A stretch of DNA of 64,000 nt from Halomonas citrativorans (lineage in GTDB: Bacteria > Pseudomonadota > Gammaproteobacteria > Pseudomonadales > Halomonadaceae). Under the pieces are notes generated by a model. The model was not told where the DNA came from. It ran no database searches and saw only the letters and a list, made by a program, of their open reading frames with translations. This document shows positions 1-64,000 of the stretch, piece after piece. The stretch spans positions 1-64,000 of the forward strand of contig NZ_FUKM01000011.1 in assembly GCF_900163645.1 (NCBI RefSeq). Reading direction: 5' to 3'. Position numbers and translations under genes: made by a program. Each line of letters starts with the position of its first letter. Within the stretch, counting starts at the first letter, position 1.

Positions 1-38
1 TTTACTCTGTTGGGTCTTTGTTCTTTATACACTATAAT

Positions 39-290
39 TTATGCATGATCACTTAGTACACTGGTGGGAAAATCCCACTGCGCGATAATGCCATCTATTG
101 ACCCTGAGAAGCTGTCTAGTTGCGCCTTGGTCTCTTCAAAAAGCTGATTAAACGATAGCTCTTCAGCCTCAACCGCCGTATCCACACTAAGCAGTTCATG
201 AATGTTTAATGCTTTTGCCTCACGCAAGGTTTCCATCGCATGACGCTGCTTATCCTCTAAAGCAACCACAAAAATATTACGTTTCATCAT
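39..290 (-). pseudogene. Truncated ATP-grasp-type protein (N-terminal remnant)
   Basis: An 83-residue open frame starting with tandem ATG codons behind a GGAGAG ribosome-binding site. The start (MKRNIFVVALED) and the segment GSIDGIIAQWDFPTSVL resemble, from memory, the N-terminal region of roughly 400-residue ATP-grasp proteins (carbamoyl-phosphate-synthase-like ligases) of Halomonas and relatives, where the WDFP-type motif is followed by a cysteine-containing helix and then the ATP-binding core. Here the frame ends shortly after WDFPTSVL at a TAA, and the 38 bases that remain before the window edge do not continue the domain. I therefore read it as a 5' fragment of a broken gene. It could instead be expressed as a short orphan protein. 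Its surroundings are AT-rich and it is divergent from the Crp-like regulator. Confidence 0.5.
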
Positions 291-749
291 TATTCTCTCC
301 GTGAATAAGGTCGTTCTCCTAATGCCGCATAATTAGCGTAAGACAGCTGGTAGTATTTATCCTTGATATGTTTAATTTAATAAAGTTCAATTCCGTATTT
401 ATTAGTTAACATGCTTATTAGATGCCTTTAAGATAATTGATCTTTGTTTTGTGACCTAGTGGGATTCAGTTTGTTTATAAACGTAGCGATTCTTTTCAAA
501 CCTACGTTGCCTGAAAAGAACGTACATCGGTGATCGGTGATATAAGCCAATGTAAAAATTAACAATTGTTAATTTTTTTGGCTAATGAAATTAGTAATGT
601 TCTTTATCCAAGTAGGAAAAATAAATAATTCTTGTTTATGTTTTTAACGTTGACTATATTTTTTTCGCCTTTCACCTTTTTTGGCTGTATTAATATTTTA
701 CCTTTTGGTTATCATGCATAACCTTCGTCTAACTACAGGGAGTGTAGAA
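291..749. other. AT-rich divergent intergenic region
   Basis: A 459-base gap between the minus-strand ATP-grasp remnant and the plus-strand Crp-like regulator. It is markedly richer in A and T than the rest of the window. Its one clear structure is the long palindrome at 545-583. No convincing open reading frame or RNA gene was seen. It should contain the promoters of both flanking genes, but I cannot assign -35/-10 boxes with confidence. Confidence 0.6.
545..583. promoter_or_regulatory. 24-bp perfect palindrome inside a longer inverted repeat
   Basis: Positions 554-577 form a perfect 24-bp palindrome centred on AACAATTGTT. Outside it, AGCCAA (545-550) pairs with TTGGCT (578-583) after a three-base bulge on the left. 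It lies between divergent genes, about 170 bases before the start of the Crp-like regulator. It may be an operator or a bidirectional terminator-like hairpin (A-tract before, T-tract after). The perfect symmetry is seen directly; the role is inference. Confidence 0.55.
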
Positions 750-1553
750 ATGGATAAGGTAATAGCTGGAAACTATAATGTTATGGACAGAAAAAGCTTT
801 AACAGCGGCGCTGATGATTTCGACGTTCCAGATTTTGATATAACCTTGGAAAATATTCTGGGCTTGTATGGGGAGTTGGAACATAAATCTATAGAAAGTT
901 TATACGCAATGCGTAAAAAACCGGTCGAGTTAAAGAGAAATCAAAAAATGTTTTCTTTATGTGATGGTCGGGCAGATATATTTGTAGTGAAAGAAGGGTG
1001 GGCGAGCCTTTGTCATGCTTCTGATAAACGAAGTCAAGACATATGTAATGTATTTATGCCGGGCGATATAATAGGCATTCGGGACAGCTTCTTTGAAAAT
1101 CACGACATTATTATATTAGCGCTTACTAACTGTAAGCTGGAGAAAGTATCGGTGGAAGATATACATGAGCTTTTCAAAACCGATATGAGCGTTAGAAAAG
1201 CAATAATGTCTTATATCATGGTCAACGACAATATTACCATTGAACGATTAAGAAGCTGTACGCACCACCGTTCTGAAGAGCGTGTTGCTCATTTTTTATT
1301 AGAAATTTATGCACGATTCTGCTTCAAAGGGATGTTGAAAACTAATATTTACGCATTTCCTATTACTCAAGATGTAGTAGGTGAGCTATTAGGCATTACT
1401 AGTGTCCATGTTAGCCGCTGCATGACGGCGCTGGAACAAAAGAAGTTTATTCGTAAAACGAGGAGTAGTATTAAGCTCCTTAAGCCGGAGGAAATGGCGG
1501 CAGCAACAGGTTTTGATAGTGAGTTTATTTATGGCCATGTCCGTATAGAGTAA
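750..1553 (+). CDS. Crp/Fnr-family transcriptional regulator
   Basis: Encodes a 267-residue protein with an N-terminal cyclic-nucleotide-binding-like beta-barrel (about residues 40-155, with VFMPGDIIGIRDSFF as the turn typical of the fold) and a C-terminal winged helix (about 180-245). The recognition segment ITQDVVGELLGITSVHVSRCM is a good match to Crp-type helix-turn-helix regions. I see no N-terminal four-cysteine cluster as in Fnr and no clear cAMP-pocket signature, so the ligand is unknown. The ATG at 750 is preferred over the TTG at 681 because AGGGAG at 738-743 is correctly spaced. Codon use is AT-rich, unlike the genes from 2200 on, which suggests relatively recent acquisition. A terminator-like hairpin follows at 1574-1595. 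Confidence 0.8.
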   Translation: MDKVIAGNYNVMDRKSFNSGADDFDVPDFDITLENILGLYGELEHKSIESLYAMRKKPVELKRNQKMFSLCDGRADIFVVKEGWASLCHASDKRSQDICNVFMPGDIIGIRDSFFENHDIIILALTNCKLEKVSVEDIHELFKTDMSVRKAIMSYIMVNDNITIERLRSCTHHRSEERVAHFLLEIYARFCFKGMLKTNIYAFPITQDVVGELLGITSVHVSRCMTALEQKKFIRKTRSSIKLLKPEEMAAATGFDSEFIYGHVRIE

Positions 1554-1573
1554 CGTTATATTCGTGCTTTAGT

Positions 1574-1595
1574 AGCCGTATATTACGGGCTTTTA
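1574..1595 (+). terminator. Probable intrinsic terminator of the Crp-like gene
   Basis: AGCCGTA followed by a short loop and TACGGGCT, then TTTTAAT. The stem has one bulged base. It begins about 20 bases after the regulator's stop codon. Confidence 0.45.
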
Positions 1596-2071
1596 ATGAA
1601 AGAGTTACGATAGCTGATCAGTGAATCGTATTTTCTTTTGGCTGGTTTTGTTAAATTGTTGTCGTAGTTGGTCTTTTTTATTTGAATGTTGGTCGTTTAG
1701 CATGAAATTGCCACTTTCTAAAGCCTTCTCCACTGGAGAGGACTGTTGGCATGGCTTGGATAGCATGAAACCGCATGGTTGATTTGAATTGGGAAAGTGC
1801 GTTCAAGTCAGTGCTGACAATCCCTTAAAGCGTCAATGTGATGGCAAGAATGTTTTCCATCGCCACGGCCTAAGCATGGAAGATGGTCAGGCATTCAAAT
1901 GGCGAAAGATGGTTTTTAATAGAGAAAGAAGAGATCTTGTTTCGAATTCGTACAAACTTAAAGCTTGTTATCTATAGGGTTGGTGTTTTCAGTAAACTTT
2001 GGAGGTATGTTATAAGTAATTGGCGAGTTTGATGAAATTTTAGCCCATTAAAGAAGGTTGAAGCGTTAATA

Positions 2072-2085
2072 ATCGCTTAAGCGAT
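2072..2085. promoter_or_regulatory. 14-bp palindrome upstream of ectD
   Basis: ATCGCTTAAGCGAT is perfectly self-complementary and lies about 117 bases before the ectD start codon. It could be a regulator-binding site for an osmotically controlled promoter. No direct evidence for function. Confidence 0.35.
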
Positions 2086-2201
2086 GTTGGTTTAATCCAC
2101 GTTATAAAGGCTATGTTCTGCCTTGCAGAGACGTATAAGTTAGCTACCTTGTTATGGCAATGACCTTGATCTGAAATTTAATCATACAAGGAGTGGATTA
2201 G

Positions 2202-3185
2202 ATGACAGTCAGCAATCTATCTTTTCATAATGTGACTGCCCATAAGCATTACAGCGAGTTAGCGGATTCGCCCTCTTCGCAACATACGAAACTGTATGAT
2301 CCCTATCCATCGCGCTTGGTACAACCTCCTCAAGCACTTTGGCAGGCGCGTCAGGACGCCGTTGTAAAAGGGCATCACCTGGCAGGGCCTTTAAGCGAAA
2401 CTCAACTGGATGAATTTGAACGTAAAGGCTTTTTGTTTATCCCGAATTTGATTAGCGGTAGTGAGCTTGATGAGCTGCGTGCTGAGATGCAGGCACTTAT
2501 GAATACGGATGCTTACCGTGATAAAGACTTCAGTATTACCGAGCCTGAAAGTAATGAAATTCGTTCACTGTTTGCGGTACACCACCTTTCAGAACGCTTG
2601 GGCGCGCTGGCCAGAGATGAGCGCGTGGCAGGCGCCGCTCGGCAGTTGATTGGTGATGATCCTTATGTGCATCAGTCACGCATTAACTACAAGCCGGGGT
2701 TCGCCGGTAAGGGCTTTAACTGGCACTCGGATTTTGAGACCTGGCATGCTGAGGATGGTATGCCCGGTATGCATGCAGTAAGTGCGTCCTTGATCCTGAC
2801 CGATAATCACGAATTTAATGGCCCGCTGATGCTGATTCCTGGCTCGCACAAGAAGTTTGTGCCCTGCCAGGGGGAGACGCCAGTGGATAACCATAAGCGT
2901 TCGTTGAAAGCGCAGGAAGTGGGCGTACCAAGCCCAGAGGCGCTCACTGAACTGGTCGCTGAGCACGGTATTGAAGCGCCGAAAGGTAAGGCGGGTGGGC
3001 TATTGCTGTTTGATTGCAATACACTGCATGCCTCAAACGCTAACTTGTCGCCGGACCCGCGCAGTAACGTGTTCTTCGTCTTTAACCGCCCCGATAATCG
3101 CTGCCGCGAGCCGTATGCGGCCCCGCAGCAGCGTCCGGACTTTCTGGCCCATGACCCAGGCCAGGAGTGGCTAGTCGATAAGTGA
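2202..3185 (+). CDS. ectD: Ectoine hydroxylase
   Basis: A 327-residue Fe(II)/2-oxoglutarate-dependent dioxygenase of the phytanoyl-CoA dioxygenase superfamily that converts the compatible solute ectoine to 5-hydroxyectoine in the cytoplasm. The EctD signature is clear: FNWHSDFETWHAEDGMPGM around residues 165-183 carries the HxD part of the iron-binding triad, and the distal histidine lies in DCNTLHASN near residue 275. The late conserved segment FVFNRPDNRC is also present. Length fits the family (about 300-330). The ATG at 2202 has a strong AAGGAGTGG site. It stands alone without ectABC, an arrangement known in several Halomonas. Expression is probably salt-induced, but no specific element is proven. 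Confidence 0.95.
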   Translation: MTVSNLSFHNVTAHKHYSELADSPSSQHTKLYDPYPSRLVQPPQALWQARQDAVVKGHHLAGPLSETQLDEFERKGFLFIPNLISGSELDELRAEMQALMNTDAYRDKDFSITEPESNEIRSLFAVHHLSERLGALARDERVAGAARQLIGDDPYVHQSRINYKPGFAGKGFNWHSDFETWHAEDGMPGMHAVSASLILTDNHEFNGPLMLIPGSHKKFVPCQGETPVDNHKRSLKAQEVGVPSPEALTELVAEHGIEAPKGKAGGLLLFDCNTLHASNANLSPDPRSNVFFVFNRPDNRCREPYAAPQQRPDFLAHDPGQEWLVDK

Positions 3186-3301
3186 TTGGGAGGATGAACG
3201 ATAACCTCGTATTGGGTTGTGGAACATACACATAGGTAGGGTAAACTGTTGCGTCTGTCGTTAAGAACGCGGCACGTATAATGAGAAGGAGAGTACCCGC
3301 C

Positions 3302-3967
3302 ATGCGTCTTGTTCCACAATTTACCGACGGTCAGGCATTTCCCCATGCATTGGGCAAAGTCGTGTGTGTTGGCCGCAACTATGCTGATCACGCGAAAGAG
3401 CTGGATAATCCCGTTCCCAGCGAGCCACTGTTATTTATTAAGCCTGCGACAAGTGTCGTGGATATAGAGCAGCCGCTAAGCCCGCCTTTTTCTCAAGGCG
3501 ATGTGCACTATGAAACCGAACTTGCCCTGTTAGTTGGGGAAACCCTCACCCACGCGACGCCGGATGAAGCTGAACGTGCGATTGTGGGTATTGGGTTAGC
3601 GCTCGATTTAACGCTACGCGATGTACAAACGAAGCTGAAAGAGAAAGGCCACCCGTGGGAAATCGCCAAGGGTTTTGATGGGTCGTGCCCGCTATCCAAG
3701 TTCCTGCCACTAAGCCGAGTACCTAACTGGAATGCACTGGCCTTTACGCTGGAGGTTGATGGTGAAGCGCGCCAGCATGGGGAAGGTGCGGATATGATCT
3801 TTGCGATTCCCTCGCTGGTTGCGGAAATGAGCCGTCATTTCACGCTTGAGCCGGGCGATGTCATTTTAACCGGCACCCCCGCTGGTGTCGGTGAGTTAAC
3901 TCGAGGCACATCACTGCGCTTAACGCTGACCGGCGGCCTGGAAGTGACAACCTCTGTTGCTGAATAA
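3302..3967 (+). CDS. Fumarylacetoacetate hydrolase family protein (YcgM-like)
   Basis: A 221-residue member of the FAH superfamily of metal-dependent C-C hydrolases, decarboxylases and tautomerases that act on acylpyruvates and related 2-keto acids. Family landmarks are VCVGRNYADHAKEL near the N-terminus, the acidic metal-site motif VHYETELALLVG (E..E), the LALDLTLRDVQ..LKEKGHPWEIAKGFDGSCPLS block and the C-terminal DVILTGTPAGVG. This pattern is closest to E. coli YcgM and fumarylpyruvate hydrolases rather than the longer eukaryotic FAH. The ATG at 3302 is chosen over the one at 3281 because AGAAGGAGAGT lies at 3284-3294. Its physiological substrate cannot be told from context. A strong terminator follows. 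Confidence 0.88.
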   Translation: MRLVPQFTDGQAFPHALGKVVCVGRNYADHAKELDNPVPSEPLLFIKPATSVVDIEQPLSPPFSQGDVHYETELALLVGETLTHATPDEAERAIVGIGLALDLTLRDVQTKLKEKGHPWEIAKGFDGSCPLSKFLPLSRVPNWNALAFTLEVDGEARQHGEGADMIFAIPSLVAEMSRHFTLEPGDVILTGTPAGVGELTRGTSLRLTLTGGLEVTTSVAE

Positions 3968-3983
3968 GCCAGCGTTGCATAGT

Positions 3984-4019
3984 GAAAGCGCCCCTTGGTC
4001 TTCCAGGGGGGACGCTTTC
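3984..4019. terminator. Terminator between the FAH-family gene and speA
   Basis: AAAGCG/CGCTTT outer stem with an inner CCCTTGG/CCAGGGG stem and a TCTT loop. It lies between convergent genes and can serve the plus-strand gene and possibly speA on the other strand. Confidence 0.7.
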
Positions 4020-4061
4020 TATTGGTGCTGAAAAGTAAGGAAAAAAAGTAAGGCGGTAGCG

Positions 4062-5975
4062 TTACTCTAAATACGTATAGCCTTCCAGCCCTTCATGCAG
4101 GCTTGCCGCAAAGCTTTCCTGCTCTTGCTCTGAGAAACCGCTATTGACGATCTGCTCGGTCAGCTTTTGCATAAGTACCTTGGCGTCAAAGTTGACGTAG
4201 GCCAGTACATCGGCAACGGTATCACCCGCCAGTGGGTTGGAAAGCACCCACTCTCCGTGCTCGTTTAATGCAGCGTCAACCGAGTCGGTATCGCCGAACA
4301 GGTTATGCAAGTCACCCAGAATTTCTTGATAAGCCCCCACCAGGAAAAAGCCTAGCCAGCGCTCATCTTCCGAGGGCCATTCGGGCAGGGGCAGGGTGCT
4401 TTCCACACCTTGTCCATCAACGTAGCTGTCGATACGTCCGTCTGAATCGCAGGTAATATCCTGAATGACAGCACGGCGCGTTGGGGTTTGATTCAACCCG
4501 CTTAATGGCAGCACCGGGAAGATCTGCTCAATGCCCCACACATCAGGCACCGACTGGAATAGCGAGAAGTTAACAAACAGCTTGTCAGCCAGCTTCTCGG
4601 CAAGCTCATCCATAATTTCGCGATGTGCACGATTGCGAGTATCCAACTGGCTGCGCAAACGCGCACAGGCTGCCAAATACAGGCGCTCGCCTTCGGCACG
4701 GGCATTGATATCGCTCAGGCCCAGCACAAACCTGTCCTGTAACTCGCTTACTGCCTGCAGGAGGTCGTGCCAAGCCTCGACCAGCATGCGCGGCTCCTGA
4801 GGCGTGGCAAGCTGGTCGAACACGCGCCACAGGGCATCAACCTGTATATCGTCCTGAGGCACCTTCTTGGGCGGCGTATCATCAATGCGCTCTTCGCCAA
4901 TCACATTGGTAATAAGCACCGCGTGATGGGCCGTCAACGCTCGGCCCGATTCGCTGATTAAATGGGGCTGAGGTAGGTTGGACTCTTCGCACAGCTGAGC
5001 AAAGGCGCTCACGACGTTACGGGCATATTCGCGCATGGAGTAGTTGGCTGAGCAGTAACTGCGCGAGCGGGTGCCTTCGTAGTCAATACCCAGGCCGCCG
5101 CCCACATCGACCGTATCAATCGGTGCGCCAAGGGTAATCAGGTTCTGATAAAAACGGGCACACTCACGCAGGCCGCGCTGAATGTCGCGGATATTGGCGA
5201 TCTGCGAACCCAGGTGGAAGTGCACCAGTTGCAGGCTTGCCAAGGCTTCCTGGGCGCGCAGTGTTTCCACGACCTCAAGAATCTGGCTGGCGGTCAGGCC
5301 GAATTTTGACTTTTCGCCGCCAGTATTTTGCCACTTGCCCTTGCCCACCGAGGCCAGGCGCGCACGCAGGCCAATACGCGGTGTAACCTCCAGCTCCCGC
5401 GCTTCTTCCATGATCATCGCAAGCTCGGAGAGCTTTTCCACTACCAGGTAAACACGGTGGCCAAGCTTCTCGCCCAGCAGGGCAAGACGCACGTACTCAC
5501 GGTCCTTGTAACCGTTACACACGATCAGCGATGACCCACCGCCCGAGAGAGCAAGCACGGCAAGAAGCTCGGGCTTACTGCCCGCTTCCAGGCCTACTCG
5601 GCCATTACCGCGCTCGGAAGTCGCCAGAATTTCCTCGACCACGCGGCGCTGTTGGTTGACCTTGATGGGGTAAACCGCGGTGTAGCCGCCCTGGTAGTCA
5701 ATATCACTCATGGCGGCATCAAAGGCGCCGCACAACTGTTCAACCCGGTCGTGCAGAATATCGCTAAAACGAACCAGAACAGGCAAGCGTAGGCCTGCCT
5801 CCTGCAACTGAATAACCAGCTCACGCAGGGGCAGGGTAGGGCCTTCGGCGTCGTTGCCCAAGGGACGCACCAGCGCTTGGCCGTGGTCGTCTACATCAAA
5901 GTAGCCGCTGCCCCATTGGTCGATATTCCATGTGCGGCGAGCACTTAGTGCTGACCCACTTTGCGTTGCACTCAT
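4062..5975 (-). CDS. speA: Biosynthetic arginine decarboxylase
   Basis: A 637-residue PLP-dependent fold-III decarboxylase that converts arginine to agmatine, the first step of the agmatine route to putrescine. The PLP-binding lysine lies in YPIKVNQQRRVVEE near residue 104. Other family blocks are GLEAGSKPELLAVLAL, the HLGSQIANIRDIQ segment, the glycine-rich VDVGGGLGIDYEGT phosphate-binding loop and SESGRALTAHHAV. Length matches SpeA enzymes (630-660). The start codon overlaps the stop of thrB by four bases (5972-5975), implying translational coupling. Pairing speA with thrB is unusual as there is no direct pathway link. Confidence 0.96.
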   Translation of the reverse strand: MSATQSGSALSARRTWNIDQWGSGYFDVDDHGQALVRPLGNDAEGPTLPLRELVIQLQEAGLRLPVLVRFSDILHDRVEQLCGAFDAAMSDIDYQGGYTAVYPIKVNQQRRVVEEILATSERGNGRVGLEAGSKPELLAVLALSGGGSSLIVCNGYKDREYVRLALLGEKLGHRVYLVVEKLSELAMIMEEARELEVTPRIGLRARLASVGKGKWQNTGGEKSKFGLTASQILEVVETLRAQEALASLQLVHFHLGSQIANIRDIQRGLRECARFYQNLITLGAPIDTVDVGGGLGIDYEGTRSRSYCSANYSMREYARNVVSAFAQLCEESNLPQPHLISESGRALTAHHAVLITNVIGEERIDDTPPKKVPQDDIQVDALWRVFDQLATPQEPRMLVEAWHDLLQAVSELQDRFVLGLSDINARAEGERLYLAACARLRSQLDTRNRAHREIMDELAEKLADKLFVNFSLFQSVPDVWGIEQIFPVLPLSGLNQTPTRRAVIQDITCDSDGRIDSYVDGQGVESTLPLPEWPSEDERWLGFFLVGAYQEILGDLHNLFGDTDSVDAALNEHGEWVLSNPLAGDTVADVLAYVNFDAKVLMQKLTEQIVNSGFSEQEQESFAASLHEGLEGYTYLE

Positions 5976-6931
5976 AAGTCAGCCTCAGGAAGTGGTAAGG
6001 CACCATACGCAATGCGCGCGTTTAAGATGGTATGAAAACGCTCGGGGTCGTGAGGTGTTAAATCGTGAGCCGGTGGGTCAACGTAGACGACCAGTAGACG
6101 CGATAACCAATACCGTAGCGCCGTCATGCGCAGCATCATCGGCCATACGTCACGCTCATCGACGGTGAGCGGTCGGCGTGCCAAGTAAGCCCCCAGCAAG
6201 GCATTATAGCGCTCTGCATTGAGCGTGCCGTCTTCATTTGATGCCCAGTCGTTAATCACGATGGCGAGATCAAACAGTAGATCACCAGTACAGCCATTAT
6301 AAAAATCAATGATGCCGCCAAGCTGGTCGCCATCGAACAGCGTATTGTCGCGAAACAGGTCACCATGGATAGCCCCTTGGGGCAGCTGGGCGCATTGACT
6401 GAAGGCGCTTTCAAAATCCTCGACTTCGTTTTTCATTAATGCCTGATCATCAGGACTTAAGTACGCCAATACTTTATGGTGCATGGCCTGTAGCCAGTGC
6501 AAGTCGCGGGGGTTCGGGCGATGGCCGGAGAAGTGCTGTGAGATCACATGCAAACGGCCCAGCGTATCGCCAAGCGCTTGGCATTGCGCCAGATTAGGGG
6601 CGACGGGATGACGGCCCGGCATACGCGGAAATAGCAGAGCCGGTTTATCTGCCAGGCTGTGCAGTGCGATGCCATCGCGGTCGTGAACCGGGCCTGGCAC
6701 TGGCAAGCGGTGCTCATCCAGGTAGTCCAACAGGTCGACGAAGAACGGCAGCTCTTCATGTTCACCTTGTTCAAACAGGGTGAGCACCAGTTCACGGCGC
6801 TGCGTGGTAACAAAAAAAGTTGAATTTTCGGTGCCGCCCGCGACTCCTTGCAGAGACACAAAGCCACCAACATCAAAGTTGTCTAGAAACGTAGCGACCT
6901 GTGCGTCGCTAAGCGGGGTGAATACAGCCAT
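5972..6931 (-). CDS. thrB: Homoserine kinase (APH-fold type)
   Basis: A 319-residue kinase of the aminoglycoside-phosphotransferase fold that phosphorylates homoserine in threonine synthesis, the type found in Pseudomonas and Halomonas rather than the GHMP-type ThrB of E. coli. The N-terminus (FTPLSDAQVATFLDNFDVG) and GGTENSTFFV nucleotide loop fit the family. The catalytic loop is GAIHGDLFRDNTLFD (about residues 192-206), followed by the metal-binding GIIDFYNG. It lies directly divergent from polA, as in Pseudomonas. speA follows with a four-base overlap. Confidence 0.93.
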   Translation of the reverse strand: MAVFTPLSDAQVATFLDNFDVGGFVSLQGVAGGTENSTFFVTTQRRELVLTLFEQGEHEELPFFVDLLDYLDEHRLPVPGPVHDRDGIALHSLADKPALLFPRMPGRHPVAPNLAQCQALGDTLGRLHVISQHFSGHRPNPRDLHWLQAMHHKVLAYLSPDDQALMKNEVEDFESAFSQCAQLPQGAIHGDLFRDNTLFDGDQLGGIIDFYNGCTGDLLFDLAIVINDWASNEDGTLNAERYNALLGAYLARRPLTVDERDVWPMMLRMTALRYWLSRLLVVYVDPPAHDLTPHDPERFHTILNARIAYGALPLPEADL

Positions 6932-7094
6932 GAAAGTCTCGCCCAGGTTGCTAAGCTGATTATTGTAGCGGCTTGCTGGCTGAGTTGGCAGCGTTGTTAA
7001 GCGCTTAGGCGTATTTGTATCCGCCAGTTTATTTCAGCCGCTGGCGCTTAGCGCGTATCATGAGCCTATACTTTTTTTGCAATGGATATTGGTT

Positions 7095-9869
7095 ATGGCC
7101 CGTGCCCCGATCGTGCTCGTCGATGGTTCCTCGTACTTGTATCGTGCCTTCCACGCGCTGCCGCCGTTAACAACCTCTAATGGCCAACCGACGGGAGCCG
7201 TTAAGGGCGTGCTGAACATGCTCAAACGGCTCATAAAGGATTATCCGCAAAGCCCGATGGCGGTGGTGTTTGATGCGCCGGGAAAAACCTTCCGTGATGA
7301 GCTCTTTGAAGACTACAAGGCGCATCGCCCACCGATGCCGGATGATTTACGCAGCCAGGTCGCCCTACTGCATGCCTGCGTAAAGGCGCTTGGCTTGCCG
7401 CTTTTATGCATTGACGGCGTTGAGGCGGATGACGTGATAGGTACTCTGGCGCACCGTGCCACGCAGGCGGGTCGGGATGCAGTGATCTCCACCGGCGATA
7501 AAGATATGGCGCAGCTGGTGAATGCGCATATCACGCTGGTCAATACCATGAAAGATGAAACCCTGGATGAGGCCGGCGTGGAGGGCAAATTTGGTCTGCC
7601 GCCTTCTCTCATTATCGATTACCTCGCCTTGATGGGCGACAAGGTCGATAACATCCCGGGCGTGCCGGGCGTGGGCGAGAAAACCGCCTTGGGGCTGCTG
7701 CAAGGAATGGGCGGCGGGCTGGACACTATTTACGGGGATTTAGAGCGGGTTAAAACGCTCTCGTTTCGTGGGGCCAAAACGCTATCCCAAAAGCTTGAAG
7801 AGCACCGTGAACAGGCCTATCTCTCCTACCAGCTCGCCACCATCAAAGTCGACTGTGACCTGCCGGTTGGGCTGGATAATTTGGACATCGCCCATCCGGA
7901 TCGCGAACAGCTGGTTTCGCTTTATAAAGAGCTTGAATTTAGACAGTGGCTGGCTGAACTGCTGGAGGGAAAAGATGAAGGCGTGGATGACGTAAAAGGC
8001 GGCGAACCGGTACCTGAAGATACTGAGGAAGCCGGTAATGCGCAGCCAGCCAGACGTCAAGAGCGCCAGGACCATGTCATCGTTGAGCAAAGCGAACTGG
8101 ACGCTTGGCTCCAGCGCTTAAAAAGCGCCAAGCGGTTCTGTTTTGACCTGGAAACGACCAGCCTGAATTACATGGAAGCCGAAATTGTGGGAATTGGCTT
8201 GGCGCTTGATGCCGGTGAAGCGGCCTATATTCCGCTGGCCCACGACTATTTGGATGCTCCCGCTCAGTTGGATAGAGCCAAGGTTTTAGCTGCGCTTAAG
8301 CCGCTGCTTGAAGATCAAAAGACCATCAAAATTGGCCAGAACCTCAAGTACGATATTTCCGTATTGGCCAACTACGACATTATCGTTGCTGGAACGCTGG
8401 CCGATACCATGCTGGCCTCTTATGTATTGAATTCCACGGCTACGCGCCACGACATGGATTCGCTGGCACTTAAATACTTGGGCGAGAAAACCACCTCGTT
8501 TGAAGAGATCGCCGGTAAAGGCGCCAAGCAACTGACCTTTAACCAGATAGCGTTAGAGCAGGCAGCACCTTATGCCTGTGAAGACGTCGATATCACCCTG
8601 CGCTTGTACGATGTGTTGCGCCCGCAGGTAGACAAAGAGGGGCGCCTGGCCCAAGTGCTGGATCACCTGGAGCTGCCGCTGATCAAGGTGATTTCCCGCA
8701 TTGAGCGTAACGGCGTGGCGATAGATGCCGAACGTCTACACGCGCAGAGCCAGCAGCTGGATAAGCGCATTCGTGAACTGGAAATTGAAGCATTTGACTT
8801 GGCTGGGCGTGAATTTAATCTGGGTTCGCCCAAGCAATTAGGCGAAATTCTGTTTAATGAGCTGAAGATTCCTGTTCTTAAGAAAACGCCTAAAGGCGCA
8901 CCTTCAACGGCCGAAGCGGTGCTTGAGGAGCTGGCACTGGATTACCCGCTGCCCAAGGTAATCATGGAGCATCGCGGGCTTTCCAAGCTGAAGTCTACCT
9001 ACACCGATAAGCTGCCGCGCTTGATTAACAAGGTAAATAACCGGGTACACACCAGTTACCATCAGGCGGTCACCGCCACCGGTCGTCTCTCTTCATCGGA
9101 TCCGAACTTGCAGAACATTCCGATCCGTACCGAGGAGGGGCGCAAGATTCGCCAGGCATTTATTGCTCGGCCTGGCTATCGCATCGTCGCCGCCGACTAC
9201 TCGCAAATTGAGCTGCGCATTATGGCGCACCTTTCAGAAGACAAGGGCCTGTTGGACGCGTTTGCCGAAAATCGCGATATTCACACGGCCACCGCCGCGG
9301 AAGTCTTCGGCACCGCGCTGGACAAAGTGTCCAGTGATCAGCGGCGCAGTGCTAAAGCGATTAACTTCGGGCTGATTTACGGTATGAGCGCGTGGGGCCT
9401 TGCGCGCCAGCTGCATATCGAGCGCAATCAGGCGCAAACTTATATCGACCGCTACTTTGACCGCTACCCTGGCGTGGCTCGCTATATGGACCGGATTCGC
9501 ACCCAGGCAGCGGAAGATGGGTTTGTGGAAACCGTGCTGGGGCGCCGCCTGTACCTGCCGGAAATTCACTCGCAAAACCGCAACCGCCGTCAGGGTGCCG
9601 AGCGTACCGCGATCAACGCGCCCATGCAGGGCACCGCCGCGGATATCATCAAACAGGCTATGATCGACGTGGATGCCTGGCTTGCAGAGGGCGAATTCGA
9701 TGCGCTGATGGTCATGCAAGTACACGATGAACTGGTATTCGAGGTGAAAGAAGAACAGGTGGAAGCGTTTATTGGTGAAGTGCAAACGCGTATGCAAGCC
9801 GCCGCCGAGCTTAAAGTCCCGCTTATTGTCGAAGCCGAAAGCGGGGTTAATTGGGATGAAGCGCATTAA
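7095..9869 (+). CDS. polA: DNA polymerase I
   Basis: A 924-residue polymerase that fills gaps and removes RNA primers during replication and repair. Three domains are visible: a 5'-3' nuclease at about 1-290 (VDGSSYLYRAFHAL, DAPGKTFR, GVEADDVIGTLA), a 3'-5' proofreading domain at about 330-520 with its acidic residues intact (CFDLETTSLN, GQNLKYD, CEDVDITL), and the polymerase core with DYSQIELRIMAHLS (motif A), KAINFGLIYGMS (motif B) and QVHDELVFEV (motif C). The ATG at 7095 gives the canonical N-terminus MARAPIVLVDGSS. An upstream in-frame TTG at 7077 is less likely. A very strong terminator follows the stop. Confidence 0.97.
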   Translation: MARAPIVLVDGSSYLYRAFHALPPLTTSNGQPTGAVKGVLNMLKRLIKDYPQSPMAVVFDAPGKTFRDELFEDYKAHRPPMPDDLRSQVALLHACVKALGLPLLCIDGVEADDVIGTLAHRATQAGRDAVISTGDKDMAQLVNAHITLVNTMKDETLDEAGVEGKFGLPPSLIIDYLALMGDKVDNIPGVPGVGEKTALGLLQGMGGGLDTIYGDLERVKTLSFRGAKTLSQKLEEHREQAYLSYQLATIKVDCDLPVGLDNLDIAHPDREQLVSLYKELEFRQWLAELLEGKDEGVDDVKGGEPVPEDTEEAGNAQPARRQERQDHVIVEQSELDAWLQRLKSAKRFCFDLETTSLNYMEAEIVGIGLALDAGEAAYIPLAHDYLDAPAQLDRAKVLAALKPLLEDQKTIKIGQNLKYDISVLANYDIIVAGTLADTMLASYVLNSTATRHDMDSLALKYLGEKTTSFEEIAGKGAKQLTFNQIALEQAAPYACEDVDITLRLYDVLRPQVDKEGRLAQVLDHLELPLIKVISRIERNGVAIDAERLHAQSQQLDKRIRELEIEAFDLAGREFNLGSPKQLGEILFNELKIPVLKKTPKGAPSTAEAVLEELALDYPLPKVIMEHRGLSKLKSTYTDKLPRLINKVNNRVHTSYHQAVTATGRLSSSDPNLQNIPIRTEEGRKIRQAFIARPGYRIVAADYSQIELRIMAHLSEDKGLLDAFAENRDIHTATAAEVFGTALDKVSSDQRRSAKAINFGLIYGMSAWGLARQLHIERNQAQTYIDRYFDRYPGVARYMDRIRTQAAEDGFVETVLGRRLYLPEIHSQNRNRRQGAERTAINAPMQGTAADIIKQAMIDVDAWLAEGEFDALMVMQVHDELVFEVKEEQVEAFIGEVQTRMQAAAELKVPLIVEAESGVNWDEAH

Positions 9870-9890
9870 AAAGTAAATAGTGCTCACATG

Positions 9891-9920
9891 AAAACGGCCC
9901 GCCAAATGGCGGGCCGTTTT
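9891..9920. terminator. Bidirectional terminator between polA and fbpA
   Basis: A perfect 13-bp stem, AAAACGGCCCGCC with AAAT loop and its exact complement, flanked by A- and T-runs. It sits between convergent polA and fbpA. Confidence 0.92.
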
Positions 9921-9937
9921 GTGTGCGTGGGGAGGGC

Positions 9938-10963
9938 TTAGCGCCAGCCGACGCGGTCAAAAATACGAATGGCTTCGGGATTATTCTCACCCAGCACATT
10001 AATATTCAGTTCATCCTTTTTGAAGTCACCCCATGACTCTAATACCGGGTCTTTCTTGACACCGTCGACGACCGGGAACTCATAGTTACGCTCGGCGAAG
10101 ATTTCCTGGGCGCCATCAGACGATAAGAACTCCAGGAATTTAATGCCGTTTTCAGGGTTTTGCGCATTGGCTACCAGGCCAGCACCGCCAACGTTAACGT
10201 GGGTGCCACGGTCGTTCTGGTTGGGGAAAATTACCCCCACCTTGCGCGCTGCTTCACGGTCAGACTCGCTGTCGGAATGGAGCATACGAACATAGTAGTA
10301 GTGGTTGGCAACGGCCAAGTCACACTCGCCACTGGCGACCCCAAGAATCTGGTCAGTATCGCCACCTTCCGGGTTGCGCGCCAGGTTGTTAACCACGCCC
10401 TGGGCCCACTCTTCTGCACCCTCTTCACCGTGATGCTCAATCATGGACGCTAACAATGACTGGTTATAGATGTTGTTGGAGGAGCGAATGCACAGCTGGC
10501 CTTCAAACCGAGGATCGGCTAAATCTTCGTAGCTTTCGATTTGGCTGGGGTCAACGTTGTCGCGGTTATAGAGGATTACCCGAGCGCGCTGGCTAAAGCC
10601 AAACCATAAATTGTCAGGGTGGCGCATTGACTCCGGCAGACGCTCGCTCAGTACCTCAGAATCCACGCTTTGGAACAGGCCATCCTGCTCGGCGCGCCAT
10701 AAACGGCCCGCATCGACAGTCAGCATGACGTCGGCGGGGCTGGCAATGCCCTCACGCTGCATGCGCTCCATCAGTTGGTCGGAGTCGCCTTCCAGAACGT
10801 TCACTTCGATGCCCGTCTCGTCGGTGAACGCTTTATAAAGGATTTCATCCGAATCGTAGTGGCGGGCAGAGTAAATGTTAACCGCATCGGCAAGTGCTGT
10901 GCCTGATACAGCAGCGCCCGCAAAAATGGCGGCGATAGAGACTGAAAGACGTGTTGTTTTCAT
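9938..10963 (-). CDS. fbpA: Ferric-iron ABC transporter, periplasmic binding protein
   Basis: A 341-residue type-II periplasmic binding protein (FbpA/FutA/IdiA family) that delivers Fe3+ to the inner-membrane importer. The N-terminus is a Sec signal peptide with likely cleavage after GTALA. The mature part begins with VNIYSARHYDSDEILYKAF, typical of iron-binding members, and carries the paired tyrosines of the iron site in ANHYYYVRML near residue 222. It is transcribed away from fbpC, and the intergenic region holds a Fur-box-like sequence at 10982-11000, so iron repression is likely. Its permease is encoded further on at 12306-14048. Confidence 0.92.
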   Translation of the reverse strand: MKTTRLSVSIAAIFAGAAVSGTALADAVNIYSARHYDSDEILYKAFTDETGIEVNVLEGDSDQLMERMQREGIASPADVMLTVDAGRLWRAEQDGLFQSVDSEVLSERLPESMRHPDNLWFGFSQRARVILYNRDNVDPSQIESYEDLADPRFEGQLCIRSSNNIYNQSLLASMIEHHGEEGAEEWAQGVVNNLARNPEGGDTDQILGVASGECDLAVANHYYYVRMLHSDSESDREAARKVGVIFPNQNDRGTHVNVGGAGLVANAQNPENGIKFLEFLSSDGAQEIFAERNYEFPVVDGVKKDPVLESWGDFKKDELNINVLGENNPEAIRIFDRVGWR

Positions 10964-10981
10964 ATAGTTAGCGTCCTAAAT

Positions 10982-11000
10982 GATTATGAGAATAAGTTGC
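10982..11000. promoter_or_regulatory. Candidate Fur box
   Basis: GATTATGAGAATAAGTTGC matches 13 of 19 positions of the classical Fur box GATAATGATAATCATTATC. It lies 19 bases upstream of the fbpA start codon, in the region shared with divergent fbpC. Location and match support iron-responsive repression of fbpA at least. Confidence 0.5.
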
Positions 11001-11198
11001 ATTAAGTTTTAATATTGAATACTTTCGCAGTACCTGCGTCAAGGGAAAAAGAACAAGGTGTTCGTGGTTGTGCAACCCTGCGTGCATATCAAGCGAATGA
11101 AAAATACAATGGTGTTGATATTCAACGCAGCCTGCCGAGCAGCACGCCAAAAGTGCTGGCTAAGTGAGACGCTGGTTAAATGAGGTAATGGTGACATT

Positions 11199-12299
11199 AT
11201 GGCAGTAACCGTATCAGTTCCCGATAACGCCACGCTACAGGCTCTTTCGCTACACGATGTCCACCATACGTATGCGGCAAACCAGGTGGTGAAGGGGGTC
11301 TCGTTAGAGATTTCCCCTGGAGAAGTCGTGTGCCTGCTGGGGCCATCGGGATGCGGTAAAACCACGCTATTACGTATTGCCGCAGGGCTGGAAGTCCTTC
11401 AGCAAGGAAGCGTTAGCCTGGAAGGGCAGGCCGTCGCATTACCTGGCCAGCGTCATCTTCCGCCGGAAAAGCGTAACGTCGGCCTAGCATTTCAGGACTC
11501 GGCGCTTTTTCCTCACTTAAGTGTGCTGGAAAACGTCACCTTTGGGCTCAAACAGATGCCTGTGCGCCAGCGTCGTGAGCGCGCGGTCGAGCTGTTGACT
11601 CAGTTGGGGATGGCGGATTACATCGATACCTACCCGCATATGCTGTCTGGCGGGCAACAGCAGCGCGTCGCCTTGGCCCGCGCGCTGGCACCCACGCCCA
11701 AACTGATGCTGCTCGACGAACCCTTTTCAAGCCTGGATGCACGGCTGCGTGATCGTATTCGCGACGATACGCTGCACGTGCTGAAAAAACTGGGGTCGGC
11801 CACGTTATTGGTAACCCACGACCCGGAAGAAGCCATGTTTATGGCTGACCGAATTGCCCTCATGCGCGATGGCCGAATTATTCAAACGGGCACGCCGCGT
11901 GAGCTTTACTGCACGCCAGTCGACCCGTTTGTGGTGACCTTTTTTGGTGAAGTAAATGAACTCAGTGGCACGGTAAAGGGTGGCCGTGTACAAACTCCGG
12001 TAGGTGAAATAGATGCCAGCTGGCTGCCCGAAGGCAGTAAGGCGCGGATTATGATTCGCCCTGAGGCGTTGCGGCTTCAGGAACGCGGCTTGCCCGCAGC
12101 CGCCCACCGCCATAGCCATGTCGTCATGGCAAAGCTGCTGGGGCGTTCCAGCCTCATTCATTTGTGCGCCCACGGGGCTGATGGTCAAGAGGCGCATCTA
12201 CATGCCCGTGTGCCCGGCGTTTTTCTACCCCAGGAGGGCCAGCCGATTGATATCGACCTGGACCACTCTCAGGTGTTTGTTTTTCAGGATGAAGCCTAG
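11199..12299 (+). CDS. fbpC: Ferric-iron ABC transporter, ATP-binding protein
   Basis: A 366-residue ATPase of the FbpC/PotA-like class. Visible motifs are Walker A GPSGCGKTTLLR, Q-loop AFQDSALFPHLSV, ABC signature LSGGQQQRVALARAL, Walker B LMLLDEPFSSLD and H-loop VTHDPEEAM. The C-terminal 120 residues form the regulatory TOBE-like domain common in iron and anion importers (IMIRPEALRL). It is divergent from fbpA and ends only six bases before the convergent stop of fbpB, so the three importer subunits occupy three opposed transcripts. Confidence 0.92.
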   Translation: MAVTVSVPDNATLQALSLHDVHHTYAANQVVKGVSLEISPGEVVCLLGPSGCGKTTLLRIAAGLEVLQQGSVSLEGQAVALPGQRHLPPEKRNVGLAFQDSALFPHLSVLENVTFGLKQMPVRQRRERAVELLTQLGMADYIDTYPHMLSGGQQQRVALARALAPTPKLMLLDEPFSSLDARLRDRIRDDTLHVLKKLGSATLLVTHDPEEAMFMADRIALMRDGRIIQTGTPRELYCTPVDPFVVTFFGEVNELSGTVKGGRVQTPVGEIDASWLPEGSKARIMIRPEALRLQERGLPAAAHRHSHVVMAKLLGRSSLIHLCAHGADGQEAHLHARVPGVFLPQEGQPIDIDLDHSQVFVFQDEA

Positions 12300-12305
12300 G
12301 TAGAC

Positions 12306-14048
12306 TTATTGAGCATGGCTGCCGGGCCGCGCCCGGCGCATGGCCAGGCTAAGCAGAATCACCGGCAAGATGCCGACCACCACAATAGCCAGCGACGCGG
12401 TGGAGGCCTCAGCCAAGCGCTCATCAGATGCCAGGCTATAAGCACGCACCGCCAGGGTGTCGAAGTTGAACGGCCGTAGGATAATCGTCGCGGGCAGCTC
12501 CTTCATTACATCCACAAACACGAGAATTCCGGCGGCCAGCAGGCTGCTACGCATCAGCGGCGTATGAATACGGCGCAGCGTGCCACCTGCGGTTTGGCCC
12601 AAAGTGCGCGAGGCGGCGTCCATATTGGGGGTAACTTTGCCCAGGCTTGCCTCAACCGCATTAAATGACACGGCCAAAAAGCGCACGACATAGGCATAAA
12701 TTAAAATAAACGCCGAGCCGCTAAACACCAGGCCGATAATTTTTCCGTAGTGGGCGTGTAGCCACGTATTCAGCGTGCTATCCAGCCAGGCAAAGGGAAT
12801 CAAGATACCTACCGCGACCACCGAGCCGGGAATGGCATAGCCCATCGCGGCGATTCGGGTAAATAGCCGGGCCCCGGGCGAGTTATGCAGCCTGACGCCA
12901 TAGCTCAACAGCACGGCAAGACCTACGGCAATCAATGCTGCTACCGTGGCAAGGCTTAGGCTATTAGTGGCGAAGCGGATAAAGCGCGTGCCCAGAAGGG
13001 CGTCGCCTTGATGGATGGCGAGGTTCAGCAAAATACCGCTCGGCAATAAAAAACCAATCACAATAGGCAACAAACAGGCGAGCGTTGCGCCGAGGGCGCG
13101 CCAACCGTGCAGGCGATACTCAGGCAACTGCTGGTAGCGGTTGGTGGTATGAAAATAGCGCCGCTTCCCGCGCGAGAAGCGCTCCAGCAGCACCAGCACA
13201 ATCACAAACGTCAGCAGGCAGGCGGCTAGCTGAGCGGCTGCCACGGGCTCGCCCAGCCCAAACCAGGTGCGATAGATGCCGGTGGTAAAGGTATCCACAC
13301 CAAAAAACTGCACCGCGCCAAATTCGTTGAGGGTTTCCATCAGCACCAGCGAAACGCCGCCCACTAGGGCGGGGCGCGCCAGAGGTAGGGCAACGCTTGC
13401 AAACAGATGCCAAGGGCCACGACCCAGAGTACGCCCTACATCGAGTACGCATACCGATTGCTCAAGAAAGGAGGCACGTGCAAGCAGATATACGTAGGGA
13501 TACAGCACAAACGTAATCAGCGTTGCGGCGCCGCCTAGCGAGCGTACATTGGGGAAGTAGTAGTCGCCATACTGCCAGTTAAACCATCCTCGAAGCGCAC
13601 TCTGTAGCGGCCCTGCCACCTGCAAAAAATCCGTGTAAGCGTAGGCGATAACATAGGTCGGCACCGCCAGCGGCAATAAAAGCGCCCATTCAAAGATTCG
13701 TTTGCCTGGAAAGCGACACATCACCACCAGCCAAGCGCTACCGGCGCCCAGGATTAACGTACCCAGCCCCACCCAGAGCACAAGCCAAAAGGTATTCGAC
13801 AGATAGCGGCTCAAGACGGTGCTCGCCAAGTGCTGCCAGACGCCTTCAGTCGGCACAAAGATATAGCTCAAGACGACCAGAATCGGCAGTGCCACCGTCA
13901 GCGCAATCAAGAACAGCGCACATGACCAGGGTGTGAGTGATAGCCTAAAGCGGGATATACCGTCAGCGAGTAGCGCCAATCGTGAACGGCGAGCGGGAAT
14001 GGGCACGTCGTTGTCTCCTAAGACGAGGCTGGCAGGCTGACTCGTCAA
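12306..14048 (-). CDS. fbpB: Ferric-iron ABC transporter, fused permease
   Basis: A 580-residue inner-membrane protein with about twelve hydrophobic segments, a tandem fusion of two permease domains as usual for FbpB. Each half carries an ATPase-coupling (EAA-type) loop: LDVGRTLGRGPWHLFASVALPLARP in the first half near residue 215 and ASRTLGQTAGGTLRRIHTPLM in the second near residue 490. It pairs with fbpA and fbpC to import Fe3+. Its stop lies six bases from that of fbpC, leaving no room for a normal terminator between the two convergent genes. Confidence 0.92.
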   Translation of the reverse strand: MTSQPASLVLGDNDVPIPARRSRLALLADGISRFRLSLTPWSCALFLIALTVALPILVVLSYIFVPTEGVWQHLASTVLSRYLSNTFWLVLWVGLGTLILGAGSAWLVVMCRFPGKRIFEWALLLPLAVPTYVIAYAYTDFLQVAGPLQSALRGWFNWQYGDYYFPNVRSLGGAATLITFVLYPYVYLLARASFLEQSVCVLDVGRTLGRGPWHLFASVALPLARPALVGGVSLVLMETLNEFGAVQFFGVDTFTTGIYRTWFGLGEPVAAAQLAACLLTFVIVLVLLERFSRGKRRYFHTTNRYQQLPEYRLHGWRALGATLACLLPIVIGFLLPSGILLNLAIHQGDALLGTRFIRFATNSLSLATVAALIAVGLAVLLSYGVRLHNSPGARLFTRIAAMGYAIPGSVVAVGILIPFAWLDSTLNTWLHAHYGKIIGLVFSGSAFILIYAYVVRFLAVSFNAVEASLGKVTPNMDAASRTLGQTAGGTLRRIHTPLMRSSLLAAGILVFVDVMKELPATIILRPFNFDTLAVRAYSLASDERLAEASTASLAIVVVGILPVILLSLAMRRARPGSHAQ

Positions 14049-14237
14049 TGCGAAAAAATAACAGCTGTAAATAGTATCACTTGGGTAGTGTGGCTGCAGC
14101 TATCTCCGCGCCCAACCGCTCGTTAAGGGATTCAGCACTCCGTTTAGCCAATGAGTGTTGTGCAAAGGGGAAAAACGGCGAAAATAGACCTACTTTTCGA
14201 GCTGTATTTTAAGCAATAACGCGTGTCAGGAGTCTTG

Positions 14238-16430
14238 ATGCCAGGGTTATCACCACCAAGCGGGCTGGCGGAAACGTTAGGCATGGCTAGTGAGCGGCCA
14301 GTTCAAACGCTAGTTGCCCATTCCAAGCGGCTGGAGAGGAGGCGTTGGCGTCAACTGGTATGGCTAACCGGTAGGCCGTGCGAATGCCGTGCCCACGCGC
14401 ATCGACTGTGGCAGGCTACTAACTGGATAGCTCCCTTATGGGTTGCTCATCAGGCCGATGATGTGCCCGTTGAGCCTTGGATAACGCCCCGTAAGGCGCG
14501 CACGCGTTTAGGTGCAGAGCATCAGCTCATCGTGCTGGATGCCAGTGGCGAGGCGGGCTTTGATCCTGACGCGCTAGGCGCGCTGGCAGGCACGTTGATA
14601 GCGGGCGGCTTGCTGGTGCTTATTACTCCCAAGCCTTGGGGCCGTCATCCGGATCCGGATTACGCGCGCTTTGCTGACCACCCTTGGCACTGGGAGCAGT
14701 TAACGTCTCACTATCTGTCGCGATTGGCTCGCCTGCTTCATGAGCGTACAGATGTCATCACTTGGCATGCCTACGGAATGCCAGCGCTTCCCCGTTTACC
14801 CGCCAGCACGAATTGTCCACAGAGCGTTAGCGATAGCGCGTGCCTCACGGCGGATCAATCGGCTATCGTTGCCCAGCTTGTACGTTTAAAGCGCCGCCGC
14901 CCGGTGGTGATTACCGCTGATCGCGGGCGGGGAAAAAGTGCCGCGCTTGGGATCGCTTGCGCACGCCTTTTAGAAAACGGAACCTCGAATATCATTGTGA
15001 CGGCTCCCAGGTTAAGCGCCGTGGAGAGTCTGTTCGCTCGGCTTGAAGCCCTGTGCCCTGACGGAGCGCGCATCGCCCCAGGACGTTTTCAACTCGCAGA
15101 TAACCGCGAGCTGAGCTTTTTGCCCCCGGATGTACTTACCGAGCAGGTTGCGGCCAAACAGTTGGGAGGTGATGGCAGCTATTTAATGGTGGATGAAGCC
15201 GCGGCGATTCCTGCTGCCTTGTTGGGTCAGTGGCTGGCGGCGTTTCCACGTATTGCGTTTGCGACCACCGTTGATGGCTACGAAGGTTCGGGGCGAGGGT
15301 TTGCCTTGCGCTTTAAAGACGTATTGACCCGGCTGACGCCGCAATGGAAAGCCTTGACGCTGGACACCCCCATCCGTTGGAATGCCGGTGATCCTCTTGA
15401 AGCTGCAATAAACCGGTTGCTGCTACTTAAAGCGCCGCTGCCAGCCTTAGGGAAACGTGATGATCTCGCCAGCCGATCATATACACTTGAGCGTGCCTGC
15501 CTTGCCCAGGATGAAGCTGCTCTTGAAGCGCTGTTTGGCCTGCTGGTGCAGTCTCACTACCGAACCTCTCCAGGTGACGTGCGTCAGCTGTTAGACGGGC
15601 CAGGAACCACGCTGCGTCTACTGGGGCAAAAAAATGTACCTCAGGCGGTTTTGGTGGTGCGAGAAGAGGGCGGCTTTGATGCCACGCTTGCCGAGCAGGT
15701 CGCACGGGGCGAGCGCCGCCCGCAAGGGCATTTGATGGCGCAGTCGCTGGCCGCCCACATGGGCAGCCGTACAGCACTGACCGCCCGCTGGCGGCGTGTC
15801 GTGCGTATCGCCACTCATCCAGACCGCCGCCGGGAAGGCCTGGGGCAACAGCTTATTGCCGAGGATGTTCAGGAGGCCACGCAGCAAGGCATTGCGCTTT
15901 ATGGCGCCACCTTCGGCGCCGAAGCGTCGCTACTGCGCTTCTGGCTTGCTCAAGGGTTTCAGCCCGTGCGGCTAGGCATCACCCGTGAAGCGGCTACCGG
16001 GGAATTTGCGGTGATGGTTGCCAAGGCGCTGAACGTTGAGGGGCGCGCGGTACTGCGTTCGTTAACGGCAGGGTTCAGCGCTGCATTACCCAGCTTGCTG
16101 GCGTTTGAATTAACCATGCTGCCCGCCGAGGTAGTCACACTATTACTACGCGGACTGCCTTCTACACCGCTAACCGCAAAGGAGCGCCAAGCCATCAACG
16201 ATGTCGCCTATGCGCATCGTGACCCGGCGCTGGCGCGGCCTGCGCTACAAGCGCTGGCGCGAGAAGCCAGCCACGTGCCCTCATCAGGCATGGCAACCGC
16301 GCATCACCAACTGGCGGCGTGGGCCTTTCAAAATCAGCCTTTAGCCGCCGCGCATAATGAGTCCGTTCGTGCACTACGCCAAGCGGTGGGGCAAGTGGCA
16401 TCAATGCATGCTTTTCCCTCGTCGCCTTGA
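14238..16430 (+). CDS. tmcA: tRNA(Met) cytidine acetyltransferase
   Basis: A 730-residue enzyme that makes N4-acetylcytidine at the wobble position of elongator tRNA-Met using acetyl-CoA and ATP. Domain order fits TmcA: an N-terminal DUF1726-type region, an RNA-helicase-like module with Walker A ADRGRGKSAALG (about residue 232) and acidic MVDEAAAIP, then a GNAT acetyltransferase with RIATHPDRRREGLGQQLI (about residue 525), and a C-terminal helical tail. The ATG at 14238 follows CAGGAGT with suitable spacing and is preferred over GTG at 14223. Confidence 0.94.
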   Translation: MPGLSPPSGLAETLGMASERPVQTLVAHSKRLERRRWRQLVWLTGRPCECRAHAHRLWQATNWIAPLWVAHQADDVPVEPWITPRKARTRLGAEHQLIVLDASGEAGFDPDALGALAGTLIAGGLLVLITPKPWGRHPDPDYARFADHPWHWEQLTSHYLSRLARLLHERTDVITWHAYGMPALPRLPASTNCPQSVSDSACLTADQSAIVAQLVRLKRRRPVVITADRGRGKSAALGIACARLLENGTSNIIVTAPRLSAVESLFARLEALCPDGARIAPGRFQLADNRELSFLPPDVLTEQVAAKQLGGDGSYLMVDEAAAIPAALLGQWLAAFPRIAFATTVDGYEGSGRGFALRFKDVLTRLTPQWKALTLDTPIRWNAGDPLEAAINRLLLLKAPLPALGKRDDLASRSYTLERACLAQDEAALEALFGLLVQSHYRTSPGDVRQLLDGPGTTLRLLGQKNVPQAVLVVREEGGFDATLAEQVARGERRPQGHLMAQSLAAHMGSRTALTARWRRVVRIATHPDRRREGLGQQLIAEDVQEATQQGIALYGATFGAEASLLRFWLAQGFQPVRLGITREAATGEFAVMVAKALNVEGRAVLRSLTAGFSAALPSLLAFELTMLPAEVVTLLLRGLPSTPLTAKERQAINDVAYAHRDPALARPALQALAREASHVPSSGMATAHHQLAAWAFQNQPLAAAHNESVRALRQAVGQVASMHAFPSSP

Positions 16431-16469
16431 GGAGTAAAGTGGGTCGGTTACCGATAATGAAGAGCTTTT

Positions 16470-17936
16470 ATGAACGCACATTTAGACGCGTTAACGCCGC
16501 CTATCGTTTGGCGCCATTTTCGTACGCTGTGTAATACGCCGCGCCCTTCTGGCCAGGAAGCTGCGTTGGTCGCGATATTAGAAGCCTGGGCCGATGCTCA
16601 AGGGCTTGCTCACGACCGCGATGGTTTTGGCAATTTGCGCATTTGTAAGCCGGCATCACCTGGCTGCGAACACGCCCCAGGGGTTATTTTGCAGGGCCAT
16701 CTGGATATGGTGGCCCAGGCCAATGCTGACAGCGCCCATGATTTTTCGCGTGATCCAATAAGCACCTACGTCGCCGATGGTTGGCTGCATGCTGAGGGCA
16801 CAACGCTTGGGGCTGACAACGGAATGGGCGTGGCGGCTATTCTTGCCGTGCTTGAGGATGCTGAGCTTACCCATGGCCCGCTGGAAGCGCTGTTTACTCT
16901 GGAAGAAGAGACCTCAATGGGGGGCGCGCTGAACCTGGCAGAGAACTGGCTGAAAGGCTCATTGCTGCTTAACCTGGATAGTGAAGACCGTGGTGAAGTG
17001 TATATCGGCTGCGCGGGCGGTGGCGATGTGGTGGTGGATGCCCAGCTACCCAGTGCCAAGCTGCGCGACGATGAGCAACTGGTCGAGATTGCACTGACAG
17101 GCCTTAAAGGCGGCCATTCAGGCATGGATATCCACAAGCCGCTGGGCAATGCCAATCGCCTGCTGGTGCGTGCGCTGCGTACCCTTGAAGGGTTTGATGG
17201 GCGGCTGGTTAGCTACCACGGCGGTACGCTGCGTAATGCGATTCCTCGTGAAGCGTTTGCTCAGCTGGCCTTGCCCGCTGACGAAGTGGATGCCGCCTTC
17301 GACGCGCTAAAAGCGCTGGAAAGTACCCTACGTGCCGAGCTTGGCAGTGGCGATAGCGGTTTGGTGCTGACGGCAACGCGTGCGGTGAATAACGCGTCAG
17401 TAGACCCGCTAACCCTGGACGCCAGCGCCATGTTGGTGGCCGCGCTTCACGCAGCGCCCTGCGGCGTCGAGCGCATGAGCGCTGATGTGCCCGGTGTTGT
17501 TGAAACGTCCAATAATCTGGGCGTACTCAGCCTGAAAGAGGGGCGTTTGCATCTATGTGCGCTGGTGCGTTCCTTGCATGATACCGCAATGATCGCTTTG
17601 GCCGACCGTTTTGAGGCACTGTTTGGGTTGATGGGCGCACGTGTCCGTGTCGAGAATAGCTACCCCGGTTGGGCGCCGAATCCTGGCAGTGCGCTGTTAG
17701 CGATTTTTAACAAACGCCATGCCGCGCTGTTTGAGAAAGAACCCGCTGTTAAGGTCATTCATGCGGGGCTTGAGTGCGGCATTCTGGGCAGTAAATATCC
17801 CCACCTGGATATGATCTCGTTTGGCCCGCTGATTCGTGGGGCTCACTCCCCGGATGAGCGGGTGGAGCTTGCATCGGTCGATGAGTTCTGGCGTATGCTG
17901 CGCGCGTTGATGGAAGACCTCGCTCAGAAAGGCTAG
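16470..17936 (+). CDS. pepD: Aminoacyl-histidine dipeptidase (peptidase D)
   Basis: A 488-residue dinuclear zinc peptidase of the M20 family (PepD, Xaa-His dipeptidase) that hydrolyses dipeptides such as carnosine in the cytoplasm. The metal-site motifs are present in order: ILQGHLDMVAQ, LGADNGMGVAA, FTLEEETSMGG with the catalytic glutamate pair, and LNLDSEDRGEVYIGCAGG. A lid domain occupies roughly residues 190-390 and the last histidine ligand lies in PLIRGAHSPDERV. Length matches E. coli PepD (485). A strong terminator follows. Confidence 0.95.
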   Translation: MNAHLDALTPPIVWRHFRTLCNTPRPSGQEAALVAILEAWADAQGLAHDRDGFGNLRICKPASPGCEHAPGVILQGHLDMVAQANADSAHDFSRDPISTYVADGWLHAEGTTLGADNGMGVAAILAVLEDAELTHGPLEALFTLEEETSMGGALNLAENWLKGSLLLNLDSEDRGEVYIGCAGGGDVVVDAQLPSAKLRDDEQLVEIALTGLKGGHSGMDIHKPLGNANRLLVRALRTLEGFDGRLVSYHGGTLRNAIPREAFAQLALPADEVDAAFDALKALESTLRAELGSGDSGLVLTATRAVNNASVDPLTLDASAMLVAALHAAPCGVERMSADVPGVVETSNNLGVLSLKEGRLHLCALVRSLHDTAMIALADRFEALFGLMGARVRVENSYPGWAPNPGSALLAIFNKRHAALFEKEPAVKVIHAGLECGILGSKYPHLDMISFGPLIRGAHSPDERVELASVDEFWRMLRALMEDLAQKG

Positions 17937-17948
17937 TCTCAGCTAAAC

Positions 17949-17977
17949 AAAAACGGCACCGCGAGGGTGCCGTTTTT
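17949..17977. terminator. Terminator between pepD and dps
   Basis: AAAAACGGCACC, five-base loop GCGAG, then the exact complement ending in TTTTT. A 12-bp perfect stem usable in both directions between convergent genes. Confidence 0.92.
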
Positions 17978-18003
17978 GCATCTATCGCTAAGAAGAGCGC
18001 TTA

Positions 18004-18480
18004 TCACTTACCGAGATAGGCGTTCAGCATCCAGATGGTTTTTTCCTGCTCGCGAATGTAGTCGCTGGCTAGTGAGGCTGTCCCTTCATCATCAGCGTCA
18101 GAGGCGAGTGAGAGCACGTCACGCTGTAGCTCAATCAGAGTTTGATAGCCCTTGATAATGCCGTTAACGCAGGCTTTACCGTCGTGTACGTCTTTATCTT
18201 CCTGAATATGCGAAAGCGTGGCGTAGTCACTGTAGGCATGTACCGGCTTGTGACTCAGGGTGAGGATACGCTCGGCGACTTCATCTACCTTGGTCAGTAG
18301 GTCCGTGTAAAACTCTTCAAACTTGGCGTGCAGTTCAAAAAAGTCGCTACCCTTCACGTTCCAGTGGTAGCCGCGCACGTTCATGTAAAAAATCTGATAG
18401 TTCGCCAGCAGGTGGTTGAGTTTCTCGGCAAGCTGGCTGGCACTGCCTTCATGAAGGCCGATGCTATTGGTATCGGTCAT
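18004..18480 (-). CDS. dps: DNA starvation/stationary-phase protection protein Dps
   Basis: A 158-residue ferritin-like protein that forms a 12-subunit shell, oxidises Fe2+ with peroxide and protects DNA. The inter-subunit ferroxidase site is recognisable in NVRGYHWNVKGSDFFELHAKFEEFYTDL (histidine, histidine, aspartate/glutamate positions at about 36-65). The N-terminal tail has no lysine-rich stretch, so direct DNA binding as in E. coli Dps is uncertain. Two adjacent palindromes at 18499-18530 lie just upstream of the start and may be involved in control. Confidence 0.93.
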   Translation of the reverse strand: MTDTNSIGLHEGSASQLAEKLNHLLANYQIFYMNVRGYHWNVKGSDFFELHAKFEEFYTDLLTKVDEVAERILTLSHKPVHAYSDYATLSHIQEDKDVHDGKACVNGIIKGYQTLIELQRDVLSLASDADDEGTASLASDYIREQEKTIWMLNAYLGK

Positions 18481-18498
18481 GCTGTCTCTCCTTGTTGG

Positions 18499-18530
18499 AG
18501 CCGTGTAGCACGGCTATCAAATCGTTTGAT
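18499..18530. promoter_or_regulatory. Twin palindromes upstream of dps
   Basis: AGCCGTG-TAG-CACGGCT (18499-18515) is followed directly by ATCAAA-TCG-TTTGAT (18516-18530). Both are perfect inverted repeats with three-base centres, starting 19 bases upstream of the dps start codon. The first could form a hairpin in the dps leader; the second looks like an operator for a dimeric regulator. Confidence 0.45.
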
Positions 18531-18713
18531 TAGCATAAAACGCTGCTGGAACATTGCAAAACAGGTTTTTTGCATCGTACTCATAGCGTTATGACATTAC
18601 CGTGACGGCAACACCGCCCGGTTTTAATAACTGGATCTTAAAACGGACCATGTATCGACGTGGTTTTCACGAATGCTGCCTACCAATAGTAATGCTGCCG
18701 TTCGAGATGTTTT

Positions 18714-19853
18714 TCAAGGGGCCGCCGGGGTTAACCATAAACGAATAATTGTTTCACAGCGTGCCGCCAGCAACTCGGCTGTTCTGGGTAACGCCTGTTC
18801 CAGCGTCATGGGGCCATCGGCCAAGGCAAAGGCCGCGGTTACACCTTCATCAAGACAGGCTTGCCAGCCATCGCCCAGGCTGCCCGCTAAAATAACCACT
18901 GGTTTACCCAAGCGCTTGGCCGCACGGGAAACGCCAATAGGTGTTTTACCCGACATGCTTTGCCCATCCAGCCGCCCCTCACCGGTAATGACCAGGTCGG
19001 CGTTATTGAGCAGGGTGGGCATCTTCGCGTGCTGCATAATCAGCTCGATGCCCGGTTTTAGCGTCGCGTTAAGAAACGCGCTGGCTGCAAACCCCATTCC
19101 GCCTGCGGCACCTGCGCCGGGTAGGTCTCGGTAGTCATGCGCCAACGTGCTGGCGCAAATATCGGCAAAGCGGCCCAGCGCTTGGTCAAGCTGAGCTACC
19201 TCTTCAGGGGAGGCGCCTTTTTGAGGGCCAAATACCGCACTGGCGCCCCGCTCACCCAGCAGCGGGTTATCCACATCTACCGCTGCTTCCACGTTGAGTG
19301 ATGCCAGACGTGGGTCCAGTCCGGAAATATCCAGCGATTCAAGGCCTGCAAGCGCAGCACCGCCTGGCGCAAGTGGCTTGCCATGTGCATCCTGAAGCCT
19401 GGCGCCCAAGGCTTGTAGCATGCCAGCGCCGCCATCGTTGGTGGCGCTTCCTCCCAGCAGTAGCAGTACGTTTTCGGCGCCCTGGTTAAGCGCTGCGAGA
19501 AATAACTCGCCTACCCCAAAGGTGGAGGTTTGTAGCGCGTTGCGCTCTTGAGGGCTTAAGTGTTGTAATCCGCTGGCTTCTGCCAGTTCGATAAACGCGG
19601 TACGCTGTTCGCTAAGCCAACCCCAGGCAGCATCACGGGGTCGACCAAGTGCATCGTGAACCGTTTGATAGCACCGCTTGGCACCGGTTGCGGCAATTAA
19701 TGCATCCAGGCTTCCTTCGCCACCATCAGCCAACGGGCAGCAGTGTGTTTGCGCGTCGGGGACCGCACTACGTACGCCTTTAGCCATCGCCTTGGCTGCT
19801 AATTCAGCGCTTAGGGCGTCTTTAAAACTATCGGGGCAAAGCAGGATATTCAT
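18714..19853 (-). CDS. Glycerate kinase
   Basis: A 379-residue kinase of the GarK/GlxK family that phosphorylates D-glycerate (usually to 2-phosphoglycerate) in glyoxylate or sugar-acid breakdown. Hallmarks are the N-terminal CPDSFKDALSA, the DGGEGSLDAL segment, LLLGGSATNDGGAGMLQALG in the middle, and VITGEGRLDGQSMSGKTPIGV near residue 290. The start at 19853 gives this canonical N-terminus and has a GGAGA site; an upstream extension would overlap the divergent lipoprotein gene. The neighbours give no pathway context. Confidence 0.93.
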   Translation of the reverse strand: MNILLCPDSFKDALSAELAAKAMAKGVRSAVPDAQTHCCPLADGGEGSLDALIAATGAKRCYQTVHDALGRPRDAAWGWLSEQRTAFIELAEASGLQHLSPQERNALQTSTFGVGELFLAALNQGAENVLLLLGGSATNDGGAGMLQALGARLQDAHGKPLAPGGAALAGLESLDISGLDPRLASLNVEAAVDVDNPLLGERGASAVFGPQKGASPEEVAQLDQALGRFADICASTLAHDYRDLPGAGAAGGMGFAASAFLNATLKPGIELIMQHAKMPTLLNNADLVITGEGRLDGQSMSGKTPIGVSRAAKRLGKPVVILAGSLGDGWQACLDEGVTAAFALADGPMTLEQALPRTAELLAARCETIIRLWLTPAAP

Positions 19854-19974
19854 CGCACAATCTCCGCAAATGACGGTCTCTAATCTATTGTAATGATGAG
19901 AGGAGCTTAACGCGCTGCTTGCTGATAGACCAGTTGCTGATAGACCCGTTGTGATCATCGCTCGAGGATCTAAC

Positions 19975-20535
19975 ATGAAGTCGATACCGATTAGCTTAAC
20001 CTGCCTGCTGGCGTTGGCTGGCTGCCAGGTGACGCCAGACCGTCTGCCCCAGGCTGAGCCTGCCCCCTCAGCGGCCTGCTATTTTTCTAACAGTGCTGAA
20101 AGAGACTCCCAAGAAGTGCTTCGCCAAAGCGTTGCGCTGCTTACCGAATCGGGATTTGAACTGAATTCGACGGATGCGGCGTTAGGCCTGGTCAGCGCTA
20201 GCCGCACCCAAGCGCTGCGTGGCTATTACGATCCTTATGATAACGCCTACGGTTATGGTCGCGGCATACGTGCCTTCGGCGGGTTCGGGATTGGAGGTGG
20301 TGGCGGTATCGGCATTGGAATGGGCTTTGGGGGCGGGCTTCAACAGCAGCCAGTCGAGGTCGAACGTGTCTCGTTACTGATCCACGACGACCATATTCGC
20401 ATTTCGCGCGATATCCGCCGCTTCGACCATCTGGGCGATATGCGGGAGTCGTACAGTGCGAGCAACGATGATTTTTGTCAGCGCTTTCAAACGGCGCTTG
20501 AGCAATACAGGGTGCCAGCCGGGAGAGGGTTATGA
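19975..20535 (+). CDS. Glycine-rich lipoprotein of unknown function
   Basis: A 186-residue predicted lipoprotein. The signal peptide ends in a clear lipobox (LALAGC, cysteine at about residue 18). After a proline-rich linker, residues 30-75 resemble the start of small envelope proteins with a repeated alpha/beta unit (SVALLTESGFELNSTDAALGLVSASR). A glycine-rich stretch at about residues 100-125 precedes a second conserved-looking part (VERVSLLIHDDHIRISRDIRR). Start chosen at 19975 for the GAGG site. It overlaps the next lipoprotein gene by four bases. No function is claimed. Confidence 0.75.
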   Translation: MKSIPISLTCLLALAGCQVTPDRLPQAEPAPSAACYFSNSAERDSQEVLRQSVALLTESGFELNSTDAALGLVSASRTQALRGYYDPYDNAYGYGRGIRAFGGFGIGGGGGIGIGMGFGGGLQQQPVEVERVSLLIHDDHIRISRDIRRFDHLGDMRESYSASNDDFCQRFQTALEQYRVPAGRGL

Positions 20536-20906
20536 GGCGAGGCCGTTGGGATATCAGGTGGGTAGGCGTGATGCTTTTGGGTGCATGGCTTACCGGCTGT
20601 GCAACGACGTCGCCCTCTGTCCCGCGTGAGCTTGTTTATCCAACCTCTGTCGATACGACGTTTCGAAGCGCTGTCGAGCTGATGATGAAGCAAGGATATG
20701 TGATACGCCACGCCGATTTGTCCCTGGGGCGTGCAGAAGCCTCGCTAGCCCGCTGGCCTGAATACCGTTTGCAGCTGCAGGTGAGTGAAGCGGGGAGTGG
20801 TAGCCAAGTGAGTGTCATGGCCTGGCGTGGCAATCAACCATTGGCACCTTATTTATTGGATCCGTGGCTAGTGGACTTACAAGCAACGTTGGGATTAGCA
20901 CCGTGA
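20532..20906 (+). CDS. Small lipoprotein of unknown function
   Basis: A 124-residue predicted lipoprotein with lipobox LTGC at about residues 20-23. The mature part (VDTTFRSAVELMMKQGYVIRHADLSLGRAEASL) shares the pattern of the repeat in the preceding lipoprotein: a helix, then G-(Y/F)-x-hydrophobic, then LG-x-(V/A)-x-AS. The two genes may therefore be paralogous units. The start overlaps the previous stop (ATGA), and its own stop overlaps a GTG start of the DUF1007 gene (GTGA), so three genes are translationally coupled. Confidence 0.72.
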   Translation: MRRGRWDIRWVGVMLLGAWLTGCATTSPSVPRELVYPTSVDTTFRSAVELMMKQGYVIRHADLSLGRAEASLARWPEYRLQLQVSEAGSGSQVSVMAWRGNQPLAPYLLDPWLVDLQATLGLAP

Positions 20907-21592
20907 AGCAGTGTTGTGATCAAAGAGTAAGTACTTTTTATAGCGGCAAATGTTGGACGCTGGGCGCTGGATTGGTCGGCTTGCTGATGAGCCCGCTTGC
21001 AACCGCACATCCGCATGGCTGGATTGATTTCAGTATCCGGGTCATGACTGACGAGGAGGGCGTTGTGCGTGGGTTGCATCACGCATGGCGGATGGACCCT
21101 TTTTATAGCCTGGTGGTGTTTGAAGAGCTCCAGCATGTGGATGGCGTTAGCCTGGAAGTTGGGCTTGACCGATTAGGCACTGAAATACGCAATAATCTTG
21201 CGGGTCAGCACTACTTTACAGACGTTCGCCTGGATGGCGAGCCGCTGGCATTGGGTGAGGTAACCGAATACACGGCCATGGAACATGACGGGCGGCTTAA
21301 TTTTACGTTTATCCTCCCGCTACAAACGCCGCAACCCTTGGCGGGTCATGTGCTTGATTATCAAATATACGATCCAACGTATTATATCGAGATGGTTCAT
21401 GAGTCAGACAATAATCAGCCTAAAGACGACGCCTTGGTGCTGCACGGGGAACCTGCCTGCGAGCTAAGCATCTTAATCGCCGAACCTGACCCTGAGCTGG
21501 TCCTGCAAGCTGCTCTGCTGGACCAAGATGAGGAAGCCGAACCAGGTCTTGGACGATTTTTTGCCGAAACAGGGCGTGTTGATTGCCGCTAA
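20903..21592 (+). CDS. DUF1007-family periplasmic protein
   Basis: A 229-residue exported protein of the DUF1007 family, usually encoded beside NicO-type nickel/cobalt or zinc permeases. A hydrophobic segment ending SPLATA acts as signal peptide, and the mature chain begins HPHGWIDFSIRV, the histidine-rich start typical of the family and a plausible metal ligand. YQIYDPTYYIEM is another family block. The GTG at 20903 overlaps the previous stop by two bases and is preferred to an upstream GTG at 20864. The NicO permease starts 55 bases downstream. Confidence 0.85.
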   Translation: MKQCCDQRVSTFYSGKCWTLGAGLVGLLMSPLATAHPHGWIDFSIRVMTDEEGVVRGLHHAWRMDPFYSLVVFEELQHVDGVSLEVGLDRLGTEIRNNLAGQHYFTDVRLDGEPLALGEVTEYTAMEHDGRLNFTFILPLQTPQPLAGHVLDYQIYDPTYYIEMVHESDNNQPKDDALVLHGEPACELSILIAEPDPELVLQAALLDQDEEAEPGLGRFFAETGRVDCR

Positions 21593-21647
21593 TCACAAGC
21601 CGCAGACCCGACGAATTCTATGAATGTATGAAATAAGGTAGTGCTTT

Positions 21648-22682
21648 ATGCGATCACTCGTTATGCGCAGGCCCATTATGCTGATTGCGCTATTAGCACT
21701 TGCTGCCGGGGCAGTGATATTTCTATGGGAAGGGGGATTACAGAGCACAAGCTACCAGATGCTGGCTTGGCAGCGGAGCTTTAACCGCTCGCTCACGCTG
21801 GCGATTACCGAGCTTGCCCGCGAACCTTCTCAAGCCACCTGGTGGGTATTATTGAGCGTCAGTTTTGGTTACGGCGTTTTTCACGCGGCAGGGCCAGGGC
21901 ACGGGAAAGCGGTGCTGGCAACGTATCTGGCCTCTCATGGTGGCGCCGTGCGGCGAGCATTAGGGCTTTCGTTTGCCGCGTCTCTGTTGCAAGGCGTGAC
22001 TGCCATCGTCATGGTGGCCATTCTGGTGCACGGCCTGGGGTGGCTAACGCGTCAGGCCATGGGCAGTGTTGTTTGGGTTGAGCAGGCCAGTTTTTTACTC
22101 ATAACGCTATTGGGTATTTGGCTATGCGTTCGGGCTTACAAGCAGCTGCGCCGCGCTTATCAGCCTATTGCGTTTTATCCGGTTCAGCACGACCACGGCA
22201 ATGGCCATAGCCATCATCTCAATCACGACCACAGTCATGGCCACCACCACTGCTGTGGCGGCGCGCATCATATTGAACCCGAGCAGGCGTTGGATTGGCG
22301 TACAGCCATCATGACGGTCGGCGCGATTGGTATGCGTCCTTGCAGTGGCGCGGTACTTTTACTCGGCGCCGCCAGCCTATTGGGGCAATTTTATATTGGC
22401 GTTTTATCGGTACTGGCCATGTCGCTGGGTACAGGAATTACGGTGTCGGCGCTGGCGCTTGCCAGCGTGTTTGCACGCCGCTGGGCAACGCGGCGTTTAG
22501 CCAGGCAGCAGCACGCTTCTCAGTCGGCGCATAAAGCGGTGGGTTGGGCGGCGCTGGCCGGCGGCATGTTGATTGTTCTATTGGGCGTTATGCTTGTCAC
22601 AACGAGTGTTTCTCAACCCGCCGGGGCGCCCTTGCTTGGCGAGCCGCCCGCAAGGCAAAGCAGCCCGCTTTTAAGGCCCTGA
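21648..22682 (+). CDS. NicO/RcnA-like nickel/cobalt-type permease
   Basis: A 344-residue inner-membrane protein with about six to seven hydrophobic segments. The first cytoplasmic-side motif GVFHAAGPGHGKAVLATYL and the later GAIGMRPCSGAVLLLG are characteristic of the NicO superfamily (RcnA, NrsH). Between them lies a loop very rich in histidine (HDHGNGHSHH, HDHSHGHHHCCGGAHH, about residues 180-205), a metal-capture segment. Direction of transport and metal (nickel, cobalt or zinc) cannot be told. The DUF1007 partner directly precedes it. Confidence 0.88.
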   Translation: MRSLVMRRPIMLIALLALAAGAVIFLWEGGLQSTSYQMLAWQRSFNRSLTLAITELAREPSQATWWVLLSVSFGYGVFHAAGPGHGKAVLATYLASHGGAVRRALGLSFAASLLQGVTAIVMVAILVHGLGWLTRQAMGSVVWVEQASFLLITLLGIWLCVRAYKQLRRAYQPIAFYPVQHDHGNGHSHHLNHDHSHGHHHCCGGAHHIEPEQALDWRTAIMTVGAIGMRPCSGAVLLLGAASLLGQFYIGVLSVLAMSLGTGITVSALALASVFARRWATRRLARQQHASQSAHKAVGWAALAGGMLIVLLGVMLVTTSVSQPAGAPLLGEPPARQSSPLLRP

Positions 22683-22688
22683 CAGCAA

Positions 22689-23108
22689 CTAAGCGTTTAA
22701 GCGGTCAATATGCGCAATAAGTTGATCGCGCAGGTCGGCAAGTGGCTCCAACTCATACGGTTCGGCGCTGCCATTGCCCCATACCGGCGCAGGCCAAGTG
22801 GCATCAGCCTGGTGGCGCACGACCACATGGATATGCAGCTGCTTGACGACGTTGCCTAAGGTGGCGATATTCAGTTTATCGCCTTCGAAGAGGGTTTTCA
22901 TCACGCTGCCCAGTTGGGTTGCTTCCTGCCATAGCTGGGCCTGGTCAGTCTCGGAAAGCTCAAATACTTCGCTGATATTATTCAGCCGGGGCACCAGAAT
23001 CACCCAAGGATAGCGCGCATCATTCATTAACAGCACACGACAAAGCGGCAGGTCGGCGATGGGGAAGGTGTCAGTATCCAGACGTTGGTCGAGAGTGAAA
23101 TCGTTCAA
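22689..23108 (-). CDS. HIT-family protein
   Basis: A 139-residue histidine-triad-superfamily protein, likely a nucleotide hydrolase or transferase. The family block LHIHVVVRHQADATWPAPVWG near residues 88-108 shows H-x-H but arginine-containing sequence instead of the third histidine of the classical HxHxHxx motif; this form recurs, from memory, in a proteobacterial HIT subgroup. NDARYPWVILVPR and the N-terminal part fit. It ends six bases from the convergent permease gene. Confidence 0.85.
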   Translation of the reverse strand: MNDFTLDQRLDTDTFPIADLPLCRVLLMNDARYPWVILVPRLNNISEVFELSETDQAQLWQEATQLGSVMKTLFEGDKLNIATLGNVVKQLHIHVVVRHQADATWPAPVWGNGSAEPYELEPLADLRDQLIAHIDRLNA

Positions 23109-23202
23109 AGGGCGCGCTCCAGGTAGTCTTCAGTGGTGTATATGATAGCCGATGCTTTGGGTAGATGACGCGGTGTAGGGAGCAACCTTCGGGAAAACAG
23201 GC

Positions 23203-23260
23203 GAAAGTACCCAAACACTGTTACGCTGAAAGTACCCCTTGGAAATGGTAGGCGCTACCA
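23203..23260 (+). promoter_or_regulatory. Repeats upstream of the entericidin gene
   Basis: GAAAGTACCC occurs at 23203-23212 and again at 23228-23237 in the same orientation, 25 bases apart, followed by the palindrome TGGTAGGCGCTACCA at 23246-23260. They lie 37-95 bases before the start codon and are candidate control elements. Confidence 0.4.
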
Positions 23261-23296
23261 GAGGGGCTGTTGCTAGACACGTTAAGGAGAACTCAA

Positions 23297-23428
23297 ATGA
23301 AAAAGCTTTTAGCGACTGGTTTTATTCTACTTATGACAGCAGGCGCGTTGGCCGGTTGTAACACGGTGGCTGGCGCAGGCCAGGATGTAGAAAGAGGCGG
23401 CCAGGCCGTTCAGGACGCCGCAAGCTAA
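23297..23428 (+). CDS. Entericidin A/B-family small lipoprotein
   Basis: A 43-residue lipoprotein precursor. A lysine-starting signal peptide (MKKLLATGFILLMTAGALAG) ends in lipobox ALAGC, and the mature part NTVAGAGQDVERGGQAVQDAA is the amphipathic repeat typical of entericidins. In E. coli the related EcnA/EcnB are stress-regulated membrane lipoproteins once proposed as antidote and toxin. AAGGAGA lies at the right distance from the ATG at 23297. A hairpin terminator follows at 23456-23479. Confidence 0.88.
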   Translation: MKKLLATGFILLMTAGALAGCNTVAGAGQDVERGGQAVQDAAS

Positions 23429-23455
23429 GGTCCATGAACCCTTGACGATGTCGAA

Positions 23456-23485
23456 CGGGCTAGGCAATTGCCTGGCCCGCTTTGT
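23456..23485 (+). terminator. Terminator after the entericidin gene
   Basis: CGGGCTAGGC-AATT-GCCTGGCCCG (one G-T pair) followed by CTTTGTGTTT. Thirty bases after the stop codon. Confidence 0.7.
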
Positions 23486-23523
23486 GTTTGGCCTGCATGT
23501 TAATAATCATTTGGGGTAGGTTT

Positions 23524-23877
23524 ATGAATACGTGGCGATCCATTTCTGGGTTTCAGTACGTGAAATTATTAGCCGCCAGCGGCGGCATTATTCTGCTTTC
23601 TGCATGCGCTACCGGTTCTGACGCGGCTAGAACGTCGGGTTCGGGTGATCAAAATGGCCAGCCGATACCCATGGACAGCTGCGATACCGCCTCAATTCGA
23701 TACGCTATAGGCGAGGCGTTCGATGAAGCGAACGTTTCGCAGTTGCAAAGCGAAAGTCAGTCGCGCCAGGTACGCGTGCTACGTCCAGGCGATGTGGCCA
23801 CTATGGACCACCGACCGGACCGCTTGAATATCCATGTTGATAGTAATGAAACGGTCGAAGCTTTACGCTGCGGTTAA
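23524..23877 (+). CDS. I78-family peptidase-inhibitor-like lipoprotein
   Basis: A 117-residue predicted lipoprotein with lipobox LLSAC near residue 25. The mature domain has the layout of the I78 (potato-inhibitor-I-like) family: a cysteine early in the domain (MDSCD), VRVLRPGDVATMDHRPDRLNIHVD and a terminal cysteine (EALRCG) that could bond to the first. In this family the loop around the RPGD/DHRPDRLN region is the protease-binding part. ATG at 23524 is chosen for the GGGTAGG site. The last four bases overlap the convergent LysE gene. Confidence 0.8.
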   Translation: MNTWRSISGFQYVKLLAASGGIILLSACATGSDAARTSGSGDQNGQPIPMDSCDTASIRYAIGEAFDEANVSQLQSESQSRQVRVLRPGDVATMDHRPDRLNIHVDSNETVEALRCG

Positions 23878-24479
23878 CGCAATATCAGCACTACACAAGC
23901 GGCGGTGAGCACTCCCATGGTGACGTTAAATATTCGCCAGGCACCGTCGCTTTTAATCCAATGACCGATCGCTATGCCAAACCCCGCCCATAGCGCCAAA
24001 CAGGGGAAGGCAACCAGCTCTACAAAGCCCACCAGGATTAACGCGTTTGCAACGGTTGAACCTTGATCAGGAATAAACCCCGCGATTAACGCAAGCCCCA
24101 TGACCCACGCCTTGGGATTGGCAAATTGAAACGCGGCGGCCTGCCAGAAGGTAAGGGGTACGCTGTGTGCCTTGCTCTTTAAATCAGGCGGTGGCGCGCT
24201 GGCAATTTTCCATGCGAGGTAGAGCAAGTAAGCACTGCCTAACCAGCGCAGGGCTAATTGTAGGGAAGGATAGCGCTCAAACAGCACGCCTAGCCCCAAA
24301 GCAATACCGAAAAACAGCAAAAAGCAGCCGCCGACAATACCCACCATATGCGGCAGCGTGCGCTTAAAGCCAAAGTTGGCGCCTGACGCGGTTAACATAA
24401 TGTTATTAGGGCCGGGCGTCAGGGTCATCGACATCATGTAAAGGGCGGCTGGCCCAAGAATAACCCACTGACTATTCAT
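23874..24479 (-). CDS. LysE-family amino-acid exporter
   Basis: A 201-residue inner-membrane protein with about six hydrophobic segments. The N-terminal MSMTLTPGPNNIMLTASGANFGF is the signature of the LysE/RhtB superfamily, and FQFANPKAWVMGLALIAGF is a second family block. The substrate is an amino acid or derivative, not determinable here. The start overlaps the end of the ion-transporter-like gene by eight bases, so the two form one transcript. Confidence 0.9.
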   Translation of the reverse strand: MNSQWVILGPAALYMMSMTLTPGPNNIMLTASGANFGFKRTLPHMVGIVGGCFLLFFGIALGLGVLFERYPSLQLALRWLGSAYLLYLAWKIASAPPPDLKSKAHSVPLTFWQAAAFQFANPKAWVMGLALIAGFIPDQGSTVANALILVGFVELVAFPCLALWAGFGIAIGHWIKSDGAWRIFNVTMGVLTAACVVLILR

Positions 24480-25476
24480 AACGATCCTTCCAACGCTGGC
24501 GATTCACCTGCTCTTTAAGCATTTCAAGCATATCGTAAAGCACCAATTCTGTGATTCGCTGGCTGCCTTCCTCGACGGTCAGCCAGCTGTTAAAGCCGCT
24601 CTCTGCGGTGCGTTCAACCACTTGTCTAAACTCGGGAGAGTGGATACCCAGCGCAAGCTCATCCACTAACCGTTGGGCAACGCCGCTAATAGACGCCTGC
24701 ATGGCATTTGTGGCGGTTTGGCCCATCGGCAGGCGGTGCAAGCGCTGAATCTCAGGGCTTTCACGTAGTGTGCGGCTTACAAGTTCATCAATGGCTTTCA
24801 TAGCGTGAGTGCGATTTTGTTGGTATGCCTCGCCCACGGTACTTTCCAGACGCTGCACAATTTCACTAATCAACTGTTTTTTACGCGGCATGATGACTCG
24901 GTCGACCACTCGCTCAGTTAGCGAGTCGCTGGCCAGAATTTGCTGCTGAACATTGTCCAAAAGCCGTAGCGCGATACGATCAGAAAGCTCTTCAAGCAGG
25001 ATATCGTAATATTTAAAGAGAAACTGATATATCGACCAGTGAGTAATGTTAATAAGCCGCAGACGATGTAAGCGATGAAGTAATGACACCGCACGCAGTA
25101 TTCTGAGTAGGCGAAAACCGCTTAATGGAATACAGCCCAGAACGTCATACCAGTGCACAAAGGGGTAGAAAAACCAGCGATGATAGCGCCTTTCGGCCAC
25201 GGCGACGGTCCAGCCCAGCAGAACATCGGCAACAAAAAAAGCCACAAAGAACAAATCAATCGTAAAAAAGCGGCTATGGATTTGAGTGTCGTAAAATGTA
25301 TGAAAGGTGGGTGCCAAGCCTGCAATGGCCTGGTTAACAGGCTCGATTAAAAACAGTGAATCAAAGAGCAAAAGCCCTAAATTAAGCACCACCGCGATGA
25401 GAATCAGCAAATCCCAGCCAATATGAGCGTACTCAACGGGCTTAGGCAATTGTGGGTAGCGCCGTCTGGTGGGCAT
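24472..25476 (-). CDS. Voltage-sensor/ion-channel-like membrane protein
   Basis: A 334-residue protein. Residues 20-165 hold about four hydrophobic segments, the last of which, FRLLRILRAVSLLHRLHRLRL, carries an arginine every third residue like the S4 helix of voltage sensors. I do not see a clear pore loop (no TVGYG-like filter) or S5-S6 pair. The remaining half is hydrophilic and helical (ALRLLDNVQQQILASDSLTERVVDRVI) and may be an oligomerisation or regulatory domain. Proteins of this type are commonly labelled ion transporter. Function unknown. Confidence 0.72.
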   Translation of the reverse strand: MPTRRRYPQLPKPVEYAHIGWDLLILIAVVLNLGLLLFDSLFLIEPVNQAIAGLAPTFHTFYDTQIHSRFFTIDLFFVAFFVADVLLGWTVAVAERRYHRWFFYPFVHWYDVLGCIPLSGFRLLRILRAVSLLHRLHRLRLINITHWSIYQFLFKYYDILLEELSDRIALRLLDNVQQQILASDSLTERVVDRVIMPRKKQLISEIVQRLESTVGEAYQQNRTHAMKAIDELVSRTLRESPEIQRLHRLPMGQTATNAMQASISGVAQRLVDELALGIHSPEFRQVVERTAESGFNSWLTVEEGSQRITELVLYDMLEMLKEQVNRQRWKDRYE

Positions 25477-25593
25477 GTAACCTCCTTGTGAATGGGTATT
25501 AAAGCAGCATCAAGCGCTTAGCCCACCTGATTCGGCCGCTGCCTGCGACGCCTTGTAATGTCTGGATTAGCCTATTAAGCCTGTGCCTGACTA

Positions 25594-26109
25594 TTAAGCA
25601 TGCGCCTGATAGTGCTGCTGGGTAAGTTTTTCTTCCTGCTCTGCCTGTTTACGATGCTTTTTTCGCAATGCTGCTTTTTCAAAACGGAGCTTTTGAACAG
25701 GGGTGGTAAGCATCAAAGGGGGAACGCTGGCGGGTTTTCCGTCAGGGTCCACCGCGACCATAGTGAGGTAGCAACTATTGGTATGGCGGATGAGCTTATT
25801 ACGGATATCTTCGGCGACCACCTTAATGCCGATCTCCATTGAGGAGCGACCAACATGGTTAACGCAGGCCAAAAAAGTGACGAGTTCGCCCACGTGAATG
25901 GGCTGTTTAAATAGCACCTGGTCGACGGAAAGGGTGACGACATAGTGCCCCGAATAGCGACTGGCACAAGCGTAAGCGACTTCATCCAGTTTTTTAAGAA
26001 TAGCGCCCCCGTGTACTTTACCGCTGAAGTTCGCCATATCGGGCGTCATTAGTACGGTCATTGACAGCTCATGCTGTCCTGGTAAGGCCGTGTGTGCGGC
26101 ATCTGACAT
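25594..26109 (-). CDS. Acyl-CoA thioesterase (hot-dog fold)
   Basis: A 171-residue cytoplasmic thioesterase of the YciA/BACH-like group that hydrolyses acyl-CoA. The catalytic helix region NFSGKVHGGAILKKLDEVAYACASRYSG and the strand VTLSVDQVLFKQPIHVGELV are characteristic. The C-terminal tail (about 130-171) is charged and lysine/glutamate-rich. The neighbouring short-chain fatty-acid transporter gene lies upstream on the same strand and may be functionally linked, but a hairpin separates them. Confidence 0.9.
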   Translation of the reverse strand: MSDAAHTALPGQHELSMTVLMTPDMANFSGKVHGGAILKKLDEVAYACASRYSGHYVVTLSVDQVLFKQPIHVGELVTFLACVNHVGRSSMEIGIKVVAEDIRNKLIRHTNSCYLTMVAVDPDGKPASVPPLMLTTPVQKLRFEKAALRKKHRKQAEQEEKLTQQHYQAHA

Positions 26110-26128
26110 AACGTGTCCTTGGTTAACG

Positions 26129-26152
26129 CTGCCCGCCCTGTAGGGCGGGCAG
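26129..26152. terminator. GC-rich hairpin between atoE-like and thioesterase genes
   Basis: CTGCCCGCCC-TGTA-GGGCGGGCAG, a perfect 10-bp stem eight bases after the stop of the transporter gene. It lacks a clear U-run on the minus strand, so termination may be partial. Confidence 0.5.
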
Positions 26153-26159
26153 ATAAAGC

Positions 26160-27470
26160 TTAGAACCAGACCAAGCCTATGGAGATAATCACTCCGGTGA
26201 CAAACAGCTGAATCAGGCAGAAGCCCATAATATCTTTGGCTTTTAGGCCTGCAATGGCAAGCACCGGCAGCGCCCAGAAAGGTTGCAGCAAGTTAGTCCA
26301 GGCATCGCCCCAGGCAACGGCCATGGCCACCCGTGAGATATCGGCACCTAGCGCCTGGGCCGCTGGCAGCATCACGGGCGCTTGCACTGCCCATTGGCCG
26401 CCGCCGGAAGGCACAAACAGGTTAACAATGCCCGCGCTAATAAACGACCAAAAGGGCAGCGAGGTTGCTGTCGCAAACGAAATTAGCCACTCCGACATGC
26501 TTTGAGCCAAGCCTGACTGCACCATGATGGCCATAATGCCGGCATAAAACGGAAACTGAATAACGATGCCTGCGCCGCCCTTAATGGCTTCGTTAAGGCT
26601 AATCAGCAAACTGCGTGGCGTGCGATGAAGTACGATAGCTAAAAACAGAAACAGAAAGTTCACGATATTCAGGTTTAAACCGCCGCCCCGAAGAATAAAG
26701 TGATCAAGTAGATACAAAAGCCCTGGCACGCCCACCAGTAGCGAAAGTACCAGGCTGTTTTCGAGTTTTTCCGCCGGGCGGGTAATGCGCCCCAGCGGCG
26801 CGGGGTCATCTTCAAGCAGCTTGCTATCGACATACACACTGTCTTTTTCGTCGGGCAGCATTAACCGATTAACCAGTGGTACCGCGATAAACAGACACAC
26901 AACAATCGCCAGGTTAAAAAAGGCGAAGATCGTTGAACCGGTGCCAATCACGCCAATCGCATCGGCAGTGAAGTGTCCTTCGGTGGCGATAGTCAATGGC
27001 ACGGAACCCGCAAGGCCACCGTGCCACACGATGAAGCCCGAGTAGGCACTCGCCACGAGCAAGCGGTAATCCACGCGTACCAACCGAGCTAACTCCTTGG
27101 CGAACAGTGCCCCCACCACCAGGCCAAACCCCCAGTTAATCCAGCTGGCCACAAGCGAGACCAGCGTCACCAGAATAATCGCGCCACCGGCACTTTTTGC
27201 CGTTCCGGCAAGCTTTTGCAGGATACGCTTCACTGGCGGTGAGCTTGCCAGCATAAAGCCGGTTACCAGGACCAGCAGCATTTGCATCGAGAAGGTTAAC
27301 AAGCCCCAAAAGCCGTCTCCCCACATGCGCATCACCGCAAGTGGCGTTTGGCGCTCCACGGCAATGGCGGCAACGGCCGCCACGATAGTCAGTAGCAAAA
27401 CAAAAATATACGGGTCGGGTAGATAACGCTCAACCAGCTTAACCGCTGGTTTCGATATCATTTTTAGCAT
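26160..27470 (-). CDS. Short-chain fatty acid transporter (AtoE family)
   Basis: A 436-residue inner-membrane protein with around ten to twelve hydrophobic segments, of the AtoE/short-chain fatty-acid uptake family (acetoacetate, butyrate). Family features are the N-terminal ERYLPDPYIFVLLLT, the SWINWGFGLVVGALFAKELAR segment and the FVPSGGGQWAVQAPVMLPAAQ block with GDAWTNLLQPFWALP. A thioesterase lies downstream. No beta-ketoacid CoA-transferase genes accompany it. Confidence 0.92.
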   Translation of the reverse strand: MLKMISKPAVKLVERYLPDPYIFVLLLTIVAAVAAIAVERQTPLAVMRMWGDGFWGLLTFSMQMLLVLVTGFMLASSPPVKRILQKLAGTAKSAGGAIILVTLVSLVASWINWGFGLVVGALFAKELARLVRVDYRLLVASAYSGFIVWHGGLAGSVPLTIATEGHFTADAIGVIGTGSTIFAFFNLAIVVCLFIAVPLVNRLMLPDEKDSVYVDSKLLEDDPAPLGRITRPAEKLENSLVLSLLVGVPGLLYLLDHFILRGGGLNLNIVNFLFLFLAIVLHRTPRSLLISLNEAIKGGAGIVIQFPFYAGIMAIMVQSGLAQSMSEWLISFATATSLPFWSFISAGIVNLFVPSGGGQWAVQAPVMLPAAQALGADISRVAMAVAWGDAWTNLLQPFWALPVLAIAGLKAKDIMGFCLIQLFVTGVIISIGLVWF

Positions 27471-27600
27471 GGCGGGCTCTCTTGTTTGTTATAGGAAGTC
27501 CATGGCTAATATACGGCGATGCGCCATGGCTTTCACATTTAAAGACGTACTTTAGAACGATAGCGCAGCTAGCCAATAACGGGAGGGCGGGTTTAAACGC

Positions 27601-28890
27601 TTATTGCCAACGCGAGTGCCGGTAGCGTCGATAGTAACCAATCAATACACCCGAACGCACCGTAATAAACAGGGTAAAAGCAAACCATAAGCCATGATTG
27701 CCTAGCCCTTGGGTCAGCCACCAGGTAGGCAGGTAAACCAGCATGGCGATAAAGATACTATTGCGCATTTCACGCACGGCGGTAGCACCAATAAATACGC
27801 CATCCAGAAGATAGCTCCAAACGGCAATCAGCGGCATCACCACCATCCACGGAAGGTATAACGCGGCGGCAGTGCGTACTTCTTCAAGCCCGGTTAGCAG
27901 TGCAACCAACTGATTGCCGCCAAGGGCAAACCCCAGTGAGGCACCGGCCGCTGTCCAAAAGGAGAACTGGGCTGCCCTGCGAACAATGAGTGAAAGCTCC
28001 TGCCAGTCACGGCGACCAAAGGCGCGACCCACCAGCGATTCTGCCGCGTGGGCAAAGCCATCCAGGGCGTAGCTGGTGAGCATAATAAATTGCAGCAGCA
28101 CCGCATTGGCGGCCAGCACCGTATCGCCTTGACGCGCCCCTTGAGCAGTAAAGAAGGCCATGACGAACAGCAAGCCAAGCGTGCGCACAAACAGGTTAGC
28201 GTTAATATTGAAAAGGGCCGTATAGGCCGACAGTGCCAGCAGGCGTACACGCGATAAATGCCCAGAAAGCGTTTTAAGTTGGCGCGTCACCAAATAGCCG
28301 CCAAACCCTAGTGCACTGTAGTCGGCAATAACACTTGCCCAGGCAACGCCATTGCTGGTCATACCCAGGCCCACCACAAACCAAAGGTCGAGCACGATAT
28401 TGACGCTGTTGGTCAGCAACAGAATCATCAGCGTAACGCGAGAGTTTTGTTGGCCTAAAAACCATCCCAATATTGCATAGTTGGCCAACACGGCAGGCGC
28501 CGACCATAGGCGTATTTCGGCATATTCACGGGCCAGCGGTGTAGCTACCTCGCTACCGTCCAGCAACCAAAGCCCCAGGGAAATAAGCGGTGACGAGAAA
28601 AGAATCAGCAGTGCACCAATCGCCCCAGCAATGATCAGCGATTGGCCCAGTAACAGGCGCACATCGCTATCACTTTCACGGCCGATAGCCTGAGCGACCA
28701 GCCCGGTGGTGCCCATGCGCAAGAAACCAAAGCCCCAGTAAAGAAAGCTGAAAAGAGTGGCGCCCAGCGTCACTGCAGCCAGGTAACGTGAATCGGGCAG
28801 GTGCCCGACCACAGCGGTATCGACCAGGCCCAGAAGCGGGACGGTAATATTGGAAAGGATAATTGGCCATGCGATGGCCCATATACGCAT
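27601..28890 (-). CDS. MATE-family efflux transporter (DinF-like)
   Basis: A 429-residue multidrug and toxin extrusion protein with twelve predicted membrane segments in two six-helix halves. The start AIAWPIILSNITVPLLGLVDTAVVGHL is the usual DinF-branch N-terminus. It probably uses a sodium or proton gradient. It begins 14 bases after the ferredoxin gene on the same strand and may be read from the same transcript. Confidence 0.92.
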   Translation of the reverse strand: MRIWAIAWPIILSNITVPLLGLVDTAVVGHLPDSRYLAAVTLGATLFSFLYWGFGFLRMGTTGLVAQAIGRESDSDVRLLLGQSLIIAGAIGALLILFSSPLISLGLWLLDGSEVATPLAREYAEIRLWSAPAVLANYAILGWFLGQQNSRVTLMILLLTNSVNIVLDLWFVVGLGMTSNGVAWASVIADYSALGFGGYLVTRQLKTLSGHLSRVRLLALSAYTALFNINANLFVRTLGLLFVMAFFTAQGARQGDTVLAANAVLLQFIMLTSYALDGFAHAAESLVGRAFGRRDWQELSLIVRRAAQFSFWTAAGASLGFALGGNQLVALLTGLEEVRTAAALYLPWMVVMPLIAVWSYLLDGVFIGATAVREMRNSIFIAMLVYLPTWWLTQGLGNHGLWFAFTLFITVRSGVLIGYYRRYRHSRWQ

Positions 28891-28904
28891 GCGAATCGTC
28901 GCGC

Positions 28905-29213
<309 letters not shown>

Positions 29214-29233
29214 TTACTCAACAATGTTAGTGG

Positions 29234-31635
<2,402 letters not shown>

Positions 31636-31664
31636 GCCGGGTTCCTCGTGGTGCGGTGGTTTTT

Positions 31665-31710
31665 AATAACAGTTATTGTCAATGGCAGGGTAAAAAGTAC
31701 GCTGCCATTG
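31665..31710. promoter_or_regulatory. Two inverted repeats in the fabY divergent promoter region
   Basis: AATAACAGTTATT (31665-31677) is a 13-bp palindrome. Just beyond it, CAATGGCAG (31680-31688) is repeated in inverse as CTGCCATTG (31702-31710). They lie 30-75 bases upstream of the fabY start codon and are candidate operators for a lipid-responsive regulator, which is inference. Confidence 0.4.
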
Positions 31711-31817
31711 AGCTTAATAAATATCTCGGGCGTGATCATAGCACCGGGCACCTTATGACGTCATGCTGCAAGCGCAGGAGACTGATAGAATCACCTCTTT
31801 TAAGTCTGAGGGATGGC

Positions 31818-32483
31818 ATGCAGAACACTTCTCGCCCCGTTATATCCAACCAGCCAGGCCCTCACCATGATCTAGCGCGCCGGATCGATCGAGCGTTGGC
31901 GACGCCACTACGTAAACCCATTGCGGCTCATACTCAGGCAGCATTTGAGCAGGCTAGCCGCTGGTATCAAGCGCGTCCTGCTCCGTTGATAATCGATGCC
32001 GGGTGCGGTGTTGGAATTTCGACCCGCCAATTGGCTGCACAGTTCCCTGACCATGCCGTGATCGGGGTCGACCGCAGTGAAGATAGGCTAGGGCGTGATC
32101 ATGGCGCGCTACCGGATAATGCGTTGCTGGTCCGGGCGGACCTGGTTGACTTTTGGCGCCTGGCGGATCAGGCGCGGTGGCAACCTGAACGCCACTATTT
32201 GTTGTACCCCAATCCGTACCCCAAGGCCGCTCATTTAAAGATGCGCTGGCATGGGCACCCGGTTTTACCCACACTGTTGGCACTGGGTGGCCAGCTTGAG
32301 GTGCGCTCCAACTGGCCGCTTTATATTGAGGAGTTTGCCTTGGCAGTCACGCAAGTAACGGGAAGGCAAGCAGACATCGGCGTATGGACGCCCGATAGTG
32401 AGTACTTAACCCCCTTCGAAGCTAAATACGATAAAAGCGGCCAAACGCTTTGGCGCTTACAGGTTCAACTCGAGCGCTTATAA
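31818..32483 (+). CDS. TrmB-like SAM-dependent methyltransferase
   Basis: A 221-residue class-I methyltransferase resembling tRNA (guanine-N7)-methyltransferase TrmB. The SAM-binding motif IIDAGCGVGISTRQLAAQFP and acidic VIGVDRSEDRL are clear. The TrmB block is altered: YLLYPNPYPKAAHLKMRWHGHP instead of the usual PDPWPKKRHxKRR, and the C-terminal YLTPFEAKY takes the place of T.YE.K. It may be a divergent second TrmB or an enzyme with another RNA target. ATG at 31818 is preferred because of the GAGGGATGG site. Confidence 0.78.
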   Translation: MQNTSRPVISNQPGPHHDLARRIDRALATPLRKPIAAHTQAAFEQASRWYQARPAPLIIDAGCGVGISTRQLAAQFPDHAVIGVDRSEDRLGRDHGALPDNALLVRADLVDFWRLADQARWQPERHYLLYPNPYPKAAHLKMRWHGHPVLPTLLALGGQLEVRSNWPLYIEEFALAVTQVTGRQADIGVWTPDSEYLTPFEAKYDKSGQTLWRLQVQLERL

Positions 32484-32600
32484 CGTTTGTGTTAGGTGAA
32501 AAACCTGGCCTGCCCGCGCGGATGGGTATCACCCTAATGGTGGTAGGTGTGGTGGTGATGCACGTGTTTCCAAAATGAATATACATTGAGGCTGATAACA

Positions 32601-34073
32601 GTGACGTACTTCTTTAAAGCAACGGTGCACAAATGGCGTGCGACGATGACCGCCGGGGTAGCCGCCGCTTCACTACTGGCGAGCCCCGTGCTGTTTGCCG
32701 ATTTTAGCCGTTTGGGGCAGTTGCAGGATAAGGGGTTTTCAATTAGCGCGGAGGCGCGCCTGCTTGATACTGATGCGCCTGTGCTGCTGGGAAGCATCAA
32801 CCCAGCGCGCCAGATGGCGCCCGCCTCTGTTACCAAAGCCTATATGGCAGCCGCTCTATTAAATCGCTTTGGTCCTCAGCATCGCTTTACCAGCCAGTTG
32901 GTAAGCAGTGGCGCTATCGATAACGGCATTTTGCGTGGGGACCTGGTGTTTGAAGGAGGCGGCGACCCTGGGCTTACGACAGAAAATCTGTGGCGCCTGG
33001 TACAGCGCTTACAAATGGCCGGTGTTAATGAAGTGGATGGTGCGCTCGTCGTAAGCCAGTGGCGTTTTGGCCCTGTCGACTGTATTACCAACGACCGCTG
33101 CAACGCCCGCACCCGTGTGACCAATGCTTATAGCGCGCCGCTTACCTCCGCGGGGGTTAATTTCGGCAGCTGGTGTGTCAACGTGGCCCCTTCTCAAGTG
33201 GCGGGTGAGCCCGCTCGTACCACGCTTTGCGATAGCCAGTTACCATTAATTGATATCGATAACCAGGTCATCACACGTCCGGCCAATAGCGGAACCGAAA
33301 TTAGCGCCGAGCGAGTAACCGATGAGCGTGGCGATGTAATGCGCCTGAGTGGGCAAATTTCGACCAACGCCATGGCTCGGGATATTTATCGAGGGGCAGG
33401 CGACGCCGCTGAAGAGACCGCGCAAATACTGCTTGGCATGCTAAACCAGGCGGGCATTTCTGTCAGAGACCCATGGCGTGTCACTTCAACACAGCCTCTT
33501 GCCAGTGCGAAGCGCTTGGCGGCGGTGGATGGCCAACCGCTACAAGAGCTCCTGCTGCGCACCATGAACTACTCCAATAACTATATGGCTGATGTGCTGG
33601 CCTTAAACCTGGTGGAAACGCCGCAAGCCCAGCTGCGTCAGGCGGGCTCAGCGCTGGAAGTTTATGCCCAGAGCTTATCAGGCCACGGCCCTGTCACCTT
33701 ATATAGCGGTAGTGGACTGACGACAGAAAACCGTACATCGGCTCACGGCGTTAATGTAATGCTGGAGGACATGTATCTGAAGAGTTCGCTGTTCCCAAGC
33801 TTCGTGGCCGCCTTTCAGTCGCCTGCCAACGGCGTCATGCGATTTATTCGACGCGGCTCATCCACGTTTCAAAATAACGTAATGCTCAAAACAGGTACGC
33901 TGAATCAGCCTTTTGCCGTACGCGCTGTGGCAGGTTACTTTCGTACGGCCTCCGGGCGTTGGGGTGTTTTTAGTGTATTGGTGAACGGAAGTGGTAACAC
34001 TCCTTATATAAGCTGGTCTGAGGTGCTTGATCCGTTGTCGCTCGATTTGGACGCAATGATTCTGGCTAATTAA
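32601..34073 (+). CDS. dacB: D-alanyl-D-alanine carboxypeptidase/endopeptidase (PBP4 type)
   Basis: A 490-residue class-C penicillin-binding protein exported to the periplasm, where it trims or cleaves peptidoglycan cross-links. Signal peptide ends near PVLFA. Active-site motifs in order are SVTK (in APASVTKAYMA), SNN (in NYSNNYMADVL) and KTG (in MLKTGTL), with the large insertion between the first two that defines PBP4. GTG at 32601 with GAGG upstream is taken as start; an ATG at 32646 would still leave a signal peptide. Confidence 0.93.
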   Translation: MTYFFKATVHKWRATMTAGVAAASLLASPVLFADFSRLGQLQDKGFSISAEARLLDTDAPVLLGSINPARQMAPASVTKAYMAAALLNRFGPQHRFTSQLVSSGAIDNGILRGDLVFEGGGDPGLTTENLWRLVQRLQMAGVNEVDGALVVSQWRFGPVDCITNDRCNARTRVTNAYSAPLTSAGVNFGSWCVNVAPSQVAGEPARTTLCDSQLPLIDIDNQVITRPANSGTEISAERVTDERGDVMRLSGQISTNAMARDIYRGAGDAAEETAQILLGMLNQAGISVRDPWRVTSTQPLASAKRLAAVDGQPLQELLLRTMNYSNNYMADVLALNLVETPQAQLRQAGSALEVYAQSLSGHGPVTLYSGSGLTTENRTSAHGVNVMLEDMYLKSSLFPSFVAAFQSPANGVMRFIRRGSSTFQNNVMLKTGTLNQPFAVRAVAGYFRTASGRWGVFSVLVNGSGNTPYISWSEVLDPLSLDLDAMILAN

Positions 34074-34104
34074 TTTCCTCGACGCTTAAAGTGAGACGAC
34101 TTGC

Positions 34105-34476
34105 ATGAAACCAGAGCATACCGGTCTAACCCATTTGGTGTACTCAACGCGCTACTCCTGGAAAGGATTAAAGGCTGCCTTTCGTAACGAAACGGCCTTT
34201 CGCCAGGAAGTGTGTATCACCGCCGTGTTGTTGCCTTTTGCCTGGTGGATCAGTAATGACTCGCTAAGCTGGTTACTGCTGGTGGGCAGCTTGTTTTTCG
34301 TGCTCATTGTTGAGCTGTTAAACAGTGCGATTGAAAACGTGGTCGATCGCATTGGTACAGAGCATCACGAACTTTCCGGGCGGGCCAAGGATATTGGGTC
34401 CGCCGCCGTCATGCTGTCGTTGATAATGGCCGGGCTTACCTGGGGGCTTTTGGGTGGGCAAAAAATCTTTGGCTAG
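34105..34476 (+). CDS. dgkA: Diacylglycerol kinase
   Basis: A 123-residue inner-membrane enzyme that phosphorylates diacylglycerol from membrane-derived-oligosaccharide turnover back to phosphatidate. Three hydrophobic helices are visible. The signature AAFRNETAFRQEV near residue 27 and ELLNSAIENVVDRI near residue 73 (catalytic glutamate and asparagine region) match. Lies between dacB and glnE on the same strand, with 31- and 28-base gaps. Confidence 0.95.
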   Translation: MKPEHTGLTHLVYSTRYSWKGLKAAFRNETAFRQEVCITAVLLPFAWWISNDSLSWLLLVGSLFFVLIVELLNSAIENVVDRIGTEHHELSGRAKDIGSAAVMLSLIMAGLTWGLLGGQKIFG

Positions 34477-34504
34477 CGTGTAAACGCTTGGCGGTGAGGT
34501 AGCT

Positions 34505-37459
34505 ATGCAACTGGATAATTCGTTTATACCTTTAAACGCGCTGCCTGAGGCGCTTCAGCAAGAGGGCCAAAAGGTGGGTCAGCGGCTGAACGATGCGCTT
34601 GGCCAAGCGGATAATACTGCCTCAATGACCCAGCAGCCGCTGCCCTCGGGATGTTGGCAAGCGCTTACTCAACCACGCCGCGAGGCGCTGGCCAAGGTGC
34701 TAAGCGTATCCACCTTTGTGCTGGATACGTTCACCCGCTACCCGGGCTGGCTTGCAACGCTTGAAGCCAACGGCGAATTGGATGCGGCACCGGCCCGGAA
34801 CGATCAACAACAGTGGCTGCACGACGCACTGGAAAGCGCAGAAGATGAAGCGGCCATGCAGCGTGTGTTGCGGCGTTTTCGGCGTGCACGAATGGTGGGC
34901 ATCATCTGGCGGGATCTAAATCGGCCTGACGGTTATACCATGTGGGATACCGCTCACGCGGTTTCTCAACTGGCTGAGCTGTGTCTTGAGGCCGCGTTAC
35001 GTTGGCTTGAAGGTTTTTATGCGCCTCGCTGGGGTATGCCAGCGCCCCGTGCCGATGGCGCTGCCCAGCGCTTGGTCGTTCTTGGAATGGGTAAGCTGGG
35101 CGCGGGCGAACTGAATCTCTCCTCTGATATCGACCTGATTTTTGCCTTCCCTGAAAAAGGTGAGACGCAGGGCGGGCGCAAGCCGCTGGAGCATCAGGAA
35201 TACTTTACCAAGCTGGGCCAAAAGCTGATTGCCGCGCTGGATGCCATGACCGCAGATGGCTTTGTCTTTCGAGTGGATATGCGCTTGCGGCCGCTAGGCG
35301 ATGGCGGGCCGCTGGTAGGCAGTTTTGCCATGCTCTCAAGCTACTACCAGGACCAGGGACGCGAGTGGGAGCGTTACGCCCTGCTCAAGGCGCGCCCGGT
35401 GGCGGGAGATATAGAGGCGGGCATTGAACTATTGGCTGGCCTGCGCCCGTTTGTTTATCGCCGTTACCTGGATTTTGGCGCCATTGAGTCACTACGCGAG
35501 CTAAAAGCCATGATTAACCGTGAAGTAAAGCGCAAAGGGATGCAGAGCAATATCAAGCTCGGCCCTGGCGGCATTCGCGAAGTGGAATTTGTGGTGCAGG
35601 CGTTCCAACTGATTCGGGGCGGGCGGGATACGGAGCTGCAGGTAACGTCGTTGAAAACGGCCTTGAATCGCCTGCCCGAACTGGGGCTACTGCCTCAAAC
35701 GGTGGTCGATGAACTCATGCCTGATTACGCGTTTCTGCGCGACCTGGAGCACGTCATCCAAGCGCTTGAAGACCGCCAGACGCAAATGCTGCCGACGGAT
35801 GAGATCGACCAGGCCCGGATTGCTTTTGCCATGGGCTATCAAGATTGGGCACTACTGATGGAGGCGCTTGATGATGTTCGAGAGCGTGTTCGGCATCATT
35901 TTGATGCAGTGATTGCTGACCCCGAGGGGGATGCGGAAGAAACCAACGACGCAAGCCGCTTGGCGCCTGCGCAGTGGCGGTTGATCTGGCGCAACGAGCT
36001 GGAAGCGGACGAAGCAATCGCTTACTTACACAGTGCAGGATTCGCCGAGCCCGATAAGGTATTGAAGCGTCTGCAGAGTTTTTATCAATCGCGTCAGGTG
36101 CAAAGCATGCAGCGAATCGGTTTTGAGCGTCTTGATGCGCTAATGCCGCTACTGCTGGCCGCCGTGGCTGAAAATGAGACACCGGATATCGCGCTTGCCC
36201 GCGTACAGCCTTTGATTGAGGCGGTACTAAGGCGAACCGCCTATTTAGCGCTGCTGCGTGAAAACCCTCAGGCGCTTGAGCATCTCATGCGCTTATGCGT
36301 TGCCAGCCCATGGATTGCCGAGCGCCTTTCTCGCTATCCGATTCTGTTGGATGAGCTGTTAACGCCAGAAACTCTTTACACCCCAGCGGATAAAGCACGC
36401 TTGGCCGATGAGTTACGTCAAACGTTAAACCGGCTGCCTGAAGATGATGAAGAAGCCCAGCTTGAAGCATTGCGGGTGTTTAAACATGCCAAAATGCTTC
36501 ACGTTGCCGCCTCTGATATCGCTGGTACGCGTCATTTAATGAAAGTAAGTGATTACTTAACGTATATTGCTGAAGTGATTCTGGATGCCGTTTTGGCGAT
36601 GGCCTGGAAACATGTGACCCGTAAGCACGGAGTGCCCAAGGGGCTCAACGACCATGAACCGGCTTTTCTGATTATTGGCTATGGAAAGTTGGGCGGTATC
36701 GAGCTGGGTTATGGCTCTGATCTTGACCTGGTTTTTCTGCATGATAGCGACGGTAAAGGGGCTACCGACGGTCCTCGACCCATTGATACGCCGCTGTTTT
36801 TTACCCGGTTGGGCCAGCGCATTATTCACCTTCTAACCGCGGTGACGCCCGCAGGCAGCTTGTACGACGTCGATATGCGCTTGCGCCCCTCAGGCAATGC
36901 GGGGCTATTGGTGACCTCGCTTGATGCCTTTGCCGACTATCAACAGCAAAATGCCTGGACCTGGGAGCATCAGGCGCTAGTGCGCGCACGGGTCGTCGCC
37001 GGAAGCAGTGCGCTTGCCGAACGGTTTAACCAGATTCGTGGAGACATCCTGGGCAGGCTGCGTGATAAACAAGCCCTGCGAGATGATGTAGTCAACATGC
37101 GCCACAAAATGCGTGACCACTTGGGCAGTAAAACGCAGGAAACGCGCTTTAATTTGAAGCATGATGCTGGCGGTATGGTGGACATTGAATTTCTCTGCCA
37201 GTACGCGGTGTTAGCGCTGGCTAACCAAACCCCCACGCTACTTACCTACAGCGATAATATGCGTATTTTAGAGATGCTTGCCGAGAGTGGGCACTTACCT
37301 TCAGAGGAGGCTGAACAGTTAAAAGAAGCCTATCTAGCCTACCGCAGCAGAACACACCGCGCAGCACTAACAGGTGAGAAACCCATTGGTGAGGTCGATG
37401 ACTTTAAGGAGCACCGCGCAGCCGTCAACGCCCTTTGGCAGCGCTTTCTTGAACCCTAA
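34505..37459 (+). CDS. glnE: Bifunctional glutamine-synthetase adenylyltransferase/deadenylase
   Basis: A 984-residue enzyme that adds AMP to and removes it from glutamine synthetase under control of PII. Two nucleotidyltransferase domains are plain: the N-terminal deadenylylase with GMGKLGAGELNLSSDIDLIFAF (about residue 197) and the C-terminal adenylylase with GYGKLGGIELGYGSDLDLVFLHD (about residue 724), each followed by a MRLRP segment and helical bundle. Length is normal for GlnE (about 950-980). Confidence 0.97.
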   Translation: MQLDNSFIPLNALPEALQQEGQKVGQRLNDALGQADNTASMTQQPLPSGCWQALTQPRREALAKVLSVSTFVLDTFTRYPGWLATLEANGELDAAPARNDQQQWLHDALESAEDEAAMQRVLRRFRRARMVGIIWRDLNRPDGYTMWDTAHAVSQLAELCLEAALRWLEGFYAPRWGMPAPRADGAAQRLVVLGMGKLGAGELNLSSDIDLIFAFPEKGETQGGRKPLEHQEYFTKLGQKLIAALDAMTADGFVFRVDMRLRPLGDGGPLVGSFAMLSSYYQDQGREWERYALLKARPVAGDIEAGIELLAGLRPFVYRRYLDFGAIESLRELKAMINREVKRKGMQSNIKLGPGGIREVEFVVQAFQLIRGGRDTELQVTSLKTALNRLPELGLLPQTVVDELMPDYAFLRDLEHVIQALEDRQTQMLPTDEIDQARIAFAMGYQDWALLMEALDDVRERVRHHFDAVIADPEGDAEETNDASRLAPAQWRLIWRNELEADEAIAYLHSAGFAEPDKVLKRLQSFYQSRQVQSMQRIGFERLDALMPLLLAAVAENETPDIALARVQPLIEAVLRRTAYLALLRENPQALEHLMRLCVASPWIAERLSRYPILLDELLTPETLYTPADKARLADELRQTLNRLPEDDEEAQLEALRVFKHAKMLHVAASDIAGTRHLMKVSDYLTYIAEVILDAVLAMAWKHVTRKHGVPKGLNDHEPAFLIIGYGKLGGIELGYGSDLDLVFLHDSDGKGATDGPRPIDTPLFFTRLGQRIIHLLTAVTPAGSLYDVDMRLRPSGNAGLLVTSLDAFADYQQQNAWTWEHQALVRARVVAGSSALAERFNQIRGDILGRLRDKQALRDDVVNMRHKMRDHLGSKTQETRFNLKHDAGGMVDIEFLCQYAVLALANQTPTLLTYSDNMRILEMLAESGHLPSEEAEQLKEAYLAYRSRTHRAALTGEKPIGEVDDFKEHRAAVNALWQRFLEP

Positions 37460-37539
37460 ACAAGCCTCATGCCGATGATTAGCGGCGTGTGCTTAACGGC
37501 ACATCTCGGAGTGGCCCTTCGCTAAAAAGAACAGCGCCG

Positions 37540-37911
37540 TTAATCACGCGGCGTTGCCTTGTTATCTTCGTGTGTTTTTACCTCGTAACTTCCTTCCAGA
37601 ACATCCTGCTGACTTGACCGCGTGTGAGGCTCTGCATAACCGCCGCCAATATCCTGAGCTTGCTCGGCGCGCATCTGTTCCATCCGCTTTTTCATTTTAT
37701 GGCGCACAAAAGGCATCATGGCCCAGCCAATTAAAAGAAAGAACAGGCCTAGTATGACGCCAACCACCATTAGCACGCCAAACGCCAGCCACGTTAGCAG
37801 CAATTTTAAGCTACCCATTAGCCCGCCGGGCTGCGACTGCGCTGCGCGTGTACGCCATTGTTGAGCAGCTTGCCAAGCGGCGTTACGTTGATCGCGATTC
37901 ATCTGTGGCAT
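37540..37911 (-). CDS. Small membrane protein of unknown function
   Basis: A 123-residue protein with a hydrophilic start (MPQMNRDQRNAAWQAAQQW), one long or two closely spaced hydrophobic segments at about residues 35-70 (LLLTWLAFGVLMVVGVILGL and FFLLIGWAMMPFV), and a charged tail. The ATG at 37911 is chosen because the GGAGG site overlaps the ATG twelve bases upstream. No family recognised. It is convergent with glnE. Confidence 0.75.
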   Translation of the reverse strand: MPQMNRDQRNAAWQAAQQWRTRAAQSQPGGLMGSLKLLLTWLAFGVLMVVGVILGLFFLLIGWAMMPFVRHKMKKRMEQMRAEQAQDIGGGYAEPHTRSSQQDVLEGSYEVKTHEDNKATPRD

Positions 37912-37979
37912 AAAAGCCTCCATCGTCGTGTGCCTTATTGGAACATAGTTTGTTAGCCAAGTTCACTGAAGGCTGGCCT

Positions 37980-38231
37980 ATATCTTGCTACATTAAGAGT
38001 AATGGCGCCGCCATTGGCGTTTTAGGCATATTTGTTGACTGGACCCCTCAGGCAAAGGCGGTTGTTGAAGGGGGCGGGTTAACTGAAGAGGAGTGAACTT
38101 GTAGCCGCGTTCTGTTGCTCGCCGCCAATAATCACATCATTGCAGATACGCAACAAAATACCGTTGGCAACCGGTATCCATTAACACGCGATAGAAGACC
38201 CTGCTGGATAGGATCGCTAGCGCCAAAATAA
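37980..38231 (+). pseudogene. Relic of a chemoreceptor-type sensor domain
   Basis: Read in one frame, this stretch gives ...GAAIGVLGIFVDWTPQAKAV..LTEEE, a TGA at 38094-38096, then SRVLLLAANNHIIADTQ...VGNRYPL and a TAA at 38229-38231. From memory this matches the periplasmic or PAS-like sensor region of certain methyl-accepting chemotaxis proteins (pattern GVLGIFFDW..QA..VV..V.L..EEW.RTRVLLVDA.HR.IA), in which the stop occupies the place of a tryptophan. There is no start codon or ribosome-binding site and the rest of the receptor is missing. I read it as a decaying gene fragment. Confidence 0.55.
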
Positions 38232-38454
38232 TGCGACTTGGCTAAAAAAGAGCATCTAATGTTTTATTTTGGTGCAATGAACGCGCTAAAGAAGATGACT
38301 GAAAACAACTGTTTGCCCATTTAGATAATGGCGTTAAATGAGCATGCCCTTCATGAATAAACGAAGACTGTACATAAACATCGTTAACCCGCTAGGGTTA
38401 CAACGTCTATGTATAGTTTCTTTCATTCAATTGCTTATCTAACAAGGTGGTTGT
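38232..38454. other. Intergenic region upstream of the BCCT transporter
   Basis: No gene seen. AT-rich compared with the flanking genes, it must hold the promoter of the BCCT transporter and contains the long inverted repeat at 38371-38413. Confidence 0.5.
38371..38413 (+). promoter_or_regulatory. Long imperfect inverted repeat ahead of the BCCT gene
   Basis: Left arm TACATAAACATCGTTAACCC (38371-38390), loop GCTA, right arm GGGTTACAACGTCTATGTA (38395-38413). The arms pair over almost all of their 19-20 bases with three mismatches and one unpaired base. It ends 41 bases before the start codon, so it could be an operator or a leader hairpin that affects expression. Confidence 0.5.
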
Positions 38455-40080
38455 ATGGCAAATCATGGAGGAAAGTCGGTGTTTATTGCATCGGCTGTCA
38501 TCATTTTCAGCCTGGTCGTAGTGGGAGCAGCCTTTCCCGAAGGGTTCGGAAGTGCAGCCGAGTCGGCTCTCGCATCGGTAACGCGACTTTTTGGTTGGTT
38601 TTATCTTTTCTCTGTATTTGGGTTTGTTGTATTCCTGTTTTCACTGGCCTTTAGCAAGTATGGCAAGGTACGTTTAGGACCTCAGGACAGTACGCCCAAC
38701 TACACTTTTTTCTCATGGATCAGCATGCTGCTGGCGGCCGGGTTTGGTGTAGGGCTTGTGTTTTATGGCATGGCCGAGCCCATGACGCACTATATTGAGC
38801 CGCCCTACGGCGATGTGCCCGCCGAGACGGAAGCCGCCGCCCGCTATGCCATTCAATACAGTTACTTCAACTGGGGCATTCACCAATGGGCTGCCTTTTC
38901 GGTGGTGGGCCTGATCATTGCCTATTTCCAGTTCCGTAAAGGTCAGGCGGGGCTTGTTTCATCGGTGCTTTCATCCGTTACCGCAAAAAGACCGCGGCTT
39001 CGTCCTTATGCCTCGTGGCTGGATGTATTTGCGGTTGTCGCGACCGTGATGGGGGTGGCTACCTCGCTAGGGCTTGGGGTATTACAGATGAACGGCGGCT
39101 TGAACGCTGTTTTTGGCCTGCCTGAAAATGGGTTTTGGCAGTTTATTATTCTGTTGGTGATGTTCTGCGCCTATATGGCGTCGACCTGGTCCGGGCTTGA
39201 TAAAGGTATTAAGCGCCTTTCAAACCTGAACATGGTGCTGTGCATCGGGCTGATGGTGTATGTGTTGGTGACCGGCCCGACCATTGCGATCCTTGAAACG
39301 ATTACGCTAGGCATTGGTGACTACCTTCAGAACTTTATTGGGATGAGCCTACGTATCTCCCCATATAGTGATAATGAGTGGGCCAGTAGCTGGACGATTT
39401 TCTATTGGGCCTGGGTCATTGCATGGTCACCGTTTGTAGGTACGTTTATTGCGCGCGTGTCCCGCGGCCGTACGATTAAAGAGTATGTGTTTGGCGTATT
39501 GCTGGTTCCGCCACTGTTGGCTTGTCTCTGGATTGGCGTATTTGGGGGAGCAGCACTAAACATGGAGCTTAACGGCACAAATGTAGGGTTAGCGGCCGCC
39601 ACTCAGGAAAATATCACCGTGGCGCTGTTTAAAATGTTCGAGCTGATGCCGTTCTCTAACGTACTTTCTGTTGTTGCCATGATGCTCATCTTTATCTTTT
39701 TGGTAACATCGGCTGACTCTGCTTCTTATATCGTGGCGCAGATGACCGACAACGGCTCTATTAATCCCCCGCTTTATAAACGTATCATCTGGGGTGTGCT
39801 GATTGCGGCAATTTGTTTAACGCTGATTGTGGCGGGAGGCCTTTCCGGGCTTCAGTCAGCAGCAGTGCTGTCGGCACTACCGTTTACCTTTATTCTGTAT
39901 ATGATGGTCATTGTGCTGGTACGTGAGCTACGCGCAGATCGTAAGGCTATGTTGACCCAGCTCTATCGTCGCCACGGTGAAACGCCTGTTGGCGCCGATG
40001 CCTTTGAAGCTGAGCAGATGGGCGAAGAGGAGCGCTTACGCCGTGCACCTAATGTTATCAATCGGCGTATTAATAGCTAG
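38455..40080 (+). CDS. BCCT-family osmolyte transporter
   Basis: A 541-residue betaine/choline/carnitine transporter with twelve membrane segments. The family signature WTIFYWAWVIAWSPFVGTFIARVSRGRTIKEY lies near residue 318, and the substrate-site glycine-rich FGVGLVFYGMAEPMTHY near residue 97. The C-terminal hydrophilic tail (about 40 residues) is short, whereas strongly osmosensing members often carry longer tails. In a halophile it most likely imports glycine betaine, choline or ectoines with sodium or protons; the exact substrate is not determinable. The ATG at 38455 follows AAGGTGG. Confidence 0.93.
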   Translation: MANHGGKSVFIASAVIIFSLVVVGAAFPEGFGSAAESALASVTRLFGWFYLFSVFGFVVFLFSLAFSKYGKVRLGPQDSTPNYTFFSWISMLLAAGFGVGLVFYGMAEPMTHYIEPPYGDVPAETEAAARYAIQYSYFNWGIHQWAAFSVVGLIIAYFQFRKGQAGLVSSVLSSVTAKRPRLRPYASWLDVFAVVATVMGVATSLGLGVLQMNGGLNAVFGLPENGFWQFIILLVMFCAYMASTWSGLDKGIKRLSNLNMVLCIGLMVYVLVTGPTIAILETITLGIGDYLQNFIGMSLRISPYSDNEWASSWTIFYWAWVIAWSPFVGTFIARVSRGRTIKEYVFGVLLVPPLLACLWIGVFGGAALNMELNGTNVGLAAATQENITVALFKMFELMPFSNVLSVVAMMLIFIFLVTSADSASYIVAQMTDNGSINPPLYKRIIWGVLIAAICLTLIVAGGLSGLQSAAVLSALPFTFILYMMVIVLVRELRADRKAMLTQLYRRHGETPVGADAFEAEQMGEEERLRRAPNVINRRINS

Positions 40081-40129
40081 GTCAACTTAATCAGGTCTTC
40101 AGGAGCAAACACATGGAGCGAGGATGCTG

Positions 40130-40288
40130 ATGGCTCGGCGGGGACGTCACGGCGCAACACGACGCCAGCCCAAGGGGCAGGCGCTTGAGCGTTGGTTGGA
40201 CCGTTGGCTGGACCGCGTCGTTACGGTCGCCGTTGTAACGGCACTGGTGATTGGCCTGTCGGCTGTCTTGGCACATTGGCTTTTGTAG
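40130..40288 (+). CDS. Small single-pass membrane protein, 52 residues
   Basis: A short frame with a very basic N-terminal half (MARRGRHGATRRQPKGQ), an RWLDRWLDR repeat and one hydrophobic helix (VVTVAVVTALVIGLSAVLAH). The ATG has GGAGCGAGG six bases upstream and overlaps by one base the stop of a five-codon frame at 40113-40130 that itself follows AGGAG. It begins 49 bases after the BCCT stop and precedes a strong terminator, so it is probably co-transcribed with the transporter. No family recognised. Confidence 0.5.
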   Translation: MARRGRHGATRRQPKGQALERWLDRWLDRVVTVAVVTALVIGLSAVLAHWLL

Positions 40289-40327
40289 GCCAACCTGGTG
40301 TAACGCAGTCCTGATTGAAATGCAGTC

Positions 40328-40355
40328 AAAGCGCCCGGCGATAAGCCGGGCGTTT
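40328..40355 (+). terminator. Terminator after the BCCT gene and small protein
   Basis: CGCCCGGC-GATAA-GCCGGGCG, an 8-bp perfect stem extended by AAA/TTT across one bulged base. Confidence 0.8.
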
Positions 40356-40441
40356 GCTTATACAGTAAGCTTTAAGCGTTTTGTCATACCTTACAGGCGC
40401 TAATGTGCAGGCTTGCCACTGCCCCTAAAGAGAGACTCCCG

Positions 40442-41788
40442 ATGTTGCTAAATGATGCTGCCAAGGCTGCTTCTTCCTACGCTTCACGCCGCGAAATATT
40501 CGGCTGGGCCATGTTTGATTTCGCTAATCAGGCGTACACCTTGCTGATCATTACGGTGGTGTTTGGTGAGCTGTTTACCACAGTGATTGTAGGGGACCGA
40601 GGCGATGGTTTTCGGTTGGCCAACTTTCTATGGAGCCTGGCGCTAGCGGTCAGTTATTTAATGGTGGTAGTAACGGCCCCACTTTGCGGTGCGATTATGG
40701 ATTATCGGGCCGAGAAAAAACGCTTTTTGTTTTTTAGCTACCTAGCCACGGTCGCCACTACCGCGATGCTTTACTTTGTATCTCCCGGCTATGTCGTGCT
40801 GGGGCTTGTCCTGATTGTGCTGTCCAATTATGCCTACTCCATGGGAGAGTCCTTTATTGCGGCCTTTCTACCGGAACTTGGGCCGCCTGAAAAGCTTGGC
40901 AAGATTTCCGGGTTTGGCTGGTCACTAGGATATATTGGCGGGCTGTTTGCTGCGGGCTTTACCCTCGTCGTACTGGGGGAGGCAACCGTTGAAAACTATG
41001 AACGTATCCGTTGGGTGGGGCCCTTCGCGGCCGGTTTTTTCTTGATTACCGCTATTCCCACCTTCCTGTGGCTTAAAGAGCGCGGCACTCCCAAACCTTC
41101 TGGGGTGGCGTACTGGGATATTGCCCAACAGCGCGTACGTTCAACCCTGCATGAGTTGCGCTATTTCAAAGACTTGAGTGTGTTCCTTGTCTCGCTGCTG
41201 TTTTCCATGGCGGGGGTCTACATCATTATTGCGTTTGCGTTTATCTATGGCGCCCAGGTGATTGGCTGGGATGAAAGCGTACGCAATATCATGTTTATTA
41301 TCGTTCAGATAACCGCGGCGGCCGGAGCGCTCGGGTTTGGCTGGCTTCAGGACCGGTTAGGCGCGAAACACACCTATCAAATAACGCTTGGCCTGTGGGT
41401 AGTTGCGATTATTGCCATTTGGGCAACGCCCGAAATAACCGCTTGGGCAAATATGCGTTTTGATTGGCAGTGGCAGGCACAGCATGTCTTTCTAGCGGTT
41501 GGTTGCCTGGCGGGGCTCAGTTTAGGATCTAGTCAGTCGGCAAGCCGCGCCTTGGTGGGGGTGTTTTCACCGCTTGAAAAATCGGCTGAATTTTTTGGCT
41601 TTTGGGGTCTGGCGAATAAATTGGCAGGCGTGCTGGGCATCGTGATGCTGGGTGTACTGCAAACGATCATTGGCCTACAAGCATCTATCCTTTTATGTGC
41701 AGGCCTGTTTGTTATCGCAATGTTGATTTGTGCAAACGTTAATGAGCGACGAGGGCGTGATGCCGCCATTGCGTGGCAGAGCGCTTAA
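40442..41788 (+). CDS. MFS transporter of the UMF1/Atg22-like family
   Basis: A 448-residue membrane protein with twelve predicted segments. EIFGWAMFDFANQAYTLLIITVVF at the start and SNYAYSMGESFIAAFLPELGPPEKLGKISGFGWSLGYIGG in the first half are diagnostic of this unknown-major-facilitator branch, related to the yeast vacuolar amino-acid effluxer Atg22. The substrate is unknown. The ATG at 40442 is preferred over an upstream one at 40403 because it gives the family's N-terminus. The aspartic-protease gene follows after 24 bases. Confidence 0.88.
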   Translation: MLLNDAAKAASSYASRREIFGWAMFDFANQAYTLLIITVVFGELFTTVIVGDRGDGFRLANFLWSLALAVSYLMVVVTAPLCGAIMDYRAEKKRFLFFSYLATVATTAMLYFVSPGYVVLGLVLIVLSNYAYSMGESFIAAFLPELGPPEKLGKISGFGWSLGYIGGLFAAGFTLVVLGEATVENYERIRWVGPFAAGFFLITAIPTFLWLKERGTPKPSGVAYWDIAQQRVRSTLHELRYFKDLSVFLVSLLFSMAGVYIIIAFAFIYGAQVIGWDESVRNIMFIIVQITAAAGALGFGWLQDRLGAKHTYQITLGLWVVAIIAIWATPEITAWANMRFDWQWQAQHVFLAVGCLAGLSLGSSQSASRALVGVFSPLEKSAEFFGFWGLANKLAGVLGIVMLGVLQTIIGLQASILLCAGLFVIAMLICANVNERRGRDAAIAWQSA

Positions 41789-41812
41789 TATACCGCAAGC
41801 GGGGAGCACATC

Positions 41813-42322
41813 ATGCAGACAGCACAGCGTGGCAGCATCGTGATGATGCTGCTTTTCTGGGTACTGTTAATCGGTTTGGGTACCTGGTGGCTGGATGGGG
41901 GGATGGAAAAAATACTGAACCCCAATGCCCATATCGTGCAGACTGCGACTGACGGTGGCCCCGTTACTTTAAAGCGTAACCGTTCGGGGCACTTTGAAGC
42001 ACCGGGCGAAATTAACGGTGAGCCGGTGACTTTTTTACTGGATACCGGCGCTACCTATGTGGCCGTTTCAGATGAGCTGGCCAATCGGTTGGGGCTCGAA
42101 CGTGGGCGCAGTGCCTGGTTTAATACGGCCAACGGTCGCGTACAAGGAAACCTTACTCAGCTTGATGAAGTAACGCTGGGTGGTATCAATATCCGTAATG
42201 TACAAGGCTCCATCAGCCCCGGCATGGAAAATCATGTCGTGCTGCTGGGTATGAGCTTTTTGCATCTGCTGAATATTGAAATACGCAGCGGCGAAATGGT
42301 TCTGAGCCTACCCGATTCATAA
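41813..42322 (+). CDS. Retropepsin-like aspartic protease, membrane anchored
   Basis: A 169-residue protein of the TIGR02281-type bacterial clan-AA aspartic protease family. An N-terminal membrane helix (IVMMLLFWVLLIGLGTWWL) precedes a periplasmic domain with the catalytic loop FLLDTGATYVAVSDELANRLGL (DTGA) near residue 82 and the second family strand HVVLLGMSFLHLLNIEI. Such proteins have one DTG motif and would act as dimers. Natural substrate unknown. Confidence 0.88.
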   Translation: MQTAQRGSIVMMLLFWVLLIGLGTWWLDGGMEKILNPNAHIVQTATDGGPVTLKRNRSGHFEAPGEINGEPVTFLLDTGATYVAVSDELANRLGLERGRSAWFNTANGRVQGNLTQLDEVTLGGINIRNVQGSISPGMENHVVLLGMSFLHLLNIEIRSGEMVLSLPDS

Positions 42323-42393
42323 GCGATACTTGTGAATAGTGTATTGATGTGCTTAGCTAAAAGCTCACGGAAACGAATAGGCAAGGAGTTGCT

Positions 42394-42573
42394 ATGGGTA
42401 TTGAAGTCGGTGGATTACTCGGTCTGATTTGGCTCATTATTATTGTTTGGGCCATTGTCAAAGTTGCTAAAAGTTCAGCAGGCGGTCTGGCTAAAGTACT
42501 GTGGATATTAGCGCTGCTGATCTTCCCACTGGTAGGCCTGATTGCATGGCTACTATTAGGGCCCAAAGGATAG
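42394..42573 (+). CDS. PLDc N-terminal-domain-like small membrane protein, 59 residues
   Basis: A 59-residue protein made of two hydrophobic helices (GLLGLIWLIIIVWAIVKVA and LWILALLIFPLVGLIAWLLLG) ending GPKG. This two-helix arrangement is that of the N-terminal domain of cardiolipin synthases (PLDc_N), found alone in many bacteria. AAGGAG lies six bases before the ATG. A terminator follows at 42633. Function unknown. Confidence 0.8.
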   Translation: MGIEVGGLLGLIWLIIIVWAIVKVAKSSAGGLAKVLWILALLIFPLVGLIAWLLLGPKG

Positions 42574-42632
42574 CCAAGCGGGCTAAAGGCTGTGCTGCCG
42601 GTTAGCGGTGGCGCTGCAAATATCGGCTTTAA

Positions 42633-42658
42633 AAAAGGCAGGCATCGCGCCTGCCTTT
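42633..42658. terminator. Terminator between two convergent small genes
   Basis: AAAAGGCAGGC, ATCGC-type loop, GCCTGCCTTTT. Serves the PLDc_N-like gene and perhaps the convergent 44-residue frame. Confidence 0.8.
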
Positions 42659-42675
42659 TCTATAAGTATGTACCG

Positions 42676-42810
42676 TTACGCACTGTTTCCATTACTGGGC
42701 GGCGCTTTATAGTGGCCAGGGATTGTTACTCTTTCCCCGTTGGGTAAATCGCGCACCTGAGTAGGAACATAAACACGCTTGATAACACTTTTAGCTTTAC
42801 CATCTTTCAT
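42676..42810 (-). CDS. Small basic protein, 44 residues
   Basis: A short frame, MKDGKAKSVIKRVYVPTQVR followed by DLPNGERVTIPGHYKAPPSNG, with an ideal AGGAG site seven to eight bases before the ATG at 42810. Composition is soluble and basic, with no membrane segment or cysteine. The good ribosome-binding site and terminator-proximal stop support translation. No family recognised. Confidence 0.5.
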   Translation of the reverse strand: MKDGKAKSVIKRVYVPTQVRDLPNGERVTIPGHYKAPPSNGNSA

Positions 42811-43030
42811 GGCTTACTCCTCTAGCCAGATTGTCGACAGTCCGCTGTCTACATTAGCCCTCTGTTTTGGAAGAATCAAGCGGTGCGCGACGGCAAGTAG
42901 AGAAAAGCGGCTGCTGCTCAGAAGGGGTGTTTGCTGGGTTTTGAGGTATCCTGTGAACAGGTAACCGCCTACCTTTTGAGAACGACTGACTACATGAATG
43001 ACTAACTGCCTAAGCGGAGTGAAGGATAAG

Positions 43031-43789
43031 ATGGATAATCACTTGGAACAGAAATTTCAGGCGCTTGGGTCACAAGAAACCGTTATGCCTGACTATCCCG
43101 CTCAGGATCATATTCTGATCATAGAGGATGATCAGCGCTTGGCTGAGCTGACTCGCGACTATCTGGAAGCCAACGGTTTTCAGGTCACGCTAGAGGCAGA
43201 TGGGGCGAAAGGGATGGACCGCATTCTTACGCTACAGCCTGACTTGGTCATTTTGGATTTGATGTTGCCCGGCGAGGATGGTTTGGCGATTTGTCGCCGA
43301 GTGCGGCCCAATTTTGCGGGCCCCATCATGATGTTGACGGCACGTACTGACGACGTGGATCAAATCCTTGGGTTGGAAATGGGGGCAGATGACTATGTGC
43401 CCAAACCGGTGCAGCCTCGCGTGTTGCTCGCCCGTATGCGTGCCTTGTTACGGCGTGCAGATGGCCCTGCGCCCAATGGCGAAATGCGCCTACGGTTTGA
43501 AAATCTGGAAATTGATAATGCGACCCGAGAAGCGTGGCTTGCCGGTGAACGTATTGATTTAACCAGCGCCGAGTTCGACCTATTGTGGTTACTTGCCCGT
43601 AATGCGGGCCGGGTATTGACCCGTGAAGAGATCTTCAATGAGTTACGCGGCATTAAGTACGATGGCCAGGATCGTTCTATTGATGTACGCGTATCGCGTA
43701 TTCGACCCAAGGTGGGTGATGACCCCAACCAGCCTCATCGAATCAAGACAGTGCGCAGCAAAGGCTACCTTTTCGTGAAGGACAGCTGA
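43031..43789 (+). CDS. rstA: OmpR-family response regulator (RstA-like)
   Basis: A 252-residue two-component regulator. The receiver domain (about 30-145) has the acidic pocket ILIIEDDQRL, phosphoacceptor aspartate in DLVILDLMLPGEDG, threonine in MMLTARTDDVD and lysine in DDYVPKP. The C-terminal winged helix (about 155-250) ends HRIKTVRSKGYLFV. The sequence ILNELRG-type helix and YDGQDRSIDVRVSRIRPKVGD follow E. coli RstA closely. The partner kinase gene starts 25 bases on. ATG at 43031 is chosen for the GAAGGA site. Confidence 0.88.
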   Translation: MDNHLEQKFQALGSQETVMPDYPAQDHILIIEDDQRLAELTRDYLEANGFQVTLEADGAKGMDRILTLQPDLVILDLMLPGEDGLAICRRVRPNFAGPIMMLTARTDDVDQILGLEMGADDYVPKPVQPRVLLARMRALLRRADGPAPNGEMRLRFENLEIDNATREAWLAGERIDLTSAEFDLLWLLARNAGRVLTREEIFNELRGIKYDGQDRSIDVRVSRIRPKVGDDPNQPHRIKTVRSKGYLFVKDS

Positions 43790-43814
43790 TCAACACAGGG
43801 AAGGAAAAGGATTT

Positions 43815-45410
43815 ATGCAGCGGCTGCTTAGCCATAGCGCGTTTTTAAAATTCTATCTACTGCTAGGCTTGGCGCTTTGTGTCGTACTGCTCATAGCGCT
43901 CGGCGGCCGCTCTTTTATTGAACAAGTACGGCGTGAGGATTACCACGAGCAGCTTGCAGCGCTGCCCATGTCATTAATGACTCAGCAACTGGCCGATGTC
44001 TCCGAAGAAGAAAGAAATTCGTTGGTTAATTACTTTGCCGAGCGGCTGGGTATGCAGCTTACTTTGCGGCGTATGAGTGAGGTAGAGCTTGGCTACTTCG
44101 CTGGTAAACGTATTGAGCGTGGTAGCGTATTAGTGACTGAAGATCCTTGGCGTCTCCGTCAGCGAGTGCCTGAAAGCCAATGGTTTTTGGAAGCGACCCT
44201 GCCTGCCTGGAGCGACCGCCAATGGGAGGGCAGCATCCTGTTGCTGGGCGAGTGGCTAAAAGCCTTGCCGAGTGACGAGCGAGAAGCCAACCTGACGTCG
44301 CTGCGTTCCGGCAACTGGCCGCTCACTTTGCTTAATACGCTGCCCGATAACATAACGTCTCAACAGCAACGCCAACTGGCGTTAGGCAACGTATTAACGC
44401 TGCTCGTATCCGAAAAACTGGCCGTTAGCCTGCTTTATCAACTGCCCGATGAAGACGTCTGGTTAATGGCCGGTCCTGTCTCGCGCGGTGATACGCTGCC
44501 CATGAATTTACAATTGCCGCTGTTGATTGGTGTCATGGCTGTGCTGGGTTTAATTATCTATCTGATTATGCGCAGCATCGAAGCACGTATGGCGCGCCTT
44601 GAACTGGCGGCTACCCGCATTGCCAGCGGCCGTCTTGAAACGCGCGTAAAAATAGAAAGTGACGACTTTCTGGGCCGATTAGGCATGGCGTTTAACGGCA
44701 TGGCAAGCCAAGTGCAAACGCTGCTGCGTGGCCAGCAAGAGATGATTCGTGCGGTCTCCCATGAGCTTCGCACGCCGGTGGCACGTATTCGTTTTGCCGT
44801 ACAGATGGTTGAGGATATGACTGATCAGCCCGCTATTCGGCGCCAGTTGCAGGGAATCGATGCCGATATTTCAGAGCTTGACGAGCTGGTGGATGAAATC
44901 CTTACCTATGCTCGCCTGGGCGGTGAAACGGTGAACGGGGCCGAGCTTGAAATGGCGCTGGTGGACTGCCGGGCAATGGCCGAACGTGTGATTGATACGC
45001 TGGCGCCACTCAATGAAGGGCTTACTATTGAACTGGCGGATGGGCCGGATATTGAACTTTTAGCCGAGCCCCGCTATTTACAGAGGGCGCTGCAAAACCT
45101 AGTGGGTAACGCCTGCCGCTATGGCAAAAAACACCTTATTATCCGGCTTTGGAGCGAAGATCAACTGGTGCGTATTGATGTTGAGGATGACGGCCCAGGT
45201 ATTCCGGCAGATGCCCGCGTGGATATTTTTAAGCCGTTTACTCGGCTGGACGATAGTCGGGCCCGCAGCCTGGGAGGCTACGGCTTAGGCCTTTCCATCG
45301 TGCAAAAGATTATGGCGGGCCACGGCGGCAGCGTAACCGTGGATACCAGCCCTGCGTTGGGTGGCGCACGCTTTACGTTGCTGGTTCCTCGTCGTGAGTC
45401 GCTGGTTTAA
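43815..45410 (+). CDS. rstB: Sensor histidine kinase (RstB-like)
   Basis: A 531-residue inner-membrane kinase partnered with the preceding regulator. Two membrane helices (about 14-32 and 236-255) bracket a periplasmic sensor of some 200 residues, longer than that of E. coli RstB. A HAMP segment follows, then the H-box AVSHELRTPVARIRFAV, N-box LVGNACRYGKKHL, G1 DVEDDGPGIP and G2 GGYGLGLSIVQK. The final 38 bases overlap the end of the convergent metR gene. The signal sensed is not known. Confidence 0.88.
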   Translation: MQRLLSHSAFLKFYLLLGLALCVVLLIALGGRSFIEQVRREDYHEQLAALPMSLMTQQLADVSEEERNSLVNYFAERLGMQLTLRRMSEVELGYFAGKRIERGSVLVTEDPWRLRQRVPESQWFLEATLPAWSDRQWEGSILLLGEWLKALPSDEREANLTSLRSGNWPLTLLNTLPDNITSQQQRQLALGNVLTLLVSEKLAVSLLYQLPDEDVWLMAGPVSRGDTLPMNLQLPLLIGVMAVLGLIIYLIMRSIEARMARLELAATRIASGRLETRVKIESDDFLGRLGMAFNGMASQVQTLLRGQQEMIRAVSHELRTPVARIRFAVQMVEDMTDQPAIRRQLQGIDADISELDELVDEILTYARLGGETVNGAELEMALVDCRAMAERVIDTLAPLNEGLTIELADGPDIELLAEPRYLQRALQNLVGNACRYGKKHLIIRLWSEDQLVRIDVEDDGPGIPADARVDIFKPFTRLDDSRARSLGGYGLGLSIVQKIMAGHGGSVTVDTSPALGGARFTLLVPRRESLV

Positions 45411-46311
45411 TGCCTGAGAGTACGGCAAACGAGGTTTCACGTGCGGTACGTAGAAAATCCTGCATCCAAGGCGCTTCCAGCGTCTCTTCCCGAACGGCCG
45501 CATACAGCGTGCTCCAAATGCCGTTTTCACCCAGCTTAACGGCACTGACGTAATCGCGCTCCAGATACTCCGTTAGCGCCCAGTTGGGCAGGGCACATAC
45601 GCCTCGGCCGCTGGCAACCAACTGCATCATCATGATGGTAAGTTCGGCGGTGCGAATTTCCTGAGGGCGTACGTTCGCCGGGTCTAAAAATTGAGTAAAC
45701 ACATCCAGGCGCGCCTGCTCTACGGGGTAGGTGATCAGCGTTTGGTCTGCCAGGGCTTGAGGCTCAATAAAGAGCTTCCCTGCATAAGCGTGCTGACGCG
45801 CTACGGCCAAAAGCCCTTCATAGCGAAACAGCGGCGCATAGTGAACACCCTCCAGTGCCTGAGGGTCGGCGGTAATGACCAGATCCAGCTGCTCGCGTGC
45901 CAGCGCAGGTAGCGGGTCAAAGTGATGGCCGCTGGGAATATCAATTTCCACTTCCGGCCAGTGGTCGCGGAAGTAATCGACGGTAGGCATTAGCCATTGA
46001 AAGCAGCTGTGGCACTCAATGGCCATGTGCAGCCGCCCCTGCTCGGTCCCCGCCAGCCGGGCCACGTCGCGTTCGGCTTTACGCACTTCCGGAAGTATCT
46101 GGTCGGCCAGGGCTAATAGCCGTAAACCTGCCCGAGTAAACTCGGCGGGCCGTGTTTTACGCACAAAAAGCGGGCTGTTAACCCGGCCTTCCAGGTCTTT
46201 GAGCTGGTGCGAAAGGGCCGACTGGGTAAGGTGAACCCGTTCGGCGGCCTCCACCAGTGATCCCGTTTCACGTAGGGCAAGCAGTGTGCGTAGGTGGCGT
46301 AACTCAATCAT
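45373..46311 (-). CDS. metR: LysR-family regulator MetR
   Basis: A 312-residue LysR-type activator of methionine-synthesis genes, using homocysteine as co-regulator in E. coli. The N-terminal helix-turn-helix (RHLRTLLALRETGSLVEAAE, LTQSALSHQLKDLEGRV) and the MetR-specific effector-domain block AIECHSCFQWLMPTVDYFRDHWPEVEID are conserved, as are ITYPVEQARLDVFTQFLDPA. Normally divergent to metE or metH; here the opposite side holds only what looks like a metE relic. A 15-bp palindrome lies ten bases before its start. Confidence 0.92.
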   Translation of the reverse strand: MIELRHLRTLLALRETGSLVEAAERVHLTQSALSHQLKDLEGRVNSPLFVRKTRPAEFTRAGLRLLALADQILPEVRKAERDVARLAGTEQGRLHMAIECHSCFQWLMPTVDYFRDHWPEVEIDIPSGHHFDPLPALAREQLDLVITADPQALEGVHYAPLFRYEGLLAVARQHAYAGKLFIEPQALADQTLITYPVEQARLDVFTQFLDPANVRPQEIRTAELTIMMMQLVASGRGVCALPNWALTEYLERDYVSAVKLGENGIWSTLYAAVREETLEAPWMQDFLRTARETSFAVLSGIKPATHDEEPAT

Positions 46312-46320
46312 GGATAATAT

Positions 46321-46335
46321 CTTTCAATTTGAAAG
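46321..46335. promoter_or_regulatory. 15-bp palindrome between metR and the metE-like relic
   Basis: CTTTCAA-T-TTGAAAG is a perfect inverted repeat with one central base, ten bases before the metR start. It has the dyad symmetry of LysR-type sites but does not fit the E. coli MetR consensus TGAA-N5-TTCA exactly. Candidate MetR autoregulatory site. GAAAGGA within it also resembles a ribosome-binding site for the ATG at 46344. Confidence 0.4.
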
Positions 46336-46343
46336 GATTTATC

Positions 46344-46406
46344 ATGACAGTCTCTCATGTACTTGGCTATTGGCGTAGGCGTCTTTGCATGAGTTTAAAA
46401 GTGTGA
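46344..46406 (+). pseudogene. Probable relic of a metE start
   Basis: An ATG at 46344, after a GAAAGGA site, begins MTVSHVLGY, which resembles the N-terminus of cobalamin-independent methionine synthase (M-T-x-x-H-x-LG-Y/F-PRIG). The next codons are out of frame but, shifted by one base, read IGV, the continuation expected after deletion of the PR codons. The frame ends after 20 residues. Divergence from metR is the classical metE position. Very short, so tentative. Confidence 0.35.
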
Positions 46407-46487
46407 GAAGCGTGCTTGCCAGCAGTAAAGCCGCTTATTAACGGCATTACTGCGCTTACTGGATTTTTCCGGTCATGCACATATGTG

Positions 46488-48680
46488 CTAGCTTTTGGAT
46501 GCGAAAGCGTAAAGCAGAGTTTCCTGAGCACTGATCGCATCGCCATCGCCGGGGTCCTGCAAGCGATAGGAGCCATCGCTTTGCAACAGCCAGCTCTGGC
46601 AGTTATCGACCAGGTAGGTTTCCAGGTCTTTACGCACTCGGGTGGCGAGCTTTTTATCCAACAGCGGAAAGCAGGTTTCTACCCGGTGGAACATGTTGCG
46701 CGACATAAAGTCAGCGCTTGAACACCAGGTTTCCGATTTACCGTCGTTATGGAAGTGGAATACCCGGGTGTGCTCCAGAAAACGGCCAATAATCGAGCGC
46801 ACACGAATGTTTTCAGAAATACCCGGAAGATTGGGTCTTAGGCAGCACATGCCACGAATAATCAAATCGCACTCAACACCTGCTTGAGAGGCGCGGTAAA
46901 GCGCTTTAATCAGCTTGGGCTCGGTGAGTGAATTACACTTGATAATGATATGCCCGCGTTTGCCCTTTTGTGCCAGCTGCGCTTCACGGTCAATCATCTC
47001 CACCAAACGCTCATGCAGCGTAAACGGTGCGTGCAGCAGCGTATCAATTTTACGCGCCCGGCCCATCCCTGAAAGCTGCTGGAAGACCTTATGCACATCG
47101 GCACATAGCGCTTTGTTGGCGGTTAACAGACTGTAGTCGGTGTAAAGCTTGGCGGTTTTAGAGTGATAGTTGCCCGTGCCCATGTGCGCGTAGTGGCGCA
47201 GCTCGCCCTTTTCACGCCGGACAATATGCAGCATCTTGGCGTGGGTTTTATACGCCATAATGCCGTAAATAACGATGGCCCCGGCTTCCTGTAGGCGTGA
47301 GGCAAGCTGCAGGTTATCCGCTTCATCAAACCGTGCGCGTAGCTCGATAACGACGGTTACTTCCTTACCTTGACTCGCGGCATCCACCAGCGCGCTCACA
47401 ATAGGCGATTCGGCGCCGGTGCGGTAAAGCGTCTGTTTAATGGCCAGAACGTTTGGGTCGCGAGCCGCCTCACGCAGTAGTTCCTCAATAGGTGAGAACG
47501 ACTGGAAGGGGTGATGAAGCAAAATATCGTTCCTGGCAATCGAGTCAAACATGGAGCCGATTTTAAGCGTCTTGGGCACACTGGGCGTATAAGGGCGATA
47601 CACCAGTTCAGGGCGATCAACGTCTCCCAGCACCGACATCATGCGGGTCAAATTGACGGGCCCTTCAACGCGATAGAGATCCTCGGCATCAAGCTCGTAC
47701 TGGCGCATTAAAAAGTTGGTCAAGTCGTCCGGGCAATTATCGGCGACTTCCAAGCGTACGCCTCTGCCATAGCGGCGGGCCAGCAGCTCGCCTCGCAGCG
47801 CCGAGGCCAAGTCAGAAACCTCTTCCGGATCGACGGTCATGTCGGCGTTGCGCGTCAATCGGAACTGGTAGCAGCCGCGTACGCGCATACCGGGAAATAG
47901 CTCCTCAGCATGGGCGTGAATCATGGAGGAGAGGAAGATATATTCAGAGTAGCCTTCGGCGCAGAGCTCTTTGGGAAGCGCCATTAAACGCGGGAGCGAG
48001 CGAGGGGCAGGAAGAATGGCCATGCCACCCGCGCGGCCAAAGGCATCTTTACCTTCCAACTCAACAATAAAGTTAAGGCTCTTGTTGACCAGCCGTGGGA
48101 AGGGGTGCGAAGGATCAAGGCCAATCGGACTGATGACGGGCATGATCTCGTTATTAAACCTCTCATGTACCCACTGCTTTTGCGCTTCAGTCCACTGTGC
48201 GCGGCGCCGAAAACGCAGGCCCTGTTGCTCCAGGGCGGGTAGCAGCGTGTCATTAAGAATTTTATACTGACGGGCGATCTGCTGATGGGCAATGTCGGAA
48301 ATTTCAGCAAGCACCGCTTTGGGCAAACGGCCATCGGCCGCTGTCGTATCATCGCCCATGGCCATCTGGTGTTTTAAACCTGCCACGCGAATTTCAAAAA
48401 ACTCATCCATGTTGGATGAGAAAATAAGCAGGAACATCAGTCGATTAAGCAGTGGATGTGCATCGTCCAGTGCCTGTTCCAGGACGCGAATATTAAATTG
48501 AAGGTGGGAAAGCTCGCGATTTAAATAGAGTTGGGGGTCGTCCAGGTCGGTTTCACTAATGGCATCCTTGGCATGCACACCGTTGGGCGTACGATTAATG
48601 CGTAACGGTAAACCATCAATTTCGACGTTGGGTGGTTCGCTAAGTGATAGCGCTGTAGATGGTGTAACGTGATCGTCCAT
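46488..48680 (-). CDS. ppk1: Polyphosphate kinase
   Basis: A 730-residue PPK1 enzyme that reversibly polymerises the gamma-phosphate of ATP into polyphosphate. Order of blocks: N-terminal LNRELSHLQFNIRVLEQA, head domain with DPSHPFPRLVNKSLNF, and the two phospholipase-D-like catalytic domains carrying YKTHAKMLHIVRRE (phospho-histidine region) with GNYHSKTAKLYTDYSLLTA, and SNLTEPKL-type KCNSLTEPKLIKALYRAS. The C-terminus VEVCFPLLDKK-type segment is normal. A PHO-box-like sequence lies upstream at 48758-48786. Confidence 0.96.
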   Translation of the reverse strand: MDDHVTPSTALSLSEPPNVEIDGLPLRINRTPNGVHAKDAISETDLDDPQLYLNRELSHLQFNIRVLEQALDDAHPLLNRLMFLLIFSSNMDEFFEIRVAGLKHQMAMGDDTTAADGRLPKAVLAEISDIAHQQIARQYKILNDTLLPALEQQGLRFRRRAQWTEAQKQWVHERFNNEIMPVISPIGLDPSHPFPRLVNKSLNFIVELEGKDAFGRAGGMAILPAPRSLPRLMALPKELCAEGYSEYIFLSSMIHAHAEELFPGMRVRGCYQFRLTRNADMTVDPEEVSDLASALRGELLARRYGRGVRLEVADNCPDDLTNFLMRQYELDAEDLYRVEGPVNLTRMMSVLGDVDRPELVYRPYTPSVPKTLKIGSMFDSIARNDILLHHPFQSFSPIEELLREAARDPNVLAIKQTLYRTGAESPIVSALVDAASQGKEVTVVIELRARFDEADNLQLASRLQEAGAIVIYGIMAYKTHAKMLHIVRREKGELRHYAHMGTGNYHSKTAKLYTDYSLLTANKALCADVHKVFQQLSGMGRARKIDTLLHAPFTLHERLVEMIDREAQLAQKGKRGHIIIKCNSLTEPKLIKALYRASQAGVECDLIIRGMCCLRPNLPGISENIRVRSIIGRFLEHTRVFHFHNDGKSETWCSSADFMSRNMFHRVETCFPLLDKKLATRVRKDLETYLVDNCQSWLLQSDGSYRLQDPGDGDAISAQETLLYAFASKS

Positions 48681-48754
48681 ATAAGGCTCCCCCGCATTAA
48701 TGGCTTCAAACTAGCATAGCGTGATACCTGCCGTTCAAAGCAGTATGCGGGAGA

Positions 48755-48789
48755 AAGATGACAGATAAATGTCATATATCTGTCATCTT
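48755..48789. promoter_or_regulatory. PHO-box-like element within a 13-bp inverted repeat
   Basis: AAGATGACAGATA (48755-48767) pairs exactly with TATCTGTCATCTT (48777-48789). On the plus strand TGTCATATATCTGTCAT (48770-48786) fits the PhoB box spacing TGTCAT-N4-CTGTCAT without mismatch, and the minus strand carries TGACATTTATCTGTCAT (48758-48774) with one mismatch, pointing towards ppk1. It starts 75 bases upstream of the ppk1 start codon. It could also serve as the terminator hairpin for hemB. Confidence 0.55.
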
Positions 48790-48801
48790 GAGCGCGGGCT
48801 T

Positions 48802-49875
<1,074 letters not shown>

Positions 49876-49987
49876 TCAGGCATGTCTTACGGCGAAAGCC
49901 GTCTTGTGGCAAACCGCCACACTGACTAAAGTGAGCGATTGCTTTGCTGTATTGCATTCGGCAGACACTGCGATAAGGGAGATAGAC

Positions 49988-50647
49988 ATGACCAAACAGG
50001 TGGCAGTGGTATTAGCGGGTTGTGGCGTTTTTGATGGTTCTGAAATTTATGAAACCACGTTAACGCTGTTGCGTTTGGACCAGTTGGGCATTGGTTATCG
50101 CTGCTTTGCGCCCGATATTGAGCAACATCATGTCGTTAACCACCTCACTCAGGAAGCCGTAGAAGGTGAGTCACGCAACGTGCTTCAGGAGTCAGCGCGC
50201 CTTGCGCGTGGCGACATCCAGCCGATTACTGAGCTAAAGGCCGATGAGTTTGATGCGGTCATTGTGCCGGGTGGGTTTGGCGTGGCGAAGAATTTGTCTG
50301 ACTTTGCAAGCGCAGGGGACGGCATGCAGGTGTTGGAGGCGCTAAAAGACGCGCTTTCTGGCTTTCGGGAAGAGGAAAAGCCGATTGGTTTAATGTGTAT
50401 TGCGCCGGTGTTGGTGCCACGGCTTTTGGGTGAGGGTGTTGCGGTTACCGTGGGCCATGACCCAAGTGTGTCGGGGGCTATCAGTGCCATGGGTGGCCTG
50501 CATCGCAGCTGCGCAGTGGATGAAATCGTGATCGACTTGGAACACCGAGTGGTCACCACGCCCGCCTATATGCTGGCAACCCGTATCAGTGAAGCCGCTA
50601 CAGGTATTTCCAAGCTGGTGGATCGCATTGACGAAATGATGGACTAA
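49988..50647 (+). CDS. elbB: ElbB-type DJ-1/PfpI superfamily glyoxalase-like protein
   Basis: A 219-residue protein of the class-I amidotransferase-like superfamily, similar to E. coli ElbB (sigma cross-reacting protein 27A). AVVLAGCGVFDGSEIYE at the start, VIVPGGFGVAKNLSDFA, and the nucleophile-elbow cysteine in GLMCIAPVLVP are diagnostic. E. coli ElbB has glyoxalase activity with an unclear cellular role. The ATG at 49988 gives the canonical start and has AAGGGAGA. A strong terminator follows. Confidence 0.93.
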   Translation: MTKQVAVVLAGCGVFDGSEIYETTLTLLRLDQLGIGYRCFAPDIEQHHVVNHLTQEAVEGESRNVLQESARLARGDIQPITELKADEFDAVIVPGGFGVAKNLSDFASAGDGMQVLEALKDALSGFREEEKPIGLMCIAPVLVPRLLGEGVAVTVGHDPSVSGAISAMGGLHRSCAVDEIVIDLEHRVVTTPAYMLATRISEAATGISKLVDRIDEMMD

Positions 50648-50673
50648 TAGGCGGTACACGCGGCGGTTATAAC

Positions 50674-50710
50674 AAAAGCCTCTGTCATGAATAATGACAG
50701 AGGCTTTTTA
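50674..50710. terminator. Terminator between elbB and tatC
   Basis: AAAAGCCTCTGTCAT, GAATA loop, and a perfect 15-bp complement ending in TTTTT. Placed between convergent genes and usable both ways. Confidence 0.92.
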
Positions 50711-50766
50711 ACGCGTTGATAGCGTAAATAACGATGCGGTGGGTTTTCTGGTGGTAGAAGCGCCGT

Positions 50767-51549
50767 TTACGGCTCCTGCTCTTCGGTGGCTTGCTCATCA
50801 CGCCGCTTGCGCACCAGGCGACCAAACAGCAAGCCTACCTCGTAAAGCAGATACATGGGCAGTGCCAACAGGCTTTGTGATACCACATCTGGCGGCGTTA
50901 GCAGCATCCCTATGACAAAGCAGCCCAGGAAAATATAGGGCCGCTTTTTGGAAAGGCTCTCTACGCTGGTGGCGCCCGACAGGATTAACAAAAATGTCGC
51001 AATGGGGATTTCAAATGCCACGCCAAAGGCGAAAAAGAGCTTCAGTACAAAGTTCAGGTACTGGTTAATATCGGTCATGACCGTGACGTTTTCAGGCCCG
51101 GCCTGGGTGAAAAAGGCAAACAACAGCGGAAATACCACATAGTAGGCAAAAGCCGCTCCCGCGTAAAAAAGCCCAATGCTTGAGACCAGAATAGGGATGG
51201 CCAAGGCTTTTTCATTGTCGTATAGCCCTGGCGCGATAAACGCCCATGCCTGATGCAGTACAAAGGGTATAGCGATAAAAACGGCGACCACCAAAGTTAG
51301 CTTAAAGGGCGCCAGAAAGGGCGAGGCTACTTCGGTCGCAATCATCTGCGAACCCGGCGGTAGCAGAGCCATCAGCGGCTCGGCCACAAAGCCATAGATA
51401 TCATTGGCAAAAGCATAAAGGCCCAGAAAAACCACTAAAATGACCACCACCGCGCGGACAAGGCGCATGCGAAGCTCAATCAAATGCTCAATCAATGGGG
51501 TCTGCTGATGATCGTTCTGGGGTTCCCGAGCGTCGCCAGGGGTACTCAT
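50767..51549 (-). CDS. tatC: Twin-arginine translocase subunit TatC
   Basis: A 260-residue inner-membrane protein with six membrane helices that recognises twin-arginine signal peptides and exports folded proteins. Conserved parts are LIEHLIELRMRLVRAV near residue 20 with the glutamate needed for signal binding, VASPFLAPFKLTL and FGVAFEIPIATFLL. The start overlaps the tatB stop by four bases, completing the tatABC operon. Confidence 0.96.
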   Translation of the reverse strand: MSTPGDAREPQNDHQQTPLIEHLIELRMRLVRAVVVILVVFLGLYAFANDIYGFVAEPLMALLPPGSQMIATEVASPFLAPFKLTLVVAVFIAIPFVLHQAWAFIAPGLYDNEKALAIPILVSSIGLFYAGAAFAYYVVFPLLFAFFTQAGPENVTVMTDINQYLNFVLKLFFAFGVAFEIPIATFLLILSGATSVESLSKKRPYIFLGCFVIGMLLTPPDVVSQSLLALPMYLLYEVGLLFGRLVRKRRDEQATEEQEP

Positions 51550-51977
51550 GGATTCTGACTATCCTTTTTAGAGGTCGCCTTTAAGGGCTCGTTGGAGGTA
51601 TGGGACGCCGCTTCGTTCACTTCCCGCTGCGCTTCATCCAATTGGGCGCTTGCCTGGGCTACACGTTGCTCCGTTTCGCTCTGGCTTGCCGATGAAGAAG
51701 TGCTGCGCGAGGAGGGAGCGTCGAGAATACTCTCAACGTCTTTTTTAGCATTCTTCAGACTATCGTTAATGGTCTTTTGCTGTTCGTTCAGCGTTTGGCG
51801 CAGCTCTTCTGCTTCAAGCTGCGCGCTAATTTCGCGCTGCATTCCGGATATCGTGCGCTTGATTTTACCAACCCAAAGGCCTGCCGTACGCGCCGCCCGA
51901 GGGAGGCGCTCAGGGCCAAGTACCAGTAGTCCCACGACACCGACAAGCATCAGTTCAAGAAAGCCGATATCCAACAT
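51546..51977 (-). CDS. tatB: Twin-arginine translocase subunit TatB
   Basis: A 143-residue protein with one N-terminal membrane helix (DIGFLELMLVGVVGLLVLGPERLP), the typical glycine-proline hinge and amphipathic helix (AARTAGLWVGKIKRTISGM), and a long charged, serine-rich tail. It partners TatC in signal-peptide binding. Starts four bases after the tatA stop. Confidence 0.95.
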   Translation of the reverse strand: MLDIGFLELMLVGVVGLLVLGPERLPRAARTAGLWVGKIKRTISGMQREISAQLEAEELRQTLNEQQKTINDSLKNAKKDVESILDAPSSRSTSSSASQSETEQRVAQASAQLDEAQREVNEAASHTSNEPLKATSKKDSQNP

Positions 51978-51980
51978 AAA

Positions 51981-52247
51981 TTATTTGGGCTCTTCGTTAC
52001 GGGCCTTGCGATTTTCTTCGGCCTGAACGTCATAAGTGTTGCCAGGTTCTTCGTGGCTAACCTTGGCGTGCGGGGGCTCGACGTCTTTCTTTTCGTCGTC
52101 TTTATCGTCTTCATGCACCGCTTTTTTAAAGCCTTTAATCGCGCCGCCCAGGTCGGTGCCCACATTGCGTAGCTTCTTGGTGCCGAAGATTAAAATAATG
52201 ATGCCTAAGACAATTAGCAGCTGCCAAATACTGATGCCACCTAACAT
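51981..52247 (-). CDS. tatA: Twin-arginine translocase subunit TatA
   Basis: An 88-residue pore-forming subunit. The membrane helix ([30 protein letters not shown]) with the phenylalanine-glycine hinge and following amphipathic helix are canonical, and the tail is acidic. First gene of tatABC. A 36-base gap separates it from hisE. Confidence 0.95.
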
Positions 52248-52283
52248 ATGCGTATCCTCGTTAATTCAAATGCGTGTTATTGA

Positions 52284-52643
52284 TTATGGCGTACGTGCGG
52301 CTTTCTCGTCATGACCGGAAATGCCAAAGCGCCGCGCCAACTCGTTTAACACATCCTGATGATCCAGCTCCAGGTGAGAGAGCATGACCAGTGTATGGAA
52401 CCAGAGGTCGGCGGTTTCCGAGACCAATGCCTGGCGCTGCTCGGGACTGCCGTGTTCTGCATCCTTTGCGGCAAGCAGCGTCTCGGTGGCTTCTTCACCC
52501 ACTTTTTCGAGTATCTTGTTCAAACCCTTATGATGCAAGGAGGCAACATAAGAATCTTCAGAAGAGGCGCTGCGCCGCTGCTTTAGTACCTCGGCGAGGG
52601 TGTCCAGCACGGGGGCGTGATTAGACGTTAAAGGGGTATTCAT
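52284..52643 (-). CDS. hisE: Phosphoribosyl-ATP pyrophosphatase
   Basis: A 119-residue MazG-like all-helical enzyme of the second step of histidine synthesis. [30 protein letters not shown] with its metal-binding ExxE glutamates and [11 protein letters not shown]-type helix are typical. In many relatives hisI (phosphoribosyl-AMP cyclohydrolase) lies between ubiB and hisE; here it is absent and the ubiB-hisE gap is only 84 bases. Confidence 0.95.
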
Positions 52644-52680
52644 GAGTCTCCTTTACAACAGTGAGCATCATCATTCGTTA

Positions 52681-52716
52681 GTGAAAGTCCCACCACGTGT
52701 GAACGTCCAACCACGT
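52681..52716. repeat. 18-bp tandem duplication between hisE and ubiB
   Basis: GTGAAAGTCCCACCACGT (52681-52698) is followed immediately by GTGAACGTCCAACCACGT (52699-52716), identical but for two bases. It lies in the gap upstream of hisE. Confidence 0.8.
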
Positions 52717-52727
52717 TTATAACAACG

Positions 52728-54350
52728 CTATTGCCATAACAGTAGCAGCAAGCCAATGGCGGCTGCGCCTAAAATCGGCCAATCCTGAGTAGCGGCCCAA
52801 CTGGCAAGCGGCTGCCAGGCCAGTGCAATCGCTACCAAGAGCAGGCCAATCCGTAAGCGGTGATGGCGTTTTCCTTGATCCGCCATTTGGCGCTGCATGT
52901 GATGAATCGAGTCGACCTGTTGGTGGCGCTGGCGATGCTCAACTTCCATCCGGGTCAGCGCCTGGTGGGCAAGCACTGGCAGTTCAGGCAACTGATGAGA
53001 AAGCTCAGGCGCTTGGCGCTTTAGCGACTCCCACAGCCCGCTAATGCCCGCGCGGTCTTTCATCCACTGTTCAAGATAGGGCTTGGCAGTGCTCCACAGA
53101 TCAAGCTCCGGATAGAGCTGGCGGCCAAGGCCTTCAATATTGAGCAGCGTCTTTTGCAGCAGTACCAACTGAGGCTGGACTTCCATATTAAAGCGCCGAG
53201 CTGTTTGAAAAAGCCCTAACAGTACTTGGCCAAAGGAAATGTCTTTTAAAGGCTTTTCAAGGATCGGCTCGCAAACGGTGCGGATTGCCGCGGCAAACTC
53301 ATTCGCTCGAGTATCTTCGCCCACCCAGCCAGACTCGATGTGCAGCGCGGCGACTTCATAATAGTCTTGATGGAAAAACGCCAAAAGGTTACGCGCGAGA
53401 TAGTCCTGATCCTCGCGGGTCAAACTGCCCACAATCCCACAGTCGATCGCAATGTATTGAGGATCTTCGGGATTATCGCAATTAACAAAAATATTACCCG
53501 GGTGCATATCCGCATGGAAGAAGTTGTCGCGAAATACCTGGGTAAAAAAGAGCTCTACGCCGCGCTCAGCGAGTTTCTTTAAGTTGACCCCGCGGGCAGT
53601 CAGCGTCTCCATATCCGCGACGGGCACACCGCGAATGCGCTCCTGAACCATCACGTATCGACGTGTGAAAGGCCAATAAATAGTCGGTACAAACAGCAGC
53701 GGTGAATCCTTGAAGTTACGCTTGAGCTGTGAGGTGTTGGCCGCTTCTTTATAAAGGTCCAGTTCGTCGAATAGCGTGGCCTCATAGTCGCGAATCACTT
53801 CTACCGGGCGTAGTCTGCGGGCTTCGGGCACCTTGGCAAACAGTTTGGCAACCTGATACATCAGCGCCATGTCCTGGCGCATGATGCGGTCGATACCGGG
53901 GCGGATGATTTTAACCACCACCTCTTCGCCGGTGTGTAGCTTGGCCGCATGTACTTGAGCGATGGATGCCGAGGCAAGCGGCGCCTGCTCGAATTCAGCG
54001 AACGCTACCTCAAGTGACATCTCCAGCTCTTTTTCGACCCGGGCGGCGGCAAGTTCGGCCGGAAAGGGCGGCACCTGATCCTGTAGGCGTCTAAGTTCGT
54101 TGGCGACATCATCGGGCAACAGGTCGCGACGCGTGGAGAGCATCTGGCCAAATTTGATAAAAATAGGCCCCAGTGCTTCCAGTGCCAGGCGCAATCGTTC
54201 GCCACGACTGCGATGACCAACCGAAAAAAGCTGCAGCGGCGAAAACCATAAAAGCGCTCGCAGCCAAAACGGCAGCCGCTCCATGGGAATCAGAGTGTCT
54301 AGCCGATGGCGCGCAATAACCCAAAGAATTTTGAACAGACGCAGGCTCAT
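52728..54350 (-). CDS. ubiB: Ubiquinone-biosynthesis kinase-like protein UbiB
   Basis: A 540-residue atypical kinase/ATPase of the ABC1/ADCK family needed for ubiquinone synthesis. The KxGQ motif is in [16 protein letters not shown] near residue 85, the alanine-rich nucleotide loop in [13 protein letters not shown], the catalytic DxxxxN in [13 protein letters not shown] and DCG in IAIDCGIVG. Two C-terminal membrane helices (last about 45 residues) anchor it. The start overlaps the ubiJ stop by four bases. Confidence 0.96.
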
Positions 54351-55006
54351 GCCGACGGCTCCTGTGAGGCAAGCGATGAGTCACGCACCAGACGGCGATG
54401 GAGTCGGTTAAAGCGGGCTTCCAAACGGTCAGTTGCCACTTCAAGTTCGGTTAAGTGGTCACGCAGCACGTCACGCTGCTGGCGGCCTGGCAGTAAACGC
54501 GCTTCTTCAAATACATACTCTGAGACATCCTGAAGAAGCTCATTCTTGGTACGCAGCCCCCAGCGCGTCAGGCGGCGCACGCCTTCGGCCAACGAGTGAG
54601 CGGGGATATCGCCCAACCAATTGGCAAGCTCGGCTTCCCAGTCGATATCCAGGTCAAACAGCAGGTCGCGGGTAGCCTCCAGCAGATGAAGGCGTCCGCG
54701 CACCGCGAGCTTTCCGTCAAACATGAGCCGCTCAATGGAGGCGCCGCTGATCCATTCAGAGAAGGTTTCAGGCGTGAGTTCTACCACTGCGTCGACATCG
54801 GCTTCGTCTACGTCATCGCCACGGAGTAGGTCAATACCCGCCAAATGGTAATGCAGTACCAGCTGCAGATGTGGCTTTTCCAAACGCACCAAAAGCCGAC
54901 TGCCCGCCAGGGCCGCTAAGCGAGCCGGTGCGGCAGGGTCGCGAGCGAGCAGGGCATTAAGCGTACGTTCACAACCGGCCAACACAAGTGTCGGGGTTAA
55001 CAGCAT
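54347..55006 (-). CDS. ubiJ: Ubiquinone-biosynthesis accessory factor UbiJ
   Basis: A 219-residue cytoplasmic protein with an N-terminal SCP2-type lipid-binding domain (about 15-115: [37 protein letters not shown]) and a C-terminal coiled-coil-like helix ([20 protein letters not shown]). UbiJ binds ubiquinone intermediates for the soluble hydroxylase complex. Start at 55006 is chosen for its GAGG site; it lies between ubiE and ubiB as in E. coli. Confidence 0.92.
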
Positions 55007-55046
55007 GCTGACCTCGTGATCGTTGATACCACTATCGACGATAACG

Positions 55047-55802
55047 TCATAACTTAATGCCGCGGTGCAAGGCCACAATGCCGCCTGTCAGATTGGAGTA
55101 CTCCACCCGCTCAAGGCCCGCTGCTTCCATCATCGCTTTAAGCGTTTCCTGGTTCGGGTGCATGCGAATAGACTCCGCCAAATAGCGGTAGCTTTCGCCG
55201 TCTCCGGCGACAAGCTCGCCCATTTTAGGCAGCAGGCGGAAAGAGTACTCATCGTAGGCTTTAGAAAGCAGCGGGTTATTGGGCTTGGAGAACTCCAGCA
55301 CCAGCAAGCGGCCACCCGGCTTTAGCACGCGGGCCATGGAGCGTAGTGCGGCGTCTTTGTTGGTCACATTCCGCAAGCCAAACGCAATCGTAATACAGTC
55401 AAAGCTATTGTCAGGGAAGGGCAAGCACTCAGCGTTGGCCTGAACGTATTCAACATTGCCACCGACGCCATTATCCATCAGCTTATCGCGGCCAACCTTC
55501 AGCATGGAGGCGTTGATGTCGGCAAGAATGACTTTGCCGCGCGGGCCGACAATACGTGAGAACTTAAGGGTTAAATCACCGGTACCACCCGCGATATCTA
55601 AAACGTGGTGGCCGGGGCGAACGCCCGCACGCTCAATGGTGAAGCGTTTCCATACACGGTGGATGCCCATCGACATTAAGTCGTTCATAACGTCGTAACG
55701 GGCGGCGACAGAGTGGAATACATCCGCTACACGCGATGCTTTCTCGTCGACCGGGACTTCTTGATAACCAAAATCGGTGGTGCGCTTTTCCGTGGGGCTC
55801 AT
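55047..55802 (-). CDS. ubiE: Ubiquinone/menaquinone C-methyltransferase
   Basis: A 251-residue SAM-dependent methyltransferase for the C-methylation step of quinone synthesis. Family signatures are [19 protein letters not shown], the SAM motif [16 protein letters not shown] and the late [16 protein letters not shown]. First of the ubiE-ubiJ-ubiB cluster. The start follows GGGAGC. Confidence 0.97.
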
Positions 55803-55925
55803 GGGGCTTTAGCTCCCGAGTTTGAGGCGGTAACAATCGACCAAATGGCCGTCGTATAAAAAGGTTGGCGATATTGTAGCCTTGTCTGCCCCAATTTGTC
55901 TGCGCCTGGTCGGATGCGCTGGGTC

Positions 55926-55994
55926 ATGGTTTTTGAGTTTGGTTCTTGGGTTATGGTTCTTGAAGCATGGTTCTTGAATCATGCTTCTCGATTC
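55926..55994. repeat. Degenerate 14-bp tandem repeats
   Basis: ATGGTTCTTGAAGC (55953-55966), ATGGTTCTTGAATC (55967-55980) and ATGCTTCTCGATTC (55981-55994) are consecutive, preceded by a looser copy ATGGTTTTTGAGTT (55926-55939). They fill most of the gap between ubiE and the downstream-oriented DUF971 gene. Confidence 0.8.
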
Positions 55995-55999
55995 TCGAA

Positions 56000-56383
56000 T
56001 CACAGCTGCTTGAATTGAATACCTGCCGGCTCGCGCGATGCACCGGCTTCTTTTAGCCGCTGCAGGTAGTTCTCCCAATAGGCTTTTTGATGCGTGGCGA
56101 GTTCAAACAGATATTCCCAGCTATAAATGCCGCTGCTATGCCCGTCATCAAAGTAAATCTGTAGCGCATAGTTGCCTGTCTGGACGATGTTTTGTAGCCC
56201 AACCTCCTTTTTACCGACTTGAAGTACAGCGGTATCACCGCCATGACCACGTACCTCCGCAGAGGGCGAGTAAACCCGCAAAAACTCTATCGACAGCCGG
56301 AAGCTCTCACCGCTGGCATAGCCAAGTTCAAGTTCGCGGGCCTTTTTATGGTAGTGGACCCGGTTGGGGGCGGGAGCGTTCAT
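56000..56383 (-). CDS. DUF971-domain protein
   Basis: A 127-residue protein equivalent to the N-terminal domain of gamma-butyrobetaine hydroxylases (DUF971). ELELGYASGESFRLSIEFLRVYSPSAEVRGHG and YALQIYFDDGHSSGIYSWEYLFELA are the conserved parts. It is often found next to hslU in gammaproteobacteria, as here (93-base gap). Start at 56383 chosen for AGAGG. Molecular role not established. Confidence 0.88.
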   Translation of the reverse strand: MNAPAPNRVHYHKKARELELGYASGESFRLSIEFLRVYSPSAEVRGHGGDTAVLQVGKKEVGLQNIVQTGNYALQIYFDDGHSSGIYSWEYLFELATHQKAYWENYLQRLKEAGASREPAGIQFKQL

Positions 56384-56475
56384 GCACAAACCTCTTGGCT
56401 CATTGCCGAGATAGCTTGCCCACCTTCTGCGCCCCATTGAAACAGGCATCAGTGGGCAAGCGATTTAAGCGATCA

Positions 56476-57798
56476 TTACAGGATATAGCGCGACAGGTCT
56501 TCGTCGACAGCCAGTTCACCTAGTTGGGCGTTCACATAATTGGCATCAATGACCAGCGGGCTGTCCATATCGCCGCCCTTGAACGAGGCTTCTTCCAGCA
56601 AGCGCTCCATCACGGTGTGCAAGCGGCGAGCGCCGATATTCTCGGTGCCTTCGTTAACCTGCCAGGAGATCTCGGCGATACGCTCAATCCCGTCAGGGGT
56701 GAACTCAATATCCAGCCCTTCGGTTGCCAGCAGCGCCTGGTACTGTCTGGTCAATGATGCGGATGGCTCGGTCAGAATGCGCTTGAAGTCGCCCGGCGTT
56801 AGCGCATCAAGCTCCACGCGGATCGGCAGACGACCCTGTAACTCGGGGATCAAGTCAGACGGACGCGCCAAGTGGAAAGCGCCGGATGCGATGAACAGGA
56901 TATGGTCAGTTTTCACCATGCCGTACTTGGTGGAAACCGTAGAGCCTTCGATCAGCGGTAGCAGGTCACGCTGAACGCCTTCACGAGATACTTCACCACC
57001 GCTGGACTGTCCGCTGCCCTTGGCAACTTTGTCGATCTCATCCAGGAATACGATGCCGTGCTGCTCTACGGCCTCAACGGCACGCGCTTTGATTTCATCT
57101 TCATTCACCAGCTTGCTGGCTTCTTCATCGCGTAGTAGTACCAGCGCTTCTTTGACCGTTACTCGGCGCTGCTCGCGTTTCTGCTGGCCCATGTTGGAAA
57201 ACAGGCTCTGCAGTTGATTGGTCATCTCTTCCATGCCAGGCGGCGTCATGATGTCGACACCTGTGCTCTGGGAAGATACCTCTATATCGATCTCTTTATC
57301 GTCCAGCTGGCCTTCGCGCAGTTTTTTGCGAAAGCTTTGACGCGTGCTGGAGTCTTCACGAGGCTTGTCTTCCTGGCCGCGGGGCGGCGGCAGAAGCGCA
57401 TCAAGCACGCGATCTTCAGCGGCATCGTCCGCACGATGGCCGACTTCCTCTTTGGCATGCTCGCGTACCATTTTCATGGCCGATTCCATCAAATCGCGAA
57501 TGATGGATTCCACATCGCGGCCAACGTAGCCTACCTCGGTAAATTTAGTGGCTTCTATTTTGATAAACGGTGCACGGGCGAGTTTCGCTAAGCGACGCGC
57601 AATCTCGGTTTTACCCACGCCGGTCGGCCCGATCATCAAAATGTTTTTCGGGGTTACTTCAGGACGCAGGTCGTCGTCAAGCTGCATGCGGCGCCAGCGA
57701 TTGCGCAGTGCAATGGCAACGGCGCGCTTGGCGTCTTGCTGGCCGATGATGTATTGATCAAGTGCGTGGACGATTTCGCGGGGTGTCATCTGAGTCAT
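56476..57798 (-). CDS. hslU: ATP-dependent protease ATPase subunit HslU
   Basis: A 440-residue AAA+ unfoldase that feeds proteins to HslV. Walker [14 protein letters not shown] (about residue 57), Walker [13 protein letters not shown], sensor segments and the long I-domain (about 110-240, acidic and variable) are visible. The C-terminus ends DLSRYIL, matching the tail that inserts between HslV subunits. It begins 10 bases after hslV. Confidence 0.97.
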
Positions 57799-57808
57799 TA
57801 AGTCAGCC

Positions 57809-58342
57809 TCAACGTTCGTTGATATTCAGCTCTTCGAGCGTCACGTGATGGTTGGTGAATACACAGATGTCACCGGCAATTTGGAGCGATTTTTCGGTGA
57901 TTTCACGCGCGGAAAGCTCGGTATTCTCAAGTAGCGCTCGGGCGCTTGCCTGGGCAAAGTTGCCGCCTGAGCCAATCGCGATAATGCCGCGTTCAGGCTC
58001 AACTACATCGCCGTTGCCGGTAATGATCAGCGAGGCGCTGTGGTCAGCGACGGCAAGCAACGCTTCCAGCCGGCGCAGGGCACGGTCGGTGCGCCAGTCT
58101 TTGGCTAGCTCAACGGCCGCCTTGGTCAAGTGACCCTGATACTTTTCAAGCTGGGCTTCAAAGCGCTCAAACAGCGTAAATGCGTCAGCGGTGCCGCCCG
58201 CAAAACCGGCGAGCACTTTGCCACGGTAGAGGCGACGCACCTTGCTGGCGTTGCCTTTCATCACGGTGTTGCCAAGTGATACCTGGCCGTCGCCTGCCAG
58301 GGCAACCTGATTACCGCGACGTACGGATACGATAGTGGTCAT
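57809..58342 (-). CDS. hslV: ATP-dependent protease peptidase subunit HslV
   Basis: A 177-residue proteasome-like peptidase. The start [22 protein letters not shown] exposes threonine 2 as nucleophile after methionine removal, with lysine/arginine and GDGQVS in place. Forms two hexamer rings capped by HslU. A hairpin at 58440-58470 separates it from the upstream SPOR gene. I did not find a clear heat-shock promoter. Confidence 0.97.
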
Positions 58343-58439
58343 GGAGATAACTCCTTGGGGGAGGCGTGCTCCCGATAACTGAACGGCCGCTTAAACGATG
58401 ATAGAGCGACCGCCTATAAAAGACGATGAACAATAAAGT

Positions 58440-58470
58440 GCGGGCGGCTGATAAAAAATCAACCGCCCGC
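58440..58470. terminator. GC-rich hairpin between the SPOR gene and hslV
   Basis: GCGGGCGGCTGAT, AAAAA loop, ATCAACCGCCCGC: a 13-bp stem with one mismatch, 46 bases after the SPOR-gene stop. Confidence 0.65.
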
Positions 58471-58516
58471 TGGGTAACGCCTACCGCTTTATTCGTTTGA
58501 GACCCGGTTCTTAAAA

Positions 58517-59272
58517 TCAGTTTTGCAGCTGTATCAACAAGGGTTCAATGCCTTGCGTGGTCATTAAATCCTGAGCGCGGTTCAACTCGCGTGTGTCTTC
58601 GTAAGGGCCTACCTGGACACGGTGCCACGTATCGCCGCCCGCTTGCACTTCGCTGATTTGCGCCAGTAGGCTTAAGTTGCGTAACCGGCTGCGTAGTTGC
58701 TCGGCATCGCTTAGCTCACGAAACGAAGCGGCCTGCAATACGTAGCGATTAGGCGCGCTGGTGCTGGCGGGGGCTGCCGGCTGCGCGGTACTTGTCTGCT
58801 CTTCTGGTCGCGTGTTGGCCGCAATCACCTGAGCGATAGGGTCGTCAGTTGATGATGTTTGTGTCGAGGCGCTCTCGGCGTCTTGTACATCAACTTGCTC
58901 GGCAACTTCTGGGCGGGTAACGCTTGAAGGAAGCGTTACACCTGGGGCTATGACCTCGGTTTCAGGCAGCAAGGTATAGAACTCGAACGTGGGCATCGAG
59001 GGTTCGCTTGCGGTTTCGTTTTCCCTGGCGGCTGCACGCTCGGCACTTTCGGGTTTGGAGAGTACCGTTGCCTGCGGCTGGTCACTTGGCGTGTTCTGCC
59101 AGGGCGCCGTGCCGTGCTGGTGCTGAGCAAGGAAAAAGCCTGCGGCCAAACCGGCAAGACCCCATAGCCACCCCGGCAGGCGAAATCCTCTGCCTTTGGA
59201 AGAGCGAGGGGCTTTACGCTGCGAGGTAGCGCCCTGGCGAGAGCGGGCAGGCTTTTTGCGCGGGCTGGCCAT
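58517..59272 (-). CDS. SPOR-domain membrane protein (FtsN-like)
   Basis: A 251-residue protein with a lysine/arginine-rich cytoplasmic start, one membrane helix (LPGWLWGLAGLAAGFFLAQ, about residues 34-52), a long proline/serine/threonine linker and a C-terminal SPOR domain (about 175-248: YVLQAASFRELSDAEQLRSRL and RVQVGPYEDTRELNRAQDLM) that binds glycan-denuded septal peptidoglycan. Order and location between argS and hslV match ftsN in many gammaproteobacteria. The essential FtsN E-domain was not verified. Confidence 0.88.
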   Translation of the reverse strand: MASPRKKPARSRQGATSQRKAPRSSKGRGFRLPGWLWGLAGLAAGFFLAQHQHGTAPWQNTPSDQPQATVLSKPESAERAAARENETASEPSMPTFEFYTLLPETEVIAPGVTLPSSVTRPEVAEQVDVQDAESASTQTSSTDDPIAQVIAANTRPEEQTSTAQPAAPASTSAPNRYVLQAASFRELSDAEQLRSRLRNLSLLAQISEVQAGGDTWHRVQVGPYEDTRELNRAQDLMTTQGIEPLLIQLQN

Positions 59273-59275
59273 GGC

Positions 59276-60961
59276 TTACATCTCCTCGGGGGCGCTAACG
59301 CCCATCAAGTCCAGGCCATTACGCAGTACCTGACGGGTTGCCAGACCCAGCGAGAGACGCACGTTACGCAGCGTATCGTCTTCGACCATGACTTTGACCG
59401 CGTTGTAGCAGGTATGGAAATCCCCCGCCAGGTCCAGTAGATACTGCGCCACTTGCTGCGGTTCGCGGTTTTTCGCCGCGTTTTGAACCACTTCTGGGTA
59501 GCGCGCCAGGCGGTTAAGCACGGCTTTTTCCTGATCGCTGTCCAGCAGCGCGAGGTTGGCAAGCGCCAAGGCATGATCAAAAGGCTGGCCCGCTGCCTCA
59601 GTTTTACGCAGCATGCTGCTTACGCGCGCGTGGGCGTACTGAATGTAGTACACCGGGTTGTCGTTGGACTGTGAGCGCGCCAGGTCAATATCGAAAGTTA
59701 GCTGTGAGTCGGCGCGGCGTGCAGCGAGGAAGAAGCGCGTGGCATCACGGCCCACTTCATCAATTAGGTCGCGCACCGTAACGTAGCTGCCTGCCCGTTT
59801 GGAGAGTTTTACTTCAACGCCAGAGCGCGTGACCATCACCATCTGGTGCAGTACGTAGTCGGGCCAGCCTTTGGGGATGCCCACTTCCAGCGCTTGAAGG
59901 CCCGCTCGCACACGGGTAACGGTCGAATGGTGGTCGGCCCCCTGCTCGTTAATGACGGTGGTAAAGCCGCGCTGCCATTTATCCAGGTGGTAAGCAACGT
60001 CGGGCAGGAAGTAGGTATAGCCGCCTTCACGCTTGCGCATGACGCGGTCTTTGTCATCGCCAAAGTCAGTGGTACGCAGCCACATGGCGCCATCTTCTTC
60101 ATAGGTGTGGCCGTTGGCGACGAGTTTTGCAACCGCTTCGTTGACCTTGCCGTCCTGATAAAGCGATGACTCCAGGAAGTACACGTCAAATTCAACGCCG
60201 AAGGCCTTGAGGTCCAGATCCTGTTCGCGGCGCAGCCAAGCAACGGCAAACTCCTGAATGGCGTCCAGGTCATCAGCGTCTGCCTTGGCGGTTACTTCGC
60301 GATCATCAGCGGTAACCGTTTTGCCCGCCAGGTAGTCGTTGGCGACATCGGTAATGTATTCGCCGCGATAGCCGTCTTCCGGCCAGCTTTCATCATCAGG
60401 GCCCAGGTTTTTGGCGCGCGCCTGTACCGAGCGGGCCAGGTTGGCAATCTGCGCGCCTGCATCGTTGTAGTAAAACTCACGCGTGACATCGTAACCGGTT
60501 GCTTCCAGCAGGCGGCACAAGCAGTCGCCAATCGCGGCACCTCGGCCGTGGCCTACATGTAACGGGCCTGTTGGGTTGGCCGATACAAATTCGACCTGCA
60601 CTTTTTCCGCCTTGCCCATCATGCTGCGGCCAAAGGCGTCGCCGCTATCCAGCACTTGCGCCACAATTTGGGCGGCGGCATCAGGGGCGGCAAAAAAGTT
60701 GATAAACCCGGGCCCAGCAATTTCGGTTTTTTGAATTGCATCGCTTTCTGGCAGCGCGGCAATCAACGTCTCGGCCAGCTCACGAGGGTTTTTACCGGCA
60801 GGCTTGGCCAGCATGAGTGCCAGGTTCGTGGCGTAATCGCCGTGCGCCTTGTCTTTGGTGGGGTCAACTTTGATGTTGGGCTGAAGGTCATCAGGCAGCA
60901 CGCCTTGGTGCTTAAGCGCATCAATGGCGCCGTTGAGCAGGGAAACAATCGTGTCTTTCAT
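59276..60961 (-). CDS. argS: Arginyl-tRNA synthetase
   Basis: A 561-residue class-I synthetase. The HIGH-type motif is [14 protein letters not shown] near residue 123, the KMSKS-type motif is KLSKRAG near residue 383, and the anticodon-binding DALR domain ends the protein. The N-terminal additional domain (about 1-110) is present. The SPOR gene begins three bases after its stop. A 12-bp palindrome lies upstream at 60997-61008. Confidence 0.97.
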
Positions 60962-60996
60962 TTAGGTATCCGGGTAACGTCGGTGGCGGCGTGTGC

Positions 60997-61008
60997 AAGT
61001 GCGCACTT
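60997..61008. promoter_or_regulatory. 12-bp palindrome upstream of argS
   Basis: AAGTGCGCACTT is perfectly self-complementary and lies 36 bases upstream of the argS start in the priA-argS gap. Role unknown. Confidence 0.3.
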
Positions 61009-61129
61009 ACGAAGTGCATCAGCAAAGCGGCCATTATCAGCATTTGGCGCGCAGTTTCAAAGGTGTTGATGCGATCCTTGCATAAGTGCCCTTGGCAATC
61101 CTGGCTATTTTCAACGGCGGCGACGCAGG

Positions 61130-63349
61130 CTAGGCAAGCGTTTGAGGGTCGATATCAATCGACCAGCGCACCTTGCGCGCCTCGCGGTTGGCCTCAAGCC
61201 ATTGCACCAGCCAACTGGCCGCCACGTGCAATTGACTGCGCTTATTGGCGGTCAGCATCAAGTGCATGTGGTAGCGATTTTGACGTCGCTCCATGGGCGC
61301 AGGCACGGGGCCCAAGCAGTAAGTGGTAAGGCCTGACGTTTTCAGCCACTCGCGCAGCGCTTGGCCCGCCTGTTGCGCTAAGGCAAGGGCAGCCGGTTCC
61401 TGGGGGCTTTCGATCCGTAGTAGCGCCATAAACGTGAATGGCGGCAGGTGTGCCTGGCGGCGCTCTTCCAGCAAGTTTCTCGCCAATGCTCCGTAGCCCT
61501 GTTCGGCCAGCAGCCCTAAGTGAGGGTCATCCGGATGCAGTGTTTGCACCAGTACCCGCCCCTGGTCGGCTGCACGTCCTGCGCGCCCGGCCACCTGTTC
61601 CAGCAACTGCGCGCTATGCTCCAGGGCACGGAAGTCGGCGGCGTAAAGGCCGCCGTCAGCATTCACCACAACCACCAACGTGACGTGGGGCAGATGGTGC
61701 CCCTTGGCAAGCATCTGCGTACCCACCAGCAGGCAAGGCTCGCCACGCTGAATCTCTTTTAGAATCTGCTCAAAGCTGTCTTTCTTGCGGGTGCTGTCGC
61801 GATCAATACGGTGCACGGTTACCTTGGGGAAAAGGCCCTGGAGCGTCTCTTCGGTACGCTCGGTGCCGCTTCCCTGCGCACGTAAGTCACCACTGCCGCA
61901 CTCGGGGCAGGCATCCGGCAGGGCGCGACGGCTATCGCAGTGGTGGCAGGCAAGTAGCGGCGGCTGGCGGTGCAGCGTCATGCGTGAATCGCACTGGCCG
62001 CATTCCGCCATCCAGCCGCAGGCGTGGCAGGCAAGCGTCGGCGCAAAGCCGCGCCGGTTGATGAAAATCAGCACCTGCTTGCCCGCACTCAGGGTGCTTT
62101 TGATCGCTTTAATAGCACCCGGTAGCAGGCCCCCCTGGCGGCGCTGGTGGCGTAAATCAAGAAGCTCCAGCTTGGCGGGCTGATGACGGCTGGGCCGCTG
62201 AGTAAGGCGCAGGTGGCGATAACTACCGGAAAGCGCCTGCTGTAGGCTCTCAAGCGAAGGCGTGGCGCTGCCCAGCAGTAGTGGAATGCCGTGATAATGA
62301 GCGCGTGCAACGGCCAGGTCGCGGGCGTGGTAACGCAGCCCGTCGTGCTGCTTGTAAGAGCCGTCGTGCTCTTCATCGACAATGATCGCGCCTGGGTTCG
62401 CAAGCGGGGTAAAGATCGCCGAGCGCGTTCCGATGATAATCAGCGCCCGCCCGTTTGCTGCGGCTTCCCAAACGTCCAGCCGTTCGGGGTCGGTTAAGCC
62501 GGAGTGGAGTGCCACCACGGGTACTCGAAAACGGCTTCTAAAGCGCGCCAGGGTTTGCGGCGTCAGGCCGATTTCCGGCACCAGTACCAGCGACTGCTTG
62601 CCTTTGGCGGCAATCGCTTCAATCAGCTGAAGATACACTTCTGTCTTGCCGCTGCCGGTAACGCCTTCAAGCAGGCAAGGGTGGTAGCTTTCAAGCTTTT
62701 CGTGTAGCGCCGCAAGGGCGGTGGCCTGCTCACGATTGAGCGGCAGTGCCGGTGTGGCAAGCAAACTGCCACTCGGCGTCTCGGGGGCGGTCAGGGTGAT
62801 TTCCTGGTGGGTGACCAGCCCCTTCTTGCCCAGTGCTAGCAGCTGGTCGCGGCTAAAGCCGTGGGCGCTGACGGCCCGCGAAGGCAGGCCGTGCGGATGT
62901 TGGCATAAAAGCGCATACAGCTCGGCTTGTTTGGGCGCTCGGCTTAAATCCGGCTGGGTATGCGTTACGGCAAACCACAGCGTTTGCGTGCGCCCAGCCA
63001 TCGGGTGGCCTTGGCGCAGCCGTGCAGGCAGTGCATGGTGGAGCGTATCGCCCATGCTGTGTTGGTAGTAGCGTGCGGCAAACCGGCATAGCCACAGCCA
63101 GTCATTGGGAAGTGGCGCATCGTCCAGCGCTTCGCTGACAGCACGTAACTGGCTGCGTGGTAGTTCACTGGTGGCAGCCAGTTCAACTACCACGCCTACC
63201 ACTTCGCGACGCCCAAAGGGTACGCGTACACGAAGCCCTGGCTGCCAGCCGCAAGGGGGAGTGCGGCTGGCGGGCAGGTAATCAAACAGGCGTCGGAGTG
63301 GGGACGGCAAGGCGACTTTTAGCACCTGCAAAGAAACAGTGTCAGGCAA
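61130..63349 (-). CDS. priA: Primosomal protein N' (replication-restart helicase PriA)
   Basis: A 739-residue superfamily-2 helicase that reloads the replisome at stalled forks. N-terminal DNA-binding domain (about 1-200), Walker A LLEGVTGSGKTEVYLQ, DEAH-type box IIVDEEHDGSYKQHD, and the zinc-binding cysteine array FACPTLACHACGW-like region (ACHACGWMAECGQCDSRM, CHHCDSRRALPDACPECGS) are present. TTG at 63349 is the likely start, with GGAGG five bases upstream. The start sits beside the divergent rpmE promoter. Confidence 0.96.
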   Translation of the reverse strand: MPDTVSLQVLKVALPSPLRRLFDYLPASRTPPCGWQPGLRVRVPFGRREVVGVVVELAATSELPRSQLRAVSEALDDAPLPNDWLWLCRFAARYYQHSMGDTLHHALPARLRQGHPMAGRTQTLWFAVTHTQPDLSRAPKQAELYALLCQHPHGLPSRAVSAHGFSRDQLLALGKKGLVTHQEITLTAPETPSGSLLATPALPLNREQATALAALHEKLESYHPCLLEGVTGSGKTEVYLQLIEAIAAKGKQSLVLVPEIGLTPQTLARFRSRFRVPVVALHSGLTDPERLDVWEAAANGRALIIIGTRSAIFTPLANPGAIIVDEEHDGSYKQHDGLRYHARDLAVARAHYHGIPLLLGSATPSLESLQQALSGSYRHLRLTQRPSRHQPAKLELLDLRHQRRQGGLLPGAIKAIKSTLSAGKQVLIFINRRGFAPTLACHACGWMAECGQCDSRMTLHRQPPLLACHHCDSRRALPDACPECGSGDLRAQGSGTERTEETLQGLFPKVTVHRIDRDSTRKKDSFEQILKEIQRGEPCLLVGTQMLAKGHHLPHVTLVVVVNADGGLYAADFRALEHSAQLLEQVAGRAGRAADQGRVLVQTLHPDDPHLGLLAEQGYGALARNLLEERRQAHLPPFTFMALLRIESPQEPAALALAQQAGQALREWLKTSGLTTYCLGPVPAPMERRQNRYHMHLMLTANKRSQLHVAASWLVQWLEANREARKVRWSIDIDPQTLA

Positions 63350-63379
63350 TTGGCCTCCGGCGATAAGTTTTGCTAAAAT
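63350..63379 (+). promoter_or_regulatory. Probable rpmE promoter
   Basis: TTGGCC (63350-63355), an 18-base spacer and TAAAAT (63374-63379). It starts one base beyond the priA start codon on the other strand and about 120 bases before rpmE, leaving a long leader. Confidence 0.5.
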
Positions 63380-63497
63380 ATGCGGCCGCTCTGAATCTAA
63401 ACGATCAGACGGTTAACCGGTTAGTAGTTTTTCCAAACCCGTATGCGGTGCCTGGCAACGGATCAGGTGGCGGCATACCGCTTGAGAGATCATCACG

Positions 63498-63713
63498 ATG
63501 AGACAAGGTATTCACCCGAATTACAACACGGTCACCGCTAACTGCTCTTGCGGTGCAAGCTTCCAGGTGGGCTCTACTTCTGGCCAGGATTTCTCGCTAG
63601 ACGTATGCTCCAACTGCCACCCGTTCTACACGGGCAAGCAGAAGCAAGCGACCACCGGTGGCCGTGTAGAGCGCTTTAACAAGCGTTTCGGCGCTGCTGT
63701 TAAGCGCGGCTAA
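63498..63713 (+). CDS. rpmE: 50S ribosomal protein L31
   Basis: A 71-residue ribosomal protein of the zinc-binding (C+) type, with cysteines in NCSCGASF and [14 protein letters not shown]. The start [14 protein letters not shown] is canonical. Located divergent from priA as in many gammaproteobacteria. Tandem terminators follow. No zinc-independent paralogue is in this window. Confidence 0.97.
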
Positions 63714-63736
63714 TCCTGACGGGTCAGCCACACCGC

Positions 63737-63756
63737 AAGTACGTTGCGTACTTTTT
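63737..63756 (+). terminator. First terminator after rpmE
   Basis: AAGTACG-TTG-CGTACTT followed by TTT, 24 bases after the stop codon. Confidence 0.6.
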
Positions 63757-63789
63757 GTTACGTACGTTGTACTAAGTGCTTGTGAGAAG

Positions 63790-63817
63790 AACCCACGCTA
63801 CGGCGTGGGTTTTTTTA
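63790..63817 (+). terminator. Second terminator after rpmE
   Basis: AACCCACGC-TACG-GCGTGGGTT followed by a run of T. Strong intrinsic terminator. Beyond it, to the window end, the sequence is AT-rich and I see no gene. Confidence 0.88.
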
Positions 63818-64000
63818 TGGGCTAATTTTCTATAAACGCATATTTTAATGGACAAATGGCTAGGTGGAAGGGGTTTTCATAAATGCTGCCATACAGCAAT
63901 AAGCAATGCGTTATAGCTAAAGTGCTTTTACATAAGATTCAGCAAATAGATGGTAAAAGTAATTAACGTGAAGGAAAAATCGCTAAAAAAAGCGTTTTCT

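What the first reader, a model, noticed from the sequence alone, without database searches (positions are those of the whole stretch)
19975..22682. Coupled cassette of two lipoproteins, DUF1007 and a NicO permease
Two lipoproteins overlap each other and the DUF1007 gene by four bases, followed by a metal permease with a histidine-rich loop. The lipoproteins seem to share a domain pattern. DUF1007-NicO pairs are known, but a lipoprotein partnership may be an undescribed envelope part of a metal system.
Basis: partly seen in the sequence, partly recalled or inferred. Interest (0 to 1): 0.55.

Follow-up and report, generated by a model that had tools for sequence, protein, structure and literature searches.

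The report
Paired envelope lipoproteins beside zinc-type genes
Two neighbouring lipoprotein genes in a salt-loving bacterium make sister proteins of the same predicted fold and form a self-standing pair; the metal-transport genes beside them look like later neighbours, so the pair is an uncharacterised envelope family rather than a clear part of a metal pump.

Summary
In detail: 19975-22682 holds two lipoproteins (LP1, LP2), a DUF1007 protein and a NicO permease, with 4-nt overlaps LP1/LP2 and LP2/DUF1007. LP1 and LP2 are sisters: profile homology without signal peptides (E 6e-7; best of 100 shuffles far below) and matching predicted helix-grip folds. LP2's best solved matches are Flpp3 and the BamC N-terminal domain. 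Neither reaches a Pfam or NCBIfam cut-off. LP1-LP2 is the conserved unit (adjacent in 96 of 96 genomes holding both). DUF1007 is next to it in 47 of 100 lipoprotein-bearing genomes of the family, 3-4 kb away in 8, elsewhere in 22, not found in 23. In 25 loci read outside the family DUF1007 and NicO were not found; a BamE-like lipoprotein was, in 21. DUF1007-NicO is a zinc-type pair: away from the lipoproteins it lies near znuABC in 6 of 20 loci read. I read LP1-LP2 as kin of an undescribed BamE-like/helix-grip/helix-grip lipoprotein operon, to which a ZevAB-type pair was joined. Against me: that pair seems to have reached this locus more than once, and a coupled LP2/DUF1007 start is available in 42 of 64 loci. 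Function is untested.

The parts
19975..20535 (+). LP1, 186-aa lipoprotein: signal peptide and lipobox (Cys17, +2 Gln), two further invariant Cys (35, 168; possible disulfide, inferred), helix-grip-like domain with a low-confidence Gly-rich loop (residues 95-121)
20532..20906 (+). LP2, 124-aa lipoprotein: lipobox (Cys23, +2 Ala), single compact helix-grip domain from residue about 28 to the end; overlaps LP1 by 4 nt (ATGA)
20903..21592 (+). DUF1007 protein (ZevA-type), signal peptide and HPHGW at the expected mature N-terminus; GTG start overlaps LP2 by 4 nt
   Evidence: H[PA]H.[WF] motif in 58 of 59 tree rows
21648..22682 (+). NicO permease (ZevB/RcnA-type) with a His-rich loop, residues 181-208
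18714..19853 (-). glycerate kinase, divergent upstream neighbour (start inferred from the family match); flank of the locus
22689..23108 (-). HIT-domain protein, convergent downstream neighbour; present in 80 of 80 named loci whether or not DUF1007-NicO is there

Best explanation
LP1 and LP2 are a translationally coupled pair of sister lipoproteins, each with one helix-grip domain, most likely on the periplasmic face of the outer membrane (Q or A after the lipid Cys; inferred). They are kin of a three-gene lipoprotein operon (BamE-like lipoprotein, LP1-like, LP2-like) seen in other families and classes of the phylum; the window's genus has only the last two. Most likely they act together as an envelope accessory complex, either docking on other outer-membrane machinery as BamC and BamE do, or binding a hydrophobic ligand as Bet v1-like folds do (inferred). 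DUF1007-NicO is a separate ZevAB-type zinc pair that became joined behind LP2 in one large lineage of the family, and probably again at least once; in this genus it shares the operon and overlaps LP2. Shown: anatomy, homology, predicted folds, neighbourhood statistics. Inferred: location, complex, zinc as substrate, any activity of LP1/LP2.
For: LP1-LP2 adjacent in 96 of 96 genomes holding both. DUF1007-NicO present as an intact pair in 64 of 80 named loci and not detected in 16, where LP2 ends -12 to 143 nt from the HIT ORF. LP and DUF1007 presence not associated. In 25 loci read outside the family no DUF1007/NicO, but BamE-like in 21 (17 of 21 leaving out the four loci used to build that profile) and LP1-like plus LP2-like in 15; the Halomonas proteins are homologous to these (LP2 E 2.2e-9, LP1 E 5.5e-10, signal peptides included). 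Matching folds; LP2 vs Flpp3 Z 13.4, rmsd 2.1, 92 aligned, vs BamC-N Z 9.7, and Foldseek BamC-N E 2.3e-5. DUF1007-NicO away from the lipoproteins lies near znuABC in 6 of 20 loci read and near a TonB receptor of one cluster in 4 of 20.
Against: The DUF1007 tree needs 4 changes of the 'LP-linked' label (at least 3 forced): L111 (adjacent to LP2) and L108 (about 4 kb off, a long branch of unsure place) lie outside the main LP-linked clade, so the pair probably reached this locus more than once, which hints at selection for the association. A start giving a 4-nt LP2/DUF1007 overlap is available in 42 of 64 loci. Three unlinked copies nest in the LP-linked clade, so linkage may be older there and lost. 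No BamE-like partner was found in 19 same-genus genomes, so the three-gene story does not apply to the window itself. LP1's model is less sure and its best Foldseek hit to BamC is weak (E 3.2e-3). The outside surveys are insensitive: the LP2-like profile missed 3 of 3 Halomonadaceae genomes that have LP2.
Confidence: 0.66

Rival explanations
1. One reading: LP1-LP2 are the outer-membrane/periplasmic part of a zinc (or nickel/cobalt) uptake system whose inner-membrane part is DUF1007-NicO.
For: Gene order and overlap in the genus; probable repeated arrival of DUF1007-NicO at this locus; TonB receptors near 4 of 20 DUF1007-NicO pairs away from the lipoproteins and just beyond HIT in three LP loci (Pfam on one).
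Against: No association of presence in the family (Fisher p 0.57); 23 of 100 LP-bearing genomes without a DUF1007 match; none in 25 loci read outside the family; no conserved metal-ligand pattern in LP1 or LP2; no Zur-like box at 11 of 14 or better in the window.
Confidence: 0.17
2. LP1-LP2 (and in other lineages the BamE-like protein) are accessory subunits or a side branch of the outer-membrane beta-barrel assembly machine, or a paralogous machine.
For: BamE domain over the Pfam cut-off in 3 of 6 first-gene proteins tested (L192 E 5.3e-7, L195 3e-5; L248 1.2e-5); BamC-N-like fold of LP2; subthreshold sequence hit of the pooled family profile to BamC-N (E 0.31); a separate BamC-type gene exists, so this would be an addition, not a replacement.
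Against: Of the other three first-gene proteins one is just under the cut-off (L255) and two show no BamE match (L194, L260). Helix-grip is a common fold and Flpp3 fits better than BamC. In one search five unrelated chains score better than BamC-N. One domain each. No bam gene was noted in the neighbourhoods read, though I did not search them for it. BamE-type domains occur in other lipoproteins such as OsmE (passage of PMC3359395).
Confidence: 0.25
3. DUF1007-NicO here exports nickel/cobalt like RcnA rather than importing zinc.
For: NicO's only NCBIfam match is the RcnA-type efflux transporter (53 bits, far under its cut-off of 195); His-rich loop.
Against: Relatives lie near znuABC in 6 of 20 loci read; published ZevAB is a zinc-acquisition system (passages of PMC3872050 and PMC8000910; that ZevA is DUF1007 and ZevB NicO is recalled).
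Confidence: 0.2

Closest known systems
ZevAB zinc-binding/uptake system of Haemophilus influenzae (Rosadini et al. 2011; paper not held; seen through passages that cite it)
   Same: DUF1007 protein followed by a NicO/NiCoT permease (domain make-up recalled)
   Different: here downstream of and overlapping two lipoprotein genes; substrate untested; no Zur-like box found in the window
BamC (N-terminal helix-grip domain, 2yh6/2laf)
   Same: lipoprotein with helix-grip fold
   Different: BamC has two helix-grip domains and a BamD-binding N-terminal region (passages of PMC3359395); LP1 and LP2 have one domain each, no Lipoprotein_18 match, and the genome has a separate 330-aa ORF with a Lipoprotein_18 match just over cut-off
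Flpp3 lipoprotein (6pny, 9nlt, 2mu4), described as similar to Bet v1 with an internal hydrophobic cavity (passage of PMC4688374)
   Same: best structural match of LP2: Z 13.4, rmsd 2.1, 92 residues
   Different: 6% identity; not among the hits of the family profiles
BamE/OsmE-type lipoproteins
   Same: the gene before the pair in most loci read outside the family is BamE-like; Pfam BamE over cut-off in 3 of 6 tested
   Different: 132-158 aa in those tested; not found in the window's genus

Membership tests
ZevAB-type DUF1007-NicO pair | DUF1007 domain with HxH at the mature N-terminus | tested here: met
   Pfam E 1.8e-46; HPHGW after the signal peptide; motif in 58 of 59 tree rows
ZevAB-type DUF1007-NicO pair | NicO permease next to it | tested here: met
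   Pfam E 4.6e-31; both in 64 of the 64 named loci that have either
ZevAB-type DUF1007-NicO pair | zinc-dependent regulation (Zur box) | tested here: inconclusive
   recalled consensus: none at 11 of 14 or better in the window; such sites in 7 of 20 loci with DUF1007 away from the lipoproteins, none in 13 of 20, three of them znu-linked
ZevAB-type DUF1007-NicO pair | zinc uptake | not testable with these tools
   znuABC nearness of relatives only
BamC | Pfam Lipoprotein_18 profile | tested here: not met
   no match at E<=1 for LP1 or LP2
BamC | two helix-grip domains | tested here: not met
   one each in the models
BamC | helix-grip fold | tested here: met
   LP2 Foldseek E 2.3e-5 to 2yh6; LP1 weaker, E 3.2e-3
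Flpp3-like lipoproteins | same fold | tested here: met
   LP2 Z 13.4 and 12.7; next unrelated row 10.6
Flpp3-like lipoproteins | detectable sequence kinship | tested here: inconclusive
   not among hits of profiles A2, A6, A8
BamE-like/LP1/LP2 lipoprotein operon (defined here) | tandem LP1-like and LP2-like lipoproteins | tested here: met
   homology; order
BamE-like/LP1/LP2 lipoprotein operon (defined here) | BamE-like lipoprotein as first gene | tested here: not met
   the gene before LP1 in the window is glycerate kinase, divergent; no match in 19 same-genus genomes

The most novel reading that the evidence does not exclude
A BamE-like lipoprotein plus two single helix-grip lipoproteins form an undescribed outer-membrane accessory complex scattered over more than one class of the phylum; Halomonadaceae run a two-subunit version, and it may share descent with Flpp3 and with the domain from which BamC was built.
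Probability: 0.22. Interest if true: 0.65.

Novelty: new variant of a known kind. Interest (0 to 1): 0.42.

Why it matters
It moves the question from 'a lipoprotein part of a metal pump' to a lipoprotein family that reaches no Pfam or NCBIfam cut-off here, kept as an overlapping gene pair, with a fold shared by a beta-barrel assembly subunit and by a lipoprotein that a recent abstract calls unique to Francisella (PMC12723454; abstract passage). If the three-gene operon encodes a complex, it is a tractable new envelope module. For zinc biology it warns that lipoproteins next to DUF1007-NicO should not be annotated as metal proteins on synteny alone.

Tried and rejected
Rejected: (1) LP1/LP2 as the genome's BamC: a separate 330-aa ORF at G000:C24:85507-85842 matches Lipoprotein_18 (26.4 bits, cut-off 25; the same search matched in 22 of 41 family genomes). 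(2) LP1/LP2 as metal proteins by motif: among Cys/His only Cys17/35/168 in LP1 and Cys23, His60 in LP2 are conserved at 85% or more. (3) RNA regulation: no Rfam match over gathering score in 18000-24500. (4) Promoters or terminators: counts near shuffles (4 vs 2.1 and 4 vs 3.4). (5) Plasmid carriage: one hit, on a 1.8-Mb Halomonas record. (6) Sequence link to Flpp3: not among hits. (7) A known domain in family members: scattered weak Pfam matches only (best 0.0037 among 33 LP1 rows, 0.0024 among 32 LP2 rows). (8) Literature: no held paper with 'lipoprotein', 'BamE domain', 'operon', 'Halomonas', nor 'Bet v1', 'lipoprotein', 'outer membrane', 'BamC'; one irrelevant for Halomonas/ZnuA/lipoprotein/zinc uptake. 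Listings only: 'DUF1007', 4 papers; 'smpa'/'bame'/'tandem lipoprotein', first 12 of 49; 'BamC'/'helix-grip'/'lipoprotein', 7; 'Rosadini'/'DUF1007', 15 of 358. These searches do not show that nothing is in print.

Limits: the family table covers 120 of 121 genomes (one without any match was never named); second partial hits of split genes were left out when typing it. 'Elsewhere' includes 19 genomes where the genes are on different contigs. The 80 named loci were selected by LP2, so LP2 is there by construction. Outside the family I read 25 of the 29 genomes hit; they were chosen by LP1/LP2-like hits, some loci are short, DUF1007 and NicO were sought there with the single window proteins, and a few hits (L196, 17.9 bits) may be chance. 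Of 36 family genomes with DUF1007 away from or without the lipoproteins I read 20; in two of these the ORF caller did not return DUF1007. The DUF1007 tree left out near-copies and ORF calls of 330 aa or more; several rows have long branches. Surveys found matches in 11 of 369 class genomes and 15 of 398 phylum genomes, 4 of the latter in the window's family, but those profiles miss many known family members, so true frequency is unknown.
Full report
Observation. LP1 (19975-20535) and LP2 (20532-20906) overlap by ATGA, LP2 and DUF1007 (20903-21592) by GTGA, and NicO (21648-22682) follows after 55 nt. DUF1007 and NicO are clear Pfam members; LP1 and LP2 match no Pfam family at E<=1, and LP1 has only two NCBIfam matches at E 0.11 and 0.16, far under cut-off. 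The window lies in Halomonadaceae: the closest named LP2 relatives are Vreelandella and Halomonas.

The two lipoproteins are sisters. Without signal peptides the LP1 and LP2 profiles align over 45 columns, helix 1 and the next strands (score 45.9, E 5.8e-7; the best of 100 column shuffles gave 17.5 and the reversed profile 13.4). AlphaFold models share the order of elements: LP2 beta-alpha-beta-beta-beta-beta-alpha, mean pLDDT 89.6; LP1 the same plus one strand, with a Gly-rich loop of pLDDT under 50 at residues 95-121, mean 78.9. For LP2 the best solved structures are Flpp3 (Z 13.4, rmsd 2.1, 92 aligned) and, among many near Z 9-10, the BamC N-terminal domain (Z 9.7); Foldseek ranks BamC-N first at E 2.3e-5. 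For LP1 the matches are weaker: a DUF4468 protein Z 9.2 (rmsd 5.8), BamC-N Z 8.1; no Foldseek E under 0.001. LP1 also has invariant Cys35 and Cys168, which could form a disulfide (inferred).

What is the conserved unit? In 121 genomes drawn from the family, LP1 is matched in 97, LP2 in 99, DUF1007 in 91. LP1 and LP2 are adjacent in 96 of 96 genomes with both. Of 100 genomes with either lipoprotein, DUF1007 is within 600 nt in 47, 3-4 kb away in 8 (two genera), on another contig or far away in 22, and not matched in 23; 14 genomes have DUF1007 without lipoproteins and 6 of the 120 tabulated have neither. Presence is not associated (Fisher p 0.57). Where DUF1007 is 3-4 kb off, a sensor histidine kinase gene lies between in the two loci read, followed in one by a response-regulator gene (DctB/DctD-like is my reading of the architecture).

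In 80 named loci found by LP2, LP1 and HIT are detected in 80 of 80 and DUF1007-NicO as an intact pair in 64, between LP2 and HIT; in the other 16, LP2 ends -12 to 143 nt from the HIT ORF. So DUF1007-NicO behaves as a two-gene cassette, present or absent, inside a fixed frame. LP1/LP2 overlap by 4 nt in 74 of 79 loci scored; a start giving a 4-nt LP2/DUF1007 overlap is available in 42 of 64 (availability, not proof of use).

Outside the family. Profile searches of 293 genomes of the order (20 matched, 8 of them outside the family), 369 of the class (11 matched) and 398 of the phylum (15 matched, 11 outside the family, 10 of these in other classes) gave scattered relatives. The profiles are not sensitive: the LP2-like one missed the three Halomonadaceae genomes in its own set. 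I read 25 of the 29 outside genomes: LP1-like and LP2-like together in 15, a BamE-like lipoprotein in 21 (first in order in 20), DUF1007 or NicO in none. The BamE-like profile came from four of these loci, so the independent count is 17 of 21. Pfam's BamE domain is over cut-off in 3 of 6 of these proteins tested, just under in one and not matched in two. The usual order is BamE-like, LP1-like, LP2-like, LP1/LP2 overlapping by 1 or 4 nt or with short gaps. Halomonas LP2 matches the LP2-like profile over 108 columns (E 2.2e-9) and LP1 the LP1-like one (E 5.5e-10); these two include the signal peptide. The BamE-like gene was not found in 19 same-genus genomes including the window's own. One 2.0-Mb genome has a cluster of five such proteins around a BamE-like gene (L254).

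What is DUF1007-NicO? Of 36 family genomes with DUF1007 away from or without the lipoproteins I read 20: 6 have znuA-, znuB- and znuC-like genes nearby (Pfam checked on L206 for ZnuA and ABC-3; the rest by sequence cluster) and 4 a TonB receptor of one cluster (Pfam checked on L200). Zur-like palindromes at 13 or 14 of 14 lie upstream of DUF1007 in L206, between DUF1007 and NicO in L217, and in the znu-linked locus L218; 13 of the 20 loci have none at 11 or better, three znu-linked ones included, and the window has none (consensus recalled; a plain-composition shuffle gave 3 in 208 kb, the loci 14). Upstream of LP1 in the 80 named loci only one site reached 11 (L139). This fits, without proving, the published zinc system ZevAB (passages of PMC3872050, PMC8000910 and PMC10563805), whose domain make-up I recall and did not see.

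Result against my reading. In a tree of 59 DUF1007 proteins, 39 of 41 lipoprotein-linked ones fall in one clade (95/98) with 3 unlinked, but two linked ones lie elsewhere: L111, directly behind LP2, and L108, about 4 kb off and flagged as a long branch of unsure place. The label needs 4 changes, 3 forced by well-supported branches. The cassette therefore probably reached this locus more than once, or was replaced there, which could reflect a selective link.

Mechanism. Shown: anatomy, sister relation, predicted folds, neighbourhood behaviour. Inferred: outer-membrane location (Q or A after the lipid Cys), LP1-LP2 complex, accessory role in the envelope, zinc as NicO substrate. BamC membership fails (one domain each, no profile match), and a separate Lipoprotein_18 match exists in the genome; this does not exclude that they work like BamC. 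PMC3359395 (passages) describes BamC's two helix-grip domains and argues that another lipoprotein subunit, BamF, arose independently in alpha-proteobacteria, so lineage-specific lipoprotein additions have a precedent.

Verdict. The sequence reading was accurate; the metal-envelope partnership is at best local. The more interesting object is an unnamed family of paired helix-grip lipoproteins, usually led by a BamE-like lipoprotein in the loci read outside this family.

Noticed in passing
The second and third proteins tested reach no Pfam or NCBIfam cut-off.
   Followed up: partly
L254:4569-7458: Cluster of five LP1/LP2-like proteins on both strands around one BamE-like gene in a 2.0-Mb genome of another class; at least the first has no clear lipobox.
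   Followed up: no
L257:4384-5286 (-): An LP2-like lipoprotein fused to a C-terminal NTF2-like domain (Pfam Cds6_C, E 2.7e-16); a possible clue to function.
   Followed up: no
L108:7240-10912; L109:6403-8178; L100, L107: The slot behind LP2 also takes a dCache sensor histidine kinase gene, with a response regulator in L108 (DctB/DctD-like); in L103, L110 and L111 a TonB receptor gene lies just beyond HIT (Pfam on L109 and L103).
   Followed up: partly
L206, L207, L208, L209, L214, L218: DUF1007-NicO pairs of Halomonadaceae near znuABC, with Zur-like palindromes in three of the six at 12 of 14 or better (L206, L214, L218): supports a place in zinc homeostasis.
   Followed up: partly
L111, L108: Two lipoprotein-linked DUF1007 proteins lie in other parts of the DUF1007 tree than the rest (L108 on a long branch): probable repeated arrival or replacement at the same locus.
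   Followed up: partly
window 23482-23877: Small protein with a lipobox-like stretch and an I78 peptidase-inhibitor domain, two genes downstream of NicO.
   Followed up: no
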